A stretch of DNA of 64,000 nt from assembly GCF_000003815.2 (NCBI RefSeq), contig NC_049979.1, forward strand, positions 12,674,882-12,738,881. Reading direction: 5' to 3'. The stretch comes from Branchiostoma floridae (lineage: Eukaryota > Chordata > Leptocardii > Amphioxiformes > Branchiostomatidae). The notes below the pieces were generated by a model. The model had not been told where the DNA came from. It saw only the letters and a list, made by a program, of their open reading frames with translations, and did not search any database. Positions within the stretch are counted from its first letter, which is position 1; each line of letters starts with the position of its first letter. This document shows, in pieces, positions 1 to 64,000 of this stretch. A program made the translations under genes and the position numbers.

Positions 1-17
1 GGTTCCACCCTCTCCAG

Positions 18-3000
18 AAACCCACGAAGGTGTGCAGGACATGGCCTGTGATACATTCATCAAGATAGCTCAGAAATGCAGAAGACATTTTGTGCAGGTG
101 TGTAACTTCTTTTTCTTCTTGTCTTTAATTTTTATAGCTATGACATAGAAAGAAAGGCATCTCATCATTCTTACAAATGTGACCGCTATCGGCAGTGTTG
201 GCATAGTGGCCGGACAGAAAGTCGTCTGGTCGCGACCGCATTCGACAGGTGACCGCCATAGACTATTTCTTAATGCTTAGGTCAACGGGAAAAATCCATG
301 GGACCGACAAAAAGTGACTGCAATGGCCAGGTGGCCCCTATACTCAGGTGACCCCTAAGGCAGGTTTTACTGTATTGTTTTTCAGGTACAAGTTGGGGAG
401 GTCATGCCATTCATTGATGAGATTCTTAACAACATCAACACTATCATATGCGATCTTCAGCCACAGCAGGTAAACTCATGAGAGAATTGAACAAAAAGAA
501 AAAAATACTCCAATGCAGTCTTGCCATAAAATATAGTTGTAGTTGGAATTAAGCCCTGCTTACAAAATAGTACTTTTTTTAAAAAATAGAACACTCTTTT
601 AGGTTTGCTGCATCTTACTGTCATTGTATGTTATATTTTAAAGAATCCCAAAACTAATAGCCTATCATTTGACTATAGGTGCACACGTTTTACGAGGCAG
701 TAGGGTACATGATCGGAGCACAGACGGACACAGTCGTGCAGGAACACTTGATAGAGAAGTACATGCTGCTTCCCAACCAGGTGTGGGACGGCATTATCCA
801 GCAGGCCACAAAGGTATGGCAAGCTGTATTACTATGTATGGATTTTAGCTTTTGTCATACAAGATATATTTCTTAGATGACATACCACTTATTGATTTTG
901 ACTGTTGTTCCAAAAATAAGAAAATCCCTCGTAAAGACTCAGAGCTTGCGAAGCCGCTAACAAGTTAATAGAAGGTAGTAACAAAACGTCTGTGTTAAAA
1001 GCCATACAAAAAGAGGACTTTGTGTTGTTGTTGTTTTTGCAGAATGTGGATACACTGAAGAACCCTGAGGTTGTAAAGCAGCTTGGTAGCATCCTTAAGA
1101 CCAATGTCAGAGCTTGCAAAGCTGTAGGTCATCCGTTTGTAGTACAGGTAAGGAAACTGTAATACACCTTTCCAACAATTATTATCACATTGAATTGTGA
1201 TAAATAAGCACAATTGACCCAGGATGCCCCCATAGTCTTAATGTTGTACCCGGCTCCTGTATGTTGTATAGAAACTGAATCTTATTGATCGTATAAAAAG
1301 AGGGAACAGTGCATAAATTTGATAAAACAACATATCTGTCTTATCACGAGCATCTTTAGTTTTTTCAATGCTATACTGTTTTTTGTTTTCAGTTCTTTTA
1401 AATCGAAAGATCTGTTTTTTCTTTCAGCTTGGGAGAATTTACCTGGACATGTTGAATGTGTACAAGTGCATGAGTGAAAACATCTCAGGAGCAATTGCAG
1501 CAAATGGTAAGTAGCCTGCAGCCTGCATCGATCCTTCAAGATATGTGCTAGTAGTCTTAAAGGAAATACATTTTGTCAAATGTTCACACATGCACCAAAT
1601 GTGACATTGTAGTCTAAGGATAGTGTAGCAAGTGACCAGAGGCAGAACATCTGCTTGTTGCTAATTATCAAGCTGCAACAGAAGATGATACTAACACAAC
1701 AAATCATCCCCAGGTGAGATGGTAACCAAGCAGCCCCTGATTAAGAGCATGAGGACAGTGAAGAAGGAGACCTTGAAGCTGATCTCGGGCTGGGTCAGTA
1801 AGTCCACCGACCCCACCATGGTGCTGGAGAACTTTGTTCCTCCGCTGCTGGATGCTGTGCTGATTGACTACCAGAGAAATGTCCCAGCTGCCAGGGAGCC
1901 GGAGGTGCTGAGCACCATGGCAACCATTGTCAACAAGCTGGAAGCCCACATCACCTCACAGATACCACACATCTTTGATGCAGTGTTCGAGTGCACGTTG
2001 GAAATGATCAACAAGGTAAGGGCAAATAATGTAGTGCTTTCCTTTGTTGGTGTGGGTACTTCTGAAAAAAAAAGATCTGATTAAGCTGTGTTGCTTTTAA
2101 GGAAATTTCTACTCTGTCTTGTAGCTGCAAGCTTGAACAACATCCTTGTGTCTCTTCCTAACAGGACTTTGAAGAGTACCCTGACCACAGGACCAACTTT
2201 TTCCTACTTCTACAAGCGGTTAATACCCATTGTTTCTCAGCCTTCCTGAACATTCCACCTGCCCAGTTCAAGCTGGTGCTGGACTCCATCATCTGGGCAT
2301 TTAAACACACCATGAGAAATGTTGCAGATACAGGTAGGGAGGACTCATCTCTTCTTTTTAATACTGACCTAGATGGATGAAATTTATCTAGAGGGTTGCT
2401 GCTTGAATTAATGAGCCCTTCTTACTTCGAATTCAGTAGTAGACACTACTTTATTTGTTTATGACTAATGGGGTTTTTCCTCTTGCAGGGTTGCATATCA
2501 TGTACCAACTGCTACAGAATGTCTCTCAGGAGGAGAGTGCTGCCCAGTCCTTCTACCAGACTTACTACTTTGACATCCTGCAGCACATCTTCTCAGTGGT
2601 AACAGACACTTCCCACACAGCAGGTATGTATACTCAGGGGAAAGTGATTGCCAATTAGTATGATATTAGTGAGATGAGAAACTCCATGCATATTAAGATG
2701 TCTATGTTAAGAAAATAAGAAATCACTTTGTAATGGGTTTGGTTACTGAATTGGATAAAGTTTTCCTTTTGGTCCTTGACATATGGGAACAGGTACTGGG
2801 AATTCTTGAGTTTGAGGCATACTCCTGTAGGATATGTCATATGCTCCCTCTGTTGAAATTGTTGGCTGCACAGGTACAGCTTATTTGATGTGATTTTAAT
2901 GAGGAATTCAGGCATGATAAGTAACAGCTTCTGTCTACAACACATCATTCAGGCCTTGTGTTTGTCCACCTCTTGTTGGGCACTGATGTACACAGGACAT

Positions 3001-6000
3001 TTTGATTTTGAGGTATAATGAACTGAATTGAAAGGACTTTTCAATGATTGCTGTCCTGTTGCTAAAGATTCAGGCAGTGCAGTGCATTTCCTTCTTCAAG
3101 TTCCACAAAACTTTTATTTGCTTTTCCAGTTGGATGGTGGATATGTGATAAGATTCCTGTGACGTTTCAAGTATAAGATACATCAGGAACACTAATTTCC
3201 CTTGAACAAAGAATGAACAAAGTAGGAATGCATTTTGCAGTATCTTTTCTCAAGCTCAACTTTTCTTCTGACTTTTCTTTCGTGGTAGTGACTGTTGATG
3301 AATGTTGCTTGACAGGATATTGCATCACTCTTGTTATGATTGCATGGCTATAGTTGTATGAGTGTCGTCGTCCGTTCTTGCTTGTGTGACTGGCTGTTTG
3401 CATGGCACAAGTGTACCTTTTCCCTTGAAGTCAAAGAGACACATTTTGAGGCATTGGGTTTCTCATAGCTAACATATTTACCAACATATTTGTTAGAGGG
3501 TATGTTAGGCTGGAAATACACTTTTTCTCTTCATGTATAATGTGTGGCAAAAAAGCTTTATTTACAATTTTTATTTCAAAATTTAGTTGTGATGTCAACT
3601 TCTACTCTGATGTATCTCAAAATTGCTTACATCACACGAGCCTCACTCTTTTTATACACAAAATTGTGAGTTTCAAAGTTGTTTACCCCCAAATTCAGTT
3701 TTCACTTACCTGAGTAACAGTTGGTGGGTAATTCAAGCCTTGCCATGCATCGCATGTTTGTTGGCTTTAGACATATATATCTAATACATTACATGTTTGT
3801 GTGAACATTGGCTCTCAAACAGGTTCCCTGTGAGTTGCTGTCTAAGAATTCTATAACTTTTCCACATTGAAAAGTGACATTTACATTGTTACTTCATCAC
3901 ATCAGATTTTTCACTGTGACGTTGCTTTACTGAAGCATGATGAAGCTCTTTAAAGTTGGTAAAAAGTGATTTGGCCTGTTTCTGATATCTGAATGTAAGT
4001 CTGGTGCCCCCAATAATACAGCTGGAAGAAGGGACAAAAGAAAATTCCAAACAAAGGTTTAGTGTTTCTCCATCCTGTGATTTTTTGTGAAGAAGGAGGT
4101 TTGAGATTTTTAAAAAGGAGGTTTGAGATTTTTATGTTTTTCTTTCTTCATGATTGTCGTATAAATCAGGAATGTAATTATGCTAAAAATGCATAATTTT
4201 TTAGAATGTATTTGTATTGTTGAAATGCAAGAATTAATTGATGCTTTTAGTCTTTTAGTCTAAATTCAATTTTCTTATCGGGTGTTTAAATTTAGATGTC
4301 CTGGTAAGATATACTTACAGAAAAGATGACTTAATAGACGATTGTTGATTTGCAAATTTTTGGAGGATAAAAATGACAATATATTAAATCTACACTGAAT
4401 CAGATGTGTGATGACTTATTGACAACTTGTTTTAGTGTCTACTCCATGTTACCAAGCAGAACAACCGACCCTCGACGCAGAGCTGGGGCCTCCAGTAGAT
4501 CTTGTCTATAGAAAGCTACCCGAGCCTGCTTAGACACTTTGGAGAAAATGGACTTTAAAATGGACCTAGGGTCTTAAAACAGCACAGTTTAAAATCAAAC
4601 TGAAAGAACTTGCTACTGAAACTGCATGCTGCTGAAATAGAAGGCATGCAAGTAGGCAGGGGTATTTCCATAGGCAAGGTCAGATCGTGAAGTGTTCCGT
4701 CTTGAGTGGCAGCATTCTGTGCAGAGGTAGTGAAGGTGACATTGCCACTTTGTGTACAAATGTTGGATGGATGGATGGATGGATGAATGAATGCAATTGT
4801 TTGCTCAGAGTCTATGGTTCCTGTGGTTGGATGAGGTGGAGCTCATTGTGTGTTGCATTAACCATTGCCTGCGCTGACAAAGCAGAAGATGTGTGTTCAA
4901 CATGTGCTTGCTGAAAGAAAGTCTGAGAGTATATGACATAGCACCTGTAATGATGAGGGGTGTTGGGAGACAGGTTGACTTTTAGTTCCAGACTAGGTAG
5001 AGATAGGTAATGCACTGGCTGTTCCTTACATTGAGTTTTACAATTCTTACCTGGGCCTGTATTAGAGGGATTTTGATTGATTTTCCTTGTGTCTTACTAT
5101 TACTGGTAAACAATTTTGAAAAATCAATAAAAGGACACTGTTTTCAAACTTCAAACAATTCAATGTACTAGTACCTAAACCTCAGGGTACCATCCTGGTC
5201 AGTCGATACTGACTGTTGAAGCATAGTAAAACTAACCAGGATGGTACCCAGGCTTCACAAACCTACATCCTACATATGGCTCTTGCTTGCTAAAAGTTTG
5301 TGTTGGTTTGTCTTTGCTCATCCTGACATTTTCTTCCCATGTCTAGGGCTGACCATGCATGCCACCATCCTCGCCAACATGTTTAGCCTAGTGGAGCAAG
5401 GGAAGGTTCTGGTACCTCTCAAGGCCGAGACCCAAGCTTCAGAGAACGTGGTATGGCCATCCGTTTTTGTTGTGTTATCATCTAGATCTTACCAATGCTG
5501 GGTTGATGCTTTTGTTAGATCGAAATGTATTGCAAAGTCTACTTTCAAATTGTACCATTGCTAATATTTGACTCTCTTTTTCTTACAATTAGACTATTCT
5601 CTGTTCCTTGTCCTTTTCAGACTACTACACAGGCTTTTACCGCCAACTTGCTGATTCAAGCATTCCCACATCTGCAAACGTAGGTTTTCAATGTATATGT
5701 TTTTGAATCGCTGACAGGTTTTATATTAGGATGTCATTGAATATATATATTATAGTTGCTTTGGATGATACGATCATCCATATGGCTAATGCACCCTTGT
5801 GATTGATTTGTAAATTTAAATAAGATAACCTTTACATTGTAAGTAACCATCAGGATTTTTTTCCCCAAGGGCACAAATCAAGGTGTTTGTAACTGGCCTC
5901 TTCAGTCTGAATCAAGATATCCCACAGTTCAAGGAACATCTCAGAGATTTCCTTGTTCAAATCAAGGCAAGTGGCTGTTTACAGAATAAAATCTAACATC

Positions 6001-6261
6001 ATTGGCTCCTCAATAGGACGTATTGTGAATTTGGTACTATTTGCTAAGCATTTATTCCTTTTCCTTCATCATTGTGAGTTTTAGTGACATAACCTGGTCA
6101 ATTTTGTACTGCAGGAGTTTGCAGGTGAAGACCTGTCTGACTTGTACCTGGAGGAGCGAGAGTCCTCCCTTAAAACTGCAGAGGAGGAGAAGCGCAAGGT
6201 TCAGCTGTCTGTGCCTGGCATCATCAACCCTCATGACATGCCAGAGGAGATGCAGGACTGA
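18..6261 (+). CDS. XPO1: Exportin-1 (CRM1), C-terminal half, partial at left edge
   Basis: Nuclear export receptor that carries leucine-rich NES cargo out of the nucleus with RanGTP. The window enters at the exon after a CTCTCCAG acceptor. Exons: 18-97, 386-469, 679-813, 1043-1147, 1428-1506, 1714-2015, 2165-2333, 2489-2623, 5347-5450, 5621-5679, 5870-5966, 6115-6261. All phases agree and give 497 codons plus TGA, matching roughly residues 575-1071 of human CRM1 (recalled), i.e. the C-terminal HEAT repeats. Diagnostic strings include [81 protein letters not shown] and the C-terminal [16 protein letters not shown]. The NES groove and the leptomycin-reactive Cys lie upstream, outside the window. 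The intron after 5966 has a GC donor (AAG|GCAAGT). The 2.7-kb intron 2624-5346 is the longest and carries minor repeats. Confidence 0.97.
181..375. repeat. Degenerate GTGACCGC/GTGGCCCCTA tandem repeat in XPO1 intron
   Basis: The intron between exons 18-97 and 386-469 is built from loosely repeated units carrying GTGACCGC, AGGTGACCGCCATAG, AGGTGGCCCCTATACTCAGG and AGGTGACCCCTAAGGCAGG. It looks like a decayed short-period tandem array. No coding potential is seen. Confidence 0.4.
4093..4134. repeat. 22-bp tandem duplication in XPO1 intron
   Basis: The 20-base unit AAGGAGGTTTGAGATTTTTA occurs at 4093-4112 and again at 4115-4134. Confidence 0.85.
4764..4793. repeat. (GGAT)n/(GAAT)n microsatellite
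   Basis: Tandem GGAT units grade into GAAT inside the 2.7-kb XPO1 intron. The rest of that intron (2624-5346) shows no gene-like content. Confidence 0.85.
5185..5249. repeat. Perfect 15-bp inverted repeat just upstream of an XPO1 exon
   Basis: GGGTACCATCCTGGT at 5185-5199 is the exact reverse complement of ACCAGGATGGTACCC at 5235-5249. The 35-base loop contains a further CAGT...ACTG pairing. It sits about 100 bases upstream of the exon starting at 5347. It could be a folded-RNA element or a decayed palindromic transposon end. Confidence 0.85.
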
Positions 6262-8010
6262 TGTGGTTGCAAGAGCTTTTGAAACTGTGACATTCTCAAC
6301 TCAGAGCTACCATTCTGTGATTTCCACTTTGTACACATCAAGTTGTTACACTAATGTCAAGCAGCATTAGCATGTTGCAAGGTATAGAATTGATCCAGCC
6401 AGTTGCAACAGCAATTTAAGGCAAGCTTTGACCTAATAGTCTTTCCCTAATGCCTTACTATCACTGTATCAATGTTGTAATGTAGAATCTGCCTTAGCAG
6501 CAAAATAGGTCAAGTGAGTTAACCCACTCAGGAGACTTGTGATCTTTGAGGCATTTAATCAGGATACTATTTTGATGAAAAGCTCTTCCTATCTCCTTTG
6601 TAATGATAGTACCAATAAGAGATTGATAAAGTTGTTGTATGCATATATTATACACTCTGACCAATTCACATTGAGCTGCCTTTGAAAAAGGTTTGTTAAG
6701 GACGTGCCAGTGGTGTATGGAACCAAAGCTTCAGGTAAGGGTAGGGAAAGGAAGGCAGCTACACAGTCAACCATTTCCTTTTCAATGAAGATACCTTCCT
6801 AAGCAGGAAATGATAATTCTTGAGATGGAGGATTTGGTGGGTAAGAAATCGTAATTGTACATGTATTATATTTCCTATATCCTATAGCTATAGAGAATAT
6901 TTACGTGGAACTAAAGTGTTGGCAATAATGCAGTAGAGTTTGTATATACATGTACCAGTAGGTTTGTTCTGGTGAGCCTATGGCAGCTATGCTTGAACAT
7001 GTCTCGCTGCCAACCCAGTCAGATAATGTGCAAGGCTTTGCGAGGTTGGAATGAGTGGTATTTTGTTTTCATCAAGTGCACCATAAGCGAGTGAGAAGGG
7101 TGTTTCAAGGATGAATGGGAACAAGTGTTAAACTGCAGGAGAAAAAGGTTGACATGCATTGTAAAATGAAGTCAAAGCATGAGGAATGATGAAGGCTTGG
7201 CTAATATGTATGTACGAATGCTGAATGTATGTTACCTTATCTTAAGACATGTGACACTAGTGACAACAATTATGAGACCATGTCTTGTACATGTAAATTT
7301 TGCTATTTGTAAAGTGTTATTTTTCTATCTACATTTTTGTTAAGTACTGTTTATCACATTTCTAGCAGAGTTGTTAGCAATAGTCATCAGTTTTGTCTTG
7401 GAAGGAAACAAACACAGAAATCTCACCTGTTCATTTATTGGAAGCAACTGTTTGTATTAATACATCAATGTTATTTGTTACACATTTTGTATTAACATGT
7501 AATACTTTTTATTTACTGAGAGGGGCAGACAGCTGTCATCTTTAAAGATTAGTATAACAGTCTTTGCTATATTTTGTTATCGAGTTAAAACCATTCAATG
7601 TTTTCTAATATTCTGTCACTACTCTTGCTTTTGTATTCATATTAAAGCCATTTCTCTTAGCTTCAGCCTAGGCTTGACATGTATAATGGTTCGCTTTTGT
7701 CATCATTTGGAAATTCCCCTTATTTGTAATGAAGTTAGCTTAAGTGTGTAGCTGTATTAATTGCATACCACTTTGCGCTCCTGTAACTTTTGCCAAAACT
7801 ACAGTTCAACAAAGCTTTCCACATAGAAAATAGCCATCTGTACATTTCCTTGCTAATATGGAATGACTTGTGACTAGTTGAATGTATACGTACGTAATTG
7901 CTGAAATTCAGCACAGTGCATAAATTGGTGGCTCTCTTTTGCAGGGCTGTTGGTGTAATCTTTGTCAAACCAACATGTCAAATCAATAAAAGTCTGATGA
8001 CGTTGAGCTT
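6262..8010 (+). other. XPO1: XPO1 3' UTR
   Basis: AT-rich, non-coding sequence after the exportin-1 stop. A canonical AATAAA lies at 7985-7990, so the transcript probably ends near 8005-8015. An upstream ATTAAA near 7640 could give a shorter form. The short open frames here have no recognisable product. Confidence 0.6.
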
Positions 8011-8570
8011 TTTGGTCTTCATATTTCTTAGTGGTGCTAGCAATCGTTGCTGATGGTCCCAGTTATAGCTATCATCATTCTTGGAGCTTTAAACGTCAAT
8101 CATGACTGGCATGAGAACGTGCAGTTTTGTTACCAGCATGCCCATGATTAAGGGTAAGACACCTTTGCTTGTGTTATGTTTGCAGCTGTACGACTGAAAG
8201 CTGATTTAAAGCATAGTGGACCCAACTCTCCATCTTTATGTCTACCTTGCAGCCCACCCCCAAAACGACCAGGAGCGCAAGGGACTAGGTGGGTAGGTAG
8301 GACCCAAAATGAGAAGCATCTAGGGGGCAATGACTCAGGTTAGAAACATTTTTCCTAGAGAAATGCCTCTCCTTGTTTTTTCCATGCCCTTTGATAAGAT
8401 AAACAGTTCTTGTCATCATCACCATGCTGACTCTTAACACCCAGAGTAAAAGGTTCGTCTCCTGTGGGAATTGCTTCTCACAAAGACTGGAAAGACATCT
8501 ACAGATCCACGACCTTATGCCAGACATCTGACCTTGTGCCTTCACTTGATGTTTACCTTTCCATGTAACA
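8011..8570. other. Intergenic between XPO1 and the duplicated zone
   Basis: No complete gene is seen. A short plus-strand open stretch near 8430-8530 reads as a decayed C2H2-like finger (see findings). Confidence 0.4.
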
Positions 8571-8775
8571 TATTATAAATGTCATATGCAAATAATGCCC
8601 TTATTTGCATTAATCAGATTATGATCACCAATCCCCAAATAGTAGTAAATTCATAACACATTGTTCAAAGTATGAATATTTTATCTCAGCAAAAGAGGTC
8701 ATTGAACTTAATCTTTTTTTTTTGTTAGAAATGATTTAGTCTTGGCTACATCATTTTGGTGTAAGAGGTGACCTG

Positions 8776-9254
8776 GTGACATTCAAAAAGGTCAGATAGA
8801 TGACATAGAAAGCATTGAATAATGGTAAATGTTTGTTTCAGCCATTTATGCTACAAGCGACCCTTGTTAGTTAGAAACAGCCAGAACACTTAAATTGCGT
8901 CACAAACTCGGCCATTTCTAGTCATAGATCTACATACCTAATATAACTGTGGCAGCCGTCTTACTCGTGGTAACGTTTATCAAAACTAAATTTAGCGGCA
9001 GGCATAAGCCACCTTACACAGCCTTCAAGATCAGAGATAGTAGCGATCTGACAGGATATGTCTGAGGGGTATCTGGCTTCACCTGCCAAACAATCATTCT
9101 GGGAATCGAATTGTTACATGATGTTGTGGTGCATCTCTTACAGTGGTTGTGGAAAAATGAAGGAAGCAGTGAATTAAAAAAAACTGGTGCTCCATATCAA
9201 CTAGTTAAGGCAGGCCACATCAATTTGTTTAGATCTCAATGAGGATGAGTCTGT
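8776..9254. repeat. Dispersed repeat, copy 1 (second reading at 9556-10041)
   Basis: Shared blocks include CCATTTCTAGTC, GGCAGGCATAA, CACACAGCC-TCAAGATCAG, CAGTAGCGATCTGAC, ACAATCATTCTGGGAA and GCTCCATATCAA. They recur in the same order at about 46460-47020 inside an ADCY10 intron, at roughly 70-75% identity by eye. No open frame or terminal repeats were found, so the class is unknown; a non-autonomous transposon is likely. Confidence 0.75.
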
Positions 9255-9354
9255 NNNNNNNNNNNNNNNNNNNNNNNNNNNNNNNNNNNNNNNNNNNNNN
9301 NNNNNNNNNNNNNNNNNNNNNNNNNNNNNNNNNNNNNNNNNNNNNNNNNNNNNN
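9255..9354. other. Assembly gap (100 N)
   Basis: Exactly 100 Ns, a conventional unknown-length gap. Its flanks overlap in sequence, so little or nothing may be missing. Confidence 0.95.
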
Positions 9355-10470
9355 CATATTATAAATGTCATATGCAAATAATGCCCTTATTTGCATTAAT
9401 CAGATTATGATCACCAATCCCCAAATAGTAGTAAATTCATAACACATTGTTCAAAGTATGAATATTTTATCTCAGCAAAAGAGGTCATTGAACTTAATCT
9501 TTTTTTTTTTTTGTTAGAAATGATTTAGTCTTGGCTACATCATTTTGGTGTAAGAGGTGACCTGGTGACATTCAAAAAGGTCAGATAGATGACATAGAAA
9601 GCATTGAATAATGGTAAATGTTTGTTTCAGCCATTTATGCTACAAACGACCCTTGTTAGTTAGAAACAGCCAGAACACTTAAAAGCGTCACAAACACGTC
9701 CATTTCTAGTCATAGATCTACATACCTAATATAACTGTGGCAGCCGTCTTACTCGTGGTAACGTTTATCAAAACTAAATTTAGCGGCAGGCATAAGCCAC
9801 CTTACACAGCCTTCAAGATCAGAGACAGTAGCGATCTGACAGGATATGTCTGAGGGGTATCTGGCTTCACCTGCCAAACAATCATTCTGGGAATCGAATT
9901 GTTACATGATGTTGTGGTGCATCTCTTACAGTGGTTGTGGAAAAATGAAGGAAGCAGTGAATAAAAAAAAACTGGTGCTCCATATCAACTAGTTAAGGCA
10001 GGCCACATCATTTTTTTAGATCTCAATGAGGATGAGTCTGTCCTGATTTCCATCCATGATTGATGTCTGATGATGTCCACTTTTGCTAACCCTCTCAATA
10101 CGAAATTTGCAATATGAGGTTCATTTGCATAATTTAGATTAATCTATATTGCTGTCTTTCTCAAGTACAAATGTCAAAAGTACACATGGAACCTAAAACC
10201 AAGGTCCGTCTAACGTTAGCTAAAACCGAGGATGTAATAACCTTTACGAAGGTAATGACTTTGACTTTGACTTTAGGTTATTGAATATTGACCATGACAC
10301 AAGTATAATGCAATACTGAAAGCGTTTACTTTTGCGACCTAGATCAGCGACTAAATTTATTTACGTCCTTATCGAGCGACTAAATTTTGACGCCAGTAGA
10401 CATGGTGGGTGGAGGATGGCTGTCCAACACCCCGAGGAGTGGGATCCTCTGAAGTACCGTGCTGGTCACA

Positions 10471-10570
10471 TGGCTCTGTTTTGATGTGTCGATTTCTTCC
10501 CACAATGCACGACGGTGTGCAACATACACACATCATCACGTGACGAGTGGAGTTGGGAAGAGGTGGCGCC
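10471..10570 (+). promoter_or_regulatory. SNX5/6 proximal promoter: ZNF143-like site and CACGTG box
   Basis: TTCCCACAATGCAC at 10497-10510 resembles the ZNF143/THAP11 (SBS) core TTCCCAKAATGCA with one mismatch. ATCACGTGAC at 10535-10544 is a palindromic E-box differing by one base from the CLEAR motif GTCACGTGAC bound by TFEB/MiT factors. Both lie within 75 bases of the start codon and are repeated in the second haplotype copy (about 13274-13321). The motif definitions are known; their use here is inference. Confidence 0.45.
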
Positions 10571-13500
10571 ATGATGGTGGGTGGGAGTCGTAGTTTTCTC
10601 GATTTTTTTGCGATTTCTGTGTGATGAATCCTTCCAATTTCTTACTTCAACTTTTCCTCAACACAGGACGGACTGGATGACAGCCCTGACTTGTTGGCTG
10701 AAGACGAAAACAAGGTACGTTGGAACGTCTTTTCCGAAGAGCATAGCGGGGAGGTCAAGGGCCACCGTGGCCTGCACCCCTGTGCAAACTTCCAGCATTT
10801 CAACGCGTCGGCTATGAAGGGGCGTTACCGAGGCCATAGGAGAAGCTTCACTAAAGAAAGTTGCATTTGATTCGAAAAGTTGACTATAAGAGGAACTCCA
10901 TAGACGACATATGCCGTAACTGTACTGTGTTGTTTCACCGAGAGGAAGTCGCCCCTCCCCACTTCCTGTTCATAGTGACATACCAGAAGATGAGCAAAGA
11001 GTTCTAGAAAACAGTGTTGTGTGTGTATGGTGTTTGGCGTTCCTTCAATCAGTCTCCAGTTTTCATTTCAAAATTTAGCAAAAATGTTGCTTGAATATCT
11101 GGGATCAGGGGAGTATTTGGGATCACGGGAGTATATTTGGCATTATGCCTCACCTGCTGATTATGTCACCTGAGTATTTGTATAGGTTGGTCACCTGTTC
11201 TTTGTTAGCTGTCTCCACTGTGTGAACTGTGTTGTTTACCACCTAGCTCCTCTTGTCTAATGACTTTCTGTCCCACCTGTTTTTCCTGCTTGCGCTGTGA
11301 AGAGTGAAACCCCATCTTATGATGTAAGCTATCAATGTAACTCCATTAACTTTGTGATATTCCAGCTTTAAATTTTTAATGTCACTTGTCTCATGTAATA
11401 CTTCATAGTTCTTGGATATCTAATATGATCTTGGTACATTGGTGTAGCTATCTTTAATAAAAGTACAAAAACATAGCTGCCTGGCATTATGTGGGTTGTT
11501 GCATGAAAATGTACAATACATGAAAATCTAAAATGTAGGGTAAGGGTTTTTGTGCAGAGATATACAGGTTGTTCCAGTCTTCTGGCACTTGAATGTTATA
11601 TAAATACCACTGGTTATTATCAATGGGAACTGCCTTGTACAAACTTCACATAGCATGTAGCAATAAGTCAGAAATCTACAAACGAATCTTCCAGATATGA
11701 CTTCTTCCAAGAAAGTTCTTTTTTTTTTTAAATGTACATCATGTAGCACAATTATTTTGTAATCATGAAGTTTTAATTCAAAATGAATGTTTTCACTCAC
11801 CAATTTTTATCAACACATTTTACATGGAGGAAACCACAACCTCATGACTTCCTTGAATTTTTTTTAAAAAGAGGCCTGAGGACCTTAGCTTTGGTCTGCT
11901 GTGTAGTGTTCATGAAAGTAAAATGACACCTTCTAACTATGTTTAATAGTTTACATGTACGAATTTCTATGCAGGTAATTATATGTTATTTTTGCAACAT
12001 TGAAGCATATGTCAAAGTGTTTTTTTCTTGCTTTGTAGCCACGGACAGAGAGTGTGGATCTGACGAAAGATGACACCTTAAGCATTGACATCTCAGATGC
12101 CCTGAGTGAGAGGGATCGGGTCAAATTTACTGTTCACACCAAGGTACGTGATCTCAAGACCTTTTCTATGGTTACATATAATTTGGAAATACCCAGGTGG
12201 ATATTTTGCAAGGCTTTTGGCTCATGTAATTCAATGAAGTCTGAGAAAAGGAGCAAAGTGTAGGTGTGTAAAATAGATTATATAACTTATAAGTCCAATT
12301 TTATGCGTAACATTGCTGACAAACCAGAATGACTCATAAAAANNNNNNNNNNNNNNNNNNNNNNNNNNNNNNNNNNNNNNNNNNNNNNNNNNNNNNNNNN
12401 NNNNNNNNNNNNNNNNNNNNNNNNNNNNNNNNNNNNNNNNNNNNNNNNNNNNNNNNNNNNNNNNNNNNNNNNNNNNNNNNNNNNNNNNNNNNNNNNNNNN
12501 NNNNNNNNNNNNNNNNNNNNNNNNNNNNNNNNNNNNNNNNNNNNNNNNNNNNNNNNNNNNNNNNNNNNNNNNNNNNNNNNNNNNNNNNNNNNNNNNNNNN
12601 NNNNNNNNNNNNNNNNNNNNNNNNNNNNNNNNNNNNNNNNNNNNNNNNNNNNNNNNNNNNNNNNNNNNNNNNNNNNNNNNNNNNNNNNNNNNNNNNNNNN
12701 NNNNNNNNNNNNNNNNNNNNNNNNNNNNNNNNNNNNNNNNNNNNNNNNNNNNNNNNNNNNNNNNNNNNNNNNNNNNNNNNNNNNNNNNNNNNNNNNNNNN
12801 NNNNNNNNNNNNNNNNNNNNNNNNNNNNNNNNNNNNNNNNNNNNNNNNNNNNNNNNNNNNNNNNNNNNNNNNNNNNNNNNNNNNNNNNNNNNNNNNNNNN
12901 NNNNNCAATATGATGTTCATTTGCATAATTAGATTTAATCTATATGCTGTCTTTCCTCAAGTACAAATGTCAAAAGTACACATGGAACCTAAAACCAAGG
13001 TCCGTCTAACGTTAGCTAAAACCGAGGATGTAATAACCCTTACGAAGGTAATGACTTTGACTTTAGGTTATTGAATATTGACCATGAGACAAGTATAATG
13101 CAATACTGAAAGCGTTTACTTTTGCGACCTAGATCAGCTCCTTATCGACCGACTAAATTTTGACGCCAGTAGACATTGTGGGTGGAGGATGGCTGTCCAA
13201 CACCCCGAGGAGGAGTGGGATCCTCTGAAGTACCGTGCTGGTCACATGGCTCTGTTTTGATATGTGTCGGTTTCTCCCACAATGCACGACGGTGTGCAAC
13301 ATACACACATCATCACGTGACGAGTGGAGTTGGGAAGAGGTGGCGCCATGATGGTGGGTGGGAGTCGTAGTTTTCTCGATCTTTTTGCGATTTCTGTGTC
13401 ATGAATCCTTCCAATTTCTTACTTCAACTTTTCCTCAACACAGGACGGACTGGATGACAGCCCTGACTTGTTGGCTGAAGACGAAAACAAGGTACGTTGG

Positions 13501-16500
13501 AACGTCTTTTCCGAAGAGCATAGCGGGGAGGTCAAGGGCCACCGTGGCCTGCACCCCTGTGCAAACTTCCAGCATTTCAACGCGTCGGCTATGAAGGGGC
13601 GTTACCGAGGCCATAGGAGAAGCTTCACTAAAGAAAGCTGCATTTGATTCGAAAAGTTGATTATAAGAGGAACTCCATAGACGACATATGCCGTAACTGT
13701 ACTGTGTTGTTTCACCGAGAGGAAGTCGCCCCTCCCCACTTCCTGTTCATAGTGACATACCAGAAGACGAGCAAAGACTTCTAGAAGCAAACAGTGAGAA
13801 TGATGTTTGGCCTTCCTTCAATCAGTCTTCAGTTTTCATTTCAAAATTTAGCAAAAATGTTGCTTGAATATCTGGGATCAGGCGAGTAATCACGGGAGTA
13901 TATTTGGCATTATACTTCACCTGCTGATTATGTCACCTGAGTATTTGTATAGGTTGGTCACCTGTTCTTTGTTAGCTGTCTCCACTGTGTGAACTGTGTT
14001 GTTTACCACCTAGCTCCTCTTGTCTAATGACTTTCTGTCCCACCTGTTTTTCCTGCTTGCACTGTGAAGAGTGAAACACCATCATATGATGTAAGCTATC
14101 AATGTAACTCCATTAACTTTGTGATATTCCAGCTTTAAATTTTTAATGTCACTCTGTCTCATGTAATACTTCATAGTTCTTGGATATCTAATATGATCTC
14201 GGTACATTGGTGTAGCTATCNNNNNNNNNNNNNNNNNNNNNNNNNNNNNNNNNNNNNNNNNNNNNNNNNNNNNNNNNNNNNNNNNNNNNNNNNNNNNNNN
14301 NNNNNNNNNNNNNNNNNNNNCAATGTAACTGCAAACTGATAATGGTGATATATGGATATCTGTGACTTTGACAATGCAATGTGTGGGTCAGAAATAGACA
14401 AAGGGTTCATGATGTCATTTGAAGTAGATTAAGTTTGTCTGTAGCCTAGAAGGACATCATACTTAAGAATCTGTTTCACTTTCCTTTTGACAGATGGTTC
14501 CTGTGATGTAAATTCATGTCTGATTTGCTATTATTTGGAAATGAGAGAAACAGATCAATGTAATGGCAGGTAGTTAGTCTGTCAGTATTGCTGTTATAGA
14601 CACTTTAGTCCATGTGATGCTGCTTCATGTCAAGCCAACTTTCTGCCAATACAGACCATAAATTTCTGATTACTGGTATTTTGGTTATGTTGCCAAATGT
14701 ATGCTAGTATCAGTTGTAGACCTATGAGAACGGGTTGGCAGCAGAGTCATATTCAATGGTTTCTAGTAAAGGAAATGTAAGTGTATAATGTTGTGTTTTG
14801 TGGTGTTTAAGGAATTTAAAGAAAAAGAAGATAGTCTCTCATCAGTCATGTTTCTTAATGAAAACACAACAGATTGTGTGGCAACAGGCATTGTGATATT
14901 CAGTTTTATAGGAAATTCTTTGAAATTCTCATTAAAAATGAATACTGAGTTGTGATATCTTTGTTTTCAGTTAAAGGCAATCAAGTACTCAGTCTTACAG
15001 TCCTACTGTTCTCACCTGACTTTGATAGAACTTGTCCTTTTAAGTTTGCTTCCCAAACCATAAATAGAAAGCATAGTCAAAGGTCCATATTTGGTTGAAC
15101 AATATGTGATGGAATAGGATTCATGAACTAGATCTTGGTGACATTGTACCTCCATGAAATAGATTTTTTGCAAATGATTTTACATTTGCATAATTTGTGC
15201 TTGTTGATGTTCAGGTTCATGTTTCTTTTCAATTGTATGCTCTTCGTAATTCTTCCACTGGCTGCAAGGAGAGAGAGTAGTCAGCCCAACCAATGATAAC
15301 AATGATAATGTACATCTATGTTATGTATCTGAGTGATATCGTAGTGACCAATGAGTCATTCGTTTTAGTGTATCTCTGTGCATTTTTGATTGATAGAATG
15401 GTTTGTAGCATTTACCATGGTTATAGATCATGCCTGCTATAAAGCAAGAGCTAGGCTGGCTGTCGGCGATAGTAAATTGGACCTAGATAAGGCCTTGGCT
15501 GGACTGTTATTGATTTATACGATCTGCAGTGTTAAACACAAAGGTGACAAAAGAGACCTCTGTAACTTAAACTTAAGGTAGCTCATATGAGGGGAGTCAC
15601 TTATGGCTTGAAAATGTACTCGAGGATCACAAGTCCGCTTATATGCTGACTGCAACCAATAAAAAATTGGATAAAACATAAAAGCCAATTACAAGATTGA
15701 ATAGTTTGAGGAGCCTACACTGGGTGAACAGGTATTATTATTTACAGTGTGTAAGTCTGGGATAGACTGTCCTTTATAAAAGCAGTGCACAAATCAGGCC
15801 CTTATGTTAGCGCATACAGTTACAAACTTCTGTGGGAGTTTTGCCTATTTGGAGGAGAGCAAATTTATTTGCAGTTGACAAAAATATGTTCTTTGAAATT
15901 TGTCACTATGCTGAGCCTGGCCAGACTTACACACATGCCACTCAGGACAGGTGGGTTGTCCTTGGCCCAGATTCAATAGTAATTCCTATCCCTAGTGGTC
16001 TACAGACATTAGGAGGGGATCAGAGAATGAACAACTTGGGTTGGAGAAGGCTGGTCAAAGACAAGCATTAACATATAGTCATTGGCAGCTTAAGCACACC
16101 TCTCTGTCTTCTTTTTGCAGACAACACTGCCTGACTTCAGAGAGAGTGAATTCTCAGTTGTGCGACAACATGAAGAGTTTATCTGGCTTCATGACAGGTT
16201 TGTCGAAAATGAAGAGTACGGAGGATACATTGTGAGTACTTTTGCAATTTGCTTTTTTGTTTGTTTTTTAAGCATTTTTGGCATTGTCATATTTTCATGA
16301 TTTCCTAATTGATAATTGTATAGTCTATGTAACACAAACTCTGCTGTCCAGGGCGGATGTTGGGCGGGTTGCTATAAGCGAGATTTAATCAGGCTAATAA
16401 TTGTATGGTGTACATTATAGATTAAGACATTATTTCTTTTAAACAGATACACTCCTGTTTTACAGATCCCTCCTGCCCCACCAAGACCTGACTTTGATGC

Positions 16501-19500
16501 CTCCCGTGAGAAGTTACAGAAACTTGGGGAGGGAGAGGGCACCATGACTAAGGAGGAGTTCACCAAAATGAAACAAGAACTGGAGGCGTGAGTCTGAGCC
16601 CCTTCTGATCATATAGATTGTAATTGAATTGAATAAAGGGACATAACGGAGTAAGCTGTGGGAGGAAGCTAGGTAGAAAATTAGAATTAAATGGCAAAAG
16701 TCTTGATCAGTGTGTTTACGGACTTAAGAGCAAATTTGACACAGCTTCAGCAACAGAAGCAGTCATCTCATCTCCCTCTCTCCCTGCAGTGAATACCTGG
16801 CCACCTTCAAGAAGACTGTAGCAATGCATGAGGTGTTTCTACAGCGTTTGGCAGCTCACCCTGCCTTCAGGAAGGACACCAACTTCAGAGTCTTCCTGGA
16901 GTATGACCAGGATGTGAGTCAGACCTGCTTTGAACCAAGCACTGGTTCCTGTTGCTTACATAGTTGTTTATTTGTAGCATCAGCTACAGTACGACAGCAG
17001 GTAGCCAGAGGCTAGCTCTCGTGATTCCAAAACTATTTTCATGGTAATTTTACTGTTGACTTGTAATGCTAGATAGATTATAAAAAACTTAAGATATTTG
17101 TTTAAGTTCTGTGGTCAGATACTACGAGTGTGCATGTTGAAATACACATCATAACAAGGACTGACAAAACAGGTTGATGGATTCAAAGTTATTTCTACAT
17201 AAAAGTCTTATTGCTGTGTTTTACTCCTTAGTTGAGCGTGCGCCTGAAGAACAAGAAGGAGAAGCTTGGCTGGTTTATCAAGTCCATGTCACAGTCTGTG
17301 GACGAGGTACTGCTATCCAACCAGAAGGTGAGTTGATGGGATGTACAGTCTAAATATCTATGGCACCACTTTATAAGCCATGTGATAACCCATATTTTAC
17401 ATGCTAAAGAATGGCAATCATGAAAGGAATGTCTTGTAAGTTGTAGGCCATTTAGGTACTAATGAGGCAAGGTGCCCTTCCCACTAATTTCCAAAGTAGT
17501 GTGAATACTGATGTTGCCTTACTCACATCACAGGATGCAGATGAGTTCTTTGAGCAGGAGAAAGGCTTCCTGGTAGAATATCACAACAGGATTGCCCAGT
17601 CTACAAAGTGCGCCGACAGGATGACAAAAATGCACAAAAGTAAGACTGCTGTGTCCTCCAAATTACTTACAATGAGTGATGTGTTGTTAAAGTTCAGCAG
17701 CAGAAACTAGCGCCTCGAAGTGTGCCCTGACCAAGCATCTGTGTGTTCAAGCCAAGTACATGTAATTCCCCTCAGTTATTTCATTCAACTTAGTCAAGTC
17801 AATATCATACACACATTATACTGCGATTAGGTAAGGAAAAAAGAGACAGAATATCTTTGATTTTTCAATATTTTAAAATGCGGATGGAAGATATTTTCAG
17901 AGGAGTGATTTTGGATTGTGTGTGCACCTCAGAACTTTGACTTAATAGATGGTGTACTTGTATTCCTTTCCCCTATCATGTGTGAACTGTGATGATATTT
18001 TGAATATGTCTCTTCCTTTAGGTGTTGCAGACAGTTACATAAAACTGTCCACAGGCCTGGGCAGCCTGGCAACATGTGAGAACACTGAGCTCGACAAGTA
18101 AGTGGCATTTTATACTTTCATGATGAAACCTGGTCTTCAAGAAATGGTTAAAGACACAGATATTGAGTTTTTGCCAATTGTTTTGTATGTTTAAGTCCTT
18201 CCTGCACCAGATGTATGACCGTTCTCATAATGGATTTTGAATACCGGTAGCACCTTGTTTGAGAAAAAAAGTATGTTTCTTTCAATGGTGATGTCATCAT
18301 ATCATGACTATGCTGTCATCATATAATGAGTAATACATGTACAACATTCCTATGGCCTGTTTCTGTGGTCTACAAAATCTCTATTTGTAGACAAAAAATT
18401 GCTCGATATTGTCTGTTCAAGCTGGCTATTGTTACAAATGCAATGATTTGCATTCAAATGTAAAGTGATTGTTGATTGATTGCTATTACATGTAGCCTTG
18501 TTACTGAAAGTTAAGGCAGCCCCATCCCCAAGCATCTACATTAAATCTACGATATACTGGTATAATTAGTGATAGAGAATTCTTGGCTGAAATTTGAATG
18601 TGTGATTTCCTATTACCTTGACTGTGATGAGATCTCCAGCTTCCCTGCTTTATGTATTCTGTATTAGTTACCTACCTTCCAGTGTCAGGGGGGCAAGTAA
18701 AGAGACAACCAAGTAAGTTCTGCACCCCATCTGACTGTAGCACTCTTAAATATGTAACTCGGCTAAGTTGTGTAGCTAGTTTTAATTGGGGCTACCTTCA
18801 GTAGTTAAGTGGAACATTGTACATGTAGATGGACATCACAGCTAAATGTCCTGTTTGCAAGTTGGTGTACTACTAGATAGCATAAATGTGCAAACCAACA
18901 GGAAATATGTCTTGTATATAAATTTATTATGCATGTTTAAGGGACATTTAGCTGTGATTATTAATAAAAGAGGGAAGCTTCTGTATTAAAACTTGTAACT
19001 TGCTCCAATCAAACCACCAATCAAATATTTAATCAAGTAGCTGTAAGAGTTTTATCGTTCTTCAAGATCTGACACTCTTTGTCTTTACAGAGTCTTCAAT
19101 AAAGTGTCTGAGTGCTTTGAGAAATCTAGGGTAAGGATACCTTGTCAATTCTTGAGAAGAGAGGAAGGCAGTAAGGTTATGTCTGTAACCCATATAGTAT
19201 AAGTCTGTGCCTCATTAAACAGCCATCAATACTTGTGATCTGGTTATATCAGATAACTGCTACATGTATCTTCCTGAAGCAGATATTTTAGTTGTTCTGT
19301 TAGCTCAAAGAGAGTAACTTTCCTTTCTCTTCTCAGAAACTGGAAGCCAGAGTATCATCTGATGAAGACTTAAAGTTGTCTGACACTCTTCGGTACTACC
19401 TAAGGGACACATCTGCTGCAAAGGTTTGTCATTACAATTGTATATTGCAATTATTGTGGACCATTGGCACAATATTTTAATCACAGTTGTAAAAGTAACC

Positions 19501-22500
19501 CAAAAGTGTAAAGGATGTTTAGTTAGGTTAGACATCAGAAAGTGTGTAAATTCCAACATGCTACATCTAGTGTAATTTTATTGCCTGCTTTGACAGGACT
19601 TGTTGTATCGACGGACCAGAGCCCTTGCAGATTATGAGAATGCCAACAAAGACTTGGATAAAGCCAGAGCAAAGAACAGGAATGTGCAACAGGTCAGTTC
19701 AAATGATATGGGTACATTACATGGATCTATCACTTTATTGTTTTCTATCTCAACTCATGCATGTGTAGTTCACTTTTTCACTAGAAAGGCTTGTGCAAAA
19801 TTGTAGACTCTTTAAGCATTGCTGAATAGCCTCTTATATGATGACACTATGGCAAAGAAAATCTATATGCTGAGCTATTGTACATGTTACCCAGTCCTTG
19901 CTAATTGCAGTGCTCATATTGCCCCATCTTACGACTTTTGCGTTTTATATCTATGCTTAAGGCACTCAATGGATGTCTGTAAAAGTGTGTGTTCCTCTGC
20001 AACTTACTCCTACCCATGACTGCTACTCACCCCATGTAATGCTAACTCAGCATTCCAGTAATTCATTCTTACAGCTTTGGTGCCCTATATCAAACCATCA
20101 ATATATGCATATTACATACAAAATCTTTTCATAAAGTCTTTTTACTCTGTTTTCTAATCAATGATTTCAAGCTCTTCAGGCCATCTGAGCATTAACCTCT
20201 ATCCAGGTATAACATTATGATGAGCAATTTATGTTGACTGTTTTTACTGATGTTTGTGTTTCACATTTTTTGTACACATACATTATTATGTTAATGTGAG
20301 ATGGTTTAGGGATGGCTGTAGGTAGAGTCACACATTGTTACATGTATGTGAAATCTGAAAACAGGCACCAGATTGGTGCATCTGGCCATGGATACATGTA
20401 TAGGATGTTTTATGTCAGGGCTACCCACCTGCTGCACTAATGACCAGGCCAGCATTTTGCGTCATTACTGTTAAAGCTTTACTAAGCTTGGACTTTGTGG
20501 CTATATGTCATAATGAAGCAACCTTCTGATCCATGAGATGGATAACCAAAAGTTTTTCTGTATTCATTTTCAAAATGTCTCGTACAGGTAATGTAAATGT
20601 CACATACAAGTAATGTATAGGAATCATCATGAAAGGAACAACCATTTCTTAAGGAGAATAGAGAAGGCTATACTAAACTACGTGTTTCTGTTTAGTAGAC
20701 AGTTGTTATTTCTAATTGAGATTGTACCAATCTTTACCCTTTACCTTCCAACCTTTCCACAGGAGGTTGCTGTTGTAAGTCCTCTTTCTCTACTTGCATG
20801 GCTTCCCGCCCCCCTCCCAGCATATGTACTGCCTGTTCCATCTGCCCTCTGTTACCAACTTGTAACCCTCCTCACAGGAACCCCATCCCTTCTGTTGCTG
20901 CTGATATATGCAGAAGAATTTAACAGTTGCCATATCAAAATCCTAACCATTTCACTTTTTGGATGTTCGGCTATAACCTGGTTGCATGGCTTCTTATCAT
21001 TCAGCAAAACTTAAACTTTTCTTTTCTTTTGAATGTAATCAGATAAGACATTAAAGCCATGTTTTCCTCCAAAGGAGAGTGTTATTTTCTAAAAGAGCAC
21101 ATCTTTATGTACACAAAATAGACTTGATTTTTAAGAATTAATCACAGATGAGCAAATAAATGAACCATATGTAATCCAGTAACTGAGTATTGCCCCTTCA
21201 CTCAGACCCATTGGGTGTGGTACATGATGGGAATAATACTTTAACTATTGGCTCCTATGGATGGTTGCTTAAGTTCCAGGTCAATTTTGGGGTCAAATAG
21301 ATAGAATAATTATGGTGCTATGGATGGAAAATAATGAAGAACTATTCACACACATGCTGCAAACATTGTTTTTAAGATTGGACCTCAATTTCCTAAGAGC
21401 AACTGATTTTTATGAAGGCCTTTTCTTTTTCAAGTCTTAAGTATGGGTTTCAATGGGATGATTGACAAAGATCAAAGCCCATTTTTGACCAAAAGCAAAA
21501 TGGAGTATAAAGTTAATAAGGCTATACTTGTCAAAATAGTGCCCAGAAACACATTGCAAATTTAAAGTAATTTTTAAGCTAAACTAAATATTTCTTAAGA
21601 GCGCCCCAATAGAAGTTTGTTGAATTGTTGTTTGCAATATAATAGGTTACACCTGGCTGTAATTTATCTGGAGGGTACTCTGGTTGTTAATGCTTTATAA
21701 TACAGCTACTGCCTTGTCCAAGTTCAATGTCAAGTGGTGATACATTTGTACAAGTACATTTTGCAGAACCAGAACACTCTCTTTTGGAGTACAGCATGGC
21801 TTTAAGAAATTATATGGTTAAGTGAAAAGTTGTTTAATCTCTCTTTTTTATTGTTGTGGAAATTGTGACTTGTATGAAATGGACTTGTTAAAATTAATAG
21901 CTGTCTTTTGCTTGGTTCTAGGCTGAACAAGCACAACAACGTGCATGTGAGAAATATGAGCATCTTTCTGAACTGGCAAAATCAGGTGAGCCAGCTTTTT
22001 AACTACCACCACTAAATTAAGGAATTAGCATTTGTCATGTTTATGTTCCCTTAGCAAAGTTTATCTAATGCCAATTATTTGTTGGTCCAAATAATGATAA
22101 GCAAAAAGCAAAATGCAGCTGATATAGGATACTTCCAAGGGAGCCATGAAAAGTACCGCTTTAAGCACATTAGTAAATCATAACATCTTTATACTTTTAT
22201 TGAATTTCAACAGTACCTTTGTGAAGTATAAGTAGGTAAATCTATGAATTATGTGTCTCAACACAGAGCTGCAAGACTTTAAGAAGAGGAGAGTCGGAGC
22301 TTTCCGCAAGAATTTGGTGGAGCTTGCAGAACTAGAGATCAAGCATGCAAAGGTAATGGCCTTGATACTATAAAAAACCTTGACAAGCTTCATTCCTTTG
22401 ATTCTCATGTAACGTCATGTTAAACAGACTGTAGTGTTGATCATGATTCTTATTCCCCCCACAGGCATTGAACCAACTCTACAGAAACTGCATAGCACAG

Positions 22501-22542
22501 CTGAAGGAGGAAGGGAGGGCAGCAAAAGCCCAGCCCCAGTGA
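10571..22542 (+). CDS. Sorting nexin 5/6 (SNX-BAR retromer/ESCPE-1 subunit)
   Basis: Endosomal coat subunit with an atypical PX domain (about residues 30-180) and a C-terminal BAR coiled coil (about 190-400), partner of SNX1/2 in endosome-to-Golgi recycling. Exons: 10571-10576, 10667-10714, 12039-12143, 16121-16231, 16466-16587, 16790-16913, 17232-17327, 17534-17639, 18022-18097, 19091-19130, 19337-19423, 19597-19692, 21922-21985, 22267-22352, 22465-22542. The total is 1245 nt, 414 codons plus TGA, against about 405 in vertebrate SNX5/6. Only the two Met codons ATGATG are in exon 1. The string [19 protein letters not shown], the helical PX insertion ([20 protein letters not shown]) and [16 protein letters not shown] are diagnostic. 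Exons 1-2 appear again at 13348-13491, between exons 3 and 4, through misassembly. Vertebrates have two paralogues; this reads as a single pre-duplication gene, so no symbol is given. Confidence 0.95.
12343..12905. other. Assembly gap (563 N)
   Basis: Run of N inside the SNX5/6 gene between exon 3 and the misplaced second copy of exons 1-2. Open frames crossing it are artefacts. Confidence 0.95.
13348..13491 (+). other. Duplicate reading of SNX5/6 exons 1-2 (alternative haplotype)
   Basis: ATGATG at 13348-13353 with its GTGGGT donor, and the 48-base exon 13444-13491 with GTACGT donor, have the same exon sequence as 10571-10576 and 10667-10714. Placed after exon 3, they cannot be used collinearly. 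Confidence 0.85.
14221..14320. other. Assembly gap (100 N)
   Basis: Exactly 100 Ns separating the isolated haplotype contig from the rest of SNX5/6 intron 3. From 14321 to 16120 the intron shows no further gene-like content. Confidence 0.95.
18683..18712 (+). other. Candidate 30-nt cassette exon in SNX5/6
   Basis: Between the exons ending at 18097 and starting at 19091, a TACCTTCCAG acceptor and a GTAAGT donor enclose 30 bases. These would insert, in phase and without a stop, the residues [10 protein letters not shown] ahead of [12 protein letters not shown]. The insertion point lies in the BAR domain region. No vertebrate counterpart is known to me. Confidence 0.4.
20763..20774 (+). other. 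Candidate 12-nt microexon in SNX5/6
   Basis: A long pyrimidine tract ending TTTCCACAG is followed by GAGGTTGCTGTT and a GTAAGT donor, inside the 2.2-kb intron between exons ending 19692 and starting 21922. It is phase 0 on both sides and would add EVAV. Strong sites on such a short segment could be chance. Confidence 0.25.
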
Positions 22543-25500
22543 GAAAACCCCTCCATCTTAAATTGCAGTACATGTATATCCCCTGGCATGTAGTCACAAT
22601 GGGGTAGGATGATTTTGTACAGAGCTTAGCAAGAACATTCCTAATGAATATTTTATAATTGAGCTATTGTGAGATGAGATGCTTAACAGACACATGGGAA
22701 TGTGTCACAGTTGTGTAACATCCTATCAGTTTGATCTTTCTAAAGATAGATAAGTGGAATTTTTGGTAGTTTGATTTCTTTAAGGTCTAGTAGTAACGAT
22801 GATTCAAATGTAATAATCGACTTTGAAGTTAACTATGATTGATTGAAGAGTTGACTTCTTGACTGAAACTATGATTTTGTGTCTAGAAATGTATCATTCC
22901 TTCAGCAAGAGACATTCTACTGCCCAGTTCTAGGTGTGTACTGTGTGACAGTGTGGTGCACAGATTTCTCACTCAGTCACCACAGGAGAGCTTTCCAAGG
23001 TGGTGAAGGGAACTTTTTGTATGGGGTTGGGTGATTGACAAGCATAATGCACAGGCACATGCATGTTACTTCCCCCTAAGGTGGCAACAGGAGCATCCCT
23101 GAATGTATTAAAACACTATTGTGCATATTGCAGTTGTCTCCACATACCAGTTTGCCATTGCTTTCAGAATAAATCTATAGACTTTTGCATTTAACTGCAA
23201 GGATTTCAGTTTCACTGAGAAGACCTCACCACTTAGTAGGACAAGGGATATCTCTGGTATTTTGCAGCAATCACATTGCTGAACATTTTTCAATGCCTGA
23301 GCAGGGCTGTATGTAGTGTCTGCTGGTATATACATTGTACATGTATGAACTTTACACTTAACTTGATTCAGCAAAGAATGTGAAGAGAATACATGGAAAT
23401 AGTCCCATGTCTATGGTCAAGTTAATTTGCCGTGATATCCTTACACCTGTCACAATTTATCATAGTTGCTGGCTTTTTTTATCATGTGTACTTCATAGCT
23501 ACACTACATGGGAAAGACTTGCATCATCATTAAAAAAGCCAACAAAAACAGAAAAAAAACATTATCTTTGTTTTCTTGTCTCATTCTCTGTTTCATCAGT
23601 TAAGTCACAAACCTGATGGTAGTGGAAGACACGGGTCATGACTTGTGTGGAGAATCCTGGAGGATGGTGTTAGCAGTGGAAAACACATTAAAAGTTGTTT
23701 GTTAATCCTCCTCGATAATTACAACCAAACATCAGAATGGTCATATAAAAAATATATTTGGAGACAAGGACCAGTAGTAGCAGTCTGTATTATTTTCTAT
23801 AAATTGAAATCAACAGTTATGTGAAAAAAATGTGACTTTTGAGGGCTGTATAGATTTCTGCATTGAGTATACTAAAACTACTTATTTGGCCTTGAATTAC
23901 TTGTAACTGTTGCCTATCATGGTCAAGACTGACAGCCTTTCAATAATGAAGTCAATAATTCAGCATGTGACAAGCAGAAGAAAACATGGAAGCTCAACGA
24001 CAAGATTTACCACAGGCAAGCATAATTACATACATATCAAGACATTAGTACATTGAGATAAGATTAACCTTTCAGATACCACTGCACAAATTTCTCATAA
24101 TCATATGATTGAATATTAACTAAAGTTTGGTTTCAGTGGTCGTAACTTTGCTTTAACAAAGATGAATAACCATTTGATATTCTACCATTGTATCTTCTGT
24201 GTTACAAAGTATACAACAATTTTCATTCACACATATTACATTGTGCATGTAGTTACAATTTAGTTCACACAATTTCCCTTCCAACATGAACAAATTATAC
24301 CATAATTCCATAATCTTAATAGATTGAGTTCAATGGTTGCTCATCATTAATCATGAGGAAAAGGTGTAACACACTTCTACATAAGTATTATAACTCCATC
24401 ATACTAACACAGAGAAGCAATCATAGGAGTCATGAAACAAAACATCTACTGCAATATTTAAAGTAAATAACATCAGTTCACTAGCTGTAGGATCTTTCAG
24501 TGCAATAAAGAGACACTACAAAACTAACACTTCTTAGCATTTATACATCTTTTGTTAACTCCATCATGCTATTTTTCATCAGGCAATCATGGGAGCCACA
24601 TTCATCATTAAAAACTTTCTGTCATAAGATTTAATTACCTTTTTTTTCATATTCTGTAAAAAAATCTGTTATGAGGCAAAGCAGTACATGGTAAACCCTG
24701 ACAGGAATTCTCAGTACAAAATGGGTGGCATTACTTTACAAACTGACTGATGGCTAACGCGGCTGTTTTGATAGAAATATTCTCATGTCAAAGGACCACT
24801 GATTTTCACATCTGCCATCCTGCTGTCATATGGAAAAGTTGGCACTAAAGGAGAGGATCAGGATGGATGATGGGGAGTGAAATAAGGGGAGAAATTGCAC
24901 CAAGGCAAACTTAATGTTATCTAGTTCCAAAGTCTGTTACATTATCACAATAGCTAAAATAACTTCAGTACACATCAGCCTCTTTTCTGGTTCTCCCTAT
25001 TTCATCATTTTGTTCTGAGGTCAGTGATCACATATTTGCCACTTGATTTCCTGTAACAAAAATGGCTGCCATCTTAGGTTGGAGCACCTACTCATGATTT
25101 CAAACATCATTTGGACATTTCTAGTCTGTTATCTGAAGTCAAAGGTCTACTACGATATAATATTCAGCCCAAAGGCAAAAGTCTATGTTAAAACTGGGAA
25201 AGTGATTCTATTTCCCATAGATTTAAAATTTCAAAATTAATTGGGGAATCATTTTTCAGATTCAGCATTGTCTGCAAAAGGCACAAAGACTGCAAACAGA
25301 GTGACAAACTGATTAGCTGGATGGTATGGTCTCCGCCTTACCCAGAATTGTACTGTTGCATATTAGTAACTAGACAGCTCTCGGCAAGTAACATGTTGTT
25401 TGCAAAAATTGCCTACAATGCTCAGGTGCTTCATGCTAAATGAAACTCTTACAACATTGAATTAACAGAAATATGTGGCTTTGAATGCATGTTTCAACCA

Positions 25501-25593
25501 TCTCAATACAGTTTGGGCCTTTAGGTGCAATCATGCCCATTACAGGCACTAACATGACCCACCGTGATTTCACTACTTAAGTCATCTTCCCAA
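22543..25593. other. Convergent 3' UTRs of SNX5/6 (+) and LPGAT1 (-)
   Basis: No coding exons are seen. Plus-strand AATAAA at 23168-23173 and again at 24504-24509 are candidate SNX5/6 poly(A) signals. A minus-strand ATTAAA variant (TTTAAT at 24630-24635) is a weak candidate for LPGAT1. The sequence is AT-rich without obvious repeats. Confidence 0.5.
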
Positions 25594-28541
25594 TTACGAG
25601 ATCCACTGTAACACTGTACTGACAGTGTACCACTGCAGAGCAGAGGAGCATAAGTAGAAGAGATGGATAGACAACATCCACCATGGGCTAAATTTGATCT
25701 CCACGGCTTCGTCTGTAGTTTTTGTCCCTGGTCGTGTCGTACCAGGGGGAAACTTCCCCGTGGAGTAGAAGTTGGACAGAAGCTCCTCCTTCTCTTCAAA
25801 CCGCTTGTACAGCCATTTTGTCAGCCCTTCCTCATCCCGCGGAACCTCAGAAATGGGGAAATATCTGAAAGAGCCAGGTAGATAATGCACTGATTTCGTG
25901 TACTATGAAAACTTTACAAATTCCATAAATTTACATTATCTTTCACTGTCTACCTTACTCACATTGGTCACTTGCACCAGAAAGGCTATATAGAACCCCC
26001 TTGCATAGAGCATTGCCTTTAACAATGCACTGAAACTAAAAATACCTATCTTTCAATCTGATACAAAATTATATCTTTTCTTAAGTTACGATGAAATTCA
26101 AGTGAAGGAATTGCATTGACGATTTTTCCAGCAAATGAATGGAAAATTAGCTGACAAACCAATTTGTCCTCTTTATCTCCCACTGAGAAAACATCATATG
26201 CATGTCATCTTTCACCTTCACCTATGTACACCTATTTCTTATCTACAGTGGCCACAATATGTCACACCCTTCAAATGTTGAAGGTAGCACAACACTGCAT
26301 GTTTTCATGCACATGGGAGACAAGCAATCCTCACACATGGCATTGAAGGCTAATGCACAGTACATGAACAGATTTTGTGCATTGAGTGTTCTGTACCTGT
26401 AGTGCAGTGTGGTGGGATATGGTGGTCTCCATGTTGATACAAGGGTCTGTATGTCCAGCGGTCTGCCATCCTGATATGCAATGGTGATGTCAACAATCCA
26501 CTTAATGTGCTGACCTTTAATGGCAGAAGACATTGAAAAGATTGTTAAAAGCTGGCAGATAGTAAGTACCACATATATTAGAAAAAACAGCAACCTGGCA
26601 GAAAATATTTGCACCATTTGCACTAACTGCTAAAAAGAATTGATGCGAGCAAGAGTATTTGTATGGGAACACTCTTTGTAATATTCTGCTGTTAAAAATA
26701 CATGAATCACAAAGTCCATAGTCTGTAAACAGTAACTTGCCTTCTGAGTGCACTGCACCATTTTCCTGTAGTGGCCCATTTCTATGGGTCACTGGTGGGC
26801 CAACACTGTCCAGGATGGTTTTCAGGGCTCCGATTCGAGGAAGCACCACATGCTGTAGGACAGGCAGGTTGTGCTTTCTTGCATACCTGAAATACGAGGA
26901 ATAGGGAGTGACGTTTCATGGGGGTTTTGAGGAGGGAAGTAGGGCCTATGGCTGTCCCTTCCATTTTCCTGTAGCTACCTCATAACATTTACTGTTTCCT
27001 TTTGCTTTGTTAGCTTTGTTCAAACTGTTACTCCAGGAGAGATAGCATCATAGCAACCACTACAAAGCAGTCCAGATAGAGCTGGGCAAGGCTAGGTATT
27101 AGGTAATCAGATGACATGGCTTCCATTGATTTCTTTTCTTCCATTTCAAATCAATTCTGCAAATAGCATACATAGATTTTCTTGATAAAACTTCCCTGGG
27201 AATAATCTACCTGTTTTGTTTTGGTTTACATATAAGCTTTACTCACTTCTGACTCCGTTCTCGTCTCTTCCTGAGAAATCCTCCCTCTGGGAACAGAATG
27301 ATCCACTGGTGATTCCTGTTCAGATACCTGGTCTTTAGGTGATCCTTCAGTAGCTTCAGCATGACCTCACGGTACTGCTGTCCCTGGATCAGGTTACAAT
27401 ATGGTGTATTAGCATGGGAAAATCCCTATTGTCAAAAAACATGCAATATACCTACTGCTCTTTAACAGAGTACATGTTATGGTAGCTTGATATAACTTGA
27501 TAAGGGGGACAAAAATCACACATAATATCTGGAGTCACTGCAAGCCTTACACAGTTAGTAAGGGTACATTGTCTGACTTTCAGGATTCAGCAAATAACAT
27601 TTTATATTTTGGCATATTTTAGGCATTTTGAGCCTCTGGACTGGACCAACTGAAAATTTACAATAATTACTAAGACTGTATTGGAACTTTTGTACACAAC
27701 CTGCTGCAGAAAGAAGTCGCCATGAGTCCAGGCACACCAGCCAAAGTTGGAGTACAGGAAGATGTAGTCCATGATCCACATCATGCGCCTCACCACTGGG
27801 CCCTTGTGCTGAAGGGCGGCCATAAGGGTGGCCACGTCAGCTGTGGACTGGTGGTTCACTATAACTATTGCCTCATCACTGTAGGTGTGAGAGATGTCCT
27901 CACCACACTCGTATACTGAGAAGGAAACACAAAAATGAGACATGAAAATATAGATCTTGCATTATTCTATAGACCTGTGACACTGCCAATACGTATGCCA
28001 CTGGTAGCAAAAGTATTGAGCCAGCAGTCACTACTGAGGAAGGTACTCAGGCTAGCTATATTTTTAATAGAGATATTGCCAGCATGCAATTCAGCTTTTA
28101 ACTGTGATGTGTTATCGATTGACTGAAAACAAAATTCATAAAAAGTATCTGAATATTAAAGGTACATTCTTTCCTCTCAAATAATAGTTCAATACTCAGT
28201 AAAACACTTTTGAGGTTCACCAAGTAACAGGTATAACCATTGTAAGATAGCTCAATTATGAAATTACTACCCCCGGTACACTTACTCTTGTATCCAGCAC
28301 TGTAACCCCACCAGCCAACCTGGGCCAAAAGCCACTTGAACATGATGCCCTCCAGTCTCCAGAATAGTTCAGGTCTGAGTATGCGCACAGGCTGCAGACA
28401 CAGCAACCACAGGAAATGGGCAGGGATCACGTACAAGTTGTTGACCGTGATAAACACTAATCGCAGAGCAATCCTCAGCAGGTACCAGGTCCATGGCAGA
28501 AGCCACAACTGCAGTTGAGTCACGCGATCAACAAGTGCCAT
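25594..28541 (-). CDS. LPGAT1: Acyl-CoA:lysophosphatidylglycerol acyltransferase 1
   Basis: ER membrane acyltransferase of the PlsC/AGPAT family that reacylates lysophospholipids. Exons in transcript order: 28541-28286, 27915-27701, 27383-27247, 26886-26741, 26514-26397, 25864-25594, giving 380 codons plus stop (human about 370). Catalytic HX4D is NHQSTAD (H107 to D112). The motif III block ILFPEGGFLRKRR (E190) is intact. The N-terminus has hydrophobic segments (about residues 12-60), and a C-terminal hydrophobic segment follows EIKFSPWWML. The intron after 26741 has a GC donor (GAAG|GCAAGT); no GT alternative keeps the frame. An acceptor (CTCTACAG) lies one base before the ATG, so a 5' UTR exon should lie upstream towards the FH promoter. 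Family assignment rests on MWIMDYIF, THGDFF and FPEGGFLRKRRE. Confidence 0.95.
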
Positions 28542-28551
28542 TCTGTAGAGT

Positions 28552-29899
28552 ACATGAACACATGTATTATTTTCAATGATACATTCAACACATTTGGGTA
28601 CATACAGTTCGCATCACTGTGTCAGCAAGGGCCTGTGCAACTTCAATTACATGTATGTCTTAGGTTTATTATTCCACAATCATGGTCAAAACAATTGTCT
28701 TTCCATTGTACATCTAAACTATACTTCAATGTTGTTTTAAGAACAGATGCATTAAAAGGAAATTTCAGACAATGTGCTTTTTATCTGCCATCAGTATCCA
28801 TTTACCATCACTCAGTACCCTCTGATAGCAAAAATTGTGTTGTAATTTGCAGGCAACATTATCCTTAGTTGATAAACCAATATTGTTTGATTTATGTGTT
28901 GACAGTGCCATGTTTCTTGTATGCTTTTCACACATGACCAAGCAATAACTGTGAATTAGTAGTATTTATCCATGACTAGCATTGGCCATGGTCACGTTAT
29001 TAGAAATCACTGAACAATTTGTGCAATGAATTATAATCTTTCAGCTCAATAATTACTGCTGACTGTTATGCCAAGTTATAGCTTATTTTGGTCAGTGAGT
29101 GACTTCCAGCTGTGTGTTATTGCCACAACATTGTCACCAGCCATGGTTGTGCTGACCCTATGTCACCAATATAGCCAATCCAAATATTGTTTGTTGTTTT
29201 CATCAAGGACTTCTACTATACTGAGAGTGAAAAGAACCCCATGGTTTCATGCACAGCTTCCTTAAGAAAACATTATTTACTCAGTCGTTTGTCGGCGCTT
29301 GAACCCCACTGTACGATGTTGTAACGATGTCCCTCGACAAGTCCTTCAAGATAACACGTACCTACCTGTCTGTGTGCACAGATCTTCTGTAGTCGGACAC
29401 TATCAGTTATGTCAACCAAACATTGTCGAGTCTAAATGTTCCCATCTTGGTTTGTTCCCGCTCATGACAGGATGACCCGCCCACATACCGACACCCACAC
29501 GGCACCTTCCTCGCTAAAACCCCGTCCAAACACTTCGTCGATGCAGAAAAACCCTGGCGTGAACCGAATCACAATCTGGTGCAGATTAATGGCCGTTTGA
29601 GAAAAATGGATAACGTTACATCTGATCTGTTTCCTGCGTGCTACCCAGGCCACTTTCACCTGGAAACCTCGGGTAACACTACACCGCGACAACACGTATT
29701 AACGCAAAACTAGTCATTGCAACAATTAAACGACACTATATACCAGCAATATAGCATATAAAAATACTAAATACATATTTTAACTGAACAGGGGACGAAT
29801 TACGGTAGTTATGGCAGCAAAGTCCTCCAGAGATGATTAGCGGTGCGTTTGGATGCAGTAAACCACCTGCCTGAGGAAGGTGAAAGGTGAAAGGTCAAC
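28552..29899. promoter_or_regulatory. Head-to-head interval between LPGAT1 (-) and FH (+)
   Basis: The LPGAT1 start codon at 28541 and the FH start at 29900 face away from each other. The LPGAT1 acceptor next to its ATG implies a non-coding first exon within this interval, most likely in the more GC-rich stretch 29280-29700. No definite core promoter motif was recognised. Open frames here look incidental. Confidence 0.45.
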
Positions 29900-34068
<4,169 letters not shown>

Positions 34069-35046
34069 TGTTACAGGTCCTGAACTCACCTCTACAAAGT
34101 ATCCAACAGTTTGAATGGCTCTGTATTCTGCCCTTTTAAGTGCCATGGATGTTGGGTCAGACTGGCTACAATACAATTCATCACACTTGAAGTGATATCT
34201 TCGTCAAAAAGTGTCTGCTGTTTATTAAAAAAAACGCATTTACTGTCAATGCCGCTTATGCTGTACACTGTTTGTATCAATAGAATAGCATGACATAATC
34301 ACCAACAATGCCTTGTTGCATTTGTATAAATATGTAGTGAAATATCTGCTTAACTATTTTGAAATAACGTACATCGATGGACTAAAGATTTTTGGTATCT
34401 TCATGAAATAAGGGTTGGTTTGATATGTAGGAGATATTGAGCTTCACATGTTTCAATACTCTTACAAGATATTTTTTCTCTATTACATGAGATGATTTTT
34501 TTCCACACAATAACAAATGCTACATAAATGAAGGGTACTGTACAACATGTTTATCAGTTGTGATTTACTATGGTCTTACATGTCTTGTAAAGCATATTCT
34601 AACTTTTCCCCAATCCCACTGCATTTTGGACATGTGGTGACCCTTGCACTTCGGCACTGCCCAGAATGCAACAAGACTTGTGGAAATGTCTATGTATGTT
34701 CCTCGGACCCAGTGTGCAGGTGTAACATAGCTTCACAGAACCAGACACATAGGTTCTCTTGACCATGACAGATAATCAACCTCTTTGAGCCATCTTAACC
34801 TGGCATCTGTACTCATTGTGTAATACAAACATTATATTGAACAAAAAACTATAATGGCCAATTGCCTGAATTATTTGATGTAATAGTGTAACTAAACGCA
34901 TTCAAAGCCATATTCTAAATCAACCAAAACTAACTACTTCAAGACTAGCGGCCATAAAAAATTAGATAATCTTTGTAAGTGACAACTCATCAGTCGTGTA
35001 CTGCTGAAATAGCAGCAATCTGCTGAACATAATATGAAAAAACACT
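34069..35046. other. Convergent 3' UTRs of FH (+) and DNAAF10 (-)
   Basis: TTTATTAAA at 34221-34229 provides ATTAAA on the plus strand (FH) and AATAAA on the minus strand (34221-34226, DNAAF10), so the two transcripts may end at or across the same spot. No coding sequence is seen. Confidence 0.5.
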
Positions 35047-38000
35047 TTACAGTCTGTTAAGTTTTGTGACAATGAGCACCCTCAGACACTGGTCAAATGC
35101 AGTGCACACACACAGACCAACTTTGTCTGGGCTCCAGTCAAACCCTGCTATTGGTTGTGTGGACAACGTGACATTTTGAAGAAGTGACACTGTCCCTGCC
35201 ACACCCATGTCCACGCCCTTGTCATCTGCCTTCACCCTCTTGTCTGGGTACGAACTGTTGGAAGCAAGAAGCTGTGTCAAAATTAATCTCACAAAGCTGA
35301 GAATTAGGGATGTACCGATACAGTACCGGTACAATCAATTAGGTACAGGTATCAAAATACCGGAACACTGGTGTACCGGTACTGGACCTGTATCTAATTA
35401 GTGCAAGCCAGGCAGGATAACAGGTCAGGGGATGGCCACTTTGACAGATAAAATTACTGTGAAATTACCACAGCAGTCTCTGAGCCCCAGTGAGGGAAAA
35501 ACAACAATTTTGTAAGGATCAAATTTTTGTTGCATCAAGTGTCTACCATAATAAACACGTTTTTATTGGTTCAAACATGCTTCTATCCTTTTAATACATT
35601 GTTTTGCCGTTATAACATATTATATTATAATATTATCATATAATATTCAATGCCATGCATTTAGGTCCGGACTCATTAGGTCCGGACCTGTACCTAAACC
35701 TCTGGATTCGAATCCGGACCTGTACCTTAACGTGGGTTTAGGTACGCATCCCTACTGAGAATACATACATGTTGAATCTGATCACATTTCTATCAGAGGT
35801 TACTTTTCATTGCCAGCTACTTCCCCTGGTATCAACACTAGCACTAGCAACTTGGACAGAATCATTTAACGTCTGATCATTCTTGCAATGTAAGCACTAC
35901 CAGTACTGCTTTTAGGATACAATGGTCAAACATACATTACAAATTACATTAGCTAAAAAAATGTTGATGGAAAATGAAACATACTACTGCCACAGGTTGA
36001 GAGTACCACTCCCTCCACAAGTCATGAACACATCTCTGTTCTGGGGAAGATGCCTGGCTAACCAGACAGTAGACTTGTGAGCCTGTTAAGTAGATAGTAT
36101 AATGATCATCAGTCAGTGAGATTTTCAGGGTTTCATATAAAACAATCATAGTCATGCTGGGAAAATAAAATACCCGCTGGATTTGAGGAGTATTTGAACA
36201 ATGTGCTGACTAATAATAATATTATGATATATGCACAAAGTTATTTTTCTGGTACCCACTTACATCAGCTATGATGAGTGAGCTCTCAGGGTGTTCTTCC
36301 CTGTGAGAGGCTTTACCCTGCACTGCATAGATGAAGGTGTATGCAAGGAGGTTAAAATCAAGTGTCTTCTATCTACATAAATCAAGTTCATTATACCTGT
36401 ACAATGTCTGGCATGAGTACTACATACATCATTCTTATCAAATGACAAACTACCTTTTCTGAGAGAGAGGCGAATCCTTTTGTTGGGTGCTGAGTACGCA
36501 TGTCAAATACATGGAATTTGGATTCCAAAGTGGTTGCCACCATCTTGTTCATGTCGATGTCCTTCCTGTCAAACTCCACACTGCATACCTAAAATGCAAC
36601 AATGACAGATTTGTGTTTAAAAATGTGGTGTCATACAAATGACTATAGGTTTTGTTCATTTTTCAAGTGTGTACCTTAAAATCAACAATGACAGATCTCT
36701 GGAAGACTGTTTATGAAAATCAAATGCTACTGACACTTCATATCACATGTTGATTATATCAAGGTGATTTTAACCTCCTTGATTATATCAACCACAAAAT
36801 TGCAGTCACTGTTACACGAAACAGACTCATTTGTCTTCAGCCTTATGATTTCCATTAACTACCTTTCACCCAGAGCAACAAGCACAAAACTGACAGAGCT
36901 CTTTGCACTTATCTCTTACCCCATTCTTCACATTTGTCTCCCATCGTAAGGCCATGTTCCTTAGGTCAAACAGCTTGATGTCTCCATTGTCATAACCAGC
37001 ACAAACACATCTCTCTGTAGGGGAGTATGCATTCCCTAAAGAAAACAAAATGTTAAGTTAACTACTGTGGTTCAACTTTTAATACATGTTTTGCACTTGT
37101 ATTTGCACATTTGAATTACCATAGCATACACAAAAGGGCTATAATTATAAAGAAAAGGCCCACCAAAGGCTACAGTCCAACAGTCTCTTCTTGCCTCTGC
37201 CTCAGAGGGTTCCATTGTTGCCACAGGCAAATCCTTCTGTCGAGGGTCCCACACCTTCACACTCCCTGCAACAATAACAAAAAGTTTTAACTTTGATGTA
37301 AACTCACTTGCAGACAACTACAGTTACAAACACTCATGAGACATGAGATGCTAGATAAAACAGATATATGAATGTACCATCTCTGCTGCCAGTGACAAGC
37401 TCAGGGGCTCCCTCCCCAATCCCCAGGCCTCCAACTCCATCAATACAGTTGATGATCTCCTTGTGAGCTGGAGCATGGTATACTGGAGTGTCCACATTTT
37501 CCAAGTCCCTACAATAACAGATATGTGGTAGAATTTAGATACAGTATAAGATAATGTTTGATACAATTTCCCATCATTGAAATAACATTTGGAAAAAAAA
37601 ATGAGAAAAAGTTTAACTTACATTTTAAATATTTTTATATTCATAATCTATCACAGGCTTTACACAGTTGAAGGCACTGTAATCTATTCTCATCAGTCCT
37701 ATAAGTATGTTGAATAAATATCATAACTTACCAAATTGACAGTTTTCCATCAAAGTCTCCAGTTGCAAGGTTCCTTTGCTGAAGGCTTGCTGCCCCAAAG
37801 GTGCCACACTTAAAAGCTTTGGGTTTTTCACGCTAAAATGAGGGATATATATTGTATATTGATTTACATAGATACATAGATAACACACGGAAATGTATGA
37901 CAGCCATAAAAAAACATATGATGGAAAAGCACATTGCTCTAAATTATCTCTAATCTATGATTATCACCCAACACATTTCCATGGCAACCAACAAATTATC

Positions 38001-38254
38001 ATGAGATTTATCAGACGATTGTTACGGACCTTCCACATTTATCATCGCATTCAAGACAAGTGTACTGGCTGTCATACCTCTTTCAGCAGCTTGACTTCTC
38101 CTTTGGACACCTCATAGATCTGCAGGGCACCTGTCCCTCGGGCATGGTTACCCAGCACAACGAACTTAGCACTACAGGGGATCCACTTGCAGTCAAACAA
38201 CGTGTAGTTTAGAGACTTCTCCACATGCGCAATGATCTGGGGCTTATCCACCAT
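35047..38254 (-). CDS. DNAAF10: Dynein axonemal assembly factor 10 (WD-repeat protein WDR92/Monad)
   Basis: Seven-bladed WD40 propeller that works with the R2TP/prefoldin-like chaperones to preassemble axonemal dynein arms. Exons: 38254-38078, 37832-37732, 37508-37378, 37265-37164, 37035-36920, 36588-36454, 36082-35988, 35254-35047. The total is 1065 nt, 354 codons plus TAA (human about 357). Diagnostic strings are [83 protein letters not shown] and [20 protein letters not shown]. For the last exon the acceptor CTTCCAACAG (start 35254) was chosen because it alone keeps phase with the TGGCA|GTAGTA donor; the upstream acceptor at 35271 does not. A transposon sits 50 bases upstream of that acceptor. 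Confidence 0.95.
35297..35762. mobile_element. Complete hAT-type MITE with 8-bp target-site duplication
   Basis: A 450-base element (35305-35754) is bounded by direct repeats CTGAGAAT at 35297-35304 and 35755-35762. The ends are inverted: TAGGGATGTACC at the left and the reverse complement of TAGGGATGCGTACC at the right. An 8-bp duplication and a TAGGGATG terminus are hallmarks of hAT transposons. Inside are repeated GTACCGGTAC, GGTCCGGAC and CCGGACCTGTACCT units but no transposase frame, so it is non-autonomous. It lies in the last intron of DNAAF10. Confidence 0.9.
36264..36317 (-). other. Candidate 54-nt cassette exon in DNAAF10
   Basis: In the intron between exons ending 36454 and starting 36082, a minus-strand acceptor (ATGCAGTGCAG) and a GTAAGT donor bound 54 bases, phase 0 on both sides and stop-free. 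They encode [18 protein letters not shown]. Inclusion would insert 18 residues between SEK and AHKSTVW. No known isoform supports it. Confidence 0.35.
37975..37988. promoter_or_regulatory. X-box-like RFX site in DNAAF10 intron 1
   Basis: ATTTCCATGGCAAC matches 12 of 14 positions of the RFX X-box GTTGCCATGGCAAC, with a perfect right half-site. RFX/FOXJ1 control of dynein assembly factor genes is established in other animals; use of this site is inference. Confidence 0.4.
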
Positions 38255-38746
38255 GTTTAAGGGTTATGTGTACCTTACCCAAACTGATACCACATACGCT
38301 GTATCTGCAGGAAGGTCGAGGTTGACAAAGAATTTGGTGACAAGAACCTTCTAGTTCATGCGAACCGCCATTTGCAACTTGGGCGACTACATTTGCAGGT
38401 GATACAGATTAATCTATATCTTTATTTAGTAGTCCATAGCACTTCACAATACACAGATAAAGCATCAAATATTATATATGTCTACAGTTAAGTGATGTTT
38501 AGAGGAACTGTGGCACTAAACGTATTTTATCATAAAAAGAATTTTAAAGCCCCCCCCCCCCCAGATTCAAAGTGTATTGATCGCCGTGACGTCATCATTA
38601 ATGGTGGCCACAGATCGAGAAAGAAGCAAATCGCACAACCGATCGACGATTAGCTGTCCATTTACCGCTGCAGGTTCCTTCCAGTGACTTTATAGCTCTG
38701 TATATGAACCTAGACAGCCGATTGAACTCGATTCCATTCCACTGAA
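38255..38746. promoter_or_regulatory. Bidirectional promoter interval DNAAF10 (-) / TRAPPC2 (+)
   Basis: Only 492 bases separate the two start codons, which point away from each other. The interval contains a run of 13 C at 38550-38562 and a GC-richer stretch near 38570-38660. No TATA box was recognised. Confidence 0.6.
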
Positions 38747-39175
38747 ATGGCAGGAAATTACTATTTTGCCATAGTAGGGCACCACGACAACCCTATCTTC
38801 GAGATGGAGTACGCCCCTCCCAACAAACCAGCGGAGACCAAGAAGGACGACCACCGACACCTGAACCAGTTCATCGCCCATGCAGCGCTGGACCTGGTGG
38901 AGGAGCAGATGTGGATGACGAACAACATGTACCTGAAGACAGTGGACAGGTTTAACGAGTGGTTTGTGTCCGCCTTTGTGACGGCTGGCGGAATGCGCCT
39001 CATCATGCTGCACGACCAGAAAAATGAAGATGGCATTAAGAACTTCTTCCAGGATATGTACGAGACTTACGCCAAACACGCCATGAATCCATTCTACGAA
39101 CCAAATACGGTCATCAAGTCACAGGCGTTTGAAAGAAAGGCACAGTTCTACGGCAAAAAGTACTTGACCGGGTGA
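38747..39175 (+). CDS. TRAPPC2: TRAPP complex subunit 2 (sedlin), intronless
   Basis: Core subunit of the TRAPP tethering complexes acting in ER-to-Golgi traffic; a longin-fold protein. The single open frame of 142 codons has full length against the usual 140 and reads [50 protein letters not shown] and MNPFYEPNT. Asp49 corresponds to human Asp47, the site of a skeletal dysplasia mutation. No intron interrupts the coding sequence, unlike the human gene, suggesting intron loss or a retrocopy that kept or acquired a promoter. There is no poly(A) tract after the 3' end. AATAAA at 39678-39683 is about 500 bases past the stop. Confidence 0.96.
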
Positions 39176-40810
39176 CAATCATAATGACTTTGGGCCACTG
39201 TGATTGAAATTACAACGTCGCCAGTTTACAATCCAATGATTAAGAGTGACTCATAAAGCTATGTATTAAATTGAACAGAGAATATATGAAAAACTATAAA
39301 AATGGATGTAGTATCACAATGGATTTATATTTATTTGATTCATTGTTTGAAGTACTGGTGTCGTGTTCTTGTAATGATGATGGCTGTTCTTTACTGCTGA
39401 AGATCAATGGGAAGGTTCCTCTAATGAGACCTTGTGTAACCAACACCAATTTTGTTTATGTTATCAACTCTTAAGTTACATGCAATATTACTACAATGTA
39501 CATGCAGATTGACTAACACTGAACCCCAACTGCAATGATACAATTGCTCTACTATATACAGTACCAAGAAAGGAGCTCTGAGCAAATGGAGTACTTTGTT
39601 AGAAAAAGGATGTACGATTATGATGAATATTGTTATACATCTCTGTAATTGTATGAAAAAGTAATCTGTTCATATAGAATAAATGTCATTCATTTTTCTA
39701 TTGAAAATATATTTGGCTTCATTGTAGCCACTGGTATTTCAGTTTTGTTTGTTAGTATTGGATTATACTGTTATGGTCTTTTTCCAGCCAGTCCAACTGC
39801 TTTTATTCAAGGTAAAGTGTAATCTGAAATTTAACCAGAACTCATTAAAAAGAGTAGTAGTAGACTCATATGTGGACTCCTCACTGTAGCATAGCTACAT
39901 TTATGTGAATGGTAAACCACATGTTAGCAAAACTAGGAAACTGGCAAAAATGTTATGATCTTTTTGCCAGTTTTGGAACACATCATTACAGATTCAAACT
40001 GAAAAGATGACCCAATAAAACCACAAAATTTTAAGTCTATTCTCCGTTTCTGGAGCTCTGGGTGACAGCTAAAAATTCACACTAACGCGTTTAGAGACAT
40101 AGCATACTATGATACTTAAATATTAAGTGAACATGGTTGTCTTTTTCTGTTGGTAGGTCATAACAAAAAGGTCTCAACCTCCAACCACTGAATGGCATAG
40201 ATTGCTAAGAAATCAGCATCAGGCAGTTGTGTGGTCAACATACTTTAATTTTCATGGTTGAAAGAAAGGGTTAGAGTCATGAGTATCTCCCTTGTGATCC
40301 TGACAACCAATCTCACATGTGAAAAAGGTTGGAGGGTGATTGAGGTATGAAATACTGCTTGTCAGCATTGTAGTAGTTCTTTCACAGAAATAGACTTGAT
40401 CATTTCATAATTGAAAATGAGCCCGTTAGAGCAATTGCACCCATACAATGTTGGACTATTACAACTGTAAGAGTCACCAAAAAGGATGCCAAGTTACCAG
40501 AAGATAGAAATGTCCTAGAAGCTTATCTGTCTGAAGTTTATGAAATGAAAGGTCTTCTTGATATTCTCCCCTTTACAATTTACAGATTCAAAACCAGTTG
40601 GCAAGGGTACTTGGTAATAACAAGAGAAATACAAAATGTAGTAACAAAAAAGGAAAGCCGTGAGTACAACTGTGTCTGAAAGTGAAAAAAACTCTACAAT
40701 TAGTACAAAGCATTTCTTTATACATACACTATTAATTTCTTATCCATAGCTGGCATTGCTACCTGTATATTGAATCAAGGGTTCCGTAAAATTAGCCAGT
40801 CGATCATGAT
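39176..40810. other. Convergent 3' UTRs of TRAPPC2 (+) and OTUB1 (-)
   Basis: TRAPPC2 probably ends near 39700 after AATAAA at 39678. A minus-strand AATAAA (TTTATT at 39802-39807) could end OTUB1, giving a 1-kb 3' UTR. Nothing else gene-like is seen. Confidence 0.5.
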
Positions 40811-43800
40811 TCATTTGTACAATATGTCGTAGTGTCCTGGTCTATACAACAGGAACACCTTTGGCTCTGTGCCTTCAGGAAAATCATGGTGGTTGACTTC
40901 CTCTGAACCAGCCCGGTCCATGTATTCCACACGAACACCAACGTCCAGGCTTGATGTCAGGGCTATGATGTGGATGTGGTCACTTTCCCTGGCCATCGGC
41001 TCCACCTCCTGTAGGACAACCAGATAGCTGTTATTGTTGCCAGTAGCACTGAGCTAGGCACAAAAACAGACAGTATTCAATGCAATGTCCTCAACATTGA
41101 CAATTTTACCTACAGATGGAGAAAATTCAATTTTGGCCCTTCAGGAGTAGCAATATGAAAAGGCCAAACAATTAGGGTGCTACGAAGGCTAGACATCCAG
41201 GTAATAAGATATACCATAAAGTAATTACTTAAGCAACCATATGATTTTCGAAACTGGTTATTATGTAGGGCATAAAACCTGCTGTTCAACCAGCCATCTT
41301 CGGTGTCACTGACAAAAGTGAGTGGATGCTGCCTGAAATGTCAGACCGTTTCCAAAATCATAGCCAGATGCTTGAGCAACTACTTTTTGGCTGAATTAGT
41401 GTGCTAGAAGTGTTGCTAGATGTAATACTCAAAACTATTACACAGACTAAGACAACAAAAATTCAAAACACATGAACATGAAGATAAAATACTCTATTTG
41501 ATAGAGTTTCAACTGCAAACTTACATGGCCACAGAACTCTTTGACAGAAGCATAGCTTTCAATGAAGTTCACAAAGAAGTCTTCATTTTGTTGCAAGTAG
41601 CCTGATGTTAGGAGCCGCAAGTAGACCACCAGATAGTCTGACAGGCCCTGGTCTCGGAAGGTTGCTAACAAATCCTCCACTGGGATCTGTTGTTCAACCT
41701 TCTCTACAACCTCCATGAACTGCACAAACAAGAGTCTCATTCTTATCAAGGTGAAGCATGACAGTATCATCTTTCTCAAAGTGCTTCTTAAATGTCTTTA
41801 TGTGTTGTTACTGGATATCAATCATTCAAAGCGAATTACCTGAAAGGAACAGAAATAATGATTACGGAAAAACAAAATTGAAGCAAAGACAGCATTATGA
41901 TATATTTGACATTAGCCTTTTGATTATAATTTCAGCATATCTTTTAGAAATAACTTACAGTATCGTGGAAGTCTTCTACTGTGAAGGCGGGGAATCCAAG
42001 GGACACCAGCATATCTTTACTTTTAGCAGCAACCTCTTTGAACCTGAAGGATAAGAGGCAATATCAACATCGTAATCAAGTTTAAATATTCAACACTAAA
42101 TGTCCAAATTACTAGTCTGTTATGACATGTACCACACCATTATGCAGGAACCAACAGTTTGAACATGTAGTTAAAATGATTGCTCTTGTGCTGCTCACCT
42201 TTCCAAATCTTTTCTGTCATCAAGCAACCTCTCCAGATAGGAAAAGCCAAAAGCCCTATAGAAGCAGTTCCCATCCCCCCTTGTTCTTCTGAAGCACTTG
42301 TATTTACTTCTCAAGTCCTGGAGACAGGGCAGAGAAAACATACTCATGTTGTTGGAGAAAGCTACTAGCAATCAAGATGATCAGAAACTTTTATACACAG
42401 TTATATGTAGTACAGCCAAATCAAATGTATTTTAAACAATTAAAAGTAGGAACTCTGTTAAAATGTGTCTATAGTAATACCTTGACGTTATCTTACATCA
42501 CAAAATTTTGAAGAAAAGCGCAGAGCACTCAAAATTGTCAGACATTCAAAGTTCAAAAATACAGAAATAGTTTGGGGACAGTTTTAAAACCTGACACCTT
42601 AATTTTCCCCTGGTAGACATTGTCCTCCTCTGAGTATTCTTTGGACAGCAGGAGAAGATCCTCGTGGTCCCCTATCAGCTGGGAAGTTTCTGCTATCTGT
42701 GGCAAGGGAATTATTGGTATACACATATTTTCTATTAACTTCAACATAAATACTGTAAGCAGAAAACTTCTAATTGTTTTTAAAGTCGTCTTACCACACT
42801 ATCTAGCATTTGAACCAGCACATATCAGCCTTTTCTCAGTGTACCACTTACTTATATGCGAAGACCATTTTATGAATCTATCATCTTGGGTGACAATGAA
42901 ACCCTTTTTTCCAGAGTTGTTATGACTTATTGTACAGGTAGCGATTTTAATGTATATGTATGTTAGTATCTTTTGTGTACCTGTATGGGTTTTTTAACCT
43001 GAAATAAAGAATAAAGAAAGAAACCCCCTTGTTTCCAAAGGAATCACTACTACATAAATTTGTACTAGTATTCAATCAAAGAGAGGGGAAACAAAATGTT
43101 GTACTTGTAGAATGGAATATCTCTTAACAACAGAAATGCACAGGTTCTGTAAACTTGTATTGGCTAACATAGAAAGCATCACATGCATACAGTAACACAC
43201 ATACCTGAAGTGTTAATAGGGATACTCGACACTGCCTAGGCAAAGTACATAACTTCATGAGTTAGCATTAGAGTATTAGAATCTTTAATTACATTGAACA
43301 TCAAGCAAACCAGTCTAAAAGTTCTGAACTTAACTGACCTCTTGTTGGATCCTGTCCTGCTGTGCCATGATGGCTTCATCATATTCTACACCTACACACA
43401 ATCAATGCATGGAGATTGGTAAAGGTGTCATATCTAAGAAGGTAATAATCAGTTGTATGTTTCCATCCAGTTTATTACAGTAACTGGATATAAGGTAATA
43501 ACTTGGCAATAACTAACCTATAAATATGGATCAAGGAGCTTCAGATGGTCGGGGTACCTGACATCACCCACCACAATACCCCACTCATCATGCATGATAA
43601 TTTACATACATGCAGCAAGCTTCACAAAATGATACAAAGTATAATACGCTACCAAAGCACATATCAGCATATTTCCTCATTTTTGCAATTCAAGTTTGCA
43701 ACAATTTGAGGTACATGAATCCCCCAACTTAAAACGTATTATAAATTTGACAGCTGTTCAAAATATTTCCTGCTTCGTAGGCTACCGCGTACGCCTTGTA

Positions 43801-43986
43801 TCAACTTTGGACCTTTCTGCCAAGGAATTCTTGGTATTTGGTGAAGCAATTTTTACGCAAATAAAGCCCTCCTTTTGTTGGGAGTACGTTCCTGCACTCT
43901 CCATGGGCATTTGAAGCGTAGTTTACGCTACCTGAAGGCAAAGCTTTGTCCAAACTCTCACCGGGTTTCGAGTTCGCTTCCGCCAT
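40811..43986 (-). CDS. OTUB1: Otubain-1 deubiquitinase
   Basis: OTU-family cysteine protease that cleaves K48-linked ubiquitin chains and also restrains E2 enzymes without catalysis. Exons: 43986-43932, 43391-43339, 42696-42598, 42317-42199, 42043-41959, 41719-41525, 41008-40811. The total is 804 nt, 267 codons plus TGA (human 271). The catalytic set is intact: Asp84 and Cys87 in TRGDGNCFYRAFGFSYLE, and His261 in LLYRPGHYDILYK at the C-terminus. Other anchors are EYDEAIMAQQDRIQQE, SDYLVVYLRLLTSGYLQ and ESDHIHIIAL. The N-terminal MAEANSKPGESLDKALPSG extension is variable in the family. C-terminal GHYDILYK and overall length favour OTUB1 over OTUB2. Confidence 0.96.
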
Positions 43987-44751
43987 GATTGATGTCTTCA
44001 GTTCGCATGCGCAACTGTGGCGGGTGGGTCACCTTAGGTCATGCACCAGATGGCACGTCACGTGGGTAAACAACCAAAAAGCGGGACACCTTCATCTTTG
44101 CTTGGCCCTTGGCAGTTTTAGAAATGAAAATTGTATTACCAAGCTTTATTTGGATTGACTAGTCTTGTTTTGGGGGCTGTTAATCTATCGATGTCAACAA
44201 TTATTATTAAACATAGACATCACTGGAAAACGGTAACGTTAGCCCGGTATCCAGGGTTAACATGTTTAATATGGTCTTACATTTGTAATGTTAGTCTAGC
44301 AAGTTGAGTCTGTTCCTCTGATTATTCACCAGGGAAGAGACCAGAGGAGCGAACCGAAGCTATAGTAAAATTGATACCAAGCTACGATATGTGAAATTCC
44401 ATTGATTCTGTGTAACGCGTTAGGCTGTCCCGTGTTTACTTGAGAGATATGAGAATGGACATTGAGGCAATTGTAAAGGACGCCCAAACAGAAGGAAAAG
44501 ACACAGACCTTACATGTGGCCTTTTTTAATTGGACTGTTCTGTCCTCAGATTGATGGAAAAGAGAAAAGTGGGATTTTGTTGCACAACAATTTATTTCTG
44601 AAGTCTCTGTGACATCACAGGCTGTGTTCTAGAGCAACAGTGCTACTGGCGTTCTTCAATGGTCGGAAAATGCGGTTTCTCTAGTGTACAGTATAGAAAA
44701 TCACAACTGAACCACTAAATTGAACAAACGCCATATAAGACGTGTGGGTAG
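43987..44751. promoter_or_regulatory. Bidirectional interval OTUB1 (-) / ADCY10 (+)
   Basis: The start codons are 765 bases apart and divergent. CGCATGCGCA at 44004-44013 resembles an NRF1 site, 18 bases upstream of the OTUB1 ATG. CACGTG at 44059-44064 overlaps a CGTCA CRE half-site. GTAAACA at 44066-44072 is a forkhead core. The cluster sits closer to OTUB1; which gene it serves is not known. Confidence 0.45.
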
Positions 44752-44896
44752 ATGGGGGTGGGGTGTTCATCAGCCGGCTGGAAGAAGCCCAAAGAGCGCA
44801 CCAAGAGAAGGAGCAGCGTGGCGCCATGGCGCGCGAGTTTTGCTGACCCTGACGACGCGGACGATGACGCACAGAGCACGTATGAAGATGCAGAAG
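44752..44896 (+). other. ADCY10: ADCY10 exon 1: predicted acylated N-terminus
   Basis: The protein begins MGVGCSSAGWKKPKERTKRR. Gly2 and Ser6 fit the N-myristoylation rule MGxxxS, Cys5 is placed for palmitoylation, and seven Lys/Arg follow within residues 11-20, as in dually acylated membrane proteins. A D-rich segment (ADPDDADDDAQSTYEDAE) follows. Confidence 0.7.
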
Positions 44897-47800
44897 GTAC
44901 ATGTGTAGTTATGTTCATGATTATTTGCTACGTCGCAAACCTAGTCATCTTTCAGTCATCAGGTCAGGACAAGCCTTCCTCAAGAGAGAGGAAACATATC
45001 TTAACTTGTTTCTTAAATGTTGATATGTTCATCTCCAATTCATTGAAAATCCCGTCTTTCATAGTTTTGTTGTGCCATACATACTTGGCTAAGCCGATTA
45101 TCAAAAAAGTAAGTCACCACTTCTTACGCGCGTATCTTTGCTTACACGTCACGGTAGAAACAGGATTGCAAGCAACTCCGAAAGCGAGAGATAAGAGGTA
45201 CAGTTTCGATGACCAAAGTGACAAAGACATGCCCGACATCGGTCGTTACGCTAGCCATGTACCCGACCTTGTCATGTATCGAGACCACGACAAACCTATG
45301 CCATACCGCAAACGGCAGCGAGGGGTCATCATGTTTGCTGATGTTTCAGGTAAAATATTGCATCGTCTCAATTTTCGATTTTTTTTCACAGAATGATTTA
45401 AAAAGCCTGTGTTATTATAGTCCATATAGATTGAAATTAAAATTACCCTCGTGAACTGGAATCAAAGGGATCAGTCCGTGTAATGATGATTCACATTATT
45501 TCGTAGTCTATCCATGAGTTCTTAACTTCGGGATCGTTATTGTTAAGCTGACAATCCCAAAGTAAACGATTGTACAATTCTTTGTGAAAGATGTACTCTT
45601 TTTGGCTCTGTCAAATCTCACCGTAACCGCCTCTTGCAGGGTTTACATCACTATGCGAGAAGTACACTCACAGTACAGACAAGGGATGTGGTACAGATCA
45701 ACTGACCAAGACACTGAACAGTTACATCGGCAGGATTGTTTCTGGCATCCTGGCGTGTGGCGGGGATATTCTAAAGTTCGCGGGAGACGCTATATTTGCT
45801 AGGTGGCAGGTAATCATTCCCTCATTTATTATTACCATTATGACACGTTCAAGTAAAGAGTTTTGAAGGCTATCATTTTACCAACGAGGTTGTCGCATCG
45901 AACTGGATTAAATGTTGACGAAACCCAGGCCAAGCGGACAGAAGGCCCTATGATTGCACTTAGCGTTTTACGTCCACTCCCAATCGTAAGTTAGTTGTAA
46001 GCGAGCCTCCATGCCCGTGGTGTCATCATCATCATCCTCCTCTGGATCTTCATCTACTGTCATGGTGACGATCTGCTTGTCATATAATGCATGCAATCAT
46101 ATAAGCAAAAATGCATCATTGATACACTATAAATCAATACACAATGTTGAAACGTTTCTGACTCGTTCTCAGTGAAATGTCGAAAATGGCATTTTTTGGT
46201 CGAAAATTAAATCGGCTTTATTTTCAGTGAAAACTAGCTGGTTGTGTAGGAAAATTCCTATTCTAACCATAGCCAAAAAATGGCAACTTATTATTTTCGA
46301 TCCCATTGGTAATGCATTACAGGGCAGGTAACAAACGTTACCGGTAACGTTTGTTACAACAGCAGACTTTACCCTGTTTTCTTCGAAAGGACTCACCTTA
46401 TTGACTACATCATCTAGGTATAAGTGGACGTCCTTAGGAACATTTAAAAAGTGGGCAGCTTTTTTACACCAGGTCAAATAGAAAGCTTAGACAGCATCGA
46501 ACAATGGTAACGTTTGTTACAGTCATTTCTGTACAACATTTTGTTAAGCAAGGTGGGATACAAATGACAGTCAACAACCCTTTCTTGTTGCTTTAGAAAG
46601 CCAGAAAAACTGTACAGCGTCACAAAAACCGTCATTTCTAGTCTTATACGTGGATAATATAACCGTGGCAACCACTGGACTCATGGTGGTAACGTTTGTT
46701 ACCGAATCTGGCGACAGGCATAAACTACCTCACACAGCCTCCAAGATCAGTGACAGTAGCGATCTGACGTGATGGGTCAGAGGGCCTGGTCAGCTGGTTT
46801 CACCTACCGAACAATCATTCTGGGAACTGTATTGTTATATTTTTGGCTACTATTTGAATTCTTCGTTTTTTCTCAGGCGACAGCCATTTGTTGTGGGGGG
46901 GGGGGGGGGTGGAATCCCACCCGTGGCTCTAATGATCCTCTAAGTTGTTGTCTATAATTTGCTCCATATCAAGGCGTTAAGTCAGGCAACAGCATTTCGA
47001 CATTTAAATGAGAACGAGCCTTCTAGTTGTTGTTTTTTTGTTTTTGTTGTTGCAATATTTGCAATGCCGACCACATTCTACAGGTCGACACAGGAAAGGA
47101 GTTGGGCTCGACCCTGAAGGAAGTGGTAATGTGCAGCCTGGACATTCAATCTGTGTGTGACAACTGGGAGACTGACGTGGGCGTCAAACTGCGCGTTAAG
47201 ATAGGTGAGAAATCTTTAAACAGCGTTTTTCTTGTGACAGAGTGATCAAAGTATATCCACTACTTCGCACATGGATCAGCCATCTAAATTGACTGACTGA
47301 ACCAATTCCGTAATATAGATTTAGAAATATCATTTTATGTCCACAAGATAGAAAGCGCCCAATGTCATCTTTCACGTACAGGTTTGGCCGCCGGAGAGAT
47401 GAAGATCACTCATTTTGGAAACAACGTGGAGAGGATATTTGCCGTGACTGGGCAGTCCGTAACAGATGCCAACCTGGCCGAGAAGTTCGCCGACTCGGGC
47501 ACAATCATCCTGTCCCCTATGGCGTGGAAGTTGTGTGACAAATCCAGTTTTCAGTGGGAGTTCCGGAAGGATGGGCGCCACGTCAAGGTGGAAGTTGTGA
47601 TTATTGAGGAGTGTTGACACATGACCCAGTGATCACCATGTACTTCTGGTTCTATATTTTACCTCTGCCCCGAGTACAAAGTCGGTGGATACATAGGCAT
47701 AATTCGACTCGCAAAAGAAAAAAAGTGCTCCAAAGCATAGTACCGTACACAATGTATAAAAGGAACCTATCAGAGACTTTAAACGTTAAAGGTAAACTGA

Positions 47801-50800
47801 CATCAACCTCCTTAAATTTTCCATTCCGCTAATCTATCAAGACTGGCATGCAAAATAAACTTATGCAACTTGTGTGCCCTTACCGTACAGGTCTCTGGGC
47901 TAAACAGTGACGACGTCATTTCAAACTCCCTTTCCATGGGCTCCTCCTTTGGTGAAGCCCGACCGAAGACCCCCGGCAAGCTCTCCAGCACCACGGGTTC
48001 CCGTATTAGGAGAAAATCGGGTACATGAGGCCTGCCTAAGTTGTTAGAAGGGTCAACAATTCCATATGTTGCATGTTCAAGTTTTACAAACGTACGGTAG
48101 TGGCAGTGTGGTAGATCGCCATGATGCGATTGGCTAGTGGACTTTCATTACCTCTAGTTATGCATATACTCTGTGTATGTAAATACATTTCTTCTACCCT
48201 GGGAATGGCATATTGCTGTAACTGTGAGTATAAGGCAACCCGTATGTAGTTTAAAACACATTGCACTGCATCAATGCTTTAACACTGTCCGTTTCTTGAT
48301 CCACGTAGTTCAGTCGGGTGAATCGGGCTCGAGCCAGAAGAAGTCACCTGAGCTGGCTTGGAGAATGATCAGTAAGTTAGATTCCACATGTCGTAGTACA
48401 TTATCAACCGGATGGGACATTCACAAACGTATACAAACTGCACAGTGTACCAGTGATATCCGGATATGGAGTTTTAAACATCGACTCTGGTTCGCTTGGC
48501 TAGACAGTAACAGCTTGTGGAGACGTCTCTTTAACTATCTGTGGACATTACTACCGACATTATTTGACCATATTCTGCGTCTCTCTCACACGACAGGACG
48601 AGAAGCTTGCTACTCAGAGGATGATTCGGCTATGGAAGATATCAGAAAATACATCATTCGCCCCGTGCTGCAAAAGGTACGTATGGATGTCTGCAAGATG
48701 AAACGTTGAAGACTTGTTTGGCGGGAACAGTGTTTTGCAATATTTTCTGCCCGAAGTACATTGAGTCTGACTAACTACTGCCACTAAACAGTGTCACCGT
48801 TTTACTAACAGAAGCTTTTGGTATCATCGTAGCAATTGACCAGAAATAGCTGCAAACGGATTTTAACCATATTCCACTGCCTTGATTTGACTTGTATGTA
48901 ACAACGGATGAAAGAGGAATCCGTTGTAATATTAGATGCAGAATAGAGAAAAGGCAGTACATCCCGTGCAGGAAAAATGAGAAAAGTACCGAATGTACCT
49001 TGTGTTACCAGCTTGATGATGACCAGCCCCTGATTTACCTGTCAGAGGTGCGACAGGTGTCAGTTGTCTTCATCAACCTTGTCCACCAGGACAACTTCAA
49101 CGACGAGCAGGAGTGTGAGGCTTTTCAGGAGGCATTCGACATCGTCTACAACAGCGCACACAACATGCAAGGTCAACTATCCCCTCGCTTTTGGGGTTGT
49201 CATTGTCAGCCATTTTCTAGATCACGAGTAAAAAGTCTCTGGAAAATAATACACTTAATCTGCATTACGTTAACCGCAACCTGAGACGACTAAACGCCAA
49301 CTGCCAGGGACCGGAATTGTTTATTTTTTTGCTTTCTCCGACGTACTCGAAGTAACGTCAACGTTAGCGAACTCAGGTCATATAACATGCAACGTAAGTC
49401 ATCTTCTAAATAACTGGAACCTTTTTTTTGCAGGCTGCTTGAACAAGGTGTTCATGTTTGATAAGGTAAGGCAATTTCAACTGTGTTGATTGATTGATCG
49501 ATCGATAGACATTTATCAAATTCAGGGTGCCTTTATTAGACACATGACGGTGCTAGGATGTACCTCTACTTTTTTATGTCTTCCATTTAATACGAACGTT
49601 ATCCCAGGTATGCCAGACAAAATTGTTATCAATGAAAGGGGTGGATAGACATTGCACCATCGATCCTATCCTACAGGGGTGTACATTTCTGGCCATTTTT
49701 GGGCTTCCGGGATACAAGCATGAAGACGATAGTGCGCATGCCTTGAAGGCTTCTAGCAAGATTCTTAAAGACCTACAGCAGAAGGACAACGTCAGGTCAG
49801 TTCTAGCCACTGATAAGTTATACAAACAATGCACTGTATATGTTTACAATTTATAAAGCGTTGCTATGCTTATTAATGATTCCTGTGGACACCATAAACA
49901 TGTAACTTTCTACGAAATAACACCAGCATATGATAACTGATAATTGTTCTGTATTTTTCAGACATGTCTCTATAGGTGTAACGACTGGCTCTACTTTTTG
50001 CGGCGTTGTAGGACACAAATATAGACATGAATATACAGGTTTGTTACGGCTTTTTTGTTCGTTCCTTTTTGCGTAACTATATGCACATTCTTTATGATGC
50101 TGCGCTTTGTGCTTGATGAAACCAATAACTTCACTAACGATTGTTAGTTACTTTGCTTCATGTACTACTGTTACAGTAGTTTTAGTTTTAATAATTCATT
50201 TAGTAGTTATGTATGTATGTACGTAGTTGTTTTTGTTTCATTTGTTTATTTCAAATATGTTTCTGTGTACTACATTCCATTTGCCGGCTCCTCTCAGAAC
50301 ATTTCTGTAAATCCGAATAAATAAAAATAACAGTAACAGGTTATCCACAGCGTTTGAAAAAAATCGGTCAAACTTTTATGCTTGCTCTGATGTCAGCATA
50401 TTTATCAGGGGGAAGAAAACTGTATGTCGGGAAATTGATTTGAGGCGATCTTCCTCCTTTGAAAGTACAGAAGAAACACCTTGTCGTCACAGCAAATGAC
50501 ATAGTCTTGTACCATATTTATTTGTCCTGCAGTAATCGGGCGGAAGGTGAACCTGGCCGCCCGTCTGATGATGGCCTACAAAGACAAAGTGTCGTGCGAC
50601 AACGAGACATACTACCACTCTAAACTACCCAGACACGCCTTCGACGAGCTACCGTTCATTGAACTGAAGGGAGTGCAGCAAACTACACCTATGCATGAAT
50701 ATTTGGGAGACGACAGGTTGGTTGTCATTGTCACTGACCTGATTGATTGAGTAGGGCGTCTCTGGTAATGAACATAATCATGAATGTTTATCCAATCTCC

Positions 50801-53800
50801 TCCCACTGATAAGATAAATCATCATGTTTTGAAAAAAAAAAACTTACCTAACCAACACTGAAAAACAATGGTTGTCATTGTCACTGACCTGATTGATTGA
50901 GTAGGGCGTCTCTGGTAATGAACATAATCATGAATGTTTATCCAATCTCCTCCCACTGATAAGATAAATCATCATGTTTTGAAAAAAAAAACTTACCTAA
51001 CCAACACTGAAAAACCAACACAGATGAAGTTTCATGCTAAAATGCCTAGGTTTATTTATCATGTTGTTTGTGTATTGCATTCTTTCTGGCAGATCATTAA
51101 CCTAATCAAGTAAGATTCTGGGGAATGGCTTCAACAGCCTTTGGCAGCAAAATGAAAGTTGTAGTGCGACACTGTCTATATGCAGACTCCTCACATTTTA
51201 TGACTCCTGATTGTGATAATAACACAGGGACGGGAAGGCACACGCTGCCGAGGTGCCGGAATACCCCATTCTTGGTGAGTTCCACAGTACATTATTGAGT
51301 TTCTTCGCCATTAGATTTTTGGGAAATCTCTACATGATATCGAAACCATAAAGCGATTTAACTGGACTCTAAAACGTCAACAAGTAGCTATAGCATAGCA
51401 TCACCATCACGTATTGGAAGAGTAGGCCAACAACAACCACACTTTTAGTAAGATAATGGCAACCTACTTCAATTTGTCCGTGTGCATCACACATGGCCAC
51501 TAACAGGAAGTATTCCTATTGTACACAGGAAGAGAAAAAGAGATGGAGAAGTTTCTAGATGAACTACACCTGATGACACAGCATCTGGAGAAGGGGGATC
51601 ATCGGAGGGTCATCATATTCGAGGGCGAGGCTGGGATCGGCAAGTCACGCGTGCTGGAAGAGGTGATCTTGAAGGCAGAGGAAGAGGGGATCAGGTACAA
51701 AAAGCCGGTTGTGCGATCGGGGATACATGCCAATAATGCAACCAGACGCTTTATTGAATTACGCCATTGGAAACTGGGAGTTACTACAATAATGAGTATA
51801 TAAACTGAAAATAGCTACATGTGTTTTGTCCTCGTCGATACTAGTAATAATGAAACTGTATGCTAGATGATCATTAAAAATGGCGCATTCTTCATAAATG
51901 GCATCGTGTACGCAGTCGAACCCTTCGGATTAATGAAAATACCACCTTTCTTCCTCTGCAGGGTCCTGTCATGTGCCTTGACAATCCAAGACTTTAACAC
52001 GCCTTACATCACGGTAAAGACACTGATCGACATGCTGTTCGATATAGACAGCAAGGACTCTCACATTGAGGCTGAACATCATCTGTTGAGCATCATCAAA
52101 CACCATGACGTGGCAGACGAGCTTTGTCTTCTCAATGACCTCATCAATGTCAAGGTAAAATTTCTATGCGATAGTTTCAATGCATTACATCTTTACTTAA
52201 CATCCGTAAAAAGGGATAGAACTACTGACCCATTTTACGTCGTACAAATAAAACTTGAGCACGCTGTGCTAGCATGCTTTTACTTGTTAACGTTACGTGT
52301 CTAACAGACAAAGCGAACATGTGGTATCACAAATCTGTGCAGCTTTAAATTGTACAAAGATGTAGATATGTGTGAGTGAGATTTGTGAGTGGGATGCTCC
52401 TATCGCCAGATTCCGTTTGGACCTGTCGTGCAGCAACACCGCATGTCGCACATTAACGGCAAATGTCTGTGCATACGACTGGCTCTGTCCCTGGTACTGA
52501 AAACTGTGGCGATGTCGTCATCTATCCATAGAAACTCCTTTCCTCACTTCAGCAAACCCCTGAACGGCACCTTTTTGTTTTCTCAGTTTCACGTAACCCC
52601 TCTAGTAGCAGCCATGCGTGGGGAGGAGAGAACAAAGGAGCTTCACAAGTTGTTGTTTAAGATTGTTCACGAAGTAAGTTCACTCGTTTTCTTGGTTGCC
52701 ATCCACTAATACTAGTAAAGCTACTTACCCGTTTTGTGGTAAACGATTAAAGCATGACACTTATGATCACCAAATATGCACATTCCTCCTGGAGAAAACT
52801 TTTTCTACAAACAACAACAGCAAGAACAACATTGTACGGTCCAGGTGTGATTGATAATTATTAAAGGTCGTCTTTCCAGTATACAGCAGACAATTTTGTC
52901 ATGTTTGCGGTGGACAACGCTCATCTGATCGACCACGATTCCTGGGAATTCATCTCTGATTTGTCAGAGGACCCGAATTCGGTCTGCATCATGACCATGC
53001 GGCCATTGCAGCCCAACAAAATGCCCAACCAGACCGCACTGAGTGTGCTGTACAGCCCCTACACACTGCACATCAAGCTGTCCGGCCTGGACGAGAGCGT
53101 CATTCCGGACCTGGCCTGCCAAATCCTGGACGTGGCACAAATCCCCATGGAAATCAAGGAGTAAGCTTGGCGTACATACACCTTCAATCTTGTATTACTG
53201 ATTTGATATAGGCATTTTGAAATACTGGGTGTCGAGTGTTTATGATCCAAAGTTCGTTCTTCACAGAGTCCTGCAGAAGAGAAGCCACGGCGTCCCATCC
53301 TGGTGTGAGCAGGTGCTTCGTCACCTCTACTTCCAGGGCAGTATCAAGACCGTCAACATGGAAGAAGCGCCGCTCGAATACAGCCGGTTGTCTCATAAAA
53401 GGTCTGTTTGTAGTGATGGTTCCAAATTTGACTTGTGGTGGAGTTTCGAACGAGATGAAGTTAGATTTTATTGAAGTAAAACGACTTATTGGCGACAGGG
53501 GTGGAAGTTGTGGAATAGGATAGTCATGGAACTGACAATTTGTAATTTCTATGAAATATCACTACCAAGGTCACAAGACACTCATCCACTCCCGACACCA
53601 TTTCAACATTGAAAGGTTGGTTTTCTATTTGGACAGGAGTTCCATCCGGAAGCAGAGCTTAAGCACAGGTAAGGATCCATCGGAAATGGCGGGCGGCACC
53701 AGAAGTCAGACGGGGTCCCGTACAACGGAAGTTGCAGAAACGACGATGGTGTGCATCCTGGCACCCGGGGTCAGTCTGGATGACTTCAACTTACCTGAAT

Positions 53801-56800
53801 CGGTTAAAGGTACGCACAAGGCCCCTCGGGTTATGTTTGTCCCGTTTCTACCTTATCTTAATTCAGCTACAAAAACACCAAAGATCTGGTTACGTAATCA
53901 CACATAGATTGGACATTGATATACCTCGGCTGCAAGCGACCACACTAACTCATATGATTATTTGTTTTTGATTTTATAGATTTTCGGGGCTAAGTCAGAT
54001 CGTGTCATAACTTCTTGAGTTACAATCTACAGATATGATGGTTGCGCGGCTGGACAGGCTGAACACGTCCGACAACATGGCGGCCAAGTGTGCCTCGGTC
54101 ATAGGCGTGACCTTCACCCGGAGGATGCTGGAGGCCATCATCCCTCAGTACAACAACAGAAAAGTACGCTTTGTCTTTTCTCTTAATTGAGTCCGATAAT
54201 AGTAATGACGTGCAGGGAAACGTGTAAAAAAATCCCCTCAAATAATTTCACAGTGCATACATGCTCATGGTCATCACCACCACTTTGATGACGACACCTT
54301 CCAACCCGCAGGTACGCGCGTCCGTCCAGTCGCTGATGCAGTGTCAGATCCTGGAGTGTGCCGCCGGTGACGAGGATGAGCACCGTGTCCACCACCACCA
54401 CGCGCACCTGGCCGCCTCACAGAAGATTGAATGCCGCTGCGTGAAGGATCCTGGTGATGAGTCCTTTCTCGTATACCCAAAAGGTAACCGCTCCAGCCCC
54501 GTCGTCGTGGACATCCACTGCAAGCTACTGCGATTTAGATCTCCGCTCATCCAGGAGACAGCGTACGCCCTGCTCACAGAGGACCAGAGGAAAGCCTTGC
54601 ACAAGATGTGCGGCGAATTCTTGGAGGGACAGGCGCATAAGTGTAAGGCATGTGGTGGAGGAGATTTTGTACACTACCACGGGCAGCAAGGCAGTGAGCC
54701 GAGGCAACAGGAAAGGCCGACTGCAACGTCTGGTGCACTAGTGCAATCAGCCACCGGCATCGAGGAGTCATACGCATCTCTTAAACTCACTCAGTCCAAG
54801 CTACAGCCTTCCATAGAGAAGTCCCCAGGTGCACCGGGTGTTAAGCGCATGTCTGCTGGTGGAGGGGGAAGCCGCAGACAGAGCTCATTTGCCGGTCGAG
54901 TTCAGAAAATGGAGAGGGGATTCAAGGCGCAGGACTTTAGAAGGTCCTCTGATTTAAGCACTATGACGATAGAGCAAGGTGAATGATAGATTCTTTTCTT
55001 CTTGTAATACTAATACTAATACTATACTAATACTAGTAATAGTTCTTACATGAAACAGGAATATATGGGTAGTTTTGATAAACAAATCTATTTAACAGAA
55101 AAAAAGTCAAAATAAGTGTCGTGCCATCTGTATTTTGCAACCATTATCGCCGCTTCAGGCAGCGTCACCTCCTTCGGAAGTAAGATGAGCGGAAGTAGGT
55201 TGAGCGTGGATAGCAAATCCCGTTCCAGCGCCGCGGGCTTCTTCGGGTAAGGAACTTTTAATTACCATTTGCAGTTTTGCATTTGGTGCGATTCAACAAG
55301 GCACGCACTCCTGTCAGATATGAACCTGCCATGAACGCTTGTATGTCTGTTATCGGTATATCGTTTACTAATTCTCTTCAGGCTGTTTCCTCTCCCCTAT
55401 TCCTTGTGGCTTTCTTTGTTTCTTTTTAGCTTGGAGTTTATTTGGCACTTAACCATTCATATTACATTTTATTAGCATGGATTCCATACATGTCAAATGT
55501 ACATGTTGAATGTACATGTACATGTTCTAGCCTATGTTCTGCTGTATGAGATCTTAAGGTACGTCTCAAAGTATGCTGACTTTAAGGCTTGTTTTTGTTT
55601 TTGTATCAAATCATCAATGCAAAGACTCTATGTAAGATCGGCTGTTTGAAGCTGATGTCATGGGACAATCTGATCATCTTGGCTGGCCTGTAGGTCTGCC
55701 AGTGAGGTACAGATGGAGGAAGGGTGGAAGCAGCTGGACATTGATCTGCGCGGCTGTGAGTGCCTGCAGGTCCTGGCCTCCGTCTACCCTCTACTGCTAC
55801 ATCATTGGAAGGGCGCCGGCAACGTGTCAAAGGTCATCCACTTCCTGGTGGAATCATCGGCGGCTGCAGTTTCAGTCAATAACAACATGGAGGTATTAAG
55901 GCTTCGACGGTCAACTTTTATACAAAATATCCCACTTCATACAGCCATAATACCACTATGAGACGTCACAGCCCAAATGCATTTAGTGGGTCAGATAGGA
56001 CCGATAGACAGCAAATGTATGAAGGGTTTGATTTATTTACAGAAAAATTGATTCAATTCAACAATCCATGTGGAGATATTTCAATAACAGTACCAAATGA
56101 CGATAAGTTTTCCTCGTAGGCACTTTCCCACCTGTCCGAAGTGTCGGACATGCTGAAGGCCATATCTAAGGGTCGCAAGGCACTGGAGAACGCAACAGAA
56201 AGGAGCGTTCGAGTTGACAAGGAGGAAAGGTCTAGGATTGAGAGTCTTCAGGGTCAGGTGAGACGTGTGATATGGCAACACCTGTTGCATATGGAATGTA
56301 CTGATTAGTTTAACGCCAAAAGTAGTCATAAAAACAAGTTAATCTATCTTTATATACATGTATTGCTGTTAATCTATTCATGCAGCAACAAAGAGCAAGA
56401 TTTATAAAATCATTATCAGAGGCAAGGCAAGAGGAAACAGAACCCAGTCCGTCACCCGCTTGTGTTTCTAACCTGCTTATCCAATTTCTTAAATGCGTAA
56501 CGAATCTATCTTGCCCTAGGCTTACTTCCAAATGGACCGTTTCGAGGACTCCATGCCACACTTCCACCGAGCGCTGAAGATCCTCGGAAATCCCCAGCCT
56601 ACGACTGAAGCTGGCGTCAGACTGCGACTGCTTCGAGCGGGCTTCCGACAGGTCCTACATGTGATGTGGCCCGATCAGTTTGTAGGAAAAGCCGGGTATG
56701 TCTGACATGCATTCCGTTCAGCATTCCAACAGGAAATAGATTACTTTTAATTACTATCCTCATATAGCGATTGTGATATCTGTTGGATATAGGACTAACG

Positions 56801-59800
56801 GTATCAAATTTTACCGTATGGAATCCAAACATTTTCATTTTCCACTTTATCTAGACGGTGGTAAACCTCCAATTGCGCCGAAACTTTGGCAACATATGCA
56901 CGACACAGGAGGCAAAACATTCCAACGTTGTAGACGACGAATACACGCTGAATGTTTATTCAGTCTTCTAATGCAAATTTGTGGAACTATTAGCCGTTTC
57001 ACCATTATCTACTGATCTTTCACAGGAGTTCCCGCGCCAATGTGCTGGTGGAGCAGGCCCGGTGTCTGTCGCACGTGTCCCACGCCTACCACATGGTGCA
57101 CCAGGACAGGCGCGCCCTGGTCGCCGCCCTGCAGCAGCTCAACGCCGCCGAGCAGGCAGACGACGACCTACATGAGGTATGGGCCGCTTCAAGGGGGAAT
57201 ACTCCACAGAGTTCTTAAGCGTGCTTTTATCATGTAGGGTGAGATTTAATCAAGGATATATCAAGCATTAAGTAGACAAGAACCGAACATTGAGAGAGGA
57301 GAATGAAGATCTTTTGTCCAGAGGCTGACAACTCACAGGCCCTCGGGCCTAGAGGCGTCAGGGTGAGATATATTATCAAATACAAGCTTGTGACGATGGG
57401 GACCTGTCTGTTTGATGAAAACTCATGTACAAGTAGGACTAAAATTAAAATTATCTTTAAGATTAGCAGTGATGTGTATCCATGTATCTCTATAGCTGAT
57501 CACAGCCTACACCGCAATCATGGAGAACTGTCAGCTGATGAACTGGTCCAGAATTGCAGAGGGATATGAGAGGAAAGCCCTGAAGAGGTGAGAAGCTGCC
57601 ATCATTCCAGCCTGTGATTATCTCTGTGAAAACTGTTTGATTTACTGAGCTGAAACTGAAATTGATACTCCAAAAACAAGGCTGCAATCACTACAGCATT
57701 CTAGCCCTCAACCGACGTCTTCAATTGTCCATCTATATTCCATCACAGATGCAAAGAGGTGGAATCTAGCCTAGTGGCCGATGACCTCATCACATTGGCG
57801 CACCTCTTCAGTGTCAGCATGTCACTCCGGCTGGGAAGGGGACAAATTCACCCTGCTGTCGACTCAGGTCTGTGTATACACCCCATGAACTTGGTATCCA
57901 ACCCCATATTCACAGTCATGTTAGTTTGTATTTAATGAAATGTAATATTTTTTATGGTTTGTACGTTTGTAATTGTTTCTAACATGTTGAACGAAAAAAG
58001 TAGGATACACTTTTGAACGGTTCAACATTTTATCGCCTTTTTCAAAGAGGATTTCCTGTAAAGACATGGTGTATTCTGCAATGTATTAAAAGAAACATCT
58101 TTGGAAATAACTTCAAAAGAGTGGAAAGTCTCTGATTAATAACGCTTTGCTCCTACTACGAACTCCCAATAGGCTACCATTCCAAGTCAGTTTGTGAGAG
58201 GCTTCACGACAACGTGATGGAGCTTCAGTGCCTTCCGCTGCTGGCGCAGGCACTGCTGTTGGCAAACAGGTGAATGTAACTTTCAGTACCGCAGCTTATG
58301 ACCACCAATCGTCACAGTCCAACTGCAACTATGTCTGTGTCCTATTTAGAACTGTGTTCTATCGGGGTCGTTACCCGTTTCTTAGTGGGGAAAGCCTACT
58401 TATTAGGCAATTTAGTTACAAATACATGAACTACAGTTAATATCAGAAGAATATCATGCAGATTATTAATTCTCCTCAGAAGTTAAACTTTTCTGTGGAA
58501 AATGTTGTGATTTGACACTGTCACATCATTTTGGATGGTGTTTGGTTATGAGTACTATCAATCCCTGATAGTTGCAACACTTACATTTATATACAATGCA
58601 GGGAACGTGACAGTGTGGAGGTAGTGCGTCAGTTGTTCTACCTTTCCGAGGAAAATGAGGACGTCATTGGCAAGGCGTGGTACTACTGCAACTGCCTGGA
58701 CCTGCTGCTGGAGGAAGGTTCTCTCCAACTCACCTTTCCTTTTTATCATATCCTAATATCCTAGTTACGGGTCTTCTAGCATGTATAGAAGAATGATATG
58801 TTTCCAATTCAACTTAAACATTACCCGTATCATATATACTGGCCGTCATCGGGTCAGCTCTCACAAATATTAATCAAATATGTTAGCCTTGACCATTGAT
58901 AATGCTATGCCATTCTACCGTGTCTTGCATAGCAAATGAAAGCTCTGAGAAACCGACATAATCCTTTTCTTCGTTAATCGTTTGTACTTTTTTTACAGGA
59001 GTTGTTCTGGAGAATTATGAGGAGTGCGTAGAATTTACGTCAGAAGCCGCTGAGGACCCGTCGTTCATGGATGACGTTATCCCGCGATTTTACCTGCTAG
59101 CTGGTCTTGCACTTTGGTGAGATGTCCGAGATTTTACCTATTTTAACCATAACTGTTGTATCAGACGTGACAATTTCTCTTTTACCACTGTTCTTCTTGT
59201 GTGGACCTTTTAGATATTTGCAATTCACTTAACTCATCATCCATTCTGCCGAAATAGTTCCAACCAAATATGTGAAAATGACTTAGACAAATATTGATGG
59301 TTAATTGGTGGATTGTGTGGTTTCCCAGTGCCTCACGGAAGGGGAACTGGCACCGAGCCGAGAGTTGGTTCCTGTTGGCAGAAACCATTCGCCCGCCACG
59401 GCTGGAGACGTTTATGGCCGCCAACGCGTACGCTAAGGTGGTGGAGTGCGAACTGCTAGCCTACTGCAACGCCTTGGTGCTGGGAATGAAAGTTATGATG
59501 ATGAGAAAACAGGCACAAAAGGTCAGTCAGTTATGTTCCATAGCTTGGTATAGAACTTCCGCCAAATCTCACTGTACGGACGAAATTTCCGGACTTAAAG
59601 GCACAGGAAATGTTGAATGGATATGCCCGTGGTGCTGAAATATCGGTTGTACTTGCATCATCAAATCAGTGAACTGAACGAGTTTGCAACGGGCACTGTT
59701 GCAATGAGCTACACCCCTGATAGAACTGTAAATTAGTGATTCTCCATTTTTACATTATTAGTACTAGTGCTAATATGACTGTTCGATCCAGGCCATCAAA

Positions 59801-60485
59801 CAACTCGGCCACGCGTGCCTAGACTTCCCGGTGCTGAAGCCGCGATGGCTCCACTATCAGGCGTACTTTCACATGCTGTCAGGGGACGCCAAAATTGGAC
59901 GGGACTTTGTGGATAAAGCTGTGGAAGTGTGCGAAGAACATGGCAATGAGATGGAGGAAAAATGGGTGCTATACAACCGCAGGTGGGGAACACAAGTGTG
60001 CAAAAACTGGAATGTGTTTGTAGCTTTCCAAATAGAAAATCATGCAATGGGCCCATTACATGATGTTTGCAGAAATTTATTTTACTTATGGAGTGCATTT
60101 GTCAAAGTCATGGTTGCAAGTCAGCAGACAACACCCAGTATTAAATGTACCATGTGCTATTTGACGCAGTTTACATAAGCACTCAAAGTTCTGTTGAAAC
60201 CTTGACAAAAAACAATACAATGGAAAATAAAGGAAAATACTATTATTGTTTGACAAGGAGTGTTTCTCACTATTAATCAATTTTGTCACCACGCAGTCAT
60301 CATATAGAGAAAGCCAATGATTGTGTTGTGTTTAATTTAACAGGAGGTGGTTCAAGAAGAGGAAGGTGAATCAGACCAAGTTTTGGATCCCCGATGGGGA
60401 CCTGGACTGGCACACTAAGGACGACCCTGGAGCCACAGAGATCAAGTACTGGCTGCCCATGCCTCCACCTTCCAGCAAGTGGTAG
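44752..60485 (+). CDS. ADCY10: Soluble adenylyl cyclase (ADCY10-like), complete, 35 exons
   Basis: Class III cyclase making cAMP, normally bicarbonate- and Ca2+-regulated, followed by a STAND-type NTPase and TPR-like region. Exons: 44752-44896, 45164-45349, 45640-45809, 47084-47204, 47382-47587, 47891-48020, 48309-48371, 48597-48676, 49012-49171, 49434-49465, 49677-49795, 49962-50038, 50533-50716, 51228-51274, 51529-51694, 51962-52154, 52587-52673, 52880-53160, 53267-53401, 53637-53809, 54033-54163, 54312-54978, 55159-55246, 55694-55892, 56120-56257, 56520-56695, 57026-57176, 57496-57587, 57749-57867, 58173-58269, 58602-58717, 58999-59116, 59329-59521, 59792-59982, 60344-60485. They sum to 5373 nt: 1790 codons plus TAG, against 1610 in human. 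The start is preceded directly by an in-frame TAG (44749-44751) and lacks a pyrimidine-rich acceptor. Unusual points are given under the domain entries and findings. Confidence 0.95.
45968..46098 (-). other. Short acidic open stretch in ADCY10 intron 3
   Basis: On the minus strand about 40 codons run to a TAA at 45968-45970, reading TVDEDPEEDDDDDTTGMEAR and ending QLTYDWEWT. The Asp run comes from a (TCA)n-like stretch. It could be the 3' tail of a decayed gene copy or chance; no product is recognised. Confidence 0.25.
46328..46357. repeat. Perfect 30-bp palindrome in ADCY10 intron 3
   Basis: GTAACAAACGTTACC at 46328-46342 is followed with no spacer by its exact reverse complement (46343-46357). 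The right arm GGTAACGTTTGTTAC occurs again at 46506-46520 and 46688-46702. Confidence 0.95.
46460..47025. repeat. Dispersed repeat, copy 2 (ADCY10 intron 3)
   Basis: Diverged copy of the repeat at 8776-9254, same orientation and same block order, interrupted by a run of 15 G at 46895-46909. Together with the palindrome it fills most of the intron between exons 3 and 4. Confidence 0.75.
47891..48676 (+). other. ADCY10: ADCY10 C1-C2 linker, Ser/Lys-rich
   Basis: Exons 6-8 encode a Ser-, Gly- and basic-rich linker ending in RKYIIRPVLQK. RIRRKS ends exon 6 (Ser319) and is a PKA consensus. The 225-base intron between exons 7 and 8 has no stop in frame. Confidence 0.75.
49012..50716 (+). other. 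ADCY10: ADCY10 C2 cyclase domain
   Basis: Exons 9-13. KVFMFDKGCTF, VSIGVTTGSTFCGVVGH and HEYTVIGRKVNLAARLMM are diagnostic. Thr496, Asn503 and Arg507 match human Thr405, Asn412 and Arg416 in spacing, so nucleotide and transition-state contacts are kept. The C2 metal position reads VVFINL, without Asp, as normal for sAC. Confidence 0.85.
50720..51018. repeat. 150-bp tandem duplication in ADCY10 intron 13
   Basis: The segment starting GGTTGTCATTGTCACTGACC occurs at 50720 and again at 50870, identical except for one base in an A run and junction bases. It begins 3 bases after the splice donor of the exon ending at 50716, so the donor itself is not duplicated. Confidence 0.9.
51529..53401 (+). 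other. ADCY10: ADCY10 STAND-like NTPase domain
   Basis: Exons 15-19. Walker A is GEAGIGKS (606-613), a canonical GxxGxGKS. The Walker B strand reads VMFAVDNAHLID: Asp734 is kept but the next residue is Asn735 where the human protein has Glu. Confidence 0.75.
54312..60485 (+). other. ADCY10: ADCY10 C-terminal CxxC block, insert and TPR-like helices
   Basis: Exon 22 (667 bases, the longest) holds a His cluster (HVHHHH, about residue 988) and the family-conserved HKCKACGGGDFVHYH. It then has a low-complexity insert with RRQSS (1150-1154) and RRSS (1172-1175). Exons 24-35 encode helical repeats, many at about 35-residue spacing, ending KYWLPMPPPSSKW. Confidence 0.7.
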
Positions 60486-61272
60486 TCTAGGGGGAAATTA
60501 GTAGCTATAGTACTACAGAAGAACAAAATGGCAAAAAAAATAATGGATATCAAGTACCAGGTTTACTTCCTCCATGATGCCACATATACACAATAAAAGA
60601 TGTGACAACTGACCACATCAACATGCATGCACAAGCCAATGTTTCCTGGGTCATGACTTATCACAGCACACCTACAACATGAAACATATATATACTACCG
60701 TACATGGATTAACAAGTGGAGTCATCAATATCATCAGTACTATTTATGCAATGACACATAATTTTCTTATTTTGAGATTAAAATCTCTTAATCACTGACA
60801 AATTACTCCAATTACACAACCAATAACTATGTCACAAAATATACAACACTTAAAAAAGTTGATTGTGAAATGTCTACATGCTCAAAATAAAACATCAAAG
60901 GGCAAATAAGTTTGATAATCAGGAGTACCTTGTTTCATACACTGGTGCAGTGGTACAGTACATTTAAAAGCTGTACCACAATTACTACAACCATTAAACA
61001 TTACACATGTTTTAGTTGCTTGACACTGAGGTCATTGTAGTTAACACACAATGTAAGACTAGCTTAGAATGCTGCAGTAAATCACTCAAGCCAAAGCTGT
61101 CATTACTGTATGGCAGCCAAATCACTTAATAAGCACATGTGACCATATACCGACGAAGTGAAGCAGTTAGAGAGACAACAACAACAACTGCTATCAAGCA
61201 CTACAACTCTGTGCACAATTGTAAGGCAGACAATTTAGTCCCATCCAGCCACCCTCCTCAAGCATTTCAGCT
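60486..61272. other. Convergent 3' UTRs of ADCY10 (+) and UNC79 (-)
   Basis: AATAAA at 60592-60597 is the likely ADCY10 poly(A) signal, about 107 bases after the stop. No clear minus-strand signal for UNC79 was found. No coding sequence is seen. Confidence 0.55.
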
Positions 61273-63958
61273 CTACACAGTGAAGAACTGTGTGGCAGCA
61301 GATGACTGGACCTCTAGCTGCCCCATCTTGTACTGCAGGCGCTGCAGACACTTCAACAGGGCCTTGTTCAGTTCTCTGGCCACCGGTGTGATGGGATCTG
61401 GAGGGGGGCAGTTCTGAAACACAGAATCACAGGTGATAAAGGGTATGACAAATTTCTGGCTCTGTATCTGCCATTAATTATTGTAACCATATTGTTATTT
61501 CCATGATAACATTCATGTCACCTTAGTTACGTTGTATCAATGTACAATGATCAACACACAACACACCAGTGGAAATGAGTGCCAGTAGTAACCTGTATCT
61601 CCTGTATCCTATGCTGTAGCCCTGCAGACAGTGAACCTTCATGTATGTAGAGTATGGTGACCAGCATGGGGTACAGCTGCACCAGCAGGGAAGAGTTGAC
61701 CTCCTGTAACCCCTCCAGTAGACTCAGCAGATGCAGGTTCACCATCTCACCATGAGACTTGGAGTAGGAGGCAATCTGGCCAGAACATAACAGGAGTGAT
61801 GACATTTGAAGAGACAATTTCCATAGCAAAGCAGCACTGCACTACCACTAGCTACTAAAAGCATGGTTTATTTCATCAGTTGAGAATGTCTGTCTTATGG
61901 ATGATGGACTCATTCTTCTCCACTTGGATAGAAAGGTCCTTGTTTATATTTCTATTTCTGGAATTAATTTCCTCCCAGTAAAAAGTATACAATAAAGAAA
62001 GATCCCTATACTTTTAACAAAAGAAAGAAAAATCTTATGAAGAAAATAATCATGCATTGGGAACTCCTTGACTTGATTTAACCATCACAGACTGTATACT
62101 GAAATGTTGGTAACTTCACACTGAATGTAAAGGACCTTTCTCATATGTTACCTGTATGAAGGTAGGTGCCACTTTCATCCAGAACTCCATGACAGCCAGA
62201 CAGGTCGTCCTGTACATGTCCCCATGGCTGGTGTTAAACACAGCCACCTGCTCACAGTAGATGGTCCACAGCTGGCACAGTATAAATACCTACAAACACA
62301 ACAAGCAAGACAGTAAACATAACATGCTGCAGGACAGTAAACATAACATGCTCACATTCATTTCACATGGGTGAGTTTCACTGTCACATTCACCAAAATA
62401 TGAATGATATCCAATAGATAAAAGTGCATGTTATGTACCAGTAAAACAAGTCAGAGCAAGATAATGCAGTAAACCAAGCATGGCTGAAATGACGTATTCA
62501 TCACAGATACACTTTTGTATCACTTCGCTTATATGGCTGCAATTTGCAAGGCATTAAAACACAATAGTGAGATTTTCATTTTTCATGTTAACGACCACTT
62601 TCCCCTAAAATAGAAAAGACCCATGGCATGAGTTAAGGTGGTTTGTCCTACCTGTGCCAGAGATGACATCTGGTAGACACTGGCCTTGGTGTGCTCAGGG
62701 TAGCTGTCCAGGACCACCAGGGCCAGGTCAGCTATCTGCAGACTGGTGTCCAGAGGGAGGGGGTGACAGGGCACGTCCGAGGAGGGGCACATGGCCATGT
62801 GGTTGAGCGAGCCCAGGATGATCCAGGACAGGAGGCGGAGGTGAGCCACACACTCGAACATCTCCCGCAGGCCCTGCTGGGGCTGGATCCCGGGGTACGC
62901 CAGCCAGGGCAGGAAGCGAGTCATGGCACGCTGGTTGTTCAAGGTGAACTCTATAGCCATCAGCTGGGCAATGCCAGTTTTTACCTGTGAGGATCCAGTA
63001 GATAAGTCAGTAAAACACTCAATCAGCCCAATTGTTTCTACAATGCTACAATGACCACTAGATCATATTCTAGTTGTTTTCATTGGTAAGGTTTACAGCA
63101 GTAAAGTGAAGACTAAAAAAAATCTCAATACCCATTCCTGGTCTAACTTCATCCCTCATTTGTGCAAGTTATTCAATTCTAAAGGTTGCATCTTCCTGCA
63201 CCTACCTGGCTGCCAAGTGTGTCCTCACTCAGATTCTGCAGTTTCAGGACTGCCCTCAGTTTACTTATGGTGTGCATGCTGGTCAGGAACTCCACACAAT
63301 CAAACATGTGCTGGTGCAGACATTCAACAGCACCTGCAAACATCATGGTACAAGGAAAATCACAATGTTAGAACGCATTGATTATGACTTCGTAGAACAG
63401 GAGTGACAGCAGCTGGCTTGAGCATTGCTCCATTTCACACGAAAATGTAAATCCAATAAGTTTTAATGATATTCTAAACAATAACTGAATGGCAAGCTCT
63501 TCATTCACAACCAGGCAGAGGCATCACAGCCAATGTCTCCGAGATCGTCTGTCATCAATCTTCCTCAATATCGACTGATTCACTTTGCACTGCAGCTTGG
63601 TGTCTGCTTGTAATCCTATTCACAGGAGTCTTTTGTGTTAAATTTAAATGAAATAAGCAATTCCCAAATCCGCAGGAAAGTTCCAACAGACAAAAAAGAC
63701 TGCATAATGACAACACACACATCTTTGAACATGTAAATGTGCCATGTAATGTGTGAAACTAAGAACTAAACTGTCACCTGTCTGTCCATGACAGATGGGG
63801 TGGGCCTGCTGCTGGTCCAGGGGACAGGGCATGTAGATCCTAGTGCCAGAATCAAAACACACAAACTGCACCAGCAGCAGCAGGTTGTTGTCCGACAGGG
63901 TGGATCGGTGCTTCACTGCCTGCACAAGCTCCATCACCAGAGCACGGGACAGGTGCAC
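61273..63958 (-). CDS. UNC79: UNC79 homologue, C-terminal 367 residues, partial at right edge
   Basis: Large auxiliary subunit of the NALCN sodium-leak channel complex. Exons seen in transcript order: 63958-63778, 63333-63206, 62984-62652, 62289-62152, 61775-61593, 61413-61273. All phases agree: 367 codons plus TAG. Anchors are WIILGSLNHMAMCPSSD, PLPLDTSLQIAD, LCQLWTIYCEQVAV, LLSLLEGLQEVNSS and LSAGLQHRIQEIQ, with the C-terminus YKMGQLEVQSSAATQFFTV closely matching the recalled vertebrate ending KMAQVEIQSSEAASQFYPL. The upstream part continues past 64000. UNC79 has no known catalytic motif; it is an all-helical scaffold. Confidence 0.92.
62309..62352. repeat. 24-bp tandem duplication in UNC79 intron
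   Basis: GACAGTAAACATAACATGCT occurs at 62309 and again at 62333. Confidence 0.85.
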
Positions 63959-64000
63959 CTGGCGACAACAGCTACTCATCAGTCAATGAAGTCAATAAAT

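Follow-up and report, generated by a model that had tools for sequence, protein, structure and literature searches.

A lancelet soluble adenylyl cyclase with a predicted N-terminal lipid anchor and a genotype suggestive of pH regulation

Introduction

Soluble adenylyl cyclase (sAC) is named for its solubility, yet the sea urchin enzyme is described as tethered to the sperm membrane (PMC12867704). The lancelet locus described here raises the question of whether a chordate sAC may carry a tether of its own, in the form of an acylated N-terminus, and of which signal such an enzyme would read. The window, that is, the whole stretch of 64,000 nucleotides that was analysed, covers positions 12674882-12738881 of contig C1 in an assembly of 513,431,437 bases and 431 contigs. 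Positions below are those of the window.

Results

An ADCY10-type soluble adenylyl cyclase gene

A hand model of 13 exons, joined in phase from 44752 to 50716, yields a product of 559 aa that matches human sAC (PDB 4OYA/4CLF) with E = 5.1e-106, which bears out the identity that a sequence-only reading of the locus had assigned to it. The first catalytic domain (C1) corresponds to residues 72-282 and the second (C2) to residues 342-557, residues 49-71 and all numbering downstream of them being dependent on the exon 2 acceptor chosen. The features on which the argument draws are the following, numbered according to the model in which exon 2 starts at 45158.

44752..60485, + strand: whole sAC gene; automatic chains of 1750-1816 aa with the C-terminal end ...PPPSSKW and stop, start ATG and stop being imposed
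45158..45349, + strand: exon 2 (may instead begin at 45185 or elsewhere); first part of C1, with an internal Met, residue 73, near the human start
45640..45809, + strand: exon 3; C1, with Lys158 (human Lys95) and Asp162 (human Asp99)
47382..47587, + strand: exon 5; C1, with Asn240 at the position of human Arg176
49434..50716, + strand: exons 10-13; most of C2, with FDKGC (Cys435 = human Cys342), Lys427, Asn505 and Arg509
51529..51694, + strand: exon carrying GEAGIGKSR, a P-loop resembling Walker A; its borders are approximate

The Pfam family Guanylate_cyc was found in two stretches of the spliced 559-aa model (87.1 bits), while the single ORF 44752-45396 gave no Pfam match; two class III cyclase domains are thus present according to both Pfam and the alignment to human C1 and C2. 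The catalytic positions of human sAC (Asp47, Asp99, Lys144, Lys334, Asn412 and Arg416) are all kept, as Asp110, Asp162, Lys208, Lys427, Asn505 and Arg509, respectively. No transmembrane segment was found in the 559-aa model, the highest hydropathy over 19 residues being 1.3. By homology, the locus encodes a genuine ADCY10-type sAC.

Automatic exon chains were also built at four intron penalties, with splice matrices derived from the hand exons and with the start ATG and the stop imposed, giving 44, 38, 37 and 37 exons (1759, 1750, 1816 and 1816 aa). Eleven of the 13 hand exons were reproduced identically. The hand model was retained because the chains differ from it only at exon 2, which they begin at 45185 rather than 45158, and at exon 12, where they contradict homology: the automatic version of exon 12 is shortened despite clear homology to human sAC. 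A further chain, obtained with a small intron penalty, contained 88 mostly spurious exons and was dropped. Since start and stop were imposed, and since every one of the four chains contains a spurious 1-base exon at 57238, the borders of the C-terminal exons are only approximate. Within this C-terminal part, ORF 51504-51803 matches eight families, mainly P-loop NTPases (best AAA_16, E = 0.0005), each under its curated cut-off. Two tandem 150-bp copies that match at 99% occupy 50719-51015, starting 3 bases past the end of exon 13.

When the whole assembly was searched at the protein level, 14 candidates were scored, of which 12 passed E <= 0.01. Each of these falls inside the window, which indicates a single sAC gene at that search sensitivity, and the search found no sAC paralogue with which exon 1 could be compared. 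The Guanylate_cyc profile search of the genome gave 101 exon matches, none of them on contig C1; the exon-by-exon profile therefore missed the short exons of the sAC gene.

Other genes are recognisable in the window. An otubain-family gene (40811-43986, - strand) lies divergently upstream of sAC, with Peptidase_C65 matches at 40811-41053 and 41447-41797; its possible first ATG, picked by eye, is at 43986, in an ORF that has no Pfam match, and would put the two gene starts about 765 bp apart. A Sedlin/TRAPPC2-type protein is encoded at 38726-39175 (+ strand), nearly whole in one ORF of 149 codons and seemingly without introns there. Exons of CRM1/exportin-1 (1695-2084, + strand), of a fumarase gene (33526-34068, + strand) and of an acyltransferase-family gene (27602-27961, - strand) were also seen.

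Exon 1 and the translation start

The N-terminus is set by the first exon and its surroundings, listed here.

44692..44751, + strand: candidate 5' UTR segment, dependent on use of the acceptor that ends at 44691 (score 10.8); contains two in-frame stops
44749..44751, + strand: in-frame TAG immediately 5' of ATG 44752
44752..44896, + strand: sAC exon 1, MGVGCSSAGWKKPKERTKRRSSVAPWRASFADPDDADDDAQSTYEDAE; Gly2 and Cys5 as putative sites of N-myristoylation and S-acylation, respectively, with a basic stretch (11-20), a PKA-like site, RRSSV (Ser22), and an acidic tail
44897..45157, + strand: intron 1 according to the hand model, 261 nt long; non-coding by score; open in the frame of exon 1, with a chance of about 1.4%

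Exon 1 encodes MGVGCSSAGWKKPKERTKRR... from ATG 44752 and ends at 44896, where a GT follows; the N-terminus of the protein read from this ATG is MGVGCSSAGWKKPKERTKRRSSVAP. The exon coordinates, the N-terminal peptide and the in-frame TAG just before the ATG, all given in the sequence-only reading, proved exact. Two in-frame stops (TAA and TAG) lie within 60 bases 5' of the ATG. The acceptor ending at 44691, the best scanned in 44300-44896, would begin an exon at 44692, in which the first ATG is still 44752; no acceptor within exon 1 scores above 0.6, whereas the 11 sAC acceptors that went into the matrix score 6.1-16.6. Both in-frame stops and the poor internal acceptors therefore make MGVGCSS the N-terminus if exon 1 is in the mRNA, the exceptions being use of a poor internal acceptor or skipping of the ATG, whose start context has a T at -3 (weak Kozak) and a G at +4. 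An out-of-frame ATG in the context GCCATGG, at 44823-44829 and 74 bases past the sAC start, opens only MAREFC and a stop; it could matter for leaky scanning.

Exon 1 has a coding score of 0.49 bits per codon. For reference, 26 left-out blocks of 48 codons from presumed coding exons range from 0.01 to 0.64, and 98 stop-free stretches, overlapping one another and taken from introns and upstream DNA, reach -0.10 at the highest; for the most part, the background counts came from this non-coding DNA too. Because frame 2 of the exon, with its stops removed, scores 0.58, the score reflects composition more than frame; GC content is 61% in exon 1 against 43% upstream and 37% downstream. Support for the reading frame itself comes from exon 2, which joins in phase, and from ORF 44752-45396, which runs without interruption. 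The exon 1 donor, AAG/GTACAT, scores 9.2, inside the range of the 11 matrix donors (5.0-10.4), and is the best among those scanned in 44000-44950. A test of 9 of the 14 donors listed for 44000-44950 gave five alternative ATG/donor choices in phase with exon 2, four of them within 43992-44065 and the fifth at 44514-44568, each having a weaker donor (4.2-6.1).

The join to exon 2 is less sharply defined. Among the 10 best listed acceptors of 44920-45240, six keep the frame of exon 1, the top two included (44963, 6.2; 45065, 3.3; 45185, 0.2; 45164, -0.9; 45158, -3.4; and 44987), and four break it (44991, 2.3; 44956, 2.0; 44968; 45114). The exact join is unsure, because the acceptor at 45158 is so weak and these four break the frame. 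Since ORF 44752-45396 contains no stop, however, MGVGCSS reaches C1 through any frame-1 acceptor, or with no splicing at all. Intron 1 was also considered as coding, within one long open exon, and this was rejected: 44897-45157 scores -0.36 bits per codon, inside a non-coding range that included intron 1's own stretches, and is therefore treated as intron. An in-frame sAC isoform that retains it is conceivable. Intron 1 encodes a hydrophobic 19-mer with a mean hydropathy of 2.34.

A candidate lipid anchor

Rules of the MGxxxS type over-predict N-myristoylation, which has to be kept in mind in reading the N-terminus. The motif there is MGxxxS with Cys5 (MGVGCS), with a Met-Gly start, Ser6 and an uncharged small residue at position 3, the last being the requirement of PROSITE PS00008. 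The usual myristoylation consensus is given as MGxxxS/T (PMC4736023), and MGxxxS likewise in PMC6678300. Lasting membrane binding commonly needs a second signal, either a basic cluster or an S-acylated Cys nearby (PMC4736023); here, Cys5 is accompanied by seven Lys or Arg in residues 8-20, with a net charge of +6 over residues 1-20; against an anchor, the protein turns strongly acidic past position 27 (net -9 over 28-48). In sperm hexokinase HK1S (MGQICQ), a protein with the Gly2/Cys5 layout, dual acylation is experimentally established, and mutation of Gly2 or of Cys5 abolishes membrane location (PMC4736023). UNC119 and Arl3 can carry myristoylated cargo to cilia (PMC6678300), and lancelet sAC might conceivably be delivered by this route. 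In the literature that pairs sAC or ADCY10 with myristoylation, as far as the parts drawn on here go, myristoylation concerns a targeting tag, PKA inhibitor or AMPK.

The window contains, on both strands, 1055 ATGs with 20 open codons. Seven fit MGxxx[ST] and three of the seven also have a Cys at positions 3-6, so that this looser motif is not very rare (3/1055); addition of at least four Lys or Arg in residues 8-20 leaves ATG 44752 alone (1/1055). The membrane anchor predicted in the sequence-only reading is partly supported, by the motif, by the rarity of the full combination in the window and by the extension ahead of the core, acylation itself being plausible rather than proven. The anchor is a plausible and well-placed candidate on a genuine sAC.

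A genotype associated with pH regulation

In human sAC, HCO3- is held by Lys95 and Arg176, and Arg176 is needed for HCO3-. The alignment puts Lys158 of the lancelet enzyme at the Lys95 position and Asn240 at that of Arg176. The pair that marks the HCO3--regulated genotype is therefore incomplete, and the enzyme has the K/N genotype, in which Lys95 is kept and Arg176 is replaced by Asn. K/N is found in many marine invertebrates, K/R being kept by a few nonmammals (PMC12867704). The sea urchin (K/N) and salmon (N/R) enzymes, the only two for which pH regulation is demonstrated, respond to alkaline pH but to neither HCO3- nor Ca2+ (PMC12867704). Replacement of Asn198 by Arg in sea urchin sAC did not confer HCO3- sensitivity (PMC12867704), so more than one residue differs. 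The bicarbonate-type signalling that had been proposed for the lancelet enzyme is unsupported, because the Arg176 position is Asn, and K/N goes with pH regulation in sea urchin; given this genotype, the proposal is to be replaced by a prediction of pH regulation. The core looks tuned to pH rather than to bicarbonate.

Discussion

The lancelet protein may best be read as a membrane-anchored, pH-regulated sAC, and I lean slightly towards the joint view that translation starts at ATG 44752 and that the N-terminus carries a lipid anchor. In this model, Met1 would be removed and Gly2 N-myristoylated, Cys5 would then be S-acylated, and the basic stretch 11-20 would add electrostatic membrane binding. 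A tether of about 70 residues, probably disordered, would hold the catalytic core on the inner side of the plasma or flagellar/ciliary membrane. From the K/N genotype, alkaline pH, not HCO3-, would be expected to switch the enzyme on, and an alkaline switch held on a membrane tether would thus sense the local pH beside sites of membrane Na+/H+ exchange. Since amphioxus is listed among the animals that retain CatSper, sNHE and sAC (PMC6660944), a role in the flagellum is reasonable. If true, an acylated chordate N-terminus would be a simple tether linking pH sensing to the membrane layer of Na+/H+ exchange.

The PKA-like site RRSSV (Ser22) comes directly after the basic stretch. Across the extension and C1-C2 linker together there are two RRx[ST] sites, where shuffling predicts 0.18 (p = 0.012); the test was devised after the site had been seen. 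An electrostatic switch is known from Src and MARCKS. A quite unlikely extension of the model is that the lipid anchor fixes invertebrate pH-regulated sAC in general to the sperm or ciliary membrane beside SLC9C1, in the layer where pH would change most, and that PKA acting at Ser22 releases the enzyme; release as cAMP rises would then be a built-in negative feedback, like the Src/MARCKS switch.

The start might be correct and stable lipid anchoring nevertheless fail, MGxxCS being only myristoylated or unacylated and membrane association, if any, being due to SLC9C1. A sequence rule does not prove acylation; mouse full-length sAC is reduced or lost without SLC9C1 or TMEM217 (PMC12557800), and SLC9C1 is reported to be associated with sAC in sea urchin (PMC12867704). 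I nevertheless consider this explanation unlikely, for Gly2, Ser6, Cys5 and at least four Lys or Arg come together once in 1055 window ATGs, and TMEM217 is reported missing from invertebrates (PMC12557800). It is very improbable that the motif arose by chance and has no function, in an N-terminus that is disordered and evolves fast: MGxxx[ST] with a Cys at 3-6 does recur at three window ATGs, but the full combination occurs once only, at the apparent true gene start.

Alternatively, most transcripts may start not at exon 1 but with a different first exon or at the internal Met 73; the product would then be soluble, like human sAC, and the anchored form a minor isoform or missing. Ciona is among the animals in which both full-length and truncated sAC have been reported (PMC10668965), and at the lancelet locus the Kozak base at -3, the weak exon 2 acceptor and the phase-compatible ATG/donor choices upstream all leave room for such a start; re-initiation at an in-frame Met is conceivable after the MAREFC ORF (GCCATGG ATG, +74). 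Against this stand the coding-like composition of exon 1 and its donor, the best scanned in 44000-44950, and I would put the probability of this alternative as low as that of a correct start without stable anchoring.

Compared with human ADCY10 (PDB 4CLF / 4OYA), the lancelet enzyme shares the C1-C2 order, the catalytic residues, the Lys95 position and FDKGC with Cys342, and differs in having Asn240 for Arg176. The alignment pairs lancelet residue 72 with residue 10 or 11 of the human sAC chains; because only about 10 residues precede the aligned core, human sAC has no comparable N-terminal extension, and in this respect the contrast with the mammalian enzyme drawn in the sequence-only reading holds. 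To call mammalian ADCY10 cytosolic, as was done there, is too simple: mouse full-length sAC decreases upon loss of the membrane exchanger SLC9C1, which TMEM217 helps to place (PMC12557800), and palmitoylation of sAC at Cys342 has been reported in cardiomyocytes (PMC8410846). The equivalent of Cys342 is kept in the lancelet as Cys435.

The N-terminus of Lck is MGCGCSS, and Src has a basic stretch and a PKA site. Lancelet sAC shares Gly2, Cys5 and Ser6 with Lck, and a basic stretch followed by RRxS with Src; unlike these Src-family kinases, to which it is unrelated, it has one Cys only. Sperm hexokinase HK1S likewise shows the Gly2 and Cys5 layout on a soluble enzyme, these being acylation sites in HK1S, but it is without Ser6 and is not a cyclase (PMC4736023). 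In the Ciona flagellum, full-length and truncated sAC occupy different parts, and the authors suggest that the TPR part may cause this placement (PMC10668965); by analogy, TPR-based placement may be a rival way of positioning sAC.

A close parallel is the sea urchin enzyme, described as membrane-associated, tethered to the sperm membrane and pH-regulated (PMC12867704, PNAS 2026). ApsAC of Arbacia punctulata shares the K/N genotype (Lys117/Asn198, against Lys158/Asn240 in lancelet) and differs in that its C1 begins at residue 26, as against near 66 in lancelet sAC (PMC12867704). A word search of the main text of PMC12867704 found neither 'myristoyl' nor 'palmitoyl', and its account of the tether, in the parts drawn on here, gives association with SLC9C1 and names no covalent anchor. 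Sea urchin sAC activity climbs sharply between pH 7.8 and 8.0, which would fit a response to local membrane pH (PMC12867704). In the lancelet, a lipid anchor could work beside, or in place of, partners of the SLC9C1/TMEM217 type.
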